64,000 nt of DNA, from assembly GCA_902806565.1 (NCBI GenBank), contig CADCXA010000055.1, forward strand, positions 496,001 through 560,000, read 5' to 3'. This document shows positions 1 through 64,000 of the stretch, in pieces. The translations under genes were made by a program, and so were the position numbers. The notes under the pieces were generated by a model, which saw only the letters and a program-made list of their open reading frames with translations, made no database searches and was not told the DNA's origin. Positions within the stretch are counted from its first letter, which is position 1. Each line of letters starts with the position of its first letter. The stretch is from Hypoxylon rubiginosum. Lineage: Eukaryota; Ascomycota; Sordariomycetes; Xylariales; Hypoxylaceae.

Positions 1-3000
1 TTTATATAATATAATAAATTAATTTATAAAGTTGTTTATTTTTATTTATTTTTAAAATTATATATTAATTATATATTTATTTATAAATTAATATTTTAAG
101 GTTTAAAAAATATATAAAAGTTTTAAAAAAATATAAATTTTAATTTATATTAAGTTTAAATATATAAATAATATTAATATTAATTATATTTTATATTATT
201 TATTTTTATATAATTATTTTATATATTTATAAATATTTTTATAATTTTAAACCTTTATAATTTATTTTTTATTATTATTTTATAAAATATTAAATTAAAA
301 GTTAAAAGTTAAAATATAAAGAAATTTATTTTTAAATTTTACTACTTTTTTAAATTAAACCTTAATTAATATAAATATTATAATATTATTTTTTTAAATT
401 TTAAAATTGTATTTATAAATATATATTTTAATTTTATATTATTTTTTTAAAGTTTATTTATTTATATAAAATTATAAATTTAATTATAACTTTTTATATT
501 TATTTTAAATAATAAATTATTAAAGTTTAAAAATTAATATTTTAAAACTTTTAATTTTAACTTTAAGTTTTCATATTTAAAATATTTTATAATAAACTTT
601 TATATATTTTTTATAATATTATATATTAGTTTTAAATTAATATACATTTAAATTTAATTTAAAGTTTTATATTTAAACTTTTAAAAATTTTTATAATTTT
701 AATTTTATAAATTCTTTATATTAATTTTAAAAAAACGTATTTTATTTTTATTTAGTTTAATTAATAAATAATTAAAACTATTATATTTTATATTTTATAT
801 ATATATTATATATATATTTATATTTTTATATGTTTAATTATAAAATATTTAAATTGTTTTAATATTAAATTATATAATTTATTTTATAATATATTGTTTT
901 TATTATTTTTATTTATTTTATATTATAATATATTTTATATTTTATATATTTTTAATGTTTTTATAATTTAATTTTACATATATTTATATTTTAATATTTA
1001 TTATTTTTAATATTATTAATTTTTATTCTTTATTTTTTATTTTTTATTATATTTTTTATTTTTGTTTAAATATTTTTTTTATATATTAATTTTTTATTTT
1101 TTTTATATTTATATATATTTTATATATTATTATTTTTAGTTTTATTATATATATATATATATTAGTTTATTTTAATTTATATTAAATTTATTTTTATTTT
1201 TATTATAATTTATTTTATATTTATATATATTTTATATATTATATTTTATATTATTATTTATATTTTATATATTTTTATTTTTATTATAATTTATTTTATA
1301 TTGTTTTATAATTTTTATAATTATTAATTTTATTTTTTATTAAAATATTTAATATATATTAAATATAAAATTAATTATATTAATTATTATATAATATATA
1401 TATAATTAATTTTTTTTATATTTTAATATTAATTTAAAAATATTAAAAAAGTCTTAATAATTTATATTATTTAATAAACTTATTTTATTTAATCTTTTAA
1501 TTTTAATTATATTATTATTCAAATAAAAGTTAAATTATAAAAATAACATAAAAATAAAAATATAATGTAATTTTAAATATTTAATTAACTTATAAATTTA
1601 TTATTTAATTAATTATTTATATTATATTAAATATATATTTATATATTTATTTCTTTAATTATAAAATATTTTAAAAAAGGTTTATAAAATTATAAATTAT
1701 TATTTATTTAATATTAAAAATAAAAACTTAAGTTTAAAAATAATATTATATATTAAATATATTAAAATATTTATTATTATAACTATATAAAATTATATTA
1801 AAATTTTAAAAATTATAAATCTTAAAATATTTAAGTTTATTTTTATTATTATTTATATTATATTAAATATTTAAATTCTTTTATTTTAAAATTTATATGT
1901 TTTATTTTATAATATATTTTTATTTTTATTTTAATTTATTTTTTATTATTATATATCTTTAATATTTTTATAATTTAATTTTTATATATATTTATATTTT
2001 TATTTTATTATTTTAAAAATTATTATTTTTTATTTTATATTATATTTTTATTTTAATTTTATTTTATTATTTATTTAATTTATTTAAATATATTTTTTAT
2101 TATTATTTAATAATTATTATATTTTATTTTTATAAGTTATTAATTTATTTTATTTTAACTTTATATTTTATATATTTATTTATATTTTCTTTTTATTTTT
2201 TATATTATTAATAATTTATATTACTTAAAAAAACATGTTTTATATATAGTTTTTTATTTTTTATTATATAATAATTAAAAAGAAAATTAAAATAAAAAAA
2301 TAAAAAAAATTTAATAATATAAACTAATTTTAAATATTTAATTAACTATATATATTATATTAAAAATTTAAATCTTTTTTTTTTAAATATATATATTTTA
2401 TTTTATATTATATTTTTATTTTTATTTTAATTTATTTTATATTTTTATTTTTTTTATATTTTCTTTATATTTTTTTATATTTATTTTATATTATATTATA
2501 TTTTTAATATATATATATTATTTTTTATAACTTATTTTTTAAATAGATTTATATTTTAAATTTATTATTATTATTTTTTATTAATTTTTTTTATTATTTT
2601 TTATTATTTTTTATATTATTTTTTATTAAAGTTTATTTTTTTATTTTTACTTAAATTTTATTTATATTTATATATATTTAATATATTATTTATTTTATTT
2701 TATATTATTTTATATATTTTTATTTTTATATTTAAATTTTTATTATTATTTATATTATTATTTTATATTTTATTTTATATTTTTATTTTTATTTTTATTA
2801 TATTTTATATTTTAAAATTTATATATATATTATTTTATAATATTTTATATTATATATTTATTTTTATTATAATTTATTTTTTATTTATATATATTTTATA
2901 TATTTTATATATATTTTATATATTTTATATATTTTATATATTTTATATATTTTATATATTTTATATATTTTATATATATTATATATTTTATTATTTTTTA

Positions 3001-3030
3001 ATTTTAATTTTTAATTTTTTTAAACATTTT
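1..3030. other. AT-rich, RIP-like block, distal part
   Basis: This stretch is almost entirely A and T, and I see no coding potential. The few remaining C and G bases sit mostly in CpG, CpT or GpT contexts, while CpA and TpG are nearly absent. That is the expected footprint of RIP, which converts CpA to TpA on both strands. From about 880 onward the + strand is strongly T-rich rather than balanced. From about 2880 to 2990 it is a simple array of a TTTTATATAT-like 10-11 base unit. Identity of the ancestral sequence cannot be recovered by eye. Confidence 0.85.
2886..2990. repeat. Simple tandem repeat of about 10-11 bp
   Basis: A run of near-identical TTTTATATAT-type units is repeated about ten times just before the normal-composition island. 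It is low-complexity DNA inside the AT-rich block and is likely an expansion that followed or accompanied RIP. Confidence 0.7.
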
Positions 3031-3540
3031 AATTTTATATTATCGGAGATATCGGCGATACCGGCTGTATCGGTGGTATCGGTGACACCGGTATTATCAG
3101 GCTTATATAAGCTATCAGGGGCTATCGTGGTTATCGGAGCTATTTGTGGCTATCCGTGGCTATCCGTGGCTTTTGTGGCTATTGGTCTTATCCCTTATCG
3201 GAGCTTTTCGTGGCTTTGGTCTTATCCCTTATCGGAGCTTTCAGTGTGCGCCAGGCACGTGATTAGCCACATTAGCCACTGCGCAACGCACGTCCAATTC
3301 ATCTTTTTTTGAAGCGTAATATCAATTCGAATCCTTTATAAAAACCTTAATAATATATACCGTTCGATAGAGCGCGTTTTGCATGGCCTTTTGACACTGG
3401 TTGCATCAAATTTAAAGCAAAGGCCGAAGCGTGAGAGCGAAAAGAATGCGAAAGTGCGGGGCGATTCTAAGCATTTCATTGGCTCGTGGATTTGTGGCTT
3501 GACTAATGAAATAACGAAAACTTGATTAATCTTATATATT
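3031..3540. other. Normal-composition island inside the AT-rich block
   Basis: About 500 bases of roughly balanced composition are sandwiched between RIP-like blocks, with CpA and TpG present, so this piece escaped mutation. The left part is made of degenerate short units built on ATCGG and GTGGCTATC. A unit beginning TTGGTCTTATCCC occurs twice with a 34-bp period (3182-3207 and 3216-3241). The right part contains CACGTGATTAGCCAC and a neighbouring ATTAGCCACTGCGC. The only open frame, 3073-3312 from a GTG, is a by-product of the repeats and I do not call it a gene. Confidence 0.6.
3182..3241 (+). repeat. Two tandem copies of a 34-bp unit
   Basis: Two copies of about 26 identical bases (TTGGTCTTATCCC... 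to ...CGGAGCTTT) lie 34 bases apart. They form the clearest part of a degenerate repeat cluster in the island. Confidence 0.75.
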
Positions 3541-6500
3541 TAACTATTAATATTTTTTATAACTAATTGTTTTTTTTAATTTAAATAAGCGATGTTTATA
3601 ATAGAAAATTATATTAAATATATAAAAAAAAAAAAAAAGTGGTAATAAAAAAAATAATTTTATTAAAAAAAATAATAATTATTTTAAAAAAAATATATCG
3701 TAATTTAAAAAGCTTTTTAATTATAAAAAAATAAAAAAGTTTTAAATAATATAATTAATAATAATAATTTTAATTATAATTTTAATTAACTTTAATTATA
3801 AAAAAATATATAAAAAATAGTTTTTATATATAATTATTATAAATAATAGTTTTTTTATAAAAAAATAATATATTATAATTATAAATAAATATTAATATTT
3901 TATATATTTATTTTAATTAATTAATATTATAATTATAATTAAACGTTTAATGTTTTAATAAAAGAAAAATAATAATTTAAATTAATAATTATATATATTA
4001 TAAATTAAAAAAATTTTATTATAATAAATTATAAAAAATATTATTTTTATTTAATTATTTATTATTAATAAATAATATATTAAATATTAATAAAAAAAAA
4101 ATTTAAATAAATATATAATTAGTAAAAGTAAATTATAAATATATTAATATTATAAAAAAAATAAAAATTAATATATTTTATTAAAATTATTATAAATATT
4201 TTATTTATATTATAAAAAATATTATAATATTATTAGTTATTAAAAATTAATAAAACATTATAAATTTTATTTTTTTAATAAATAGTTATTTTAAATATAG
4301 TGTTTTTATTATAAATAGTATTTTTATTGTTAATATTAATATTATTTTTTGTAATAATTAAAGAAAAAAAAAAAGGAAAAATTAAAAAAAAATTAAAAAA
4401 AAAAATTTAATTTATTTTGATTAACTAAAGATTATTTTAATATAATATTTTAGTTTTTTAATCTTTTATTTATTTTAAAGTAATTTATTAAAAAAATTTA
4501 ATAAAAGATTTAAAAATAAATATTATATTAAATATAAATTATTTTTATATAAATAATTTTATTATAAATAGTTTTATTATAAATAAATTAAACTAATAAA
4601 AATAATTATAAAAACTTTTAAAAATTTTATAATATATATTATTTTAATATTTAATTTATAAAAAGTTTTTATTTTATTTAGTTTTATTATAAGTTTTTTA
4701 ATTATATTTATATATTTAAAATGTTTTATTTTATAAGTAACTAAATATTTAACGTTTATTTATAATAATTAAACCTAGTTTTTTATTTATAAACGGTTAA
4801 AATTAAAATATTAATATATTTTTAAAAGGATATTTTTTTTTATTATTTAAACGGTGATATTATTAAGTTTATAAAAATTAAATTTTACGGTAAATAATAT
4901 AATTTATTTTTAATTATTAAAAATAAAAATATTAATAAATATTTAAAAAAACGTTTTACTGGTTATAATTTAATAAAAATTAAACCTTATAATAAATAAA
5001 ATAACTTATTTATAAATAATAAAAATTAAAATATCTACGTATTTTTATAAGGATATTTTATTAACCGTTTTTTTATAAAAATTAAATTTTATAATAAAAT
5101 AAAAAACTTATTTAAAACCAATAAAAATTAAAATTAAAATATTTAGTTATTTTTATAAAAACGTTTTTTACGTTATAATAAAAAAAATAATACCGATAAA
5201 ATATTAATTATTATTTATAATATTATTATATAATTAATAGTTATTAATAAAATATAGTTTTTTTTTTATTTAATAAATAATATTAAAAATTATTATATAT
5301 AAGTTCTTATATTTTTTTTTTTTATTAAAATGAAAACATTAATATAATAAATATAAAAAAAAGCAACGTTATTTTATATTTACCGCCATGTAATATAAAA
5401 ACATATATTTATTTTATTAAAAATAAAGTTAAATATAATAATATTTAATTTAAATTTATTAACGTTTAATAAATTTTATAGTTAATTACTAAGTATTTTT
5501 ATTAAATTAATATATATTATTAAACTAATAATAACTTAATTTTTCTTAATTTAATTAATAAAATATTTATTAAAACCGCCGCTTTTTAATTTTATAAAAA
5601 ACTAAATAAATAAAATTTTTTTATTATATATAGTTTTAATAAATATATATATAAATATATTATTTTTATTAAGTTTTAATTATAATATATATATTATAAC
5701 TTTATATATTAACGATTTTAAAATAATATTAAATATTAATATAAAAAGTTTTTATAAATTAAACTATGTTTTTTTAGTGATTTTATTAAGAAAAAAAAAA
5801 TATATTTAAATATAAATAAATTTAAAACCTTTTTAATTAAATTTTAATTTATATAAATATAATTATTAAATATTATATTTTAATAAACTTTTTAAATAAC
5901 AGTTTTTTTTATTATAATATTTATTTTTATATTTTTATTTTATTTTTTTTATTAATTACTTATTTAATTTAAATTATTATTTAACTTAAGTTTTTTAAAT
6001 ATAAGTTTTTTAATTAATATTATCTTTTTAAATTTAATTATTTTTATTTTATAATATATTTTTAATAATAGTTTTTTAAATTAATTATATATTTATTTAG
6101 TTTTTATAATAATATTTAAAATTATTACTAACGTATTATAATTATTTTTATTAAAAAACTTATTATTAAAAATAATATTATTAAATTTAAATTTTAATTA
6201 TTAAAAAAAAACATTAAATATTTTATTTATATTAAACTTTTATATTTTTTTTATATATTTAGTTTATTTTATAATAAACTTAAAAGTTATAATATATTAA
6301 AAAAATAAAATATACTAAAAAAATAAAAATTTAATATTTTAAATTTTAACTATATTATTAAATAATATAAAAAAAAGTTTATTATTAAATAATAAAATAA
6401 AAAAGTAATTATTAAATAATAAAATAAAAAGTTTTTTATTAAATTTTAAATTAAACATGTTATATTTAAATAAAATAATAATTAATTCTTAGTTTAATTT

Positions 6501-9500
6501 AAATAATAATAATAAAAACAATATTATTAAAAAAAAACTTATTAATATAAAACTAGTTTTAAAAAAAATGTTATTTTTAAATTATATATTAAATGTTTTT
6601 ATATTTAAAAAAAAGATAAAATTAAATTAATATTTTAAAATAACGTTAAATAATATAATATAAATATTTTAAATGTTTAAAATATTATAAACTTAGTAAA
6701 ATAAAATATATAATTTAATTAAATAAATTAAAATAAAATATTATAATATATTTTATATATATTAATATATATTAATATAATAATATTTAATTTTTAGTTT
6801 ATATATTAAGTTACTTATATTTTATAAAATTTTTTTAATCTTTAAAATTAAGGTTTTATTATTAATTTAATTAATTAAAATTTTTTTATAAAATATAAAT
6901 TAACTTTATTTAAATTATATAATTTTTTATTAAAAAATAAGTTAGTTTTTTTTAATTTTTTTATAATAAATAAACTAATTTTATTTAAACTATATAATCT
7001 TTTAATAAAAAATAAGTTAGGTTTTTTTAATATATTATATAGTTTTTTTAAAAAAGATAAATTGTTTTTATTTTTTAAACTATATAATTTTTTAAACGGT
7101 AAATTTTTTTTTTATTATAAAAAAGTTATAATTTAAAAAGATTTTATAGTTAATAAAAAAAGGTATTTTTATAAATATAATTAAAATAAAATATATATTT
7201 ATAATCTTTTATATATTAAAATTATAAAGTGTTAAAAAACATATAAATTTTTATATTTTAAATTAAAAATACAGTTTTTAAAAATAAAAATTAAATGTTT
7301 TTATAATAATAAAAAATATAATAAAAAATTTAAAAAGTTAAATTAATTAATAAAATAAACATGGTAATTTGTTTTATATTAATAATATAAAATAAAATAA
7401 AAAAAATAATAGTTAGTTAAAATATTATTAATATTAAAAAATTAAAAAAATATTTAAAAAAATCTTATAAAGGTTAGAAAAAGCTAATAAATATAATAAA
7501 ATTTAATAAAAATAAAGTTATATAATAAATTAATAATATAATTAAATAATAAAACTTAAATATAAAATATTTAATAATTATATAATGTTTTTTATTAATG
7601 TAATTATAAAAAAAAAAAAGAATATTTTAAAGTTAAAAATAAAAATAACTAGCGTTTATTAAAGTTATAATTTTACTAAAAATAAAAACCAAATAATTAA
7701 ACTTTTATTAATATATTTATTTTTTTTATTATAATATTAATTAATTAAAAATATTTATATTATTTTTTATATTAAAACTAAAAAAAACAAGATTAATTAA
7801 TTTAAAAATATATAAAGTTATAAATATATTAATATATTTGTTTTTTTTATAAACTTTTTTAATAATATTATATATTAATAATAATTTTATTTAAAAGTAA
7901 TAATTTTATTTTAAATATATATTTTTATATTATAATAATATATTTATAATTACTAGATGTTTTTTAGATTTTTTATTTTTTATATAATTATAAAATAATT
8001 AATTAACTTTTTTCTTTTTTTAAAAAATAACTTATTTTATAATAATATTTAATATATTATATTATATATATAAAATCCCGTATATAATAACGTTTTTTAA
8101 ATTATATTTATATAGTTAATTAAGTTTTAAGTGTTAATATATATTTTAAAAAAGAAATAAATTTATAAATTATAAGATTTTAATAATAAAAAACAAGTGA
8201 TTTTTATATTTTTTAAATTATAAAAAAATATTTATTATATTTTTAATAATAAAAATAATTAATTAAATTAAAATAAATATATAAAAAAATATAACCTTAT
8301 TAAATTATATTTATATATTTATTTTAAATTAAGTTATTAAATAAATATATAAAATATAATAAAAACTTTTTCTTTTTTTAATTAATATTATAAATTCTTT
8401 TTTTAAATATTTTATTTTAAATTAAATTTATATTTTTTTTATTTTATTTTTATAATAAATATTAATAACTAGTTAAACTTTATTATTATAATAAATAATT
8501 ATTAAACTTTATTATAAAAGTTTATAAAATATATTAATTTATTTATTATATAATAAAATAATAAAATTTTAAATATATTTTATATTATAAATAATTAAAT
8601 ATAAGTTTTAAACGTATAAATATAAGTTATAAATAATTAAATATAAAATATAAATATATAACTATAAAATATAAATATATATAATATTTATTTAAAATTA
8701 TAATTAATTAATTAATTAATTTAAAACTATAAATTATTATATTAAAACTATAAATTATTATATAATAAATAAGTTTTAAACTTTAAATAATTATATTATA
8801 AATAAAATTATAATATTAAATAAACAAATAAATACACGTTTTAAAAAACTAAAAATATAATTAATAATATTATAAATAAAATAATATTTTTTATTAGTAA
8901 TAACCGGGTTTTAATATATAATATAAATAAAAATATAAATAATATAATATATTTAATAAATAATAAAATAAATATATTTATTATTAATTTATTATTTTTT
9001 TAAGCGTTAAAAATTAATATTTTAATTAAAGATTTTTTATAAATAATATTAATAATTAATAATTTAATTAATAAATATATATATATATATTATATTTATT
9101 AATATTAAAAATATTTATTATAAAAATAAAACTTAATTATTTTTTTAAGTTATTAAGTTTAAATTTTTATAATATGTTTTTTATTAAACGTAAAAAGCTT
9201 ATTTAAATATATAAAATAATTATTTTAAACTTAAAATATATAACTTAATTTATAGATTTTAAAAAAAAAAAAAAAAAAAAAAGGATGTTATTAAAAATAT
9301 TTATAAGTATAAAAGTTATAAAATAAATAAAAAGATTTAAATAAATTAAATAATATTTATTTTATAATTATTATAAATAACTTTATTTTAATATTATTTA
9401 TATTATTTATTATATTATTTTATATAGTTTTATATATTGTTTTTTATATTATTTTTTATATATTTATATATAGTTTTTAACGTGGTTTTTTAGTTGTTTT

Positions 9501-10410
9501 TATTATTTTAATATTAAATAAATTATATTTTAAATGTTTAAATAAGTTAAATAAACTTATATTTTTTTAATAAAAAATATAATAAAAAAAGTTTAAAAAA
9601 TAAAATAAAATAAAAATAAAGTTATAATATTTTAAGTAATTAACTATATAACTTATTTATATAAATATAAATTAAAAGTTAATTTTTAGTAAGCTTTTAT
9701 TAATAACTTTATAATTAAGCTTCGGCTTTAATTAGTTATTTATTTTTAGTTTTTTTATATTTAGTTTTTTTATTTTTAATTATTTTATTTTTAGTTTTAT
9801 TGTTTTTATTATATTTATTACCGTTACTTTTATTATTATTATTTTTATTATTATTTTTATTATATTTAATTTAAATAAGTATTATATAAATTAATTTAGA
9901 TTTTTAATTTTTAAAATTAATTAATATTTATTAATATAGTTATTTTTTTTTATTTTAAATTAAGAAATTATATAATAATTTACTATTATAATATAAATTT
10001 TATATAAATATAATTAACAGTTTTATAAAACCGGCGTATTTTATATTATTATATAATAAATAAAATAGTTTATTAAATTAAAAAAAAAATATATTTTAAT
10101 TATTAATATTTAAAAGTTTAATAAATATATATAAATATAAACTGGTAATTTTTTTTTATATCACGTTTTTATATATAAATAAAATAATTATATTAAAAAA
10201 AAACTAGTGTTTAATATTATTAAATATTATATTTATAATTAAATTAATAAGCTTAATAAATAGTTAAATAATTTTATATTTTTAAGTGAGTTTTTTATAA
10301 AATTATAAGTAATTAATTAATATAAATATTTTAAAGAAAAATCTTTTAATAAATAAATTTTTAATAAAAGTATTTAATTTTATGTTTTATTTTTTTATTA
10401 ATTATAAATA

Positions 10411-10583
10411 AATAAGTGTTTTTTTTTTTTTACCTTCTTTTTTACTTTTTTTTTTGCCTTTTTTTTTACCTTCTTTTTTATCTTTTTTTTTATTTTCTTT
10501 TTTATTTTTTTTTTTATTTTCTTTTTTACCTTTTCCCTTGCTTTTTTCTCTATTTTTTTTTTTACCTTTTTTACTTATTTATA
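10411..10583. repeat. Polypyrimidine/polypurine tract
   Basis: About 170 bases are almost pure T with regularly spaced C (TTACC, TTCTTTT, TTGCC) on the + strand. Read on the - strand it is an A/G tract that would encode mostly lysine with Gly, Glu and Ser interspersed. A Lys-rich tract of AAA/AAG codons is resistant to RIP, so it may be a surviving trace of a basic coding repeat. It could equally be simple sequence. No start codon or flanking coding signal supports a gene. Confidence 0.6.
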
Positions 10584-13559
10584 AGTTTATTAATAACGTA
10601 AAATTAATAATAAAATAGGTTTTTTTTTTTAATAAAAAAATAATATAAATAATAATTTTAATATAAAAAACTTTTAGTGTTTTTATTTATTTTAAAAAAC
10701 TTGTTTTATTTTTAATAAAAATAAGTTTAAAATTAATAATTATATAATAACTTATTTTAAAGTTTCCTGCTTTTTTTTATATATTATTATATAAGTTTTA
10801 AAAATTTTCTTTTTTATATTTATTATTTTAAATTAAAATATTATATTTTTATTATAAAAATCGTTAAATATTATTAATTTATAATTAAAAAGTTTTATTA
10901 TATAAAAACGTTTTTTAACTTAAATTTAAAAATATTAAATAAACTAAAAATATTTAACCTTTTAAAAATAAAAAAATAATTTAAAATTAAATTTATAATA
11001 AATATTATTATAAAACTAATAATATATAAGTTAATTATTATTTTTAAAAAAAATTTAAATTTAATATTCCGTTAAAATTTATATATTAATTAAATAAAAA
11101 GTTATATAAATTACGTGAATTTATTATTAATTATTTTATAAACTAATATATATAATATTTTTTTATTAGTTTTTATAGTAAAAAAAATATAAAAAGTAAT
11201 TTTTATTTATAAAATTATTTAGTTTTAAAACCGGTTATATATTAAATATTTTATTTTTTTATATATAATTATTTTTTTTTTAAAATATTAAATATATATA
11301 TAATATTTTTATTAATAATATTAAAATTCTTAAAATGGTTATATTATAATATATTTCTATTTAATATATTTTTAATTAATATATTTTTAACTAATATATT
11401 CTAAATTATTTTATTTTTTTATAAATTAATAAAAAATTATATAAATATATTTAAATTTATTATATAAATTATATTATTTATATTATTTATAATATAAAAA
11501 ATAACAAATATATTAAACTAAATATTAAATATAATATACTATTTATATTTTTTTTTTATTAATTAATAACTATAATATAAAATTATAAATAATAATATAA
11601 ATATATTAAATAAAAGCTTTTATTAAAGAATTTATAAATGTTTTTATAAAAATAATTTAATTAATATTTATATTTATTAAATATTATTTATTAATTATTT
11701 TTTAAATAATAATTTTAATATAAAAATATTATAAAAAGTAAAAATATTAAAGTTATTATAAATAAAAATATAATATAAAAAAGTTAATAATTAATTAAAA
11801 GGGTTTAATAAAAATAATAATTACTTTTTTTTATTTTTTTTTATATTTTTTTATAAATAGTTTTTTATTATAATTAAAAAATAATTAAATTATTTATATT
11901 ATATAATAACTTATTAAATTATATGTTTTTATTTATAAAACTATTATATTAAAAATAAAAAGTTATATATATTTAAAATTAAAAAAGCAAAGTTAAAAAA
12001 CCGGTGGTTAATAACTTTATTTATTTTAATTAATTATATTTTATTAATTATTTAAATAAAAATACTTTTTTTAAATATAAAATTATTATATAATGTTTTA
12101 TTTTTTTAATAAATTAATAATAATATATATAATATATTAATATTTAAATAACTTTTAAAATAAATTAAATATAAATTAAAAAATACATAGAAAATTAATA
12201 TATAAAAGTTAATATATATAATTATAATTAATTAAAAATATATAATTTAATTAAATAAGTTTAAAAATAATGTTAAAAAATTTATAAAAAAAGTTTTTTA
12301 TTATTAAAAAAAAATAATAATTTAATTTAAATTATTAATAAAAATTCTGTTTTTATTATAATAAAAAATATATTTTTATTTTAAGTTATTAAAAAGGATT
12401 TTATTTATATTATAATAAAAAATAAATCTTTAATTTATAATTTTTTAAATAAAAAGTTTTTAATAATTTATATTAAAATAAATTATTTATTATAACTAAA
12501 AATATAAATAAACACTTTAATGTTAAATATATATTAAAAATATTTTTCTTAGTATAATTAAAAATAATTTATTATATTAACTTATTAAAATTTAAGAAAT
12601 TTTTTTTTATTATATAATAATAATTAATAAAAATATTTAATATATTATTCCTTAAACTTTAAAATTTTATTAAAAATTTTAAATATAATTTTTAAAAGTT
12701 ATAAAGTAATAAAATAGCGATAAAAATCTATTACTTTAATTTCCTAAAAAACTAATAATAAATAAATTTATTTAAATTAATAAAAAAATTTAAACTAATT
12801 TATAATAATATTAAGAAATTATTTTACGTGTTTAATTATAAAGTTAATATTAATAAAAAACTTATTAATATAAAATAAAAGCTTATTTATATTTTTTAAT
12901 TGGTTTTTTAAATTAATTAAACTTATAAATTTAACGTATATTAAAAATATTTTTATTTTATTTTATAAATATTAAAACCGGTTATTTAAAAGTATTAATT
13001 TATTAATTAAACTTAATAAATTACTAAGAAAATTTCCTATAATTAATTTTATATATTTAGTTATTTACTTTTTTAAATTATTTAATAAAATATATTTTAC
13101 TATATTATTAATATTAATATAAAAGTTTTTTAACATTAAAAATTTTATTAAAAAAGTATTTTATAAATACTATATATTATTTAAAGTTTAAAATAAAATC
13201 TAATAATTATTATTTATATAATTATTTATTATATTTATTATAATAGTTTAATTAATATAAAAAAAAAATTAAAACTAATTAAAATTTAAAACCTTTTTAA
13301 AGTTTTATATTTATAAAAAATAAAAAATAATATATAATATATAAAATAAATTAAAATAAATAAAAATTTTTAATAAAATAATTAATAAATTAACTTATAT
13401 ATAATTTAATATTATTAATATATAACTAATATTTTATATTTAAAATATTTAAAGTTTAAATATTAATATATTATTTTTTATTATTTTTTAATTATATAAA
13501 AATTAAATTATTTAATAATATTAATAAAATTATTTATTTTAAAATAAAATTTATTAAAG

Positions 13560-14420
13560 ATTTTAATAAAAATATAATATTTATTTAAATGTAATTATAG
13601 TTTTAATAAACTTAAAAAAATTATCACTTAATAATACCATTAAAATTAATTAATTAAAATTTAAGTTTTTTAAAAATTTTAATAAAAATATAATATTTAT
13701 ATAATTTTACAGATTTTTAAGTTATATTTAAATAAAGGTAACCTTAATAAATATAAAAAAATTCTTACTTAATAATATTAAAAAAAAAAACTATTTAAAC
13801 TTAATATTATTTAAAAACTTAAATAAAAATATAATATTTATATTAACTTATAAACTTTTAATTAATATTTAAATAAATGTGATTTTATTAAATTTTAATT
13901 TATTTTTACTTAATAATATTAAAAAAATCAGTTATTTAAAAACGTAATTTTCTAGAAATTATAATAAAAATATAATGTTTTTATTAGTTAAAAAACCTTA
14001 AAATAATATCTAATTAAATATAATTTAAGTTAAATTAAAAATATTTTTATTTAATAATACCAAAAAAATTAATTCTTTAAAAATATAATTTTTTAAAAAT
14101 TATAATAAAACTATAACATTTATATTAATTAAAAAATTTTAAAGTAATATTTAATTAAATGTAATTTTAATTAATAAAAAAAGATTTTTACTTATTAATA
14201 TAAAAAAAACTAATTATTTAAAATTATAATTTTTTAAAAACTTTATAAAAATTATTATATTTATATTATTTTATAAACTTTTTATTAGTATTTAACTTAA
14301 TGTAATTTTATTAGATTTAAAAAAATTATTATTTAATAATATTAAAAAAATTAGTTATTTTATTAAAAAATTATTAAAAAATTTTAATAAAAATATAATA
14401 TTTATATAAATATACGAACC
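13560..14420. repeat. Decayed tandem array, period about 141 bp
   Basis: The landmark AATAAAAATATAATATTTA, or a close variant, recurs at about 13565, 13681, 13822, 13963, 14104, 14245 and 14386. The first spacing is 116 bases and the next five are 140-142. Between landmarks each unit keeps the same order: a TAATATTTAAATAAATGTAATTTTA-like part, then a TTTTTACTTAATAATATTAAAA-like part. So this is a real tandem array of at least seven units, mutated almost beyond recognition. The unit length equals 47 codons, so it could derive from a repeat-containing coding region or from satellite DNA. Confidence 0.7.
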
Positions 14421-17400
14421 TTTTAATAGTATTTAAATTAATAAAAGCTTAATAAAAATAAAATTAATATTAATAATATTTAAATAAATATATTTATATT
14501 TTTTAAAGTAAAATTATTTTATTTTAAAATTATTAATTATTTAATATAAAAATATCTTAATATTAATTTAACATTATATTTCTTTTAATATAAATTAACG
14601 TAATAAAATATAATATAATATAATTTAATAAAATATAAAAGAAAAATAAAAAAATAAATATAAAATTATTTTTTTTATATAAATTTTTATAATAAAATTA
14701 TCCTTAATTATTTATAACTTATTAAAAAAATTAATATAAGTTATATCTTTTTTATTAAAATTTATTTAGAAAATAATATAAAGTGGAAAATTATTAATTT
14801 AACTAAATATAAATAATATAAAAATAATATAATTAAATTTTACTATAATTATAAATTTAAATTAAATATATTAATAAATATAAAGAAAAATTTAATATAT
14901 AAATTAATATATATAGTTATAAAATAACTTATTTTTAAAAGTATAATTTAATTTAAATATATTTAAATATATTTAAAAGTTATAAATTATTAATATAATT
15001 AAAAAAAAGTTTATTATAATAAAAAATAAAAATTTCTTTTAATTTTAAGATTAAATTAATTATAAAATATAAATAAATATTAGAAATTTTATTTTATTAA
15101 ATTTAAAATTTATATAAATATTAATACTTATTTTTATAAAATTATATAATATAATATTAATAGATTTAATAATTTACTTATAAATATAATTAACTAATAT
15201 TTTAAAATAATTATTATATTGGGATTTTAACCTTAAATAACTTATATAAATTATAAAATTAAAACTTTTTTTATAGTTTAAATATAATATTAATTAACTA
15301 TATAAACTAAGTTTTAAATAACTATATAATTTATAAATAAAATAAAAATAAAATATTTATAAAATATATATATTTTAAAATTATATAAGTTTTATATAAG
15401 TTAATATAATATAAAAATTAAATAATAATGGTTTTTTTTTTAAATTAATATAACTAATCGTTAAATTATAAGTAAATTAATATTTATATTATTAAATATT
15501 AATATTAATATTATATTATTAATAATATTTTAAAAGTTTATATAATTTAAATTTATTTAAAAAATATTAGTTTTATATTTAAATTATAATATATATTATT
15601 TTTAAAAACCTATTATAATAAAAAATAACTTAATATATTTATTTATAAAATACTTATATTATTAAATAATAAGAAAATAAAATTATTAATTATATTAATA
15701 AACTTTAAATAAACTTAAATAATATAAAAATAAAAAATTATATTATAAATTTAACTTTTAATTTTTTATTATTAAAGTTAATATATTAATTAAAAAAGTT
15801 AATATATAAATATAATTTTAATAATTTCCTAGCCTTAGAAATATAATAAATTTATAATAAATAATTAACGTAATACTTACTAAAATTTATTAAAAATAAA
15901 AACTGTTTATATTTTAATAAATATATTAGTTTAAAAGATTATTTAAAATAATATAAAAAGAATAAAAAAAAACTAATATTAATATTTAATAAGTTTTTAT
16001 ATAATAAAATAATATAATATATAACTTAATTAAATAAAGTAAAAAAACAAATAAAAACAAAATAAATATAATTATATGGTTATTTATTAAATATTTTAAA
16101 AATAAAAAAATAAATTTAAAAAATGTTAAAAATTTATATATTATTTTTTATAATAATTATAAATTATTTATCTTTTAAATATATACTTATAATATAAAGT
16201 TATTAAAACGGTAAAAATAATTATTTTAATTATTAATTATTTTTTATTTAAATAAATACTTATTTAATTTACTAGGTATTATTTTATTATTTAAAATATT
16301 AATACTTAAATATATATTTAAATAAATAAATATTAAATAATAAAAATTATTATTTTTATTTATTAAAAGTTTTAATTTTATTAATTTTTTAAAGTTTATA
16401 TAATTTTTTTTAGTTTATTATAATAAAAGTTTTTTTTTATATTATATTTAATATTATAATAAATAAAAACAATCTAGTTTTTATAAACTTTTTTAAAAAT
16501 ATATTATATATAAAATTATAATTAGATTATTTATTTTAAATTATAAAAAAAAATCTTATTTTAAATATATTTTAAATATCTTATAAATTAAATTATAAAA
16601 ACATATATAATAATAATTTAATTATTTTTATAAGCTTTTTTTAATAAGTTTATATTTAATATATAAAATTTAAAATGTTATTTAAATCACTATTAATTTA
16701 TTTTTTATAATAATTTATATTAATTTTTTTAAAATTAATTTTTTTTAAGCGTTAGTTATTATAATATTAATATATAAATTTAAAAGCTTTTTTATATTTA
16801 TTAAAACTAAGATTTTATTATAAAAACCTAGCTTTTATTATTTAAAAAATTATAACTTTTAAAATAATAATATTAAATATTTATATTATTAAAAATATTA
16901 AAAATAAATATAATAAGTTTTTTTATTTAATAAACTTTTTTATTTATTATTTTTATATATATAAAAACATTTATAATTATTAAATTTATTATTTTTTATA
17001 TAATAATATTTTAGTTTTTTTTATTATTTAAATAATTTTATAATAATATTATTATTTTATAATATTAATATTTTTATTAATAAAATATTTTATAATAATA
17101 TTTTATATAATATTTAATATTTTTTTTTATTTAGTATTTATTTAAATAAAAAATAAATTAAATATAAATAATATTTATTTATAATAATTATTTTATTTAT
17201 ATTTATAAATTTATATTTTAAAGTTTTAAACTTTTATAACTAGTTATTTTTAAATAAATTTTTAAAATTATAATAAAAACTTTAATTTATTTTAATTAAT
17301 AAACTATATAAATTATAAAAAAAAGTTAATTAATTTTTTAATATATAGCTTTTAAATTTAACTGTATATATATATAAAACTTATTATTTAAATAATAAAA

Positions 17401-17754
17401 TTATAAATTAAAAAGTTATTATATTATTTTAATATTAAAACTTTATATATAAATAAACTTAGTTTATATTTTTTTTAATATTAATAAATTAAGCTTTTTA
17501 TTTAAATTATAAAAATTATATATTTTTTATTTAAATTTTAAAAATAATAAATAAATTTATAGTTTTATTGAAATAATAAAAATTTAAAAAGTTTTAATAT
17601 ATAATAATTAAAATATTAAAATTAAAATAAGTAAAAAAATTATTATTTAATATATAATAAACTATATTATTAAAACTATTAACCTGGTTAAAAATTTTAA
17701 AAATTTTTAATATAATATTTTATATATTTTATAATATAAAAATTTTAATTTAAT

Positions 17755-17890
17755 TATAATTTAAATATAATTTAATAATAATTTAATTATAATTTAATAA
17801 TAATTTAATTATAATTTAATAATAATTTAATTATAACTTAATAATAGTTTAATTATAACTTAATAATAATTTAATAATAATTTAATAATA
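17755..17890. repeat. Tandem array of a 21-bp unit
   Basis: At least five head-to-tail copies of an AATTTAATAATAATTTAATTAT-like unit (period about 21 bases) lie about 130 bases before the end of the AT-rich block. It is low complexity and non-coding. Confidence 0.65.
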
Positions 17891-18149
17891 GTTTTATAAT
17901 AATTTAAATATTATTATAAATATTTTATAAATATAATAAATTTAATTTTAAGTTTAAATATAATTATAATTAATTATTATAAGTTTTTTATAATTTAAAT
18001 TAATAAAGTATATTAATTTATTAAAAACTTAGTGTATTTATATAATATAGGAATTATATACACTATGGTTTTAGCTTATTTTGCAGGTTTGGTAGGTTTG
18101 GTGGATTTGGTAAACTTGGCACTTTTGTCACTTTGGTGGTTTAGCGTAA

Positions 18150-20519
18150 ATTTACAGCGGAGCTTATCTCTCCCTTACCCTGCCCTTCTCCAACTTTCCA
18201 GCTTCGACTCATATTGTCCGTCGTCTTCAACTCACAACCTTCTCGCACGACCAGGGTAGAAGCGACTCCCGTAATAGTGATGGAACGTATGAGGGTTCAC
18301 ATACGTATTTTAACGTCGAAGTTAAGGAGCCAACTGGCCATGTCCGGATACAGCACGATAGAATCGTGCGGAACATTCGTGCTTGCATAGAACCTAGAAA
18401 ACACATCGTCTGTTGGGTCCTCGATGACAACAACAAGCCGCCAGATGCTGTCCAACATGATCCTCTCTATTCTACCGACGATGGTAATTGGCTATCCGAC
18501 ATTCGAGGGGGCGATACGATACAAGTCATACCGATGGCTGAATATCCAGGCTGGATCAACTTCATAATTGAGGCACACATTGAGATATGGGTTGGAACAA
18601 TTGATACGATGGATCTAGGACGCACTATGGCACAGGCACCGGCTGTGTGGCCATTGTATCAAAAACTCGATGGGTCTCAAAAGGAGACGCGTCTAATAAT
18701 TATCGAGCCATCAGCGGACCGTGAGAGCGATATCATACAACTTTCCCTTACACACATTTCGTTGGCAAACAGTGACTGTATACGGTATGAAGCACTTTCG
18801 TACTGCTGGGGTGACGGTCGTGAGCAGCGTCCTATCCTGCTAAAGGGACTAGAGCCATCTCTGCCGGCAATACAGGTTTTTATTAGCAGGAATCTTTTTG
18901 CTGCTCTAAAGACTTTGAGGAACGAGGAAATTGGACGCATCTTCTGGATCGATCAGTTGTGTATCAACCAATCTGACCTGGAGGAGCGTGCTGAACAGGT
19001 CGCTCTTATGGGTGACATTTACGCAGGTGCCAAACACGTTCGCATATGGCTTGGAGAATTGGATGAAAGTGCCGGCAAAGACTTTTCTACCATTCAAACT
19101 ATATCCAATGCATATTCACAAGCGAATTTGTCACGGGGAGATGTCTCGGCTCACAGCGGTGGTAGCAGCGATACCATACCATCCGGGGCGCCAATCACAC
19201 CAGAGATCTCGCACAAGGTCATCCAAACGGCCGGCGGCATTAATATGCAGAATGATAGCGTTTTCCAGCGGCAATGGTTCGAGCGGGTATGGGTTCTTCA
19301 GGAAGCATGGAACATTCCGAAATCATGCTCCGTCCTGGAACTGTCGCAGCGCGTCACCGTCATGTGCGGGAGCGCCGAGCTGCCCTGGACAGCCATCTTA
19401 CGAGCCGGCCAGTGTCTACGGTCATACAATGGCAGTAGCTACAATGCCTTGATACCGGCGATCTGGATGGTCCTGTTCAAACACCAAGAAAGCTCAGGCG
19501 ATCTCGCACAGGACCGTATTACCTTCGTGCCCCAACCTCGATTAGATATCTTGACCGTTCTCATCAATGCTCTAGAAATGAGAGCAACAGATGCCCGTGA
19601 TAAGATATTTGCACTCCTTACCTTCGGAGAAGAAACCCACCAGGTCGCAGAATTGCCAGACCCAATAAAGCCGGATTATAGCAAGAGTGTGCAGAACGTC
19701 TATGTTGACTTCACTCGCTGGTGGATACAGCATTATCACTCTTTGGGTATTCTCTCTGCGGTGCATACACTCACCGGCCGCACATGGCTAGACGGATCTA
19801 AGTGTCAGGGGTTTGGCGCTGGTAATACAGAGACACTAGACGTTCCCTCCTGGAGCTTCTGGTCTGATGGGCACAGTCAATGGAGACGCGCGACCCTTGG
19901 AATTGGAGATCGTGGAACATATAATGCCAGTGGGGACATCAAAGTTAATATTGGCACATTAGGCCTGACGATGCCATTGCGGCCACATGTCCTTGCTCTA
20001 AAGGGGGTTCGGATAGGTGTTCTACGCTCGACTATTTACTACCCTTTCTATCGCAGACCTTTGATATCGGAAGCAATGCATCAAGCATACGCCGAGATAT
20101 TCGACCCCGCGAGTACGATAGGTACATGGGGGCACGGAAAGACACAGACACATCTTCCCCTAATGGACCACGGCCAACTCCCCTATCACTACTCTACCCA
20201 TTGGCGAGATATACCTAGAGAATCCCTGGATTCTACATCTGGTCTGACGGATCCCGATGCTCCAGATTATCTCCCCTGCCATGGGAAATGCATGTTTTCC
20301 ACGGAAACAGGTGTAGGTGTAGGTCTTTGTCCGAATGGATCTCAAGTTGGTGACTTGGTTGTGATATTATTTGGATCAAAAGTCCCTCATTTACTAAGAT
20401 CTAGCAATACACCGGGGGAGTATTATTTCGTTGGGGAATGTTATATGGATGGAGTCATGCACGGCGAGGCTTTCGAGGGAAATACTGTCTTGAGCGAGGA
20501 GACGTTCTTCCTAGTCTGA
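18150..20519 (+). CDS. HET-domain (heterokaryon incompatibility) protein, 5' end unresolved
   Basis: This is a single open frame of about 790 codons. The HET domain (Pfam HET family, allorecognition and programmed cell death in filamentous ascomycetes) is recognisable from YEALSYCWGD (about 18796), IFWIDQLCINQ (about 18939) and the following QVALMGDIYAGAKHVRIWLG segment. The tail GDLVVILFGSKVPHLLR then VGECYMDGVMHGE is the usual C-terminal end of large HET proteins. An N-terminal region before the HET domain (GDTIQVIPMAEYPGWINFIIEA) looks like a folded accessory domain that I cannot name. The frame is open from 18150 but has no ATG before 18534; a GTG lies at 18366. Either a first exon lies upstream in DNA that now looks RIP-mutated, or translation starts at 18534, or the gene is 5'-truncated. 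The body shows no stops or frameshifts. The HET assignment is firm; the start is not. Confidence 0.85.
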   Translation: MYSGAYLSLTLPFSNFPASTHIVRRLQLTTFSHDQGRSDSRNSDGTYEGSHTYFNVEVKEPTGHVRIQHDRIVRNIRACIEPRKHIVCWVLDDNNKPPDAVQHDPLYSTDDGNWLSDIRGGDTIQVIPMAEYPGWINFIIEAHIEIWVGTIDTMDLGRTMAQAPAVWPLYQKLDGSQKETRLIIIEPSADRESDIIQLSLTHISLANSDCIRYEALSYCWGDGREQRPILLKGLEPSLPAIQVFISRNLFAALKTLRNEEIGRIFWIDQLCINQSDLEERAEQVALMGDIYAGAKHVRIWLGELDESAGKDFSTIQTISNAYSQANLSRGDVSAHSGGSSDTIPSGAPITPEISHKVIQTAGGINMQNDSVFQRQWFERVWVLQEAWNIPKSCSVLELSQRVTVMCGSAELPWTAILRAGQCLRSYNGSSYNALIPAIWMVLFKHQESSGDLAQDRITFVPQPRLDILTVLINALEMRATDARDKIFALLTFGEETHQVAELPDPIKPDYSKSVQNVYVDFTRWWIQHYHSLGILSAVHTLTGRTWLDGSKCQGFGAGNTETLDVPSWSFWSDGHSQWRRATLGIGDRGTYNASGDIKVNIGTLGLTMPLRPHVLALKGVRIGVLRSTIYYPFYRRPLISEAMHQAYAEIFDPASTIGTWGHGKTQTHLPLMDHGQLPYHYSTHWRDIPRESLDSTSGLTDPDAPDYLPCHGKCMFSTETGVGVGLCPNGSQVGDLVVILFGSKVPHLLRSSNTPGEYYFVGECYMDGVMHGEAFEGNTVLSEETFFLV

Positions 20520-22048
20520 CATGAATGCTGCCCGCCAGTCTGACAAAACAATCCAATTAATCTATTCCACGTCCAATTATCAAATGGGGACTCTTCCAAT
20601 GCAGATAGTGTGCTGTGTGATTCAGGTGAAGCTGCATTTCTCCTGAGCGGAGCTTTATTTCTGCGTCTATCTTTACTTTAAGAACTGCGTGTCGACATTT
20701 TTAATAGGGGTTCCACTGCCGTACTGGCTCTAGATGACGAAGCGCCTATTTAACCAATTACGGAACTCTGAAATTGACAACTCTCACCAGAGTTGCAACT
20801 CCTCTGAATCTCTGATTCAGTATGTCGACCCACAACTTATAGGACCATCATGCAGCCCATGACTCGTGGCAGCTCACATGGCATCTCAACTTCCCCTTGA
20901 TCCTGACCTTATATCAGAATTCCTAAAATTATCGATAACCATATGGGAACATAAAGGCTTTAGATCATAAAAACTGACCGGCTGCCGATTCGGCCATATA
21001 CTATTTCTATATACGGGACTTGTGTTACGAGCTTGTTGGACAGGCTAGCGGTTTGGAGAGATGACGAAAAGGGGTAACAGCCCGTTGGTAAAATTATACC
21101 GAGTATTAAACATAAATTAAATTGACTCCTATTTATAAGCCAAACCGAAATCTAAAGAGGAATAATTCAGACCCTTTACCCTATTAGATCGATAATAGGG
21201 ATCTATGAGGTGTTTATAGGTGTAAGAGTAGGTCTTGGCATTGTGTATAAAGCCCTGAAAGCCCCTGCTTGTACCCATGTGATAGCCTACGGGATGCTAA
21301 ACTTACTAGCACGATGATTGGCTGGCATGTTCCGGTTCTAGCAAGAGGAAGCCAATAAGACTCGTGGTACCCGAACGGCTACTTAAACTCTACTCAAACT
21401 AAGCATCTAAAAGGATAAAAAGATTCTAGGAGACGGCATAAATTTTCATGCTGCGAAAATATCTTGACATCTCGTGCTTCCTCGGTTTTCTGCAGCGGCC
21501 CAGCTGATTCGCGTAGCATGAGGTCATGGGGGATCGGCCCTTTAAGAGGACCAACGATCCGCCGCAAATCGTCGCCACTGCACGTCATCGTGCAGCTGTC
21601 ATGTCGACATGACATCGCAACACTACACCCCACAACTCGATATTCCAAATTACCGGAGACGGGAGCTGTCCAAGCACTATTGGCCGAAGGTGATTTTGCT
21701 TTGCTGACCTCTTCGGGCCTATTACGCTACTCTGGTGGTTCTCTCGGTGGCAACACGGAGTCTGGGGTTTCCCCTCAAGTCCCTGGGCCCCTAGACCGCT
21801 ACCCCTTTTCCCCCGGATGCTCCGGTAGCATGGGGAGAGAGAAGAAGAAAGTTGGTTGCGGTATTCTAGAATTATTCATTATGTAGCACTCGAGGTCATG
21901 GTGCGAGGGCAGCGCGAAACTCTCTTCCTAGACATGTACATAATGACGCCCGTCCGCCCTGCCTCCGTCTCAAGCGTAGCTACTACACTTGAGTCTCAAA
22001 CACAGTAGCAGCGCCAGGACTCAAGATATCCACCTGCCATCCCTCATC
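20520..22048. other. Intergenic: HET gene 3' side and sugar-transporter promoter
   Basis: About 1.5 kb without a credible gene. Short open frames here (for example 21464-21886 from a TTG-type start) show no recognisable motifs. The last 300 bases before the transporter hold a small cluster of CreA-type sites, listed separately. Confidence 0.6.
21762..21825. promoter_or_regulatory. Cluster of three CreA/CRE1-type consensus sites
   Basis: Three matches to the fungal carbon-catabolite repressor consensus SYGGRG lie within 64 bases: CTGGGG at 21762-21767 (+), CCGGGG on the - strand at 21811-21816, and CCGGAG on the - strand at 21820-21825. They are 220-290 bases upstream of the ATG of a sugar transporter, where such control would make sense. 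Each six-base match is weak alone; the clustering is what makes it worth noting. Confidence 0.35.
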
Positions 22049-24019
22049 ATGTGGGGCATTAGCACGCACGTAAAATTCGACGATGTCGACCCGAGCAAGT
22101 CGGAGAAGTATAGGGATGCGCCGCACCTCCACCCCAAGGCGTCTCTCGACTACAGCCCGCTGCCTCGCGTAACGCTGCGCTCCCTCAGCATGGGCGCGCT
22201 CGTGTCGATGGGAGGTCTAATCTTCGGGTAATTACCTGCCTATGTTACACGGTTCTCGACCGCGAAGGCATTGGAAGTAATAGTTTGCTAATCGAGATTG
22301 TAGTTACGACACGGGCCAGATCTCGGGTTTCCTCGAGATGCCGGACTTCCAAAGAAGGTTCGGAGAGGTCCAACCTGACGGCAGTTACGGCTTCAGCAAC
22401 GTTAGGACGGGTCTGGTCGTCGGCCTCCTGTCCATAGGCACTCTCATCGGCGCCCTTGTCGCTGCACCCATCGCCGACAGGATAGGGCGGCGCATTTCCG
22501 TATGCCTCTGGTCTATCGTTGTTTCGGTGGGATTTGTGATCCAAGTAGCGTCTGACGATTCCTGGGTGCAAGTAATGATCGGCCGCTTGGTGGCCGGCTG
22601 GGGTGTAGGCGCCCTGAGTTTGCTCGTGCCCATGTACCAAGCCGAGACTGCGCCCCCGTGGATTCGCGGCGCGTTGGTGTGCACGTATCAGCTATTCATC
22701 ACCCTCGGAATCTTCCTGGCTGCTTGTTTCAACTACGGCACCTACGAGCACCAGCAGGATAACTCGGGATCGTGGCGTATCGTCATCAGCTTGGGGTGGA
22801 TCTGGACCGCGATGTTGGCCGGGGGCATCCTAGCCTTCAACGAGACGCCGCGATTTGACTACCGCAGAGGACGCGTGGAGCAAGCTAAGAAGACGCTCAT
22901 GAGGGTGTACGGCGCACCCGAGAACCACTATTCTGTCCACATCCAACTGGAGGAGATCGAGAGCAAGCTCCGAGCTGAATCGCACGTGAAACTAAGTGGC
23001 ATTGGTGGCATTATAGAAATGTTCAGAGGGCCGCGCATGGCATACCGAATAGCACTAGGCATTTTTCTCCAGATGTTCCAGCAGCTAACGGGCGCCAACC
23101 TGTTTTTTTATTTCGGGTATGTATGAAAACATGTCGTGTCGGCATTTTTATCGTCCCTTTCTAGTATAATATAGTAATTTCGCTAACATTCTAACAGTAA
23201 GTATTCTAGTTTCTTCGCTGTTGAGTTGAAGAGAGCAACGTCTGGTATGTTCGAGAAACCTGCGTTAAAAATGCTAACACGACATGTTTTCGTACACTAG
23301 GAACGACCATCTTCCAGTCTGTGCAGATCAACCCTTTCGTCACGCAGATGATCCTCAACGGCATCAACTTCGGCACGACCTTCATCGGACTGTACCTGGT
23401 TGAGCACTACGGACGTCGCTTATCCCTTATCACCGGCAGCATCTGGATGTTTATCTGTTTCATGATCTTTGCCTCGGTCGGCCACTTCATGCTAGATCTC
23501 GAGAATCCCTCTAACACGCCTACGGCAGGCATAGTCCTGATCGTGTTTGCGTGCTTGTTCATCCTGGGCTACGCCACGACTTGGGGCCCAATGGTGTGGA
23601 CGATCATCGCCGAGATCTACCCGTCGAAGTACCGCGCCAAGGCGATGGCTTTGGCCACGGCCAGCAACTGGACATGGAATTTCCTTATCGCTTTCTTCAC
23701 CTCCTTCATCACCACCGCCATCGACTTTCAGTACGGTTATATCTTCGCTGCTTGTAATGTCGTTGCCGGGTTTATCGTTTACTTTTTCGTTATCGAGGGC
23801 CAAGGCCGAACGCTCGAAGAAATTGACACCATGTACATCGAGCACGTATCTCCGATGACCTCGTCCAAGTGGATTCCACCTCCACCCGAGGAGATCGCTC
23901 GGATCCGTCGTGAGGCTGGCACCGAGGTGGCGGATGTGCCGACGCCTGCGGCCAACAACTCTAGCGAGGAGCGGGATGATGATTCTAAGATTGAAAGACA
24001 CCATACAGAAGTTGCCTAA
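22049..24019 (+). CDS. MFS sugar transporter (sugar porter family, hexose-transporter-like)
   Basis: Proton-coupled or facilitative plasma-membrane uptake of monosaccharides. Exons: 22049-22227, 22304-23115 and 23301-24019, giving 569 residues, a normal length for the family. Visible sugar-porter motifs: IFGYDTGQISGF in TM1, ADRIGRR in the TM2-TM3 loop, GRLVAGWGVG, PMYQAETAP then RGALVCTYQL, LTGANLFFYFGTTIF in TM7, VEHYGRR, GPMVWTIIAEIYPSKYRAKAMAL and FFVIEGQGRTLEEID at the end of TM12. The N-terminus is WGISTHVKFDDVDPSKSEKYRDAP; the ATG at 22049 is the first in frame. The first intron has donor GTAATT and a GCTAAT branch. The second intervening sequence is a twin intron whose correct removal restores the invariant YFG-TTIF junction; see its own entry. 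The exact sugar cannot be told from sequence. The cytoplasmic tail is acidic and serine-rich. Confidence 0.93.
23116..23300 (+). other. Stwintron [D1,2]: twin spliceosomal intron splitting the donor of another intron
   Basis: Internal intron 23117-23197 (81 nt): donor GTATGT, branch GCTAAC at about 23182, acceptor CTAACAG. Its removal brings the exon-final G at 23116 next to TAAGT at 23198, creating a perfect GTAAGT donor. The external intron (G23116 plus 23198-23300, 104 nt) then uses branch GCTAAC at about 23273 and acceptor CACTAG. Only two-step removal gives YFG followed directly by TTIF, as the transporter family requires, and exon sizes sum to 1710 nt (570 codons). The conventional reading, with a 47-nt micro-exon at 23198-23244, also stays in frame but inserts 16 residues into conserved TM7. 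A single intron 23117-23300 would shift the frame. Confidence 0.85.
23120..23296. repeat. Terminal inverted repeats of the stwintron (43-nt arms)
   Basis: The arm 23120-23162 is the reverse complement of 23254-23296 at 35 of 43 positions, and three of the eight mismatches would be G-U pairs in RNA. The core, GAAAACATGTCGTGT against ACACGACATGTTTTC, is perfect over 15 bases, and a second block reads GCATTTTTA/TAAAAATGC. The arms bring the first donor and the last acceptor together, as in the internally symmetrical stwintrons known from Hypoxylaceae. Confidence 0.9.
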
Positions 24020-24663
24020 GATATATGAGCTGTATTATAGGGCGTATTGCGGTATCTGATATAGAAGTCCAAAATATTCGGAGCCAGAGAAGTATATAGC
24101 TACCTAGGTACTTGAACACAACTTATCTTAACGGTCTGAAGATCAGCCCTATCGATGGTGATTAACAGAGTTTGTCACTATTACCTGCTTACCTTCAAAA
24201 TTGCAATAAAAGCTAGGACGATAATACAAAATAGAGGATCATCCTCCAGAATAGACCTCATCAAAAATGCGTCTATTACTAAATGAAGAAGCCTCGGGAT
24301 ATCTTGATACTACTGCTGCAAAAAAGAACTTGGTGTCTTCCGGAGAACTTTATTTTACTTAGGTAGCGATAGGAAGAATCTCCTACCATGATCGTAATAG
24401 GAGATCATGGTAGGAGATCACGAGAAGCTGACTATGTATCACTCAAGTTTAGATTCGCATTTTGTACTGGAGATATGAATATTACAGGGGACGGGTATCA
24501 ATTCGGCTAGCTTTATCTTAAAGACTGCTTCACTCTCAATCAACTGACAGAGACGCGCTGACCCTGAATAACACATACGAGTCTTGTCTCATATCTTGTG
24601 TACTTTTTTCTTTTTCATGTTCAACGTGGCGGCCACTAAACTCATTTGATCTATATTCGTTCT
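24020..24663. other. Convergent intergenic region with a perfect hairpin
   Basis: These are the 3' flanks of the transporter (+) and OLA1 (-). They contain the palindrome TACCTAGGTA at 24101-24110 and a perfect 16-bp hairpin at 24378-24418 (separate entry). No gene is seen. Confidence 0.6.
24378..24418. terminator. Perfect 16-bp hairpin between convergent genes
   Basis: ATCTCCTACCATGATC (24378-24393) is the exact reverse complement of 24403-24418, with a 9-base loop. It lies between two converging stop codons, 359 bases after the transporter stop and 246 bases from the OLA1 stop. It could form a 3'-end RNA structure on either transcript. Calling it a terminator is an inference, since Pol II termination does not normally need hairpins. 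Confidence 0.35.
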
Positions 24664-26114
24664 TCAGCCCTTAGCAGCGCCAGCCTTGATGAGTAGGATA
24701 TCACCGTCCTCTACTACGTAGTCCTTGCCCTTAGTCATGACTTTACCCTTGGCCTTGACTTCGCTTTCGTCGCCCACCTCTTTCAGGACATTGAAGTTGT
24801 AGACCACAGCTTGGATAAACGTCTTCTCAAAATCCGTGTGAATGACACCAGCAGCCTGAGGCGCCTTAGTGCCAAGCCGGATAGTCCACTGTCTTACCTC
24901 GTCCGTACCAGTTGTGAAGAAACTGCCGAGATGCAATGCCTTTCGCATCGTCGTGATGATCTTGGGCAACGCAGACTCGATGCCGAGATTCTTACACTCT
25001 TCAGCAGCTTCCTCGTCAGTGGCAAAATGGGTAAGGCGCTCCTCAAACGAGACGGAGATGGGCAAAATAGGATCACCCGCCGCGTGCTCCTTCATCCACT
25101 CAGCAATCTTCGCTAGATGCTTGTTCTTCTTTCGAGTGTAGTCCCTCTCCGATAGGTTGACTAGGTACACTACGGGCTTCGCAGAAAGTAGAAGCAGGGT
25201 GTTGATGACTTCGACCTATTGGATAAGTTAGCTATGGTCTTCCATAGATGCAACAGCAAATTTTTAATGGAGTTAGGTTATCAGAAAATATTTTATCTCA
25301 GGATGCACTCTGCGTTGTATTATTGAGGCATTCGAAGAGCTGGGATTAGATCAGGCGCTATGGCCTTTGTTCATCACGTTGGGTTGGGTTGGGTTGGATT
25401 GGATGGAAAACGGTAATATTCTTACCTCCTTTGGTGTCCACGTGCCCTTTCGGACGTCTTTGCCGTCCTTCAGCCATGCGAGAATCTTTTCTATTGTCGC
25501 CTCTTCTTCCTTGGCTTTCTTCAACTCCAAGCTCTGACCGCCCACACGGGTCTTCTTCTTGGAGTTCTCGACCGCCTTCTCGACGAACTCGATATCTTTT
25601 AGTCGCAGTTCCTCCGCGATGATATCTAAATCTCTGACGGGGTTTACATCACCCTCGACGTGGATAATCTCCGCATCGTCGAAACATCGGACGACCTGGA
25701 AGATGGCATCGACAGCTCGAATGTGAGACAAGAAGGCATTGCCGAGACCAGCGCCGGTCGACGCACCTCTCGTTAGACCGGCAATATCGTAGATGGTTAG
25801 ATGAGCGGGCACCCGAGACTTGGGGTTGTACTTGTTGCACAGCCAGTCATAACGCTCATCTGGGACAATGACTCGGGATTCTTCCGGGTCAATGGTGGCA
25901 TAAGGAAAGTTCTACTCGAGCCTGGTCAGCGTGAAACGCGGCCACCGAGAGAACAAAAAGAACTCACGGCGGGGTTACCAAGACTACACTTGGTGATAGC
26001 CTGGAACAATGTCGACTTGCCGACGTTGGCTAGACCAACAATGCCACTTTTCAAGTTGTTCCCCGGACGGCCGAGAAGGATCTTCTCCTCCACGACTTGC
26101 TTCTTGGGAGGCAT
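24664..26114 (-). CDS. OLA1: Obg-like ATPase 1 (YchF/OLA1 family)
   Basis: A conserved cytosolic P-loop ATPase of the YchF family, associated with ribosomes, translation and stress responses. Exons on the - strand: 26114-25968, 25911-25426 and 25215-24664, giving 394 residues, the length of yeast Ola1. The start MPPKKQVVEEKILLGRPGNN matches the family N-terminus; the longer open frame above it begins only at a GTG (26264) and is rejected. Visible: G1 loop GLANVGKST, NFPYATIDPEESRV, G3 IYDIAGLTRGASTGAGLGN (then FLSHIRAVDAI), a coiled-coil hairpin of Lys/Glu residues, NLSERDY with its VYLVN strand, and the C-terminal TGS domain (TGTDEVRQWTIRLGTKAPQA, IHTDFEKTFIQA, KGKDYVVEDGDILL). Intron 1 is 56 nt; intron 2 is 210 nt, unusually long for this window. 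Confidence 0.97.
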
Positions 26115-27102
26115 TTTTCGTCGCTTGGCGTAGGTACGAGTAGAGACGTAGACCAGAGTGCAACTAGGCACCGGATGTGATAGAAAGGCAGAGCTAGCTG
26201 CGACAGGTCGAAATTTGCAGAATAGAGAAGTGAATGGAAGGGTAGAGGAAAGGAAGGAAGACACGATGATGGATCTCGGCTGGGATCAGCCTTGATATCG
26301 GATAGATCAGGTCAAACAAATACTAAGATATCTGTCTAACACCGAAATGATCATCTAAGTGTGCTATTATATTGGCACTTGACGGCTGCCCTCGTCAAGT
26401 TGGATTGTTCGTGGTTTGGCACAGCTGTCCTGTCCTTTTTCCTCTGATGGAGGGGCAGTTGAGAAGGGGGAAGAAAAGCTTGCGCACCTTGTGGATTCCC
26501 AATCAAAATCAATTTTAGCCCAAGTGGAATTGCGCCGGAATACGGGAAACCTGTTAAACCGTGATCGTAAATTTACACTTGTCCGCCAGGTGGTAAGCCA
26601 AAGAGTTAATTCGCCCGTTAGCCTTTTCGAAGTGGAGACATTCGGTCAATGATTGCCAATGGTTTTTTTCCGATATGCTGATGCCTGCATAGGTATATGC
26701 TAGGTACCTACCCCAAAGTCAAAGCCCCAAAATACATATGTACCTAAATGCTAGGAGCTACCGCTTTCGTCATGCCATTGGACGATGCGTCAGCTGGCTG
26801 TGGCTGTTCAATCCTTCTCACCTCTCGCTGCCTTATTGTTTGCTGGCCATCACCAAACTAAACTGATACCTCCAACGTAGTTTTACCATGATTCACTTAT
26901 TATACCTCAAGATGACTTGTTAGGAATCTCTCCTATATACTAGTATCTCTGCGTAAACTACTCATTTCTGGCAAGAGGAGACATAGTAAACCCGAGGTGA
27001 AAGTAGACGACCATCTTTCTTCCCCACCAACGCTAGACTTATACCACCCTTCTATTTCTAATCCTCGCATATACAACGTCACTTGAAGACAAGTTTTTCG
27101 AA
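26115..27102. promoter_or_regulatory. Divergent promoter region between OLA1 and the PPPDE gene
   Basis: About 990 bases separate two divergent ATGs. It contains the palindrome TAGGTACCTA at 26701-26710 and a related GTACCTAAATGC nearby, part of a motif that recurs in other intergenic regions of the window. The open frame 26416-26652 has no recognisable motif and is not called. Confidence 0.5.
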
Positions 27103-27941
27103 ATGTCTTCTAAAAAACCGTCAAATCCCCGAAGGTCTTCTAGGCAGTCGCATCGGTCGACATTATCGCTGTCGAGGACAGAAGTATTGATCAATGTCTA
27201 CGATCTCTTACCCGTAAGCAACTAGCTTGGCATACCGGTAGACCATGCATCGGCAGTAGATATTCACTAAACAATCTCCTCAAATAGCCCGGGCGCCTTT
27301 CCTCCGTACTGTGGACCTTCGGCACTTCCCTCTTACACTCGGGAGTTGTCATAAACGGTAAGGAATATGCCTACGGCGGGCACGACCAGCGCGGCGTCAC
27401 GGGCGTGTACTGGGCGAGGCCGAAGACGGAACCCCCGGGCGGCACTTTTAGGACCGAGATCCTCCACGGCTTCACGTTCGCGACGCAGGCCGAGATCGAC
27501 TCCATCATCCGCCACGCCTCCGACGAGTTCCAGGGCACCGCCTACAACCTGCTCACCAAGAACTGCAACCACTTCACCAGCTACCTCTGCCTGAAGCTCA
27601 CCGGCCGCCCCGGCCCGGGCTGGCTCAACCGCGCCGCCAGCATCGGCGTCGCCCTGCCGTGCGTCGTGCCCAGGGACTGGGTCGAGCCGCCGGACTTCGA
27701 GACGGCCGAGGGCGAGCTGCTGGAAGGCGAGGATGAGGACGACGGGGTGGATGATCACGAGGGAACACGGATGCTGCGACAAGACGGCGCGAGGAGATTG
27801 ACGATGACCGAAAGCGATGGGGAAGAAGATTCGGGCTGGAATAGCGAAGATGCACAACGACGCGCTGTTAGAGATACTAGTGGACGTACCCTACCGCCCG
27901 CAGAGAGGGCACCTTCAGCTGGTAGGGGAAGCATGTCATAG
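27103..27941 (+). CDS. PPPDE (DeSI-like) putative deubiquitinase/deSUMOylase
   Basis: A member of the PPPDE/DUF862 papain-fold peptidases, which remove ubiquitin or SUMO. Exons 27103-27213 and 27288-27941 give 254 residues. The intron has donor GTAAGC and acceptor AATAG and closes in frame. Core motifs: VLINVYDLLP at the start of the fold, LHSGVVINGKEYAYGGH with the catalytic histidine, GTAYNLLTKNCNHFT with the catalytic cysteine, and LTGRPGPGWLNRAASIG near the domain end. The N-terminus is basic and Ser-rich. The tail (residues about 170-254) is acidic and disordered (EGEDEDDGVDD), as in fungal members. The stretch encoding the catalytic domain is markedly GC-rich compared with both ends of the gene. 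It converges with the ribosomal-protein gene, 280 bases away. Confidence 0.92.
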
Positions 27942-28221
27942 GCACGGGTGGATTATTCGGTTTGACTGTCTGGACTGTCTGCATTACAAGGCGTTGGCGG
28001 TGATTACGACGGCAACCCGGCTGGCTGGCTGGCGTTTTCGGGGATTTGCTTGATACCAAATGCTTTCTTCACTGTGTCGTGAATTATATAGCGACTTGAT
28101 CCTTCCAGGTACAGGTCGACTCTCGCTGTATACTGTACATAAATGTACATGAGAATGCAGTGATGATATATGGTACATGGTGTTCGTCTTATTGACAGCT
28201 TATAATCCGTCTCCAGTTTCC

Positions 28222-28920
28222 TTAACCCAATCTTCTCGGCTTAGGGCTCCTTGTGCCACCGAATTTGAGTCTTGTTGCATCCGATACCTTGACGATCTTA
28301 TCCCTCAGCATACGACCCTCACTGCCAAGTAAAACCTTGGTCGCCGCCTCTCTTCCGGCACCGAAGCCCCGCAGCACGACCTCCATAGCCTCGATCTTGT
28401 TGTGCCAGTTGCCTTGGTGCAGCTTGTCTATTACGTATGCGGTCAGTTGGTAGGCGGCATCGTAGGTGCCACGCTTGGACTTCCTAAAGCCGATGTTGCC
28501 TGCCGACATGTTGATAATGGCATTGCGGTTTGGCTTTGTCACGGTGATGTGGGCGTTGTGCTTGTGTGCGTATATATGAAAGTGGAAGGGCTCATATGCG
28601 GGTCCCCAGTCCTCTTGGTTCTCGCTATCTAGACTGCGGTCGACTGATGTTGGCTGATTGCGCGCCCTTCCCAATGTGTCTTGAGCTACTAGAATTCGGT
28701 GTAGTGCATCCATAGCCCCTTCAGTTCCTCGTTTCGGGGGGCCCGTGGATTGTGTTGTCTGTGAGTTGCGCGGCAGCCTGTCAAGGAGCGAGGTTGGGCG
28801 GATGGGATCTGCTAATCGTAGACATGTTTGCGAAAAGGAACGGATGGGTTGGCGCGTGTACTGAGAGAAGGATAGGTGTGTGCGAGTGGTCGCTACTAAG
28901 CCACTTGTTGGTCGACTCAT
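28222..28920 (-). CDS. MRPS18: Mitochondrial small-subunit ribosomal protein uS11m
   Basis: An intron-free gene of 232 residues starting at an ATG (28918-28920). The C-terminal half is a complete uS11 domain: FHIYAHKHNAHITVTKPN, MSAGNIGFRKSKRGTYDAA, VVLRGFGAGREAATKVLLG and the basic end DATRLKFGGTRSPKPRR. uS11 lines the platform of the 30S-type subunit, contacting 16S-like rRNA near the E site. The first about 40 residues (RPTSGLVATTRTHLSFSQYTRQPIRSFSQ) are rich in Arg and Ser without acidic residues, a typical mitochondrial presequence. This separates it from the cytosolic uS11 paralogue. The yeast name for uS11m is used as the symbol. Confidence 0.93.
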   Translation of the reverse strand: MSRPTSGLVATTRTHLSFSQYTRQPIRSFSQTCLRLADPIRPTSLLDRLPRNSQTTQSTGPPKRGTEGAMDALHRILVAQDTLGRARNQPTSVDRSLDSENQEDWGPAYEPFHFHIYAHKHNAHITVTKPNRNAIINMSAGNIGFRKSKRGTYDAAYQLTAYVIDKLHQGNWHNKIEAMEVVLRGFGAGREAATKVLLGSEGRMLRDKIVKVSDATRLKFGGTRSPKPRRLG

Positions 28921-29376
28921 CGTGGAAGCATTCGGTTGTTTCTGCTTCCGCTTGCGAGGTTATATCTGGAGACCTAAAGGAGGTGCCTTGAGGGCGACAC
29001 AACACCGACCGTCGAATTGTAAGAAGTCGTCTTTTATCTTGAGGCTCAATTCTCGAAATTTTGATAGTGGGACGGGAATGGGAATTCGATCTCGGACTGG
29101 GCGAAATAAGGAAAACTGGGTCTTATTCGTTGATACCGAAAGTTAATTGGGCTTATTCGAAAAGTACCACTTCTTTGGGTTAGATACATATGTATATTCC
29201 GTAGAACATAAAAGTAACCAAGTCACTTGCTAGTCCCCGATTTTCTAAAAATTGCCGGCTTCTCCCGCCTTCACTTGTAGTGGGCAACTGGGGCACTTTG
29301 CGAAAGAAATTCCTTGTCGACGATTTTCTTCCACACACCTCGTGCTCTTTCCGGGAGCCACTCCAACCACAACGAG
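28921..29376. promoter_or_regulatory. Divergent promoter of two mitochondrial-protein genes
   Basis: 456 bases separate the divergent ATGs of the uS11m and TIM44 genes, both for mitochondrial proteins, so shared regulation is plausible. I see no strong TATA box or recognised operator. The open frame 28880-29146 has no motif and is not called. Confidence 0.4.
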
Positions 29377-31083
29377 ATGGCTTCTCTAAGACAGGTCACA
29401 AGGAGCGCACCTCCTCCGGCCTTCCTCAGGACGCCCGCGCTCAGTCTTAACTCATACGGCAGATCTCCAGCATACAGACGGTTACTGTCAAGTGTTGAAA
29501 GTTCTATATCCACCGCCACCAAAAATACTGCGCCCTTCACATCGACCCGACTCCCCTTATCGCAGCTCTCCTCCATTCGATCTCCTTTTGTTCCAGAATC
29601 AATAGCTACCATACAATCCCGCCATTTCCACCAGACGTTACGATGGCACCAACAACCCCAAGAAGCCGCGCAATCAGCCAAGCCAGATCCCAAACCCACA
29701 GAGCCCAAGGCCGCAGACCCCAAGCCCGTAGATCCGAAAGAGAAAGCTGAGCAAGCTGCCTCGAGCACAGAATCCGAAGCGAAACCCGAATCAGAGGAAG
29801 AGGCCAAACAGCAAGAGGAAAACAAGAAAGAGGAGAAGAAGGAGGACCTGCCTCCGCCACCACCTCATGGCGACAAGACCCCATGGCAGGTGTTCATGGA
29901 GACTATGCAGACCGAGTTCAAGGCCTCGAAGGAGTGGAACGATTCAACCAAGCAGCTAGCTGACTCGGCCCACTCCTTTACTGAGAGCGAATCCGTACGA
30001 CGCGCAAGACAAGCCTACGAAAGCACCACCGGCGCCGTTTCGTCCACCGCAGGAAAGGTACTAAAAACATCGGCTACTGCTGTCGGAAAAGGTGCAGCAT
30101 GGACTTGGGAGACACCGGTTATGAAGGGAGTCCGTAAGGGGGCAAACTTGACAGGTGATATCATCGACAAAGCTACGAAGCCGATACGGGAGACCGAGGC
30201 ATATAAAAATGTTAAGGATGTCATTGATGACGGAAGTAGTTCAAGGTATGGTGGCTGGGTTGAAAAGGAAGAGCGCAGAAAAGCTAGGGAATTACGTGAA
30301 AAGCAGGCTCGTTCTATTCATGGCAAGGCCGAAGACATAGTCGAGGACCCAAAGTAAGTCAACGCGACTCATTGGTAAAGCGCTATTATGTCTAACTCTG
30401 CTTCTAGTGCTGGCACAAACATTACCCTACACAAAGATGCCGCTTGGAAAGAAGCATGGCGCGACTTTCGAGACCAGAACAAGCTCGTACAAGGTCTTTT
30501 TAACATGAAGAACGTGTACAACGAGTCTGAGAACCCCTTGATTACCACGGCAAGAAGTATTACAGACCGTGTTGCCGGATTTTTCGCAGAGAACGAAACG
30601 GCTATAGTAATCAAGAAATTCCGCTCCATGGACCCCAATTTCCAGATCGAGCCTTTCCTCCAAGAGTTGAGAGAATATATCTTACCCGAGGTGCTCGATG
30701 CCTACGTCAAAGGCGATACTGAGACGTTGAAGCTTTGGCTGTCAGCTGCGCAGTACTCGGTTTACGAGGCTTTGACGAAGCAGTATCTCCAGGCTGGCTT
30801 GAAGTCGGACGGCCGGATTCTAGATATAAGGCATGTAGATATCCTGAAAGCCCGCATGCTCGAGCCTGGCGAGATTCCGGTCTTTATTATTACCTGCCGA
30901 ACACAAGAGGTCCACGTCTACCGCAACGCGAAATCGAACGAGCTCGCTGCCGGCATGGAAGACAAGGTTCAACTTGTCACCTACGCCATCGGCATTACCC
31001 GAACGCCCGAGGAGGTCAGCAACCCGGAGACAAGAGGGTGGAGACTAATTGAGATGCAAAAGAGTGGCAGGGACTACATATAA
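29377..31083 (+). CDS. TIM44: Mitochondrial import inner-membrane translocase subunit Tim44
   Basis: Tim44 anchors matrix Hsp70 to the TIM23 channel and so drives import of presequence proteins into the matrix. Exons 29377-30353 and 30408-31083 give 550 residues. The open frame begins earlier at a TTG (29314), but the first ATG (29377, MASLRQVTRS) begins an Arg/Ser-rich presequence. Residues about 110-180 form a Pro/Lys/Glu-rich low-complexity linker. Then come TPWQVFMETMQTEFK, amphipathic helices, and across the splice junction NAGTNITLHKDAAWKEAW. The Tim44 C-terminal membrane-binding domain includes MDPNFQIEPFLQELREY, LPEVLDAYVKGD, ALTKQYLQAGLKSDGRILD, VFIITCRTQEV and the end GWRLIEMQKSGRDYI. 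The intron is 54 nt with donor GTAAGT, branch TCTAAC and acceptor TTCTAG. Confidence 0.96.
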
Positions 31084-31843
31084 GTAGATATTCCTCCCAT
31101 TATGCAACTGGGCTCCCACGATACCCCATGTTACCAGTACTGTATTGTATACTACCGCTCAAATAAAGGGGCGGAATACTGTAAAAACGAGAGGCCGATA
31201 GACGGTCTCACTACACCACTCCGATAGTCTTGGATTAAGGCAACTCCGGCGTTACGCGGCGTCATCGACGGAATGAATGTATGATAGACAAAAAAAAAAG
31301 GTGCATATAAGTGGTGGCATCTGGCAGGGCATGGAGCTGGACAAGATGTCACAATAGCAAATAATAACGAACATGTCAAACTCGGGCATTCTGAAGTTGA
31401 AGCTTTACATCCCGTCGGGCTTGTTAGGGAGCCAAATAGCGCCATCTCGGTAGGTAGTGTACTATTTTATGTCGTCGTTGCTGGGTGACTGGGCGGTAAC
31501 CAGCACCTACCAACGGTTGACTTAAATAACCCCTTAACTACACCTTCCCTTAACCATCCCTTAAATCTCCCGGCGTGCCAAAGCGGCCATTTGGCTCAAT
31601 GGGCAGAACCAGGGGGCCAGAAACAACCCCACCGGGGGTTTTTCGTAGCAGCTTGGGTTCGAACCTGCGGCAGGGCGGCAGCGGCCACTGTTCAGGACAA
31701 ATGCGCGTAGGTTGGAACCTGGGCTGTGAGCTTTTTTGCTAATTCTCCCTACATCCATTCTTTCCTTTTTTTTAAAAAAAAATTTTTTTAGTTCTCCTCT
31801 TTAGTAGTTATATTTCCGTAGATCTGCTCCCGCATCATCATCA
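31084..31843. other. Convergent intergenic region with a tRNA-like Pol III promoter element
   Basis: This lies between the stops of TIM44 (+) and the NADAR gene (-). The second half contains A-box-like and B-box-like motifs followed by a T run (see separate entry). After that, 31768-31790 is a T8-A9-T7 homopolymer stretch. No protein gene is supported. Confidence 0.5.
31580..31737 (+). ncRNA. Possible tRNA-derived (SINE-like) Pol III unit
   Basis: TGGCTCAATGGG at about 31591 fits the tRNA A box, GGTTCGAACC at about 31654 fits the B box, and a T6 run at about 31732 could terminate Pol III. The D arm can form three of four pairs, but the T stem is badly mispaired and no matching 3' acceptor strand is present, so it is not a functional tRNA. 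A second B-box-like GGTTGGAACCTG follows at about 31713. A tRNA-derived SINE head or tRNA pseudogene is the likeliest reading; chance similarity is possible. Confidence 0.3.
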
Positions 31844-32572
31844 TCATCCATCCTCTTCTCCACCTTTCTCCTTTTTCCGAGCCTCATCTTTCTCCTGCTC
31901 CTCTAGCCGGAGCTGCTCTCGCACCTCCATCAAGCATTTCACCAGGAGATTCAAACCCCACCTGCGGCGGTTCTTCTCCGCGTCCGCGGCTTTAAACCCG
32001 ATGCCCCAGATGCGATCCGCGGGGCTCGCTTCGACTAATGGTCGATCGCCCGTCGCCAGCAGGGCGTCTCTTAATGTAGGAGTAGTATCCTCCCGCGAGG
32101 AAGAAGAGGGGTTAGACGACGACGATACGGGAAGCGAGAACTTGCACCAGTTGGCCTCGCGCACGATGCGCTCGCGCTCGCGCTTCCAGACGGAATAGTC
32201 GAAGTTGGCGACGGCGCGGCCCAAGGCCTTGACCTCACCCGGGTGCGAGGCAGACAGGATACGGCCCCCTGTCTCAGGATCTCTAAAGAGGACCGCCTTT
32301 TGGTACATCATGTAATGCTCGGCCGTCGGGTACACTATAGACGGGTCGCTCCGGTCCCGGAACGGCGACCGCCACCATTGCGATAGGAAGCCAGTTTCCG
32401 GTTGCGAGGGTCGCCAGAAGTAGACGGGTTCGGATGATGGGTCTGCTTCTGATGGGGCTGCTTCTGCTAGGGCGTGGCTATTGTGGTCGCCTGGCTTAGG
32501 AGCTGAAAGGGGACCTGTGGACGTGCTGGCGCCTTTGCCGGCGCCTCGCCTAGTCTTCTTGCGAGCTACCAT
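31844..32572 (-). CDS. NADAR-domain protein (YbiA-like, DUF1768)
   Basis: An intron-free gene of 242 residues starting at the ATG 32570-32572. The NADAR fold spans residues about 48-225. Landmarks: VYFWRPSQPETGFLSQWW, IVYPTAEHYMMYQKAVLF, LSASHPGEVKALGRAVANF, WKRERERIVREANWCKF, LRDALLATGDRPLVEASPAD, RIWGIGFKAADAEKNRRRWG and LNLLVKCLMEVREQL. NADAR proteins act on ADP-ribose-related or riboflavin-pathway N-glycosides: bacterial YbiA/RibX removes toxic riboflavin intermediates and some members remove ADP-ribose from nucleic acid. The substrate here is unknown. A Ser-rich insert (about residues 150-165) interrupts the domain, as is common in fungal members. The N-terminal 45 residues are disordered, and the tail is charged (Glu/Lys). 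Confidence 0.93.
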   Translation of the reverse strand: MVARKKTRRGAGKGASTSTGPLSAPKPGDHNSHALAEAAPSEADPSSEPVYFWRPSQPETGFLSQWWRSPFRDRSDPSIVYPTAEHYMMYQKAVLFRDPETGGRILSASHPGEVKALGRAVANFDYSVWKRERERIVREANWCKFSLPVSSSSNPSSSSREDTTPTLRDALLATGDRPLVEASPADRIWGIGFKAADAEKNRRRWGLNLLVKCLMEVREQLRLEEQEKDEARKKEKGGEEDG

Positions 32573-33296
32573 GTTAACGTGCTATTCCTTTATGTTGGTA
32601 TAGTTATCACCGACGGGGTCACTGTCGGGGATGCTTTACTATAAGTGAGAGGTACGAGGCCATTAAACAACGAGGCTCCTATTGAATTCAAGACAACATT
32701 ATAGGGGCTTCTTTATAGAGCTGGCTCACTGTCATTGTGTGACTAACAGCAGCTGAGACCGAGTGACTCATTATGGTCATTATGGATCTATGTTGAGCTC
32801 TTCAACTGAGATCATAGGAGGAACCAAGGCGAAGTAAATTCAAGGCGGCTAGTAGCAGATGTTGCTCTAACTCCCGGTGTAGGGGTTAAAGGGACAATTT
32901 AGAGACAAGTTAGAGATATCAAAAATGGAGGATTTATTTTGAAAGTATCTGTAATTTCCATATAAATGATATGATACTGGGTTCTAAGCGTAGTCCCGAG
33001 TTGTCTTTTAGAATCAAAGTCCACTTGAATGAGTTGAGATGAAGTGACGTCGATCGGAGCAGGTTGGAGTTAAACAGATAAAAGAGCTTGCCTGAAAGCC
33101 GTTTTAGGCTGAAACCTATGCGATTATCGAGGACTATGTCTGAAACCCTTGTTACATCCTAGCTGTACGGCGTAACCTTACCAGAGAAGAGGTGCAGACG
33201 TGCCGACTTTCCAGCTGCATCCATCAGTCTATCTTCATCACAACTTCATAGCTCAGTCCGGAGCATAATGATCGAACGGAAAAGGTCACTCGCTCA
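32573..33296. promoter_or_regulatory. Divergent intergenic region with an upstream ORF
   Basis: 724 bases separate the divergent ATGs of the NADAR and PGAP4-like genes. An upstream ORF of ten codons (33268-33300) ends on top of the PGAP4-like start and is given separately. Nothing else is recognised. Confidence 0.45.
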
Positions 33297-33300
33297 ATGA
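33268..33300 (+). promoter_or_regulatory. uORF overlapping the main start codon (ATGA)
   Basis: The frame ATG ATC GAA ... CAA TGA encodes ten residues (MIERKRSLAQ). Its TGA stop (33298-33300) overlaps the main ATG (33297-33299) in the four-base arrangement ATGA. Termination at the uORF would place the ribosome on the main start, favouring reinitiation or leaky scanning. Confidence 0.6.
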
Positions 33301-34715
33301 TCTGCCGATCTCGTAGCGCACGCGATGCTCTCAGCCAGCCTGGCATCCGCGCCTTGCTTTTGCTCGTAGCACTTGTCTCCCTCTACGTCCTCTATGGCTC
33401 TCTCTGTTTTTACCGCGATCCGCTCTCCATCTTCTTCTCCGAGGAGCATGGGTTTGATCGTTTCTACTCGGCCACGCGCCAGGCCGAAGCGGACGAATTC
33501 ATCGACGCGGCGCTAGCGAACCCCGATTCCGCGCAACAGCAGCTAGGCAAATCCGGTACCCACCCTCAGATATGTGCCGTATTCATAACGGTCGGGAGGG
33601 ATATGGAAGGACGGCAGTATATCGATAGTGCCGTAGGGTCTTTCTTGGCGAACATGTCACGGGCCGAGAGGGAGGCTACGCATTTGAAAATATTCTTTGC
33701 CGACGTGCCAGACCCCAACACGCAGCACAAGAGCTATGCTAAATTGGCTGAGGGTGGCATCGCTGACGAGGTGTTCTCTTACCCCTCGACACTATCTTCG
33801 CAGAACAAGGACCGCAAGATTAAAGAACTTATGGAGTTTGCTAAGGATCGCCAAAACAAGCATGCGCTTGAGAGGAAGACGGTTTACGACTATGCGTATG
33901 CTTTAGATCGCTGCGTGCAGACTACCGACGCACCTTATATTGCTCTTCTCGAGGGCGACATTCTTCTTGCTGATGGATGGGCAGCGAGGACATTAATGAA
34001 CTTGCGGACTATCGAAAAGATGATGCAGGATCCTAGGCGACGCAACCCCGAACGGGGTCAAGTTGAGCCGGGCGTCTCGAATACGTGGCTATACTTACGG
34101 TTATTTAACCAAGAACGAAGTTTCGGCTGGTCAGGCGGGACCGGCTTCAGAAGCAACAATATTCACATTATCTCAGTAGCCGTAAGCATCCCGCTGCTTT
34201 TAGTCTTGCTGCTGGCACGAAGACAGCTACCGCGCCACTTATCCCGACATCTCGATCGATGGACCTTACTAGTAGTCTGCGGCGTGGCGGTGCCGCTATT
34301 CATATGGCTCTTCTACGCCTCCGGCAAGGCGTCGCTCATCGGCTCGCCGGCCGGCGTCCGCGAGGAGTTCTTCGGGTGCTGCAACCAGGCGCTGGTCTAC
34401 AACCGGGCCCACGCGGGCGCGCTCGCCGAGTACATGACGAAGGCCTCCGAGCGCGCGTCCCCCGGGCGCAGCGACATGCTCCCGAAGCAGTTCGCCTGGG
34501 ACCGCGGGCTGGCGAGGGTCAGCGCGTACCCGATGCTGGCGCAGCACTCGGGGAGGGTGAGCGCCATAGACACGAGCAACGACGAGGCGAAGCGCGTGTG
34601 GAGCATGGCTTTTGAGAACCTGAAGCCGTATAAGCTGGCTGGAGATCATGTTCGGGATGTGCGGGCGCTGTTTGGCGACGAAGCGGTCGAACAGATGAAG
34701 AAGCAGTGGTCTTGA
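33297..34715 (+). CDS. PGAP4-like (TMEM246) GPI glycosyltransferase family protein
   Basis: A single-exon gene of 472 residues. An N-terminal signal anchor (LLLLVALVSLYVLYGSLCF, about residues 18-37) is followed by a split GT-A-type domain. EGDILLADGWAAR near residue 219 is the acidic nucleotide-sugar/metal-binding region. A membrane hairpin is inserted into the domain: segment one about 288-307 (ISVAVSIPLLLVLLLARR), segment two about 321-342 (LLVVCGVAVPLFIWLFYASG). The C-terminal part has CCNQALVYNR, DMLPKQFAWDRGLARVSAYP and AQHSGRVSA. This layout, one anchor plus a hairpin inside the glycosyltransferase domain, is that of PGAP4, the Golgi enzyme adding GalNAc to the GPI-anchor glycan. The fungal substrate is not established. 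GC content rises sharply from about 34310 to the end, within one open frame. Confidence 0.8.
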   Translation: MICRSRSARDALSQPGIRALLLLVALVSLYVLYGSLCFYRDPLSIFFSEEHGFDRFYSATRQAEADEFIDAALANPDSAQQQLGKSGTHPQICAVFITVGRDMEGRQYIDSAVGSFLANMSRAEREATHLKIFFADVPDPNTQHKSYAKLAEGGIADEVFSYPSTLSSQNKDRKIKELMEFAKDRQNKHALERKTVYDYAYALDRCVQTTDAPYIALLEGDILLADGWAARTLMNLRTIEKMMQDPRRRNPERGQVEPGVSNTWLYLRLFNQERSFGWSGGTGFRSNNIHIISVAVSIPLLLVLLLARRQLPRHLSRHLDRWTLLVVCGVAVPLFIWLFYASGKASLIGSPAGVREEFFGCCNQALVYNRAHAGALAEYMTKASERASPGRSDMLPKQFAWDRGLARVSAYPMLAQHSGRVSAIDTSNDEAKRVWSMAFENLKPYKLAGDHVRDVRALFGDEAVEQMKKQWS

Positions 34716-35108
34716 GGGTAAAATGAAATTATAGCATCGTCTAGGTAATTATACGTGTCTATGAACCTTTATGGCAGCTCATTCTCTATGCAATTCATGA
34801 GATGGAAAATAATCGAACGATCTAGATCTGAGTTGGACAATTCAACATGGGGAGGGATTCGTATTGAAGTTAAGACCAAGACACTAATTTACAACGAGCT
34901 TAGTCTCTAGGCGGCTGCGCCCCTTTGGTGGTATATTCATACCACGAGCTGTGAGTCAAGAGCGTAACGAATTCTTGTATATTGCTCTATAAATCAATCT
35001 CATATTTGCTTACATGAGATTTGGAAACTGCTTTCCTCTGCTTCAAACCCATGGTTTCAGCTTCACATATCAACAAACAGGGGCCAGGGCCGATACTCTC
35101 TCTACATA
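34716..35108. other. Intergenic spacer
   Basis: 393 bases lie between two tandem + strand genes. Composition is ordinary and slightly AT-rich, and I see nothing further in it. Confidence 0.6.
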
Positions 35109-35942
35109 ATGGCCGGATCTCGAGCCCCTGAAGATTCCTCCCCTCAACAGGAACGCGCTTGCGATACATCTCACTTCCGATTCCTCGACCTCCCGCTAGA
35201 GCTCCGCCAGGAGGTGTACGCACACCTGCTCGTGCAGGAGTCGCCGATCAAGTGCTCGCGCGTGTGGTTCACGACGGCGGCGCGGCACCTCCGGCGGCTG
35301 GCGAGAGAAGGGGCCGTAGACTGCTGCGATCAGAACTTCGGCTGCGCGCACTACGACACGCGTCTGCGGCCGCGCACCGGCATCCTGCGCGCGTGCCGGC
35401 AGACAAGCGACGAGGCGCTCGACGTCATGTACGCGCGGAGCACGTTCCGCGTCGCGCTCGAGAGCCGCTCCGCGTTCCTCCGGTTCTTCGCCGCCGTCGG
35501 CGCGGCCAACCTGCGCCGCGTCCGGCGCCTCGCGCTCGTCGCGTCGACGCACTACTACTCGTACCGCATCTCGGGCCCGGGCGAGGAGCAGTGGCAGTTC
35601 TTCCGGCCCGCGGCGCTAGACGCGGACGCGTGGGCCGCACTGCTCGGGGGCTTGGTTTCTCTCGAGTTCGTCATGCTGGTTCCGATCTGGGGCCACCACA
35701 GCGGCTGGCCGGTGTGGGTGGAGCAGCTCGAGACGGTGCTGGGCTTCGTGGGCGAGCACGTCGACGAGGAGACGGACGTCACGGTGGACGATAACTACTC
35801 CATGTTCCTCTGCGAGGCGGTGGATAGGTGTTTTACGAAGCCGTTCCGCAGGGTTAGGACTAAGGAGGGCGATTCGTATTACTACAAGACGAGGTTTGAC
35901 CCGGAGAACATCACAGGGCCTATAGCAAGCGACGAGGGTTAG
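35109..35942 (+). CDS. F-box/2EXR-like fungal protein of unknown function
   Basis: A single-exon gene of 277 residues. FRFLDLPLELRQEVYAHLL (residues about 22-40) is the fungal variant F-box-like helix pair, and ILRACRQTSDEALDVMYARS (about 97-116) is the second hallmark found in the large 2EXR/DUF3844-like group of such proteins (pattern: LRxCRQxxxEAxxxLY). The remainder includes RRVRRLALVAS and LVSLEFVMLVPIWG, resembling the strand-helix pattern after the F-box in these proteins. The role is unknown; an SCF adaptor function is only an inference. Coding DNA from about 35190 to 35800 is extremely GC-rich at third positions, which also creates long shadow frames on both strands. Confidence 0.75.
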   Translation: MAGSRAPEDSSPQQERACDTSHFRFLDLPLELRQEVYAHLLVQESPIKCSRVWFTTAARHLRRLAREGAVDCCDQNFGCAHYDTRLRPRTGILRACRQTSDEALDVMYARSTFRVALESRSAFLRFFAAVGAANLRRVRRLALVASTHYYSYRISGPGEEQWQFFRPAALDADAWAALLGGLVSLEFVMLVPIWGHHSGWPVWVEQLETVLGFVGEHVDEETDVTVDDNYSMFLCEAVDRCFTKPFRRVRTKEGDSYYYKTRFDPENITGPIASDEG

Positions 35943-36557
35943 TTTTGGGTGAATATCTAAACTTCTAGTGCTCTTATTTCGGCTTCGGTGATTTTAATGC
36001 TGATTCCTAGGTAGAACATGAGAAGTGCGGTGCTAGACAAGCACACCAACCCATTTTCAGCCAGACCGAAGACAATTCAGTAGTTAATAAAGCTACATAT
36101 GATAGATCATATGATATAATATGATATGATATGTATCTGTTAAATATTTTGCAAATCTAGAGTCATCTTTTGTAGGAGTTAGGAAGACTTAGGATCTTTC
36201 AGTAATACTGCATAAGCTATGCATACAGGTGAATTATGTAATCGCAGCTGGAGCCTTCATGTTACTGCTGAAAATAGCCAAGGCTGGACTAATCCGGCCA
36301 ATCAGATCCAGATTTAAATGTCCCATGACGTCCCACCCCAACCTTGCAGCACCCTTTCTTTAGCTCTATCACTCCATCGCTCCACGCTCCACCAGACGCT
36401 CGACCCCATTATCTTCACCCGCTTTCTGTTGAACAGAACCAACCTCCGCAGGTGCAACACACCAAACGCATCCTTTCTTCCTATTCTTCATCACCTAGAA
36501 AGAACACCAAGCTTTCGACCATCCGAACTTACAACATTATCGTCGTTTCGATTCGCA
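35943..36557. other. Intergenic region and NPC2-like 5' leader
   Basis: 615 bases. An AT-rich patch of GATATGAT-type repeats lies at 36108-36132. The leader of the next gene contains an in-frame upstream ATG at 36318. Using it would bury the signal peptide, so I do not take it as the start. Confidence 0.5.
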
Positions 36558-37229
36558 ATGAGGTTCTCTACCGCTTGCGTAGCTGCCTTGTCCGCTGGCG
36601 TAGCCTCGGCTGGCAGCTGGTTCGGCGGCTCTCAAGATGTCATCACTAAGGACGTAGAGAAGGTCCCCGGCGACTCTCCCCTCGAGTTCTGCGATTCCGA
36701 CCACAGCAACGATATCGTCAAGATCGAGAGTGTCGATCTTCTGCCAAACCCTCCTGAGTCGTACGTTTGCGTCTCACAATCAAACAAGCTAGTTTCAGCT
36801 GGCCAAATTTTGACAGTCTTCTAACTGACGCGTACATAGTGGTGCCGAGCTAGTCATCCGAGCTACGGGAACGGTATTCGAGACGATCACGACAGGCGCT
36901 ATCGTTAACCTCGTCGTCAAGTATGGTCTGATTCGCCTCATCAGCACCCAGGCCGATCTGTGCGAACAAATTGGAAATGTTGATCTCGAGTGCCCCATCG
37001 AGAAGGGCGTCCTATCCATCACCAAGGCTGTCGAAATTCCCAAGGAGGTCCCTCCGGTATGTCTTTGCAATTATGTTTGGAGTTGGCAGGTATATTAACG
37101 AATGGTTTGCAGGGAACTTACAACGTTTACGCCGAAGTCATTAACGCCGACAAGAAGCCCATCACCTGCCTCCAGGCCACAGTGAAGTTCGGTGGCAAGA
37201 AGGAGTCCGAGTCGATCGGTGACTTGTAA
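36558..37229 (+). CDS. NPC2: NPC2-like ML-domain lipid-transfer protein (PG/PI transfer protein)
   Basis: Fungal NPC2/PG-PI-TP proteins carry sterols or phospholipids between vacuolar or luminal membranes. Exons 36558-36760, 36840-37056 and 37113-37229 give 178 residues. The signal peptide is MRFSTACVAALSAGVASAG. The ML domain shows the expected cysteine pattern: PLEFCDSD, the ADLCEQIGNVDLECPIEKG loop with two Cys, and KKPITCLQATVKF in the last strand. SITKAVEIPKEVPPGTYNVY is the family's conserved exit segment, split by intron 2 at PP/GTY. Both introns have GTACGT or GTATGT donors and close in frame. An upstream in-frame ATG (36318) would add 80 residues before the signal peptide and is judged leader sequence. 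Confidence 0.93.
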
Positions 37230-37662
37230 ATGTTTTGATACGCATGGGGGAAGTCTAGCGTTACCGCATTGGAGAGCAGGACCAAATCACAATCTAGGCT
37301 GAGGATTACTACGAATGCATGGCACTTTGTTAAAGGGCGCGAACACATCTTTCCTACGTCTGTATTTGTATGGACCAGAGGACAACATTACAGTTTGATT
37401 TCCATCGCCGCGAGTTTGTTTTGACGTTTGATAGCGCACAATGAAATGGCGAAGGCGCGTAATAACGGATCTAGCATTAGTTACACATCTACGCATATAC
37501 ACATAATGATACCCTAGTAAGGGCATTTTCGAAGTTTTGAATCATGACCCTAAGACTCCTACTATTGGGACACCATGAACTCTGACACTTGGGAATGGTC
37601 TATAAAATACAATCCGACCCTGCCATTCGAGAATAGACGCCATGAACCTCTTGGCAATGTTT
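37230..37662. other. Convergent intergenic spacer
   Basis: 433 bases lie between the stops of the NPC2-like gene (+) and VMA7 (-). No gene or strong element is seen. Confidence 0.6.
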
Positions 37663-38163
37663 TTATTCTCCAAAGAGACGTCGTACTCTTCTCAGCACGC
37701 TGTCCTTCTCCGGGTCGTATGGGTGCTCCTTGCTGGGAATCTCTAGTATGGTGGGGAACGCAGCTGTGTAGGTGTCGATCCGGTATCTGATCTTGTCGGC
37801 AACATGCTGGTTAATTAAGACGATACCGATATCTTTTCGTTGCGTAGTAAAGGAATCGAAGGCAGCCTCGATGGCAGACGTTTCGGTTTTGTTATCGACG
37901 ACTAGGAAGTTCTTCTGCGAGTCTGGAGGGTTCGTGACGTGCTAGGGACGCCGTTAGCAGACAGCTCACTTCAGATACAGCCAGAAACTGTCTGAGCTAG
38001 ATAGACGGAGCTTACGCCAATTCCTGCTAGCAGCAAGCCAGTGACCGAATCCTAACCTCGCAGTCAATACTCTAGAACACTCTCTGATTGGGGGAATCGC
38101 ACGTACCTCGTCCCCTATGACGGCCAGGAATTGTCTGCCCTTGTAGTCTGCCTGAGACGCCAT
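37663..38163 (-). CDS. VMA7: V-type H+-ATPase subunit F
   Basis: Subunit F belongs to the central rotor stalk of the V1 sector, which couples ATP hydrolysis to proton pumping into vacuole and endosomes. Three exons on the - strand: 38163-38107, 38051-38016 and 37941-37663, giving 123 residues (yeast Vma7 is 118). The protein reads [20 protein letters not shown] then [16 protein letters not shown]; the family core [28 protein letters not shown] and [20 protein letters not shown] follows, and it ends near [13 protein letters not shown]. Exon 2 is only 36 nt (12 codons). Introns are 55 and 74 nt, with GTACGT and GTAAG donors. Because of the small exons the longest open frames in this region are misleading. 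Confidence 0.95.
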
Positions 38164-38765
38164 TGTTATGAGTGAATCAGAACAGGCAGCCCTAAGTGTA
38201 GGTATAGTCCAGCTGAACTCCGAATCCGTCCAATATCGTATGGGGTTGGTAGGATGTATGTAGACCGGAGCTGTTGATAAGGCGTGCAATAAGTATAAGC
38301 GTATGAGGCTGAGAAATTGGAAAAGTGAGTAGGACCTAGAGCTAAGCTTTTACCGCCTACTAACTTAGCGACCAACGTGCAAGTGTAAGCCGTTAGTTGC
38401 AAGTATTGTAGGTACATATGTACCTAAGGCAGCGGGCAGACCTACCCCGCTATAGTGCGCTGCCTAATCCGTCCAGGTAGCAAACACCCCTAGCAGCTTT
38501 TAGTTCTAAGCAGGTACTTAGCTGGCTGGCTAGCAACCGAATCCTGGTAAAATTTCCATCAATTTGGCGTTCCATCGCCGTGTTTTCTTTCAATCCCGGA
38601 AGTCAACAATAGAACAACCGCCTAATAGGGAACGAACGGAACGACCAACAACGCCAACGCCATCCCTTCGCGCGGGAAGCTGGCCGTAGATTTATTGCAC
38701 ATGTGATTTTCGGTATCTACATAACTTCCGCCCACTCGCTGTGCGTAACAGCACATCTTCCCAAG
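38164..38765. promoter_or_regulatory. Divergent promoter between VMA7 and NUR1
   Basis: 602 bases between divergent ATGs. They contain an 18-bp perfect palindrome TAGGTACATATGTACCTA at 38409-38426, an extended form of the TAGGTACCTA motif seen elsewhere in the window. Confidence 0.5.
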
Positions 38766-40285
38766 ATGCCGCGGTTGGTACGTCGAAGACCGCTCGCGGA
38801 GCGCCTCAAGGCCTGGCTGAACCCCATGGACTTCCTGCTATGGTTGTCCGAGGAGATCGAGACGCGCGACTGGAGGAACTCCAAGGCCGTCGGTACGCAG
38901 ATGGGAGTGGTTATGAACTTTGTATTCCTGCTCGCCAGAGCCAATAGTGGTGGCTCTCGCGTGTCGGATCCAGTTTTCGATGATGGGACTGTCTCGGGAT
39001 GGTTTACGTTCTTCGTATGTTCTCCCAAATCGTCTTATATATCGAAGAGCTGTTTTTCTAATCAAGTTTGCATATGGCTGCATTATAGGTCGGTCTCCTA
39101 GTCTGGTCTCTCACCACCTTCTCGGCCGTTAATGCGACCTACACCATGTACCGCTCTCGTCACTATCGACTGTTCGAAGCAGATGTTGAAAAGGAACCCC
39201 AGACTCCCTCCGCACATCGTGTTCGAGTCCAGTCTTCTCCTGTATCTTCGTCGCCCCTACGGCTCTTGACGGACATGATGAGCTCCGAGAGTGCCGAGTC
39301 GAGAGCGCATCCGGATCGGAGCCGGGACGTATGGGAGATTTCGGTTTGGGATCCACTGCCGATTTGTCTGCGCATGTTTTGCTTGTTCAGTCCCGGCCAC
39401 GTCCTCGTCTATATGATGTTCTTACCACTCGCACCCCTAGACGTACGACCGAGCGTTACCGTCTTTAATTGCATCGTATTGCAGTTGATCCTCTCGGCAC
39501 AATTGCTACTGTTCCAGGATAGATTTACCCAGCAGAACAAAGACACCGCCATCATCCAGAAAGAGGTCATGCACGAGTACGATACCAAATTTGTCCATCC
39601 CAATCTATACCCTACTGTCAGAGATGCGGCGACGCAATTGTCACAGAGCGAAGACGGTGAGGATGTTGATGAGACTGTCGAAATTGGTACGCCTACTGTC
39701 CAGCTTCGACGACGCTTCCAGACCCGGCCGAATCCCAACTATATCAAGCATATCGATCCTGACAATGTAATGAGATCGAGCACTAGCAACACCGGAACTA
39801 ACCGTGGACTTTTTACCCCGCCCGTGTCGACAAGACACGTCGATGCCTACGGTAGCGATCTTAGAAGCCGATCGTCCCTAGCCACTGGGCAGCAAGCTCG
39901 GAGAAGTACGCCGGGGCTGCCCACTTCTTTTAACCCAAATTCGTCCCGACTAGGAACTTCAGTTGCTACTACTTCTACTCCTACTTTCTCTACCTCTACC
40001 TCCACTGCCAACCGTGGCGGCGATGGAGGCTACATGGGTGTATTCACCCATCCTAATTCACCCCTAAAGAAAGCCCCTAGTCTAGGTGAGCTTCAGTACA
40101 GATCGCCACGCAATAATAGCGAGATGGCACAACTCGAGCAGTACCGATCGGCGAGAGATCGTAGTAGTAGTCCCACGAAGAGCGTTCGGAAAAGCACAGG
40201 GACCCTAAACCCTCAGCCGCCGCCGAGTGCCTGGGGACGACCCCAGGCTACTTCTTATGAGAGATATCCGTCTATGTGGCGATAA
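38766..40285 (+). CDS. NUR1: Nuclear rim protein 1 (Nur1)
   Basis: Nur1 is an inner nuclear membrane protein. In yeast it works with Heh1/Src1 in the CLIP complex to tether rDNA and silent chromatin at the nuclear periphery. Exons 38766-39014 and 39089-40285 give 481 residues. The N-terminus MPRLVRRRPLAERLKAWLNP followed by MDFLLWLSEEIETRDW is the family signature. Membrane segments: about residues 47-60, about 75-97 (FTFFVGLLVWSLTTFSAV, spanning the splice junction), then a pair near residues 182-230 (LRMFCLFSPGHVLVYMMFLPL and VTVFNCIVLQLILSAQLLLF). The C-terminal 200 residues are Ser/Thr/Pro/Arg-rich and disordered, with TRPNPNYIKHIDPDNVMRS conserved-looking. The intron is 74 nt with donor GTATGT. 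Confidence 0.92.
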
Positions 40286-40904
40286 GGAAGATACACGGGT
40301 GTTTGTGAATTATGCATTGATGTTGGAAACGCATCGGGGGCGTGCGGGCAGGTCTACTCTTACGCTGCATCAGAAACTTTTCCTTGCGTTCACCGGCATT
40401 TGTATGAATACGAGCTGCATCTGCAGAGAGCTAATACCAATAATGACGGCGTCGAGAAGCCGTTGAATAATGCTTTTACCCTCTCCCCCTTTTTATTTTG
40501 TGACGATTCCATTTCACTGGGTTAGGTATGCAGTACGCAAAAACGTAGCTTCGGCATTTATATCAAACTCTCGTAGGTTAGTTCTGCGCCCTTAAGTTGA
40601 GATCATAACCTAAATGTATCCGTTCATCGACTGTTGACCGCAGACGAATCTCAACGTCTAATCTTCGTCGAACCTTAGTTGCACGTTCCCCCACAACTTG
40701 GTCCGATCCTCCCAACTTTGAAACCCCCTACCTACCTTACTTACAGTTCATCCGTAGCTTCTTTCTCCTATAGTTTATCTGATCTTGCGAACGGCAAGAT
40801 GGAGGGCCTCCTTAGTTACTCCTTTACGCCTGCCCCCTCTTTCCCCTCTTAGGCGGGTAAGCACCATCGCATTCTGATACCTGGAGCTAGAAGGGACAAG
40901 CCCA
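40286..40904. other. Intergenic region with a 17-codon uORF
   Basis: 619 bases. A uORF (ATG 40799, TAG 40850-40852; 17 codons plus stop) precedes the next gene's start by about 50 bases and ends before it. Nothing else is recognised. Confidence 0.45.
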
Positions 40905-43900
40905 ATGGCATCCCCAAAACATCGTGGACGATCTTCATCATTATTTGCACCATCATCGCCACGCAGTCCGAGCTCGGACTGGCTCGTATCATCACCCGTT
41001 AGTCAAAGCCAAACACCGCCGCCCATCCGACAGCGCACGGTAAGGAGGATGAGTCCCCCAAGGTCTTCGACGGGAGCCGCTTCTCGTCCCGAGCAGCAGC
41101 CAGCCCAGAAGCGGACGTCCTCGTTCGCCGGCTTTTTCAGCAAGATCTTGCCGAGCAATCGTGCCGAAGCTAGGGGCACACGCCGCACGAATGAATGGAC
41201 GGGCGATAACGACATCGACGTCGTAGTCGATCCTGACGAGATCACGGACTGGAATATTGCTAAAGAGAAGAATCCTGCCTATCCTACGTTTGGAGCCGAC
41301 CCCGAAGATTCTCATCACCGTCGGGTGTGGAGCTGGAGCCCGCAAAAGGGGGACTCTCGGTTCGTCGAGAACCTGCCTAGAGATAGATCCCGGGGGCGTG
41401 AACAGGCAGCGAACACGCCAGGTCGTGAGCCGCAGCACCCTCAGAAATCAGAAGTATTAATGAGGGCTGAGGTCCACGAGGTCTTCAAAAACAAGGAGGA
41501 AACCAGGAAGAGCCGTCGAAGCTTGAAAGAGAGCGGTGATTGGTTGGGTGTACAAGGGGCCGATCCGTACTCGGGGCAATATTCGGTTCTTACACCTACA
41601 GACACGCCTAGCTCCGATACAACTAACACGACCACCCGTAGTAAGTTAGCCGGTTTAGCACGGAAGAAGAAGGCTGCCAAGCTAGAGTATGAGCAGATCA
41701 GATTATTGGAGGAACAAGAAAAAGATAAGGCTAGATTGGACAAGGAGCAGGCCAAGCTTAACAAGATTGAACGTGTCAAGGAAGAACTCAGACGTCAGCA
41801 CCAGTTCACTAAATGGAGCCAACACAAGCGTCACTGGTCGTCTGCTGCCGAACCCAACCTGAGCCCGATTGCTCAGTCCTTAGACAGTGTGGCACTAGGA
41901 AGCAGTGAGGCCTCCAGTTTACTGTTTTCTGAGATGCCCACTGACCCTCTTACACCAGACGGCGACGACATTCCATCCACCGTTCTTAATTTCTCTCGTC
42001 CCACCCGCCCGCCTGTTTCGATGCACCGACTTAGTTCTGAAAATACGCAGTCCCGTGGCCACAAGCGTTTCGATCTATCGACTGAAACGATTATTCATAA
42101 CGCACCAGATGCTAACTTTGAGCATATCACTCTCACAAGACCAGCCTCACAGCCGTCCGGAGTACATCTTAACGCCGTGCAGTCGGACATGGGGAGAGCC
42201 AAAAGTGAGAGGCGTTTTTTATGGAGACGCCGCCGGGGGACGGACCCGGGAAAATCGGCTCCGGCCAAAAGCGGAGGGCTCGTGATGTCCATGCGGGCTC
42301 AGAATCTGACGTCCAATTCGATCGAACAGGTGAAAAGGGATCACTTCGCCGACTTAGCAATTCCGGATTACCATCTTCACCTTCTAACGCCGGACACTGT
42401 GGAGACAAACGACAGTCAATCGACCGTTTCGGACGATTCCCCATCCACGACGCCCAATCCAGGTTTGTTGGGGACGATGGGAAGAAACAGGATGGCAATG
42501 TCGTCAGTAACAAACCTGGTGGCCCCTCTACGAGAGAACGGCAGGATCGAGCAGGACACCACCGTGACTACAGCGATCTCATCCCAGTCGAAGCTGAAAG
42601 GGATCATGAGGCACTCCTCCATCCGCCGAAAATTAGTCCCAAGTATCTTAGTCACTACTCGGCCCAAAGAAACGGAGAATCATCAAAGACACCCAAGCTT
42701 CGACGAACTACAGGACCACACGGCCAACGGGTTCCTAAGGCATACCCCGGAATACCAGAGCCAACACCTACCGCTGAGTCCACTCAAGAGAACCGATATC
42801 GAACAGACGGTGAGCCTCCTGCCCCGCACAGCCAGCCACATCAAGCGAGCCCGGAGGGAATCTGTGTCCATACCCACCACCATCATTACTGGCTGCGGTC
42901 CAGATCGGCAGAGCCAGCTGGACTCCCTAAGACCAAATTTAGAAGTCGAACCCTGTCAGGTCGACGGCGCAGCAGAGACCAACGAAGCCCCAGTGGCACC
43001 GACATTTTCAGACCGACACGAACCTTGCGCCGAGCCAGTCACAACATTGGAGAAGCGTAGGACGACTTCCCCTCCCACCACGCCACGGAGCGGCTCGCCG
43101 AATCTCGGGCTTGTTCAAGAAACACCCGAGATCGTTATTACATCAACTCACCCTGTGACTCCAGAGAAGAAACCACCCACCAGGGTTTCGACGCCGACGA
43201 CCCCGAGGCTGTGCCGCATCATCCAACAGAATGCCGAGACGAAGCGCTCAGACAAGTCCACGGATATAGACATACCGAAGGTCATAGACATATCCGAGAA
43301 GGCAGAAAATACCAAAACGGAAACACCCAAGCCCACAGAAGTCAAAAGAGTCAGGGTGCAGGAAGTGCAAATCACGAAGACTGGCGCAGAACGCCACGGC
43401 GCAAGCCCGGGTCGAACACGAGCAACGTCCATCCAGGAAGCCCACCCGCGAGTGCCATCCGACGAGCAAAAGGAGGCCATAGTAGGAGAGGCAGCCCGGA
43501 TCGCCGTGTTGCGTTCGAAGGCGAAAGAAATAGCAAGGAGCAGGTCGGCCGACCGCAAGACGAGCCGGAACAAAAGCCGAAGTCCAAGTCCGGTCAGGAA
43601 GCAAGCTTCAAACAGCAAACCAGCAGCAGAAACGAAGCACTCGCTCCAGCAAAGGCGGCCGAAGAAGAGACGCCCCAGCGAAGGCGGCGTAGGCATCGGG
43701 CTTCCTTCCAAGCCTAGCGAACACATCAGCAGGAGCACGACAGCGCAGGTGCGACACAGGAGCGCCGAAGAGAAGACCAAAGGGCCTGAGGAGGAGGCCG
43801 TGACATTCATGCAACTCTGCAGGACGATCTACGTCGTGTTCATCGGACTGGCCTGCAATTGGTGGATTACGGTTCGCCCGGTATTCGATGCGCAGAGCGA

Positions 43901-44045
43901 TCTGTGGAGGCGGAGACACAAGAAGCAGAGCACGTGGGAAGACGTCGGCACCTTCACATCGGCGAGCTTGTTCTGTCTCGCGGCGGCGTTCGGCGGCTGG
44001 TATATCTCGAGGGTGTGTTGGTGTGTCGTTGAACGGCTGGCGTGA
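40905..44045 (+). CDS. Large disordered protein with C-terminal membrane segments, unknown
   Basis: A single open frame of 1046 residues with ATG at 40905. I do not recognise the family. Residues 1-80 are Ser/Pro/Arg-rich; FSKILPSNRAEARGTRRTNEW, then VVVDPDEITDWNIAKEKNPAYPT (about 100-125), looks like a conserved linear motif. About 245-300 is a Lys/Glu coiled coil (EYEQIRLLEEQEKDKARLDK and onward). The middle is low-complexity Ser/Thr/Pro, including LSPLKRTDIEQTVSLLP, which resembles a kinase-docking or phosphorylation motif. About 885-965 is strongly basic (SRSADRKTSRNKSRSPSPVR). The end has two hydrophobic stretches, about 968-993 (LCRTIYVVFIGLACNWWITV) and about 1014-1040 (FTSASLFCLAAAFGGWYIS), consistent with a tail-anchored or hairpin membrane protein. 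It lies between NUR1 and LEU1. A 279-codon +1-frame ORF inside it is a shadow. Confidence 0.8.
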   Translation: MASPKHRGRSSSLFAPSSPRSPSSDWLVSSPVSQSQTPPPIRQRTVRRMSPPRSSTGAASRPEQQPAQKRTSSFAGFFSKILPSNRAEARGTRRTNEWTGDNDIDVVVDPDEITDWNIAKEKNPAYPTFGADPEDSHHRRVWSWSPQKGDSRFVENLPRDRSRGREQAANTPGREPQHPQKSEVLMRAEVHEVFKNKEETRKSRRSLKESGDWLGVQGADPYSGQYSVLTPTDTPSSDTTNTTTRSKLAGLARKKKAAKLEYEQIRLLEEQEKDKARLDKEQAKLNKIERVKEELRRQHQFTKWSQHKRHWSSAAEPNLSPIAQSLDSVALGSSEASSLLFSEMPTDPLTPDGDDIPSTVLNFSRPTRPPVSMHRLSSENTQSRGHKRFDLSTETIIHNAPDANFEHITLTRPASQPSGVHLNAVQSDMGRAKSERRFLWRRRRGTDPGKSAPAKSGGLVMSMRAQNLTSNSIEQVKRDHFADLAIPDYHLHLLTPDTVETNDSQSTVSDDSPSTTPNPGLLGTMGRNRMAMSSVTNLVAPLRENGRIEQDTTVTTAISSQSKLKGIMRHSSIRRKLVPSILVTTRPKETENHQRHPSFDELQDHTANGFLRHTPEYQSQHLPLSPLKRTDIEQTVSLLPRTASHIKRARRESVSIPTTIITGCGPDRQSQLDSLRPNLEVEPCQVDGAAETNEAPVAPTFSDRHEPCAEPVTTLEKRRTTSPPTTPRSGSPNLGLVQETPEIVITSTHPVTPEKKPPTRVSTPTTPRLCRIIQQNAETKRSDKSTDIDIPKVIDISEKAENTKTETPKPTEVKRVRVQEVQITKTGAERHGASPGRTRATSIQEAHPRVPSDEQKEAIVGEAARIAVLRSKAKEIARSRSADRKTSRNKSRSPSPVRKQASNSKPAAETKHSLQQRRPKKRRPSEGGVGIGLPSKPSEHISRSTTAQVRHRSAEEKTKGPEEEAVTFMQLCRTIYVVFIGLACNWWITVRPVFDAQSDLWRRRHKKQSTWEDVGTFTSASLFCLAAAFGGWYISRVCWCVVERLA

Positions 44046-44079
44046 GATTATTATTATTTGTTTACACAGACAGATACAT

Positions 44080-44111
<32 letters not shown>

Positions 44112-45808
44112 CTGACTTTATTCATGTATGGCTTATGCGGTTACGCGCCTCACTTGGCGTTCAGGGTCCGACCTTAAGAAGCGCCATTGCAGGACCCCCC
44201 CCCCCTAATGGTCTAGACCTGCCACACTGATGTGCGGACTTCGGAAAAGGAAATCAAGACAGGTATGGATATACCGCTTGTTAGGGTACAATTTCTTTTC
44301 TTAGAAGGGTGTTGAAAGCTCCGACAGGAGCCGATGGCATGGACGGAAGCGAAAAATGGAGCTTGGGACGGCAATATCGGAGCATCACCGGTCCGCCAAA
44401 CGGGGGGACAGGGTGACCAGGGTTTTCGATCGTAGATGGCCAGATGGCACGTTTATCGGGTAGACTAGTAAGGTACCGGGTATACAATAACTAAAAATAC
44501 GAAAGTATACTAAGATGCTACGAGTTGTTCCCGATCTCGCATTCTTATTCCTCCCTTACTACATATTGTAAAAGGGGCTTTGGGCAAAAGTAAGGTGGAA
44601 ATAGCTCGCTGCGGTGTAGGATATTCGAGATGTGTACGAGCTGTTTTACACCGAAAGAGCGGAGCGGGTATCTGGGCTTGGGGATGGGCTGGATGGGCTG
44701 GATGGGCACGACATGCGCACATATGCGGTATAGGCCATGTACTTGGAAGCCGAGCCCGGGCCAATGAGAAGGGTAAGGTGACATCATAACACACGTCTCT
44801 TATTTCCGAGTGGAGGATGTTTTTGGAGAACATGTATGATGGGATATGTAAGAAGACGCATGTAGGACACTTACACGTAACGTATACATATCGGATAGCG
44901 TTACTCTAAGGAGTTCCTTTCTTCTTTTTACCGCTGTATCCTTCCAAATACCAAGTATTTCCTTGGTCGATCGAATTGGAGGAATTGAAAAAGGCCGACC
45001 GCTGAGAAATAGATGTTGGTCCGATACGTTTCTAGTATCTGCATATGTATGCAATCATCAGCATATGTGAGCATAATGTGTGCAGTTTGACTCGCACCAA
45101 AGGCCCCTCACGTGGGGTAGCGGGGTGTTTCTACCATGTAGCTCCTTTTTAGCTCCCTTTTAGCTCCTTAGCTCCTTTTTTTCCCTCGCAGCCCCTCGAC
45201 AATGGCATTTCCCAATTGCCCCCAATTACGCCGCACAATCCGGTACTGCTCGTCCAATCACACGTCGCCAGATTCAAATCTCGACCGTGTCTCGACCCTT
45301 GCGGTATGCGGTATGCGGTACATAGTTACTATAGTATGTACCCCGCTACCGGAGAGCAGGTACAGCCGTCCGATATTCGGCGGCTCATGCAAGGCAAAGT
45401 ACCTAGGTAAAAGCCATTAAAAAAATAACATTGGGGCAGTACGAAAAAAAGGAAAAGAAAAGAAAAAAATGTTTACAGGTACCTAGGTACAAAATAGGGA
45501 CGCTTGAGGTCCTGTGCCGGCGGACCAAATATCGCTTTGTTTCGCCTCACAGCTTAGGTAGAATTACACAGCGACTTCGTCACTTATTTAAAGTCTCTCC
45601 TCCCCGCATTTGTAGCTTTCCTAACAATCGGTTGTTGGTGCTTGTGATTTTCTTCTTCCCCTTCTTAAGCTCCTTCTTCTCCTACTTCCCTCGTCCAAAG
45701 CAGCCCGTGTAAGTCGGAATTGAGCTCGCCGTACTAGGTCACGAGACAGCCAGACAACCAGACAATCAGACAGCATATTGTAGTAGAAAAACAAAATTCG
45801 CTTTCAAG
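44046..45808. other. Intergenic region upstream of LEU1
   Basis: About 1.76 kb. The 3' flank of the preceding gene has (CAG)10 at 44081-44110 and an 11-base C run at about 44195-44205. A GGATGGGCT-type triplicate lies at about 44684-44705, and AGCTCCTTTTT-like units occur four times at 45139-45183. Palindromes TACCTAGGTA at 45400-45409 and GTACCTAGGTAC at 45479-45490 occur in the LEU1 upstream region. A TATTTAAA element at about 45583 could be a TATA box. Short open frames have no recognisable motifs. Confidence 0.55.
44081..44110 (+). repeat. (CAG)10 microsatellite
   Basis: Ten uninterrupted CAG triplets begin 36 bases after the stop codon of the 1046-residue gene, so they probably lie in its 3' UTR. 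Confidence 0.97.
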
Positions 45809-48335
45809 ATGCCTGTTGCCGAAAGCGTTCCCCAGACTTTGTACGACAAGGTTCTCGCCGCTCATGTCGTGGACGAGAAGCTTGACGGCACAGTTCTCCT
45901 ATACATCGGTATGTGAGAGACCAGGGGGTTAATTGGAGAGCCCTTGCTAATTTGCGCCGATCTACAGACAGACATCTGGTCCACGAAGTTACCTCTCCCG
46001 TACGTGATAGCGCAGTTTCGTAAAAAGCTATTTCTAGCCTATAATTACTAACAAGATGAACAGCAAGCTTTTGAGGGCTTAAAAAATGCAGGGCGCAGTG
46101 TGCGAAGACCAGACTGCACTCTCGCTACTACTGATCACGTATGTTACTTCCTCATAAATCGTAGAACGACACAGGCGAAGCTCATACTATTTCTAGAACA
46201 TTCCTACCAAGTCGCGAAAAGGTCTAAAGGACCTTGCAAGTTTCATCGAGCAAGACGACTCCCGTTTACAATGCATAACCCTCGAAGAGAACGTAAAGGA
46301 TTTCGGCATCACCTACTTCGGTCTAGGCGACAAGCGCCAGGGCATCGTTCACGTCATTGGCCCTGAGCAAGGCTTCACTCTCCCCGGTACTACTCTAGTC
46401 TGCGGCGACAGCCACACCTCTACCCATGGCGCTTTCGGCTGCTTCGCCATGGGCATTGGCACCAGCGAGGTCGAGCACGTCCTAGCTACCCAGTGCCTAA
46501 TCACCAAGAGAAGCAAGAACATGAGAATACAAGTCGAGGGCGAACTAGCTCCCGGTGTAAGCTCAAAGGACGTCGTGCTCCATGCGATTGGCCTAGTCGG
46601 AACCGCTGGCGGTACTGGCTGTGTCATTGAGTTCTGCGGCTCCGTCATCCGCAGCTTGAGTATGGAAGCCCGCATGTCTATCTGTAACATGTCTATCGAG
46701 GCCGGTGCTCGAGCCGGTATGGTAGCACCTGATGACATCACATTCGAATATCTCAAGGGAAAGCCATTGGCTCCTCGCTTCGGTACCCCTGAGTGGGATC
46801 GCGCTGTTAAATACTGGAGGAGCCTCCAGTCCGACCCCGGCGCCAAATACGATATCGACGTACAAATTGATGCCAAGGACATTATCCCTACCGTGACCTG
46901 GGGAACGAGTCCTGAAGATGTCGTTCCTATTACTGGAGTGGTACCCGACCCCGAAACATTCAAAAACGAATCGAAAAAGGTAGCTGGCCGAAGAATGCTA
47001 GAATACATGGGACTCGAAGCCGGCACCCACATGGAAGACATTGTCGTCGACAAGGTTTTTATAGGTTCCTGCACCAACTCCCGAATTGAGGATCTCCGAG
47101 CCGCTGCCGCAGTCGTAAAAGGCAAGAAGACGGCGGACAATATCAAGCGCGCTATGATCGTACCTGGTTCCGGAATAATTAAGGACCAAGCTGAAGCCGA
47201 GGGTCTTGACAAGATCTTCTTAGATGCCGGCTTTGAGTGGAGAGAAGCAGGATGCAGTATGTGCCTCGGCATGAACCCGGATATCCTATCTCCCAAGGAG
47301 CGTTGCGCAAGCACGAGTAATCGAAATTTCGAGGGCAGACAGGGTGCTCAGGGCCGAACCCATCTGATGTCGCCAGTCATGGCAGCGGCTGCTGCTATTG
47401 TTGGCAAGCTTGCCGATGTTCGGAAATTGACACAATACAAGGGTAGCCCCCATATCGAAGCCTTCAAGATATCTTCGACGACGGGCAAGGCGCACGTTGA
47501 TGAAAGCGTCGAAGAGGATGACTCGGCCAAGGAGAGGATTACCGACCAACCCGAGGATTCTGATGCCTCACCTCACGTCAACTCCATTGCACAAGAAGTC
47601 GCTGGCTCCCAAGGCCTGCCGAAATTTATTGTCCATAGAGGAATTGCCGCTCCTATGGACCGAGCCAATGTCGATACCGATGCCATCATCCCCAAACAGT
47701 TCTTGAAGACTATCAAGCGTACCGGTCTCGGCTCCGCTCTTTTCTTCGACTCGAGAACGAAGGAGGATGGAACCCCCAATCCCGATTTCGTCCTCAACCA
47801 AGAACCGTGGACCAAGGCCAAGATCCTGGTAGTCACGGGCCCCAACTTCGGCTGCGGCAGCTCCAGAGAACACGCTCCCTGGGCCCTTAACGACTTCGGC
47901 ATCCGATGCGTCATCGCGCCGTCGTACGCCGACATCTTCTTCAACAACACCTTCAAGAACGGCATGCTGCCGATCGCCATCCAGGACCAGGCGGCGCTCG
48001 ACCGGATCGCGGCCGAGGCGCGCGCGGGCAAGGAGATCGAGGTGGACCTGCCGAACCAGGCGATCCGCGACGCGAACGGTAGCGAGATCTGCCGGTTCGA
48101 CGTGGAGGAGTTCCGCAAGCATTGCCTGATCAACGGCCTCGACGACATCGGCCTGACCCTGCAGCTCGAGGACAAGATCGTCGACTACGAGAAGAAGGCG
48201 TCGACCAGGACCCCCTGGGTCGACGGCACCGGCTACCTGAGGCGGAAAGGCAAGGGCGGCCGGCTGGCCGCCAAGCCGGCGCCGGTGCCGACGTCGAATC
48301 GCGGCCAGGAGCTCAAGGACCCCATCGACTGGTGA
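45809..48335 (+). CDS. LEU1: 3-isopropylmalate dehydratase
   Basis: An aconitase-family 4Fe-4S enzyme that isomerises 2-isopropylmalate to 3-isopropylmalate in leucine synthesis. As in other fungi, the large and small bacterial subunits (LeuC and LeuD) are fused. Exons 45809-45908, 45968-45999 (32 nt), 46064-46138 and 46197-48335 give 781 residues. Start [19 protein letters not shown]. LeuC motifs: [19 protein letters not shown] (across two junctions), [29 protein letters not shown], and cluster cysteines in [16 protein letters not shown] and [13 protein letters not shown]. The LeuD part begins near [20 protein letters not shown] and has [15 protein letters not shown] and [13 protein letters not shown]. 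All three introns have GTATGT or GTACGT donors. Third codon positions become almost uniformly G/C from about 47880 to the stop. Confidence 0.97.
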
Positions 48336-49948
48336 TGAAAACTTTCACTTACCAGTTGGCGGTTTCAATTATTTATCTGATTACTTCGATCCCTTTTTTT
48401 TTTTTTTTTCCATTAGTCATGTGCGATGCTCTCCCTCCGCACGGCTTGGCGTTTGCTGGGATGGAAGATGAAAATTATTGATTGATTGCAACGGGAGAGA
48501 GGCTATAACGCCCATAACGACGCCTTCGAAATTTCTCATCATGATGATATGGCATAATGTAGGCTGCTCGCCTCAACTTATTCGACTTATAACTTAGCTT
48601 AGTCAAAGTCAGACTCGCGTTTTTTTAACCCAATATTACATCGTAGTATTCCAACAATTTCCACGCTTCAAAATTGCTTGGTGATCTGATCTATGTGCTT
48701 GTCGGTAGTGATTGGTATTTGCTTTAGTACATAGTTGTCTGTTGCTTTACTAGCACTCGCTGTCTTCAATGCGCTTTTATTAAGGAAACGTGTGTGCAAA
48801 CTGAAATGAAGTTTTTCCCATCCATTAAAAGTATTTAAAACGTCTCATAGATAAATAAGTACTACTTTCGTTATTTTCATCCAAATGTATTTAGGTGCAG
48901 CAATATCCTTGTTATTGCTTGATTCCTGATTGAAGCACAGGCAGACGTAATCGACCACATCCCGTATAGGGGTTAGAGAAAGGTGCCGTATGTTTTACGT
49001 ATATGATCACTTACAACTCTTCCAAGGCGAAAGGGAATATATTACTATGCATCGGAGGATCGTTTTCAACTATTATCTTTTGATGATACACAGTATAAAA
49101 ATATTCATTAAATATATCCCTATTTTTAAAAATCGGTGGTCACATGATCACCTTGACAGTAACCATATATTGTATGTGTCACCGAGATTTCACTATTGTT
49201 ATAACCGTGATATAAACGCAATCTTTTTACTAGATGATAAACCGAGTTGCAACAATTATTTTATCTGAATGGTCCTTGACAAGGATACCTAGGGTCACAA
49301 GTTTAACAAACAAAAAGTATTCTTAGGAGAGAAAGGTGATCCTCGAGCCACGCCTTCTGTTGGCTCAAACCGTGATTACCTTGTTGGAATCTTCCGCAGG
49401 CAGCGACGCGTCGAGTAGACGCGTGTAGCAATTGGTGAGTGTGGCTTCCGAACAACACTGTTTGGAGCAACAGTGGCTCATACCTCTATGGTAGTAGTTG
49501 CCTGACAACGGACGCAAACACCAATAAGCGAGCGTACATTTGTCCAGCAAGGTCCCTTAGGGCAAGAGCAGAGCCAGGATCCGTCCGTGCGAATTTCCGT
49601 CCGAATTTGACGCGATGGAAGAGAAAATAGGTGAATCATATTGACCTAAGGCAAACACTGTCCTCAAAAACTATTTAAGAACTGAACAACCCGATCACAT
49701 CACACCAGAACTCCATCATTGTTCCAGATACCTTAACTGCCGCACAGCATCTTCTTTCGTCGTCTTCTCTTCAACGCCTTCTCTTCACACAACGCCTCCT
49801 CTTCACGACATCCTCTTTTCACAACATTCCCTCTTCACGTCCCTCTTCGCGTCCCTCTTCACGTCCCTCTTCACGTCCCATCGTCCCTTCACAGCATATT
49901 CCCTTCACAACATCAGCACCGTACCAACTACCGCCTCGGACACAGACC
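48336..49948. other. Intergenic region, start of the accessory segment
   Basis: About 1.6 kb, AT-richer than the housekeeping segment, with a T15-type run at about 48395. The open frame 48990-49268 (92 codons) has no recognisable motifs and biased Tyr/Ile composition; I do not call it. The last 120 bases hold a 12-bp tandem repeat. Confidence 0.55.
49829..49879 (+). repeat. Four tandem 12-bp units in the F-box gene leader
   Basis: CCCTCTTCACGT occurs at 49829, 49841 (one change, CGCGT), 49853 and 49865, ending about 70 bases before the ATG. The flanks carry degenerate CTTCAC units, giving a pyrimidine-rich leader. Confidence 0.9.
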
Positions 49949-51328
49949 ATGGACAAAATTCCGAACGAAATATACTTTCTTATCTTACATACATTCGACC
50001 GCAAGAGGGATAAATCTACCATTCTTTCCCTCCGAAGTGTAAATAAGCGATGGGACAGCATTGCGAAGCCGTACGTTTATACCACCTTCAGACTCCATGA
50101 GCAGTGGAGGGCCCAGGACTATACCGATAGACTTCTGGATATTACCTCCACCCAATACTTAGTCTACCTCTGCGCGAGGCTTTCTAAGCCGCGTAGCTGC
50201 CCCAGCTTTGTTAAAAGCCTAGAGGTACCCGACATGGAGAAAGGATGGGTAACGCGGCCTAGGAAAAAGATTGGTGCTATTCGCTCGCATAGCCGACTCC
50301 TATCCAAGGTCAAGCCTGAACTATCGCTTAGTTTCAGGGAAGAACTTGTGGCAGAAGCCTTTTACAGGCACCCGAAAACTCCCTACTGGCCGTGTGCAGA
50401 CTCTCTCTTGGCTTTCGTCCTACTTGTCTGCCCGAAGCTTGAGAATTTGTCTGTCTCAGGCAGATACTGCAATTCGAGAATCAAGGAGGTATTCGATATG
50501 GCTACCAAGCCTTGGATAGAATCCATTCCTGAGAAACAAGGGAAAATCCTCGGTTGTATGGAGACTTTCCAGCTGGGAGATACTAGTATCTGGTGGGTGG
50601 GGCCGCACCTCAACGACGTAATCGAAATTCTGTCCCTCCCCAAATTAAAGAATTTCCATCTCATACGCCCCTACGATGGAAACAGATGTTATGAAGGCTC
50701 TAGAATCACAAAAACAACGTTTCCGTCACCGGATCCGCGACTATGTCACCTAGAACCTATCCACCTCACACTTACGGCCTGCAAGCTCAGCGAGAATGGT
50801 TTGGAAAGGATCCTAGCAGCTTGCCGCAAGCCGCGTTCGCTCTTCATCAGATCGCATGAGTTGCCCATATTCACAAGATTGACCAAGGTCATCGCCAATG
50901 GCAATGGGCTCGGCAAGGGACTCGAGTTCCTACTCGTGCACTCGCTCAAGATAACGCCGGTGAAGATGGCCGACCTAGTCGCCACCCTCCGCATCCTCGA
51001 CGGTTCTCTGCATTCGCTCGTGATCACTAGTTGCGACATCCCCGACATGGATGCCCTGGCAGCGGCGCTGCCGCGGTCATTACGCCAGCTACTGATCCTG
51101 AGGGTTGGGCTCAAGGGTACTCCAACCTGCTGGCCACTAATCCGCAGGCTCGGCAGCACTGCCACACCCAACCTCGAACAAGTGAGCCTCGTCAACGACA
51201 AGTTGAACATATCGTCCTTGATTTGCGACAGGTGTAATGTCTCCAGAAGCATCCCATCTACGAAGGTACTTAAGAAACTCGGTTGCAGGGTTTTCGTGAA
51301 ACGGCATGGACGCCAATTTGGTTTCTGA
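49949..51328 (+). CDS. F-box/LRR-like protein, + strand member of a local paralogue family
   Basis: A single open frame of 459 residues from ATG 49949. The F-box is at the very N-terminus: IPNEIYFLILHTFDRKRDKS then TILSLRSVNKRWDSIAKPYVY. F-box proteins bind Skp1 and recruit substrates to SCF ubiquitin ligases. The rest follows an LRR-like pattern (LVCPKLENLSVSG, EILSLPKLKNFHLI, LTLTACKLSENGLERILAAC, LEFLLVHSLKITPVKMADLV, ALPRSLRQLLILRVG). Those blocks correspond one by one to blocks in the three - strand paralogues at 53.4-62.4 kb. It differs by a truncated N-terminus (no about 100-residue leader before the F-box) and opposite orientation. Downstream, 51508-51587 looks like an intron (GTAAGT, CTAAC, CACAG), suggesting a spliced 3' UTR. 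The target is unknown. Confidence 0.82.
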   Translation: MDKIPNEIYFLILHTFDRKRDKSTILSLRSVNKRWDSIAKPYVYTTFRLHEQWRAQDYTDRLLDITSTQYLVYLCARLSKPRSCPSFVKSLEVPDMEKGWVTRPRKKIGAIRSHSRLLSKVKPELSLSFREELVAEAFYRHPKTPYWPCADSLLAFVLLVCPKLENLSVSGRYCNSRIKEVFDMATKPWIESIPEKQGKILGCMETFQLGDTSIWWVGPHLNDVIEILSLPKLKNFHLIRPYDGNRCYEGSRITKTTFPSPDPRLCHLEPIHLTLTACKLSENGLERILAACRKPRSLFIRSHELPIFTRLTKVIANGNGLGKGLEFLLVHSLKITPVKMADLVATLRILDGSLHSLVITSCDIPDMDALAAALPRSLRQLLILRVGLKGTPTCWPLIRRLGSTATPNLEQVSLVNDKLNISSLICDRCNVSRSIPSTKVLKKLGCRVFVKRHGRQFGF

Positions 51329-51507
51329 CGATGACAAAGTAATATCAACTTTCAGTATCCAGAAAGGTCTTTTGCTAATCGTCCCGATAATAGGCCTCTT
51401 CAACTTCATTCCTCGATGTCAGCTCGAGGGATATCTACGTGTTAGGAAAGCTGGAGACTCTGTTAACCTGAAGATGCGGGTGACCAAGGAAAACAGTTCG
51501 CCATGCA

Positions 51508-51587
51508 GTAAGTCTTTCTCTCTCACGCTACTCTTTTCCACTCCAATCCCATCTTCCTTGTCTCTCAACAATATCCACTAACCACAG
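51508..51587 (+). other. Candidate 3' UTR intron
   Basis: Donor GTAAGT at 51508, branch CTAAC at about 51578 and acceptor CACAG ending at 51587 form an 80-nt intron of standard shape. It lies 179 bases after the stop of the + strand F-box gene. Confidence 0.45.
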
Positions 51588-53352
51588 CTTTCAGTTCCTA
51601 CATACTAGGAGAGTCCATCCAACTTTAACACTCGAATTTGCCCGACCGCTCCCGCTGCGACTGGTTACCATTTTTACTCCGATGGCCCGCTGCAGTACTG
51701 CTTTTAACCATCTACACCCTCTTCTTGCGCGTCTCCGTTTTCGTCGTTTTCGTATCGAATACCCTTCACATTCCGAGCCTACCTACCCAGATACCGAACG
51801 ATACTGTACGGCGGTACGAAAAGAAGGTCAATACGACACAGTCTATTGTGTTCTTTCAAGTAACACTGAGCGGAATCATACGTCTCCGGCTAGGCATAGA
51901 CACACAAGCGACTGACGAGAGTGTTCTCTGCCTGCGCGAACATACATACAACACCCGTCAACTGCTTGAGTTCGATGAATGTCCTCGCCCTGACAGATCC
52001 GAGTCTCCTTGCCTTGCCGACGAGAACTGAGAACCGTGCGTGCCTGCATTGACCAAGCGACTTTCAACTGCTACAACCCGGCAGCCAGGTACGCCCTTGC
52101 CAGCTCTTGGGGGTTTTTACCGGCAAGTACCTGGACGGTGATATCTTCATGGCAGTGGACAGGAACGGCGAGGTTATCGCCTTTTCATCAAGGAGGGCGT
52201 CTTTTTCTTACATGTCTAGATACCTACCTAGGTACCTAACTTAGCTAGATATCGGGGTCTCTAATTTTTCATTGCGGCCTCGCAAATACAAATGCCTGTT
52301 TAACCTACCCTCGTTACAAATGAATATTGCGGTGAATAGGGGCTACACCATCAGTCGAACGGTGGTGAATTTAGATACCTCCGCCTTCTTTCGTGCTGGA
52401 TCAAAGGATTTAAAAAAGATTCCTTCCGTCTAGAATTGTCCTATTCAGCACCTCTTCGCCACATTCTCCTCCCTTTTACAATGAAGAGATAGCCGCTAGC
52501 CGACTTCATTAACGAAAATTTAGTTGGGTCACATATATATCTAAGGCATAGCTGGGTATAATTCTACTTCAGCTCTTGTGTAGCTAGGATCGTGCGTCTT
52601 TAGAGCCGGAACCGGGGTTCTCTAGTAGTAACCCTTATCCTCAAAGCAGAAACAGCATAGGTCTATTGCAGTAATATATATTTAAGCACGGGAGCAATGA
52701 ATAATGATTCTATAAGATGGTCACATCGTTCAATAGTTATATGTCGGCAAAGGAAACATCTCGCAATTGAATTTGTGCCACGAAAAGCACCGTGCTATTT
52801 ACTTAGTCCAAAAGACACTGTCAAGCTGCCCTGCTTGGAGACACACTTTGGTATCTCATCTCGGCGTTCCTCGTCTCGCTACCAAGGAGAGGGGTTTCCT
52901 GGCACTAGCTGTAGACGTTGGATGGAAGTAGAATGATCGAAGGCGCTTGGTCTGGTAACCGCTACAGTAGGCCGTCCTCTTTTGTACTGATTATTGGTGC
53001 AATGTTGATGCCTAATACCAACAGCCGTGACGAAAGAACCAAGGAGCTTCCTTAATACCATTCTTTATGCGAAGTACCGAGCCTCTCTTCGGGTAAAATG
53101 AGAAAGGCAACTGTGGATTGTTAGCATTCTGGAACTTGACTGTGAACAACATGACTGCCTGGGTACGCTGAAGTGGACATACCCTCTCGGTTGTAGGCTG
53201 TGTTGCCCTTTTCATACATGACTTCGCCGTATTTCTTGTACTCTTGGGGGGGGGGGGGATTCTCTAGGTGTAGAAAGCAAGTTCCCTGCTGTAACCGTGT
53301 GCTCGAGGAGATTTCGGGTAGGTTTCGACGAGGTTTCCGGTAGGTTCGACAC

Positions 53353-53424
53353 CTGAGAAAACCGGTTAGCTGTCGTCTAGGGATCGCACTAAAGGGGACC
53401 GTGAAACTGAAGAAACACACTTAC
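53353..53424 (-). other. Candidate 3' UTR intron of the first - strand F-box gene
   Basis: On the - strand, donor GTAAGT begins at 53424, 17 bases past the stop codon. GCTAAC and TTCTCAG end the 72-nt intron at 53353. The acceptor region is conserved at 57529 and 56395 downstream of two other family members. A second intron of the same module (53182 down to 53111; GTATGT, GCTAAC, CACAG) follows. Confidence 0.55.
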
Positions 53425-53441
53425 CGACCAAGTAACGGCCC

Positions 53442-55136
53442 TTATGCTATATTTCCCCATTCCAAGGGAGGGAGTTGTCTGGCTCTGATACAGTACTGGA
53501 AGAGTTTCCGCCACGAAGGCTCGCGATCTTCAAGACTGGTCGCCACAACCGCAACTCGGCGGAGGTTTGGAAAGTCCGGGTGGCCGACGAGCGAGTAAAG
53601 CGATTCTTTCTCCAACTCCCCATAAATCCCGATAATCAAGAGCTCACGTAGCGACCCGGGTAGCGCCGAGACCAGGGCCTTGACAGTCTCAAAGTCACCC
53701 CGCCACAGCGCGAGCATACGCAGGTCGCGCATCGCTTCCAGAGCGCGGAGCAGGCGTCGCGACTCCCCGGGGATCTCGTCTAGGCCCGTCTCGCGCTGCG
53801 TGTCGAGCCATAGGAACTCCAAACCTTGGCCATGTTTCTCGAGGGCGCCGGTGAAACAAACTGGCGTCGATTTGTTCGATTCCTTCATAGAGGATTGGAT
53901 GAAGAGCGAACGGATCTTAGGGCAGGCGGCGAGGATCCTGTTCAGTCCCTTGTCGCTGAGGCCCTCACAAGAAGTCAAGGTGAGGTCGATAACCTGTTGG
54001 GTCCGGGGTTTGTCCTCGGGCAGCTGATCTCGAAAAGCGCCCAACACCTCGTCGAACATCTCGAACGTCCCGTCCATCACAAAACAGAGACGGAGGTCTT
54101 GCATCTTAGGAAGAGATAGCATGTCAAGTACGTCGGCTACCTCTATGCCATGGGGGTCTGACATCTCCAGGTGCTTCAGCTCTCCCAGCACGCGGGCTTC
54201 TCCATGCTCTACATCCGTAGACGTCCAGGCTTGCTCAGCCGCATATTTGATCACCATCCTCGAGAATCCGCCAAAATATTCCGTGGCATCCGGGAATTTT
54301 ATCTTCTCAAGTCCGGTGCATGTGGCGAGCACGATGGCAAGCAGCGAATCGTCTATATCGCTAGGGAGGCATTCCAGAATAAATTTGGGGAGAATGTGCT
54401 TGACCTTAGGGAATGCATGTCTAAGTCCCCACCAAAGCCAAAAACTGCCTTGCTCGCATAATTGTATCGACATTAGCTTCCAAGGAACACGTGTCGGCAG
54501 CATCTTGATCCAATCAGGACGGGAGTTTGACTCGGCAACCATTTGGAAAGCTCTTTTGATCGGGCTGTAGTCATAGTATTCTTCGCCTTCAAAGTCGATA
54601 AGGTATTCTTCATCTTCGGAGTCCTCGTCGTCCTCCAGCTCCTCGACTTCGTAAGCTTGCTTGTCGTCCAGGCCTACCGGGATGGCGACATATGGTGTCA
54701 CGATATGGAACCATCTCTTGCTTACAAGACGTAGGTGAAGAATGGTTTTCCAATCCCCGTCGTTGCGTAAATTGTCTAGGATAGTTAGGTGTAACTCCTC
54801 GGGAAGTGAATCCAGCATTGGTTTTCTTGTAGTGGCGCGATGGGTCGGAAGCGAAATCATCGGAGGTAATGTGCCTCTCATAGCCTTGCGCTTCATCAAA
54901 AGCGAATCCAGGATTAGAAGCTGGTTGGAGATGGAACTCAGAGCGGGTTCCATGGATGTGCCATGGACAAGAACACCAAGCTCGAGGAAAACGGAAGAGA
55001 TGGCGGATCCAAATGAAGTGTTCCTCGTAACCCGGCCTGTAACGGCATCGACGAGGAAGTTGAACTCTTGGTCTGCTTCCTCAATAGAGCACTTGGTTGG
55101 GATCAAGTCCATCTTGGAATTCGGCGGTGCATCCAT
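53442..55136 (-). CDS. F-box/LRR-like protein, paralogue A
   Basis: An open frame of 564 residues from ATG 55136 (MDAPPNSKMDLIPTK). The frame stays open upstream to 55412, but only from a TTG. Residues about 1-100 are a family-specific helical leader (VDAVTGRVTR, LGVLVHGTSMEPALSSISNQ, LLILDSLLMKR). The F-box is at about 107-150: LDSLPEELHLTILDNLRNDG then DWKTILHLRLVSKRWFHIVTPYVAIPVGL. A Glu/Asp-rich acidic loop (about 160-190, EELEDDEDSEDEEY) follows, then LRR-like blocks: LATCTGLEKIKFPD, LKHLEMSDPHGIEVADVLDM, LTLTSCEGLSDKGLNRILAA, LEFLWLDTQRETGLDEIPGE, LRMLALWRGDFETVKALVSA, and LPGSLRELLIIG with SLVGHPDFPNLRRV. It is probably an SCF substrate receptor. The acidic loop is much longer than in the paralogues. 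Confidence 0.85.
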   Translation of the reverse strand: MDAPPNSKMDLIPTKCSIEEADQEFNFLVDAVTGRVTRNTSFGSAISSVFLELGVLVHGTSMEPALSSISNQLLILDSLLMKRKAMRGTLPPMISLPTHRATTRKPMLDSLPEELHLTILDNLRNDGDWKTILHLRLVSKRWFHIVTPYVAIPVGLDDKQAYEVEELEDDEDSEDEEYLIDFEGEEYYDYSPIKRAFQMVAESNSRPDWIKMLPTRVPWKLMSIQLCEQGSFWLWWGLRHAFPKVKHILPKFILECLPSDIDDSLLAIVLATCTGLEKIKFPDATEYFGGFSRMVIKYAAEQAWTSTDVEHGEARVLGELKHLEMSDPHGIEVADVLDMLSLPKMQDLRLCFVMDGTFEMFDEVLGAFRDQLPEDKPRTQQVIDLTLTSCEGLSDKGLNRILAACPKIRSLFIQSSMKESNKSTPVCFTGALEKHGQGLEFLWLDTQRETGLDEIPGESRRLLRALEAMRDLRMLALWRGDFETVKALVSALPGSLRELLIIGIYGELEKESLYSLVGHPDFPNLRRVAVVATSLEDREPSWRKLFQYCIRARQLPPLEWGNIA

Positions 55137-55355
55137 AGTGAACCTAAGTGAAGGTAGAAGACGTTTGTTGTGACTGCTTCTTGAAAAGTCGAGATGGAAA
55201 AATGGGTTGTGTCGGGACGGCTTTTGTGATGGCTCTTGGAAGGTTGGTTTAGATGGGATGGGTTCGAAGTATTTTTTTGTCGATGGTTCTCCAGATGAGT
55301 AATTTGTGAAAGAGGAAAGAGAAGCTGAGCTTATCCGAGTGATGGGAGACAAACA

Positions 55356-55367
55356 ATATATATATAC
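55356..55367 (-). promoter_or_regulatory. TATA-type promoter of paralogue A
   Basis: An ATATATATATAC block lies about 220 bases upstream of the ATG. It is flanked on one side by a GTTCGAGGTTTGAG-like sequence that has counterparts at the same distance upstream of paralogues B and C. Confidence 0.5.
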
Positions 55368-55784
55368 GTTCGAGGTTTGAGCCCCAGGCCCCAACGCACA
55401 AGCCACCGGCAAGGGTGCGTACTGTGGCCTCAGAAATGTAAGTTTCCGTCTAATGTTGCTCTATAATATACACATTATAATGTCCTTTTTCCAAGTGAGC
55501 ATCGTGGCGAATTAGGTAGATATACCTACACTATTAGCCTCTATCTGGGCTTTACTCGCTAAGACCCCCTTTTGCACACCCAAATCACGAAAATTCAACC
55601 TATTCTAACTTAACAACAAGCAGCATAATGACTTTAGGACTCGTACCATATCTCATCCCAAGTATTCCCTTCTCCTGTCAGAGACTTGCTTGTCTAGATG
55701 CCGAGCCCTCTTTAGTTCTGAAGGTCGATGCAATATCTGACTGTCCAATAGTGAAGGCTATGAGATGAAATGGTAAGACTTCCT

Positions 55785-56314
55785 TTAGGTAAGATAGGAA
55801 AAATAAAATCCGACAATAAAGCGAACCCTTCTGGTCAGTAATGGCAGAATATAGTCGAGACCGGTCTGATGAGTGACTGTAACATGTGTACGACAGGATT
55901 CGGATGATAGGTTTCGGCGTAGTCGATCTGGTGATGCCATTAGGCCTTGGAACACTAGCTCTTCTATGTTTTGTAGGCTTGGAGCGGGATATCCTTCTTT
56001 TTCGATAATAGTATCTTTGAACTCTCTCATCATCTTCTCTGCAACGTATAGGCAGCGCGATAGCCAGAACTTGTCGGCCTCTACCAAAAGTTTGTTCTAT
56101 AGGGGAAATGGTCCTTGTCAGCTGAAAAGCGGCCCTACCAACTGGAAGACACCTGACACGAAAAGGTGCGCTATAGGGGGCTCAGTGACAGCCCTATCAT
56201 TGATTTGCAGCTGTGAGTAGCTCCAGATGATAGCAGCTGCCAGACACTTGGAAAACCCCTATGGAACAAACTTTTGATGGCGTTCTCCATACAGGCAGCT
56301 TGAAATAGACATAC
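55785..56314 (-). other. 3' module of the degenerate F-box unit
   Basis: Going down the - strand from the relic, there is a CTCAG acceptor-like site (56395), a GTATGT donor (56314), and an AATAG-type acceptor near 56098. A roughly 100-codon open stretch follows (LLVEADKFWLSRCLYVAEKM, EELVFQGLMASPDRL, TGLDYILPLLTRRVRF). Its last part aligns at DNA level with sequence downstream of paralogues B (57227-57290) and C (about 60100-60160). I do not recognise the encoded segment. Confidence 0.4.
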
Positions 56315-56433
56315 CTTTTTAGCCGTATTCTCTCGAAAACGTGTTTTTGTTGTGAAAATAATTCCGTTGAGGATATTCACGGTGTGTCCGTCACCTGAGA
56401 AAGGGGCAGCATCTAGGGATCGCGATACAGTAG

Positions 56434-56605
56434 TTATGTCGCCAAATTTTCGACGCGCTCGAGGCTCGGTAAAAGAGGGTCCCGCTTGAGGTCGTGAATC
56501 GGAATTTTGTCGCATCGCCCGTAGTTCCCGATGACCGTCAGCTCGCGCGGAGAAAGGAGAAGCGCATGGCTCAGGGACTTGGGCTGTCTTGAAGTCACCC
56601 CGCCA
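56434..56605 (-). pseudogene. Relic of an F-box/LRR paralogue C-terminus, frameshifted
   Basis: WRGDF (56591-56605), SLSHALLLSP-RELTVIG and PLLPSLERVENLAT correspond to WRGDFGSAEALGSALPSS, LRELLIIG and SLVNLERVEVV of paralogue B. DNA alignment to paralogue B shows a one-base insertion shortly after WRGDF, so the relic changes frame, and the conserved C-terminal Trp-rich end is replaced by a stop. No upstream F-box part is present. It is a truncated, dead copy. Confidence 0.75.
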
Positions 56606-57387
56606 CTTTGCCCCATAGGTATATATCCCATATAGTACATTACGTAATCTCGCCTACGTAGATACCGCTCGTCGTTATTCATATATCCGGGTAACAACTT
56701 CAAGGCATATTCGAAAGAAACGGTGTTTAGGATTATTCTGTTTCACACCTATTCAATAAACTGACCATAACAAAGAGAAATTTATTAACCAGGACTTAGC
56801 CAAGTCATTAGCGGGTATTGGTGTTATACCCCTGATTCAGCTCCTGAATAGCTAAGATCAGTACCCCTTTAAAGCCAACCTTGTGGTATCCTACCTACCT
56901 GGTCAAATTAAGGGTATAATCACCGCTTAGATTGGGAAATATCCTCTCAGCTTTCGCAGCTCAGTCCTTATGTTTCGGGGCATGTACGCTTCGAATATGT
57001 ACATAGGGATTGACCGTCATCACCTATACAAGGAGGTGCCTATGTCAAGGTTTTGGTCCAGAAAGTCATTGTACGTTGCTCTAATATAGACGCTGTACTA
57101 AAATACAAGATGTAAACCGCCATGTTGTGAGATTGCTCGTCAAGAAAGAATCAAGAAGCTCTTCTAATGCCCTCTCCAAGTCTCCCTTCAGGTAACAAAA
57201 AAATGAACATCGACAACTATTCCAACACTTCTGGTCGATAACGAAGAAAGGCGATGGCCGAGATTAGTCGTATACAGTTATGAACCACAGGCATGCGTGT
57301 TTGGGTAATATATTTCAAGGAGGCTGCGGAATCCCTTAACTGGTCCTTGTATTCGTAACCATCGACCTCCTGAGAAAGTGTCGATAG

Positions 57388-57446
57388 CTAATAAATTGTT
57401 AGTATTCCAGAACTCGATCCATGAGCGGTATAGCTGCTGGACTTAC
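57388..57446 (-). other. Candidate 3' intron of paralogue B
   Basis: Donor GTAAGT at 57446 (- strand), branch ACTAAC and acceptor TTATTAG define a 59-nt intron 154 bases downstream of the stop. The branch/acceptor neighbourhood (ATTC.....TTGTTAG on the + strand) is shared with 53111-53136 downstream of paralogue A. Confidence 0.5.
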
Positions 57447-57599
57447 CTTTCAGCAAAGCTGTGGTTGTTTCACCCAACTCCGTCCGAAAGTATATAGGAG
57501 AGTATTGGCGGTGCGTCTCTCCTGGCATCTGAGAAGACTGGTTAGCTCGTGTCTAGGGAACACACCAGAGTCACTCAGCCGTACGATGGGTCCGGTCCA

Positions 57600-59378
57600 T
57601 TAGCAGCTAGGAGGGAGCTGCCTGGCTTCTATGCAGTATTCGATTGCTTTCCGCCAGTAAGGGCGGCCTTCCCACGCGTTGATGTCCACGACCTCGACAC
57701 GCTCGAGGTTTACCAAGCTTGGATGGTCGACAAGCCCGAAGAGAGAAATTCTATCCTGACTACTCCCCACCACTTCTCCGTCCTCGTCTGTTTCTATCTC
57801 GTCGTTGTGCCCGATGATCAGAAGCTCTCGCAGTGAGCTTGGCAGCGCAGAGCCCAGGGCCTCGGCGGAACCGAAGTCACCCCGCCACAGTACAAGTGTA
57901 CGTAGGTCACGCATGGAATTCAGTGCGCGAAGGAGTCGTCGCGACTCGCCAGGGACTTTGGCAAGGCCGGTTTTTCGTTGAGTCTCGAGCCACAGAAACT
58001 CTAGGTTCTTGCCGTACTTTGTGAGGGCGCCGGTGAAAGAAATTGGCTGGTGTTCGTTTCTCGATGACATAGGGGCATGCAGAAAGAGAGTTCGTATCCT
58101 GGGGCAGGCGGCGAGTATTCTAGTGAGCCCCTCGTCGGTAAGGTGACGGCAATGGCGCAGTGTAAGGTCGACAAGGTTTTGATTCGTCACCATGGGCATG
58201 TCCTCAGGAGAAGGAAGTCTTCGAGGGTTCCTAGTGCTCTGGTCCACCAGACCCCAGAGCCGGAGGTCTTTGATTTTAGGCAACGACAGCATGTCGATAA
58301 CATCTGAGACGTCTATACCCCCACACATATCTGCAAGCTCGAGGTGTTTAAGCTTCCCGAGCATGCGGACTTCTCCATCCTTTGGAGACGACCGGGCCGC
58401 CCACCGGATCACCTTTCTCGACAATGGACCGTAATTCTCCGTGACGGTATCCGGTAACTCGAGTTTCTCGAGTCCTGTACACGCGGCGAGGACCATCGCC
58501 AGCTGCGCGTCTGCTCGGAAGCCAAGTACGGTGCTCCGTTCGATCTCTAGAACTCTGAGAATAATATTGATCCTAAGGCTCGGGTAGAGCCTAGCAAGTT
58601 GTCGATGGAGTCTCGCACGTGTCTTCCTGTTGTTTTTCAAACCCATGAATGGCCACGACGGGTTCAACAAAACATGTGTGCGTAGTGTCTTGATGAAGTC
58701 GGGACGGCAGAATGGCTTCCCAAGCTTAACGCAGACTCTATGGATAGGACTGTCTACCAAGTCTCCCTCGATATTGTAGACTTGTACGCTTTCCAAACCG
58801 ATAGGAATGGATACGAATGGCTGCGTGATGCGTAGCCACTGCTTGTTGATGCTTCGCAGGCAAAGGATGCTTCTCCAGTCCCCTTGATCGCGTAAAGTAT
58901 CTAGGATAACTAGTTGTATATCCACCGGCAGTGAGTTCAGGCGAAAGGTAGACACTTTTCTCGCAATCGTAATCTCGTCCTTGGCCGAGCTCACAAGGGA
59001 ATAGAACGATATATTCGCCATCAGCATAGGAAAGGTCGAAAGTGGATCCGGAACAAGCCATCTTCTCAAGAGCTCGAGGTGGTTCACAACCGAATCCATA
59101 ACTGCGCACTGGTTCGAAATCGACTGCATGGCAGACTCAAACGGCGTGTATCTTACAAGAAGGCCAAGTTGGTGGAAGGCAGAACGCATAGCGGACGCCA
59201 CGGTTGTGTTGTTTATTATCTGTCTGACAACCAACTTTACCAGAATGCTGAACACTCTGTCTCTTCTCTCTGTCGTAGCCTGGCTTGGGAACGACTCCAT
59301 GGCGGAGAATAGTCTGTCTCTTGCTCTCGAGAGCTTGGGTGGGATGAAAACCACGGCGGAGGTAAAGGACCTGGACAT
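57600..59378 (-). CDS. F-box/LRR-like protein, paralogue B
   Basis: An open frame of 592 residues from ATG 59378. An in-frame ATG at 59300 (MESFPSQATTERRD) aligns with the starts of paralogues A and C and may be the real start, giving 566 residues. Leader helices include VFSILVKLVVRQIINN and TPFESAMQSISNQCAVMDSV. The F-box is LNSLPVDIQLVILDTLRDQG then DWRSILCLRSINKQWLRITQPFVSIPIGLE. There is no acidic loop; a short VYNIEGDLVDSPIHRVC replaces it. LRR-like blocks: LAACTGLEKLELPD, LKHLELADMCGGIDVSDVID, LPKIKDLRLWGLV, LTLRHCRHLTDEGLTRILAA, LEFLWLETQRKTGLAKVPGE, LRTLVLWRGDFGSAEALGSA and SLRELLIIGHNDEIE with SLVNLERVEVV. It is likely an SCF substrate adaptor, target unknown. Confidence 0.86.
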   Translation of the reverse strand: MSRSFTSAVVFIPPKLSRARDRLFSAMESFPSQATTERRDRVFSILVKLVVRQIINNTTVASAMRSAFHQLGLLVRYTPFESAMQSISNQCAVMDSVVNHLELLRRWLVPDPLSTFPMLMANISFYSLVSSAKDEITIARKVSTFRLNSLPVDIQLVILDTLRDQGDWRSILCLRSINKQWLRITQPFVSIPIGLESVQVYNIEGDLVDSPIHRVCVKLGKPFCRPDFIKTLRTHVLLNPSWPFMGLKNNRKTRARLHRQLARLYPSLRINIILRVLEIERSTVLGFRADAQLAMVLAACTGLEKLELPDTVTENYGPLSRKVIRWAARSSPKDGEVRMLGKLKHLELADMCGGIDVSDVIDMLSLPKIKDLRLWGLVDQSTRNPRRLPSPEDMPMVTNQNLVDLTLRHCRHLTDEGLTRILAACPRIRTLFLHAPMSSRNEHQPISFTGALTKYGKNLEFLWLETQRKTGLAKVPGESRRLLRALNSMRDLRTLVLWRGDFGSAEALGSALPSSLRELLIIGHNDEIETDEDGEVVGSSQDRISLFGLVDHPSLVNLERVEVVDINAWEGRPYWRKAIEYCIEARQLPPSC

Positions 59379-60574
59379 GGTGGTGAGCTAATGTCGAAGA
59401 TCTTTGTCCTAATGTTGCCTCTGGTCGAGATGGGTTTTGTGTTGAGTGTTTGATGGGAATTATTCAACAAGAATGGTTTTACGAAGATCGTGTGTGGAAG
59501 GATGGGTTTTGAGATGGCAGGTTTGTTCTTAAGGAAAAGAAAAGCCATCTTAGCGGCAGCAGTAAAAATATATATACCTTAGGCATGTTTGAGGATTGAG
59601 CTTCAGTTGACTGGTGGGGACAGATAACACTCCCAAAAGGCTCTTGCCCAAGGACGTCGTTGTTTGCGTGCTTTTTAGTACTGTGCTGCTACAGTTTGGG
59701 AGAAACTATCAGGGACAGTGCACGATGGTCACACCATTGAACAGTCGTGTGTATGTAGGTAAAAGAGCACATTACTATTGAGTTTCTGTAGCGAGAGACA
59801 CCTCATAATCCACCTAATCCAATAGATGTTGACAAGCTTTACTATTTGAAACAAATTATAATAGGTCGCTTCTTATCTCAATAATCTGTCCTCTTTTCCA
59901 GTTGAACAGTCTTATATAAAAGAATAATTGCAGAGTATGCCCTCTTCTGTGCTGAAGTTTGGTACAATTTTGTTTCTCCAACACTGATAGGCGTGAGTTT
60001 ACTCGCGAACTTTCGAAACACAAGATCCATCCTAACACGGCCCTCCGTTTCAAGCCTCTCTCTGTATGTAACATAGGAAAAGAAAAAGAAAAGATATCCT
60101 CCAACCATTCCGACCAATGATGAGGAAAGACAGTGACTGAGGATAGTCATATACTTTCACGAATGACAAAGATGTACGTTCAGGGGTTCAGGGGTGAAAA
60201 TATGTGTTCTGAAGATCGCCAGAGTCGGCAGCGCTGAGAGTCGGTCCTCGTGGTCGTAACTTGGCGTGTTAGAAAAAGGTAGGTACCCAATTTATTGGAT
60301 TTAAGAATTCTATAACTTAACTCACGAAACAACATAGAGAAAACTAGAAAGGTTAGACATACTCTTTCGTTTGAAGTGCATCTTATAAGTCACACGTGAC
60401 TTTGTGCTATCCCCTAAAGTGCCAGGGTGCTGGCCATTTTTACTCCACCCTAAAGAAGGTACCCAATGAATGCAAAGCTTTTAGACGGATATATAGATTA
60501 TCCGACCAAGTTAGACCGAATCCGGCCAAAGTTTGTAAAATGATTGGTTGAAATTGGGTGGAGAAAGGGCAATC
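59379..60574. other. Region between paralogues B and C
   Basis: About 1.2 kb: the promoter of paralogue B (TATA at 59568-59577) and the 3' flank of paralogue C, including a 60-base segment (about 60100-60160) homologous to 57227-57290 downstream of paralogue B. Open frames near 59856-60150 fall within that homologous segment and show no motif. Confidence 0.55.
59568..59577 (-). promoter_or_regulatory. TATA-type promoter of paralogue B
   Basis: An ATATATATAC block lies about 190 bases upstream of ATG 59378, next to a TGTTTGAGGATTGAGC sequence that resembles the flank of the TATA box of paralogue A. Confidence 0.5.
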
Positions 60575-62389
60575 CTAGTTCGGCACCTTAGGTAGGGTAA
60601 CGCCAACGCTAGGAGGGAGGTGTCTGAATTCTTTGCAATAATTGACGAATTTCCTCCAGTTGCAATACTTGGATGAGTCGGGCGAAACGACTAGGACTAT
60701 CTCGAGGTTCGGCAAGTCCGGGTGATGAATGAGCGAGAACAGTGAATCTCTATCCAGACCAAGACTAGCCCCTTTATCTCCCTTGTCTTTCTTCTTATCG
60801 CGGTGTCCGATGACCATGAGCTCTCGTAGCGAGCTCGGAAGCATAGAACCCAGAGACTTGACATCGTCGAAGTCCTCACGGCACAGCATGAGCGTACGCA
60901 AGTTGCGCATCTTGTTTATGGCACGGAGAAGGCGTTGTGCCTGGCCGGGGACTTGGGCTAGGCCGGATCCGTAGGGGTTGGTGTCCAGCCACAGGAACTC
61001 TAGGTTCTGGCCGTATGTATCGAGGGCGCCGGTAAAACAGACCGGCGTCGTTTCGCCTGGCTGATCGAAGTACGAATCGAGGTATAGCGTACGGATCCTG
61101 GGACAGGACGCGAGTATGCAAGCGAGTCCGTTATCAGTAAGACCAGGGCAGTCATCCAACGTGAGATCGATGGGTCTCTGGATCGGCTCGTTGGTGCTAG
61201 GCGACGGATCTCCTCGAGATCCTTCCCGTAACGTGTTTACCAGGCCCTGGAGTCTGATGTCTTGTATCTTAGGGAGATACAGCATATCAATCACGTCGAG
61301 AACCTCTATTTGGCGATATAAGTCCGTAAGTTCGAGTCGCTTGAGTTGCCCAAGCATACAAACTTGCCCGCTCTCTACATCCTCCTGGGTCTGTCGACCT
61401 GCGCATTGGATCACTATCCTCGACAATGTCCCGAAATATTGACCGAGGATATGAGGGGGTTGGATATGCTCAAGCCTTACACACGTGGCGAGGATCAGCG
61501 CAAACTCTGCGTCATCATAAAGGTCATCTTTGTATCCATCTCTTATCTCATCATAGGTACTGTGGAGAACTCCTAGAATAATTTGCTCCCGTAAGTCCCA
61601 GGAGAGAATGTGCCCAAGAGGAGAGAGTACTTGTTCGAGTCTCCCACGAGTCTTCGGGTTCTTTGAAGTCAGAACCACCCACGGCGGACCCATGAAAACT
61701 GCTGTTGGCAGTACCTTTATCCAGTCAGGACGGCAGCTTGGTTGTCCAAGTTTAAAGCAGACCTTTTGAATAGGACTGACTGTGTAATATTGGCCATCTT
61801 CGATAACACAGTCTTCATCGTCGGCGTCCTCATTGCTGTAGGTTTGAATTGCATAGGCTTGCCAATCATCCAACCCTATGGGGATTGCTGTGTAAGGCGC
61901 TGCAATCTGTGACCATTTCTTGCTGGCAGCACCCAAGCTGATGATAGTCTTCCAGTCTGCCTCGTCACGAAGACTGTCTAGGATGAGTAGATGTATCTCA
62001 CCCGGAAGTGAATCCAAGGTAATAACAGTGAGCTTGTTTGCAGCAGAGCTCACACGGGAGTCGGATGATACGTCTCTTGCATCAAGATGGGTCGGAGTTG
62101 AATCCATGATGACGGACGTGTTTCTTACAATATCGAGCTGTCGGAGAAGCGAATCCGTGATAATGAGTTGGTTGGAAACCGAGTCCATAGCGCATTCCAA
62201 GGGCGTGCCTCTAACAAAGTTGTTGAGCTCAGTTATAATGATAGTCATCGCGGATGTAAGAGGTATGTCTGCTGTAATCTCGTGGCACACAACCCAATCC
62301 ACAAGGTCACCGAATTCTTTGTCTCTTCTCTCATTTGAGATCTGAGTTGAGGTCGAATTCATGACAGGTTTACGTGATTTCTCCATCAT
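60575..62389 (-). CDS. F-box/LRR-like protein, paralogue C
   Basis: An open frame of 604 residues from ATG 62389 (MMEKSRKPVMNSTSTQ). Alternative in-frame ATGs are at 62386 and 62362; the last aligns best with the start of paralogue B. The frame is open to 62647 but only from a TTG. The leader has LVDWVVCHEITADIPLTSAM and TPLECAMDSVSNQLIITDSL. The F-box is LDSLPGEIHLLILDSLRDEA then DWKTIISLGAASKKWSQIAAPYTAIPIGLD, followed by a moderately acidic loop (SNEDADDEDCVIEDGQYY). LRR-like blocks: LATCVRLEHIQPP, LKRLELTDLYRQIEVLDVID, LPKIQDIRLQGLV, LTLDDCPGLTDNGLACILAS, LEFLWLDTNPYGSGLAQVPG, LRTLMLCREDFDDVKSLGSM and SLRELMVIGHRDKKKD. The WRGDF motif of the other copies reads CREDF here. Confidence 0.86.
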   Translation of the reverse strand: MMEKSRKPVMNSTSTQISNERRDKEFGDLVDWVVCHEITADIPLTSAMTIIITELNNFVRGTPLECAMDSVSNQLIITDSLLRQLDIVRNTSVIMDSTPTHLDARDVSSDSRVSSAANKLTVITLDSLPGEIHLLILDSLRDEADWKTIISLGAASKKWSQIAAPYTAIPIGLDDWQAYAIQTYSNEDADDEDCVIEDGQYYTVSPIQKVCFKLGQPSCRPDWIKVLPTAVFMGPPWVVLTSKNPKTRGRLEQVLSPLGHILSWDLREQIILGVLHSTYDEIRDGYKDDLYDDAEFALILATCVRLEHIQPPHILGQYFGTLSRIVIQCAGRQTQEDVESGQVCMLGQLKRLELTDLYRQIEVLDVIDMLYLPKIQDIRLQGLVNTLREGSRGDPSPSTNEPIQRPIDLTLDDCPGLTDNGLACILASCPRIRTLYLDSYFDQPGETTPVCFTGALDTYGQNLEFLWLDTNPYGSGLAQVPGQAQRLLRAINKMRNLRTLMLCREDFDDVKSLGSMLPSSLRELMVIGHRDKKKDKGDKGASLGLDRDSLFSLIHHPDLPNLEIVLVVSPDSSKYCNWRKFVNYCKEFRHLPPSVGVTLPKVPN

Positions 62390-64000
62390 GAATGGAGGCT
62401 GATGGAAGATGTTGGCTGTTATGGGGATGGCTATTGCTAGAGCGATTCGTGTGATGGAGGATAATGTTGAAGTTGGGGACGTGTGAGGGTAGGCTTCGAT
62501 GAATATAGATGTGGACGAAGATCGGTTTAGATGGATGGGGTTCTGCGAGTATGGTTTCGGAACAGTAGATTTGTGGAAAAGGAAAGGAGAGCAGTAAACA
62601 AATGCATATATGCTCTTGAGATTTGGGCTTCGAGTAAAAATGCACAAGCTACTACAGTCACATCACTACAGATACTACCAGCTACCCACCATTCATTCTG
62701 TCTGGAAACTATCGTGTTTTGGTGACAAATGACAACTCTCGCGGTCGTCATCGATGACTGGGAGCTAGTTAGCTGCCTCATTTCCCACGATAGGTACCGC
62801 CTTTAGGTATCAGGTGGCCCGAGCAATCTAGTAACGTGTTCCCCTTATCTGATGATGTGTAGCACCTAGTGTGAGTACGCGTGGTAGGTAGAAGGCTAAG
62901 TTAGAGGCTACCACAGTTGCCTTTACTCTTCTCAAAAGAGTACACTAATGACGGAGGGTACTAACATGCAATGATGAAGATGTTGTCCCAGAGATCACAA
63001 CAGAACATGACCAAGGGAGTTGTCAAAATACTCGGGAGTACTAACGATAGAATAATAATTTACGAACTTTATTGATTTGAAAAGTACTGAATGCAATATA
63101 CTGCTACTCAGGAGAAAAGAAAGGGATGCAGGCTGAATAGGGGCTAAAAAGGGGCTCATGTATGGAATGCCAAGACCACTTCGTGTCAATTGCTCACACC
63201 TACCACCATTTTAAGATGAATAGTCGAAGACCTTGGGTTTATTAAGTACCTAGTAAATGATAATATATAAACAGATATTCAGGTTGTCTGATTGCACCCT
63301 CATTGCCAAGCAATCCCGTGAAAGACAAATTAGCCAAATGCTTTGCATGAAAACAGGAAACAAGCGAAAGCAGAGCCACACACAAGAGCATCATATCACA
63401 TCACGTCGCGGTCAAATGCCAACTTGGAAGATAAATCATCGCATCTTGTAGAGAGGCGTGCCTCTTCAACACTATGGACCTATGCTGCCCCTAGGACCAA
63501 CATTCGCAATCCCTTATCCGCGAGAACCCTGGTCAGTCCGACCATCCACCCCTAAACGCCAGGCTCTCCTAAGGATCCGTCTTCCACCGTGTTCTAGGAG
63601 CTGGTACTGAAACCAAGACTTCCTGGAACGCGCGGTGCAAATCATTATACTCATCGCAAAAAGCAAACATCTTGCTAAACCGTGGATGTGAGAAGTTCTC
63701 ACTGCTAAATAATATGAGACGCCGGGAGATGGGTATCTGCTTTCCTCCTGTAGTTCCCTCTCCTTCTAGGGGTTAACGCAAGCAAATATATGTTGTATAG
63801 TTTACTCGCTGGGAATGTCAACCCCCAACCCCCTCTCTTACTCTATTGCTGTCTCTCTAATATCGTTTCATCCATTATGAGACAAACCAGAGACAATGCA
63901 GTTTAGCATGTCTATTCCCTTAGACTTAAACAAAAGGCGATCCCACACAAGCAGTCTGCTGAGCACTAAATGGCAGACAACGGATATAGAATTGGCCTTG
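62390..64000. other. Upstream region of paralogue C and window end
   Basis: About 1.6 kb after the last gene. It includes the paralogue C promoter, a GATAGGTACCGCC at about 62791 and AAGTACCTAG at about 63243. Open frames (62995-63189, 63257-63555, 63514-63702) lack motifs and overlap each other; none is called. Confidence 0.5.
62604..62613 (-). promoter_or_regulatory. TATA-like promoter element of paralogue C
   Basis: The palindrome GCATATATGC lies about 215 bases upstream of ATG 62389, in the position of the TATA boxes of paralogues A and B. It is followed by a CTTGAGATTTGGGC sequence similar to their flanks. Confidence 0.4.

Follow-up and report, generated by a model that had tools for sequence, protein, structure and literature searches.

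Putative [D1,2] stwintrons and a second, apparently one-step intron family with similar ends in Hypoxylon rubiginosum

INTRODUCTION

The closest described relatives of the intron studied here are the sister stwintrons of the Hypoxylaceae and Xylariaceae. According to the main texts of the papers concerned, five of them are present in Hypoxylon rubiginosum MUCL 52887 (PMC12403724 Table 1; PMC8469720), and two stwintrons of this species carry fully complementary NTIRE-10s, which are near-terminal complementary 10-mers as defined in the same account (PMC12403724). Cropped sister introns are predicted in the main text of PMC8469720 to be absent from H. rubiginosum. A single stwintron of this known kind, taken by itself, adds little to the question of how ascomycetes gain introns. 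Here we describe a putative stwintron in a sugar-porter gene, its sister copies, and a second family of introns with similar ends in the same genome.

RESULTS

The window, meaning the whole stretch of DNA that was analyzed, spans 64,000 nucleotides (positions 496,001 to 560,000 of the forward strand of contig CADCXA010000055.1, assembly GCA_902806565.1), and coordinates given without a contig refer to its plus strand. The host gene (22049 to 24019) encodes a sugar porter (Sugar_tr, PF00083). Its first intron is an ordinary one of 76 nt (22228 to 22303), and a paralogue on C39 has an intron at about the same place. Further downstream lies a 185-nt element (23116 to 23300), in phase 1 within the glycine codon of YFG|TTIF, that reads as a [D1,2] stwintron: an internal intron of 81 nt (23117 to 23197; donor GTATGT at 23117 to 23122, GCTAAC at 23182 to 23187, acceptor CAG) sits between nucleotides 1 and 2 of the donor of an external intron. 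The first nucleotide of that donor is G23116, and the frame is kept only if it is removed. The remainder of the external intron (23198 to 23300) begins with TAAGT (23198 to 23202) and has a branch site, GCTAAC, at 23273 to 23278 and the acceptor TAG, with 19 nt from the branch element to the acceptor. The first-pass annotation had proposed nested introns in which removal of the first builds the GTAAGT donor of the second, and all of its coordinates proved correct, G23116 meeting TAAGT. With 22228 to 22303 and 23116 to 23300 removed, the coding sequence is 1,710 nt long and open, and its 569-residue product is a Sugar_tr porter.

Three routes were compared in this gene: the stwintron route, retention of 23198 to 23244 as a micro-exon, and excision of one large intron. 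The stwintron route stays in frame; the micro-exon route does as well and adds 16 residues, the 47-nt piece (48 nt with G23116) being open; the single large intron causes a frameshift. It had been argued earlier that exon lengths sum to a multiple of three once both introns are removed. The sum is correct, but a multiple of three alone cannot pick the route because the micro-exon also keeps the frame, and it is the homologues that decide. Of 2,012 sugar-porter homologues found, 120 were listed, and in 118 of these the seam YFG|TTIF is without insertion; a contiguous FFYYGTTIF-type motif is present in 117, and P0120, with GVTIF, is contiguous by eye. The exceptions are P0028, whose model skips residues at the seam, and P0077, whose insertion resembles a retained intron 5 nt downstream of the focal position. 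The junction that the two-step order was said to restore is the one found in these 118 homologues, none of which has the 16-residue insertion after YFG that would have spoken against it. We conclude that 23116 to 23300 is very probably a [D1,2] sister stwintron, the order of splicing being read from the sequence. The first reaction would remove 23117 to 23197 and join G23116 to TAAGT, and the second would excise the remainder and restore YFG|TTIF.

The element is bounded by inverted repeats with arms of 43 nt (23120 to 23162 and 23254 to 23296). A recount reproduced the pairing given in the first-pass annotation, namely, 35 of 43 positions in Watson-Crick pairs plus three G-U pairs, with four unpaired bases at either end; a longer count gives 37 Watson-Crick pairs over 48 positions. 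The terminal inverted repeats are of the length, approximately 45 to 55 nt, by which the sister class is recognized. The 5′-NTIRE-10 (GTATGAAAAC, 23121 to 23130) pairs fully as RNA, with one G-U pair, with the 3′-NTIRE-10 (GTTTTCGTAC, 23286 to 23295). When zero to three unpaired end bases were allowed, the repeat score was 34 of 43, which none of 5,000 dinucleotide shuffles reached (mean, 15.6; standard deviation, 1.9; maximum, 24). The predicted minimum free energy of the RNA fold was −62.1 kcal/mol, compared with −36.0 ± 3.9 kcal/mol in shuffles (z = −6.7; 0 of 200 as low). Covariation did not support a selected structure, as double-sided changes were seen in 0 of the 62 predicted pairs of the consensus hairpin of five copies. 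In Rfam the one hairpin match, to MIR2630 (E = 0.32), stayed below threshold, scoring 21.7 bits where the cut-off is 144, and was read as chance.

Each of three DNA searches of the H. rubiginosum genome returned the same set of five [D1,2] places; searches of this kind score best candidates only, and five is a lower bound. The host genes encode the focal sugar porter, an AMP-binding protein (C31), a GH28 protein (C29), a HET-domain protein (C56), and a GH45 protein (C59:529262). The first-pass annotation had suggested a genome search for sister copies, and that search supplied these four further copies in unrelated genes. A pattern built on the central core matched four of the five copies and nothing else. 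The copies are 84 to 98% identical pairwise over ungapped columns; an alignment of the focal copy with that of C31 has 17 gap columns and, over the 184 ungapped ones, 97.8% identity, and a stretch of 16 nt absent from the focal copy sits in the C31 copy between two TATAAT repeats. In these two copies the NTIRE-10s near both termini are fully complementary. The distance from the branch element to the external acceptor is 19, 19, 19, 20, and 21 nt in the five copies.

Splicing in the [D1,2] manner restores a conserved seam in all five genes, and one-step removal would leave one extra base in each. In the AMP-ligase (C31), the alignment continues across the seam CAGAIYN to McyG (4r0m); the GH28 seam TSCIYTGQG is conserved in all 29 homologues examined of the 120 listed; the HET seam WNQVVEQY is conserved in 19 of 21 examined, again of 120 listed; and the GH45 seam RYWDCC is aligned through to solved GH45 chains. 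Sister copies in the same genome, terminal inverted repeats, and the 19-nt spacing place the focal element in the donor-disrupted stwintron class of the Hypoxylaceae, as had been supposed from the window alone, and it is probably one of the five published H. rubiginosum stwintrons, with which the five copies as a set probably coincide. The GH28 protein is approximately 94% identical to an H. rubiginosum protein, compared with 90% to one of H. cercidicola.

In the GH28 copy (L003:1316-1517), the internal intron is longer by an insert of 201 nt, and the GTACGTA repeats on either side of this insert are duplicates of the donor. A repeat origin of this insert was considered and was unsupported, the insert being single copy in the genome.

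At the HET-domain gene, part of a stwintron appears to have entered a public protein sequence. The public H. rubiginosum HET protein P0241 reads WNQVV-VSILVSFFA-EQYSQ, in which the nine residues VSILVSFFA are encoded by 27 nt, namely, G1 and the next 26 nt of the external intron. These residues are absent from 19 of 20 other HET homologues examined, the 20th not having been located. Our HET protein and P0241 are identical at 429 of 441 positions, 9 of the 12 differences being the intron-coded insertion, and the next species are at 68 to 71%. The first-pass annotation had predicted that gene calling would report a false micro-exon; an error of the same kind has indeed occurred, at the HET sister, but with a 27-nt piece and not the 48-nt one. 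Introns of the stwintron type leave false residues in public proteins and are thus a practical hazard for annotation.

A second family of introns came to light when only the ends of the stwintrons were used as search patterns. With three mismatches allowed, two end patterns gave 9 and 8 matches, compared with 3 and 0 for the reversed control, and several of the places were new; a degenerate 3′-end pattern gave 13 matches, compared with 0 for the control. A DNA search seeded with one new place returned 13 places, and one seeded with a diverged member added three more. The set comprises 17 introns, including one on C12 from the end-pattern search, or 16 without it, and is a lower bound. A fused-ends DNA query designed for cropped stwintrons found only the five known copies and missed the second family. 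Families of [D1,2] stwintrons elsewhere may have unseen canonical partners, because queries with whole stwintrons did not return the second family here and the shorter end patterns recovered it.

The 16 members are at C59:103377, C27:280464, C53:385029, C11:179537, C38:44393, C59:107671, C34:556022, C34:45111, C59:763293, C30:81927, C19:143041, C31:1766422, C38:156742, C50:483633, C8:413766, and C25:2471688. Fourteen are 166 to 200 nt long; the C31 member has 116 nt, and C38:156742 has 89 nt. The related intron counted apart, at C12:334598 on the minus strand, is canonical, 157 nt long, and requires the donor GTGAGT. In all 17 cases a one-step intron joins two open frames, those of C53 (11 codons downstream only) and C38:44393 (20 codons upstream) being weak; for C19 and C25 the acceptor was assigned by visual inspection. 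The [D1,2] reading also has open pairings in C27, C11, C34:556022, and C30. Pfam was run on the canonical reading only, and in 11 of the 17 introns, C27 and C11 included, a domain spans the canonical seam: AA9, DUF1996, 2OG-FeII_Oxy_3, Bac_luciferase, MFS_1, DUF726, Iso_dh, SIR2_2, Fungal_trans, p450, and Glyco_hydro_59, the last slightly below its cut-off. The domain found in C53 and in C30 stops short of the seam, and Pfam on the canonical reading found no domain in C38:44393, C34:556022, C31, or C12. From frames and domains, the second family fits one-step canonical splicing.

Two members, in an AA9 gene (C59:103377) and a gene for a luciferase-like monooxygenase (C59:107671), are 4.3 kb apart. 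The shortened 89-nt member (C38:156742-156831, L090) lies in a SIR2-like gene; in another Hypoxylon, according to the main text of PMC8469720, a SIR2-like gene is host to a cropped intron as well as a stwintron.

The relationship between the two families was assessed by comparing the five stwintrons with the 14 full-length second-family introns, giving 70 pairs, each measured against shuffles. In the 30 nt after the donor, 54 of the 70 pairs scored above every shuffle, and between the branch site and the acceptor 39 did so; in the cores, over the 70 nt compared, the count was 0 of 70. Within families, core comparisons exceeded all shuffles in 20 of 20 cases for the stwintrons and in 90 of 182 for the second family. 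Since the ends match and the cores do not, the two families are joined by their ends only. The C12 intron was counted apart because its 5′ end resembles those of the stwintrons (above all shuffles in 5 of 5 stwintron comparisons and 5 of 14 second-family comparisons), and it may be a canonical intron derived from a sister stwintron. Predicted folding was strong in part of both families. For four of the five stwintrons, no shuffle of 100 folded as well, and the same was true of eight of the 16 second-family introns (C59:103377, C27, C53, C11, C38:44393, C59:107671, C34:556022, and C19) and of C12; the GH45 stwintron copy and the other eight second-family introns were matched by 2 to 56 of 100 shuffles.

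Long terminal inverted repeats in repeated copies would also suit small, MITE-like DNA transposons that are spliced by chance, and DNA-transposon introners are described from other lineages in the main text of PMC9860276. The insertion sites speak against this origin. There was no excess of flanking repeats at the 22 sites that would indicate a target-site duplication: 17 of the 22 had none, where cross-pairing of flanks expects 14.9, and the longest was 3 nt. Furthermore, all 22 copies can be read as sense-strand introns in genes, weakly so for C53, C38:44393, C34:556022, C31, and C12, with the proviso that searches scoring best candidates only may miss diverged intergenic copies. We regard the transposon explanation as unlikely. 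In 14 of the 17 canonical copies, the nucleotide ahead of the donor is G; the probability of this is 1.6e-6 when the local G fraction (0.256) is taken as background but rises to 0.006 should G occupy that place in half of all introns. Either insertion favors a preceding G or splicing selects for it. In the five stwintrons, G1 is preceded by T, T, T, G, and C. The idea that G1 derives from a 1-nt target duplication was rejected, as G starts just three of the five downstream exons.

Whether the stwintron entered an uninterrupted exon depends on what homologues have at the seam. The nearest listed sugar-porter homologue is from H. cercidicola and is 92% identical (among the 120 listed of 2,012, from a database clustered at 90%). 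None of these 120 carries the name of H. rubiginosum, and a protein of that species may be hidden in the cluster of three to which the H. cercidicola protein belongs. P0008, from an 83.8-kb contig, matches 88% of the query at 87% identity. It is one uninterrupted open reading frame, has its start within the second exon, and reads on across the seam; it represents an orthologue without an intron here if its source leaves calls unspliced, as P0077 suggests. Of 11 paralogous loci, 9 are continuous at the seam, and a further one is interrupted six to seven codons upstream of it. In the C39 paralogue (L031/L033), a canonical intron of 70 nt lies at TTC|GGC, 1 nt upstream of the focal position, as would be expected if the stwintron had taken the place of an older canonical intron, or slid away from one, at nearly the same site. 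With the seam of P0008 uninterrupted and most paralogous loci continuous, we consider such a history improbable. Protein comparisons may point to a new intron position, but the position may not be wholly new, because of the C39 intron, the intron-like insertion of P0077, and the residues skipped in P0028. The focal stwintron was probably gained when a copy inserted into a continuous exon without a target-site duplication.

The five copies also bear on the proposal that two ordinary introns flank a genuine micro-exon of 48 nt, G23116 included, from which the protein would gain 16 residues after YFG, constitutively or alternatively. The focal gene itself accommodates this: the piece is open and keeps the frame, and a cryptic donor GTATGT (23245 to 23250), with a branch site GCTAAC downstream, would turn 23198 to 23244 into an in-frame micro-exon. 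The segment, however, belongs to a repeated element present in five unrelated genes, where the equivalent piece gives a stop in two copies and a frameshift in one; it is open in just one of the four other copies, that in the GH28 gene, so it is not a conserved feature of the element. The uninterrupted seam in 118 of the 120 listed homologues argues in the same direction. As the explanation of the locus the micro-exon is very unlikely, and it may occur as a minor isoform of the focal gene. Excision of one large canonical intron (23117 to 23300) that leaves G23116 in the mRNA can draw on inverted repeats that bring the outermost sites together, on such mis-splicing reported for sister stwintrons in the main text of PMC12403724, and on a second family that fits excision between equivalent outer sites, but its product of 1,711 nt is shifted in frame (FFYFGNDHLPVCA); this product is expected in minor amounts and as the main one, a role that we consider extremely unlikely, would ruin the gene.

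DISCUSSION

The common feature of what multiplies in this genome looks like the terminal inverted repeats and not the [D1,2] layout, because the ends recur in at least 16 introns that fit one-step removal and have another core, and in one related intron. With canonical introns having these ends as well, the class is broader than the first-pass annotation had assumed. As for a mechanism, we tentatively suggest that the pair of terminal repeats may be a mobile-intron cassette for two or more unrelated interiors, of which one (five copies) would be spliced in two steps and another (at least 16) in one step, that the ends may suffice for multiplication and the [D1,2] layout may be unneeded, and that the molecule that propagates could be a hairpin RNA excised between the outer sites. 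In this scheme, intron RNA excised whole between the outermost splice sites would fold into a hairpin stable enough for copying into a transcribed exon, in our view the most likely route. The one-step family would release a complete hairpin at each splicing event and the stwintrons only when mis-spliced. The copy numbers, 16 compared with 5, fit this route and are no proof of it. The second family amounts to a natural experiment, with equal ends and a different interior and splicing mode in one genome, and it makes testable the question of whether a terminal hairpin lets introns multiply.

Compared with the sister stwintrons of the Hypoxylaceae and Xylariaceae, as described in the main texts of PMC8469720, PMC9024468, and PMC12403724, the focal element shows no essential difference. 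It shares with them the [D1,2] layout, the size (theirs are 160 to 226 nt in CO27-5), and the terminal inverted repeats, and likewise the complementary 10-mers, the 19-nt spacing, the lack of a target-site duplication, and the presence of several copies per genome. The extra 201 nt of the GH28 copy are not mentioned in the main text of the published work on sister stwintrons.

The second family of introns is seemingly undescribed: no second canonical family with stwintron ends was found in the main texts of PMC8469720, PMC9024468, and PMC12403724. Its nearest counterparts are the cropped introns of CO27-5 and EC38, which in the main text of PMC8469720 are likewise canonical, have stwintron ends, and multiply themselves. 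Those introns are about half the size of a stwintron (93 nt in the examples) and have the middle deleted, whereas the second family is mostly of 166 to 200 nt and has a core of its own that is unrelated to the stwintron core. An origin of the family as type-2 cropped sister introns, in which the 5′ and 3′ parts are fused and the middle is deleted, was rejected in view of the 14 full-length members with their unrelated core. Dchc003S of Daldinia childiae, a canonical intron of 195 nt with terminal repeats of the stwintron type (PMC8469720, main text), is similar to the second family; however, it is one intron, described there as a stwintron turned canonical, and the second family has 14 long members with a different common core.

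A broader comparison is with the introner-like elements of fungi, which are repeated introns in many genes and whose ascomycete families are without target-site duplications, as are the introns described here (PMC9860276, main text). The ascomycete introner families are described in that text as having no terminal inverted repeats, whereas in H. rubiginosum such repeats are pronounced and are common to two families that differ in their modes of splicing.
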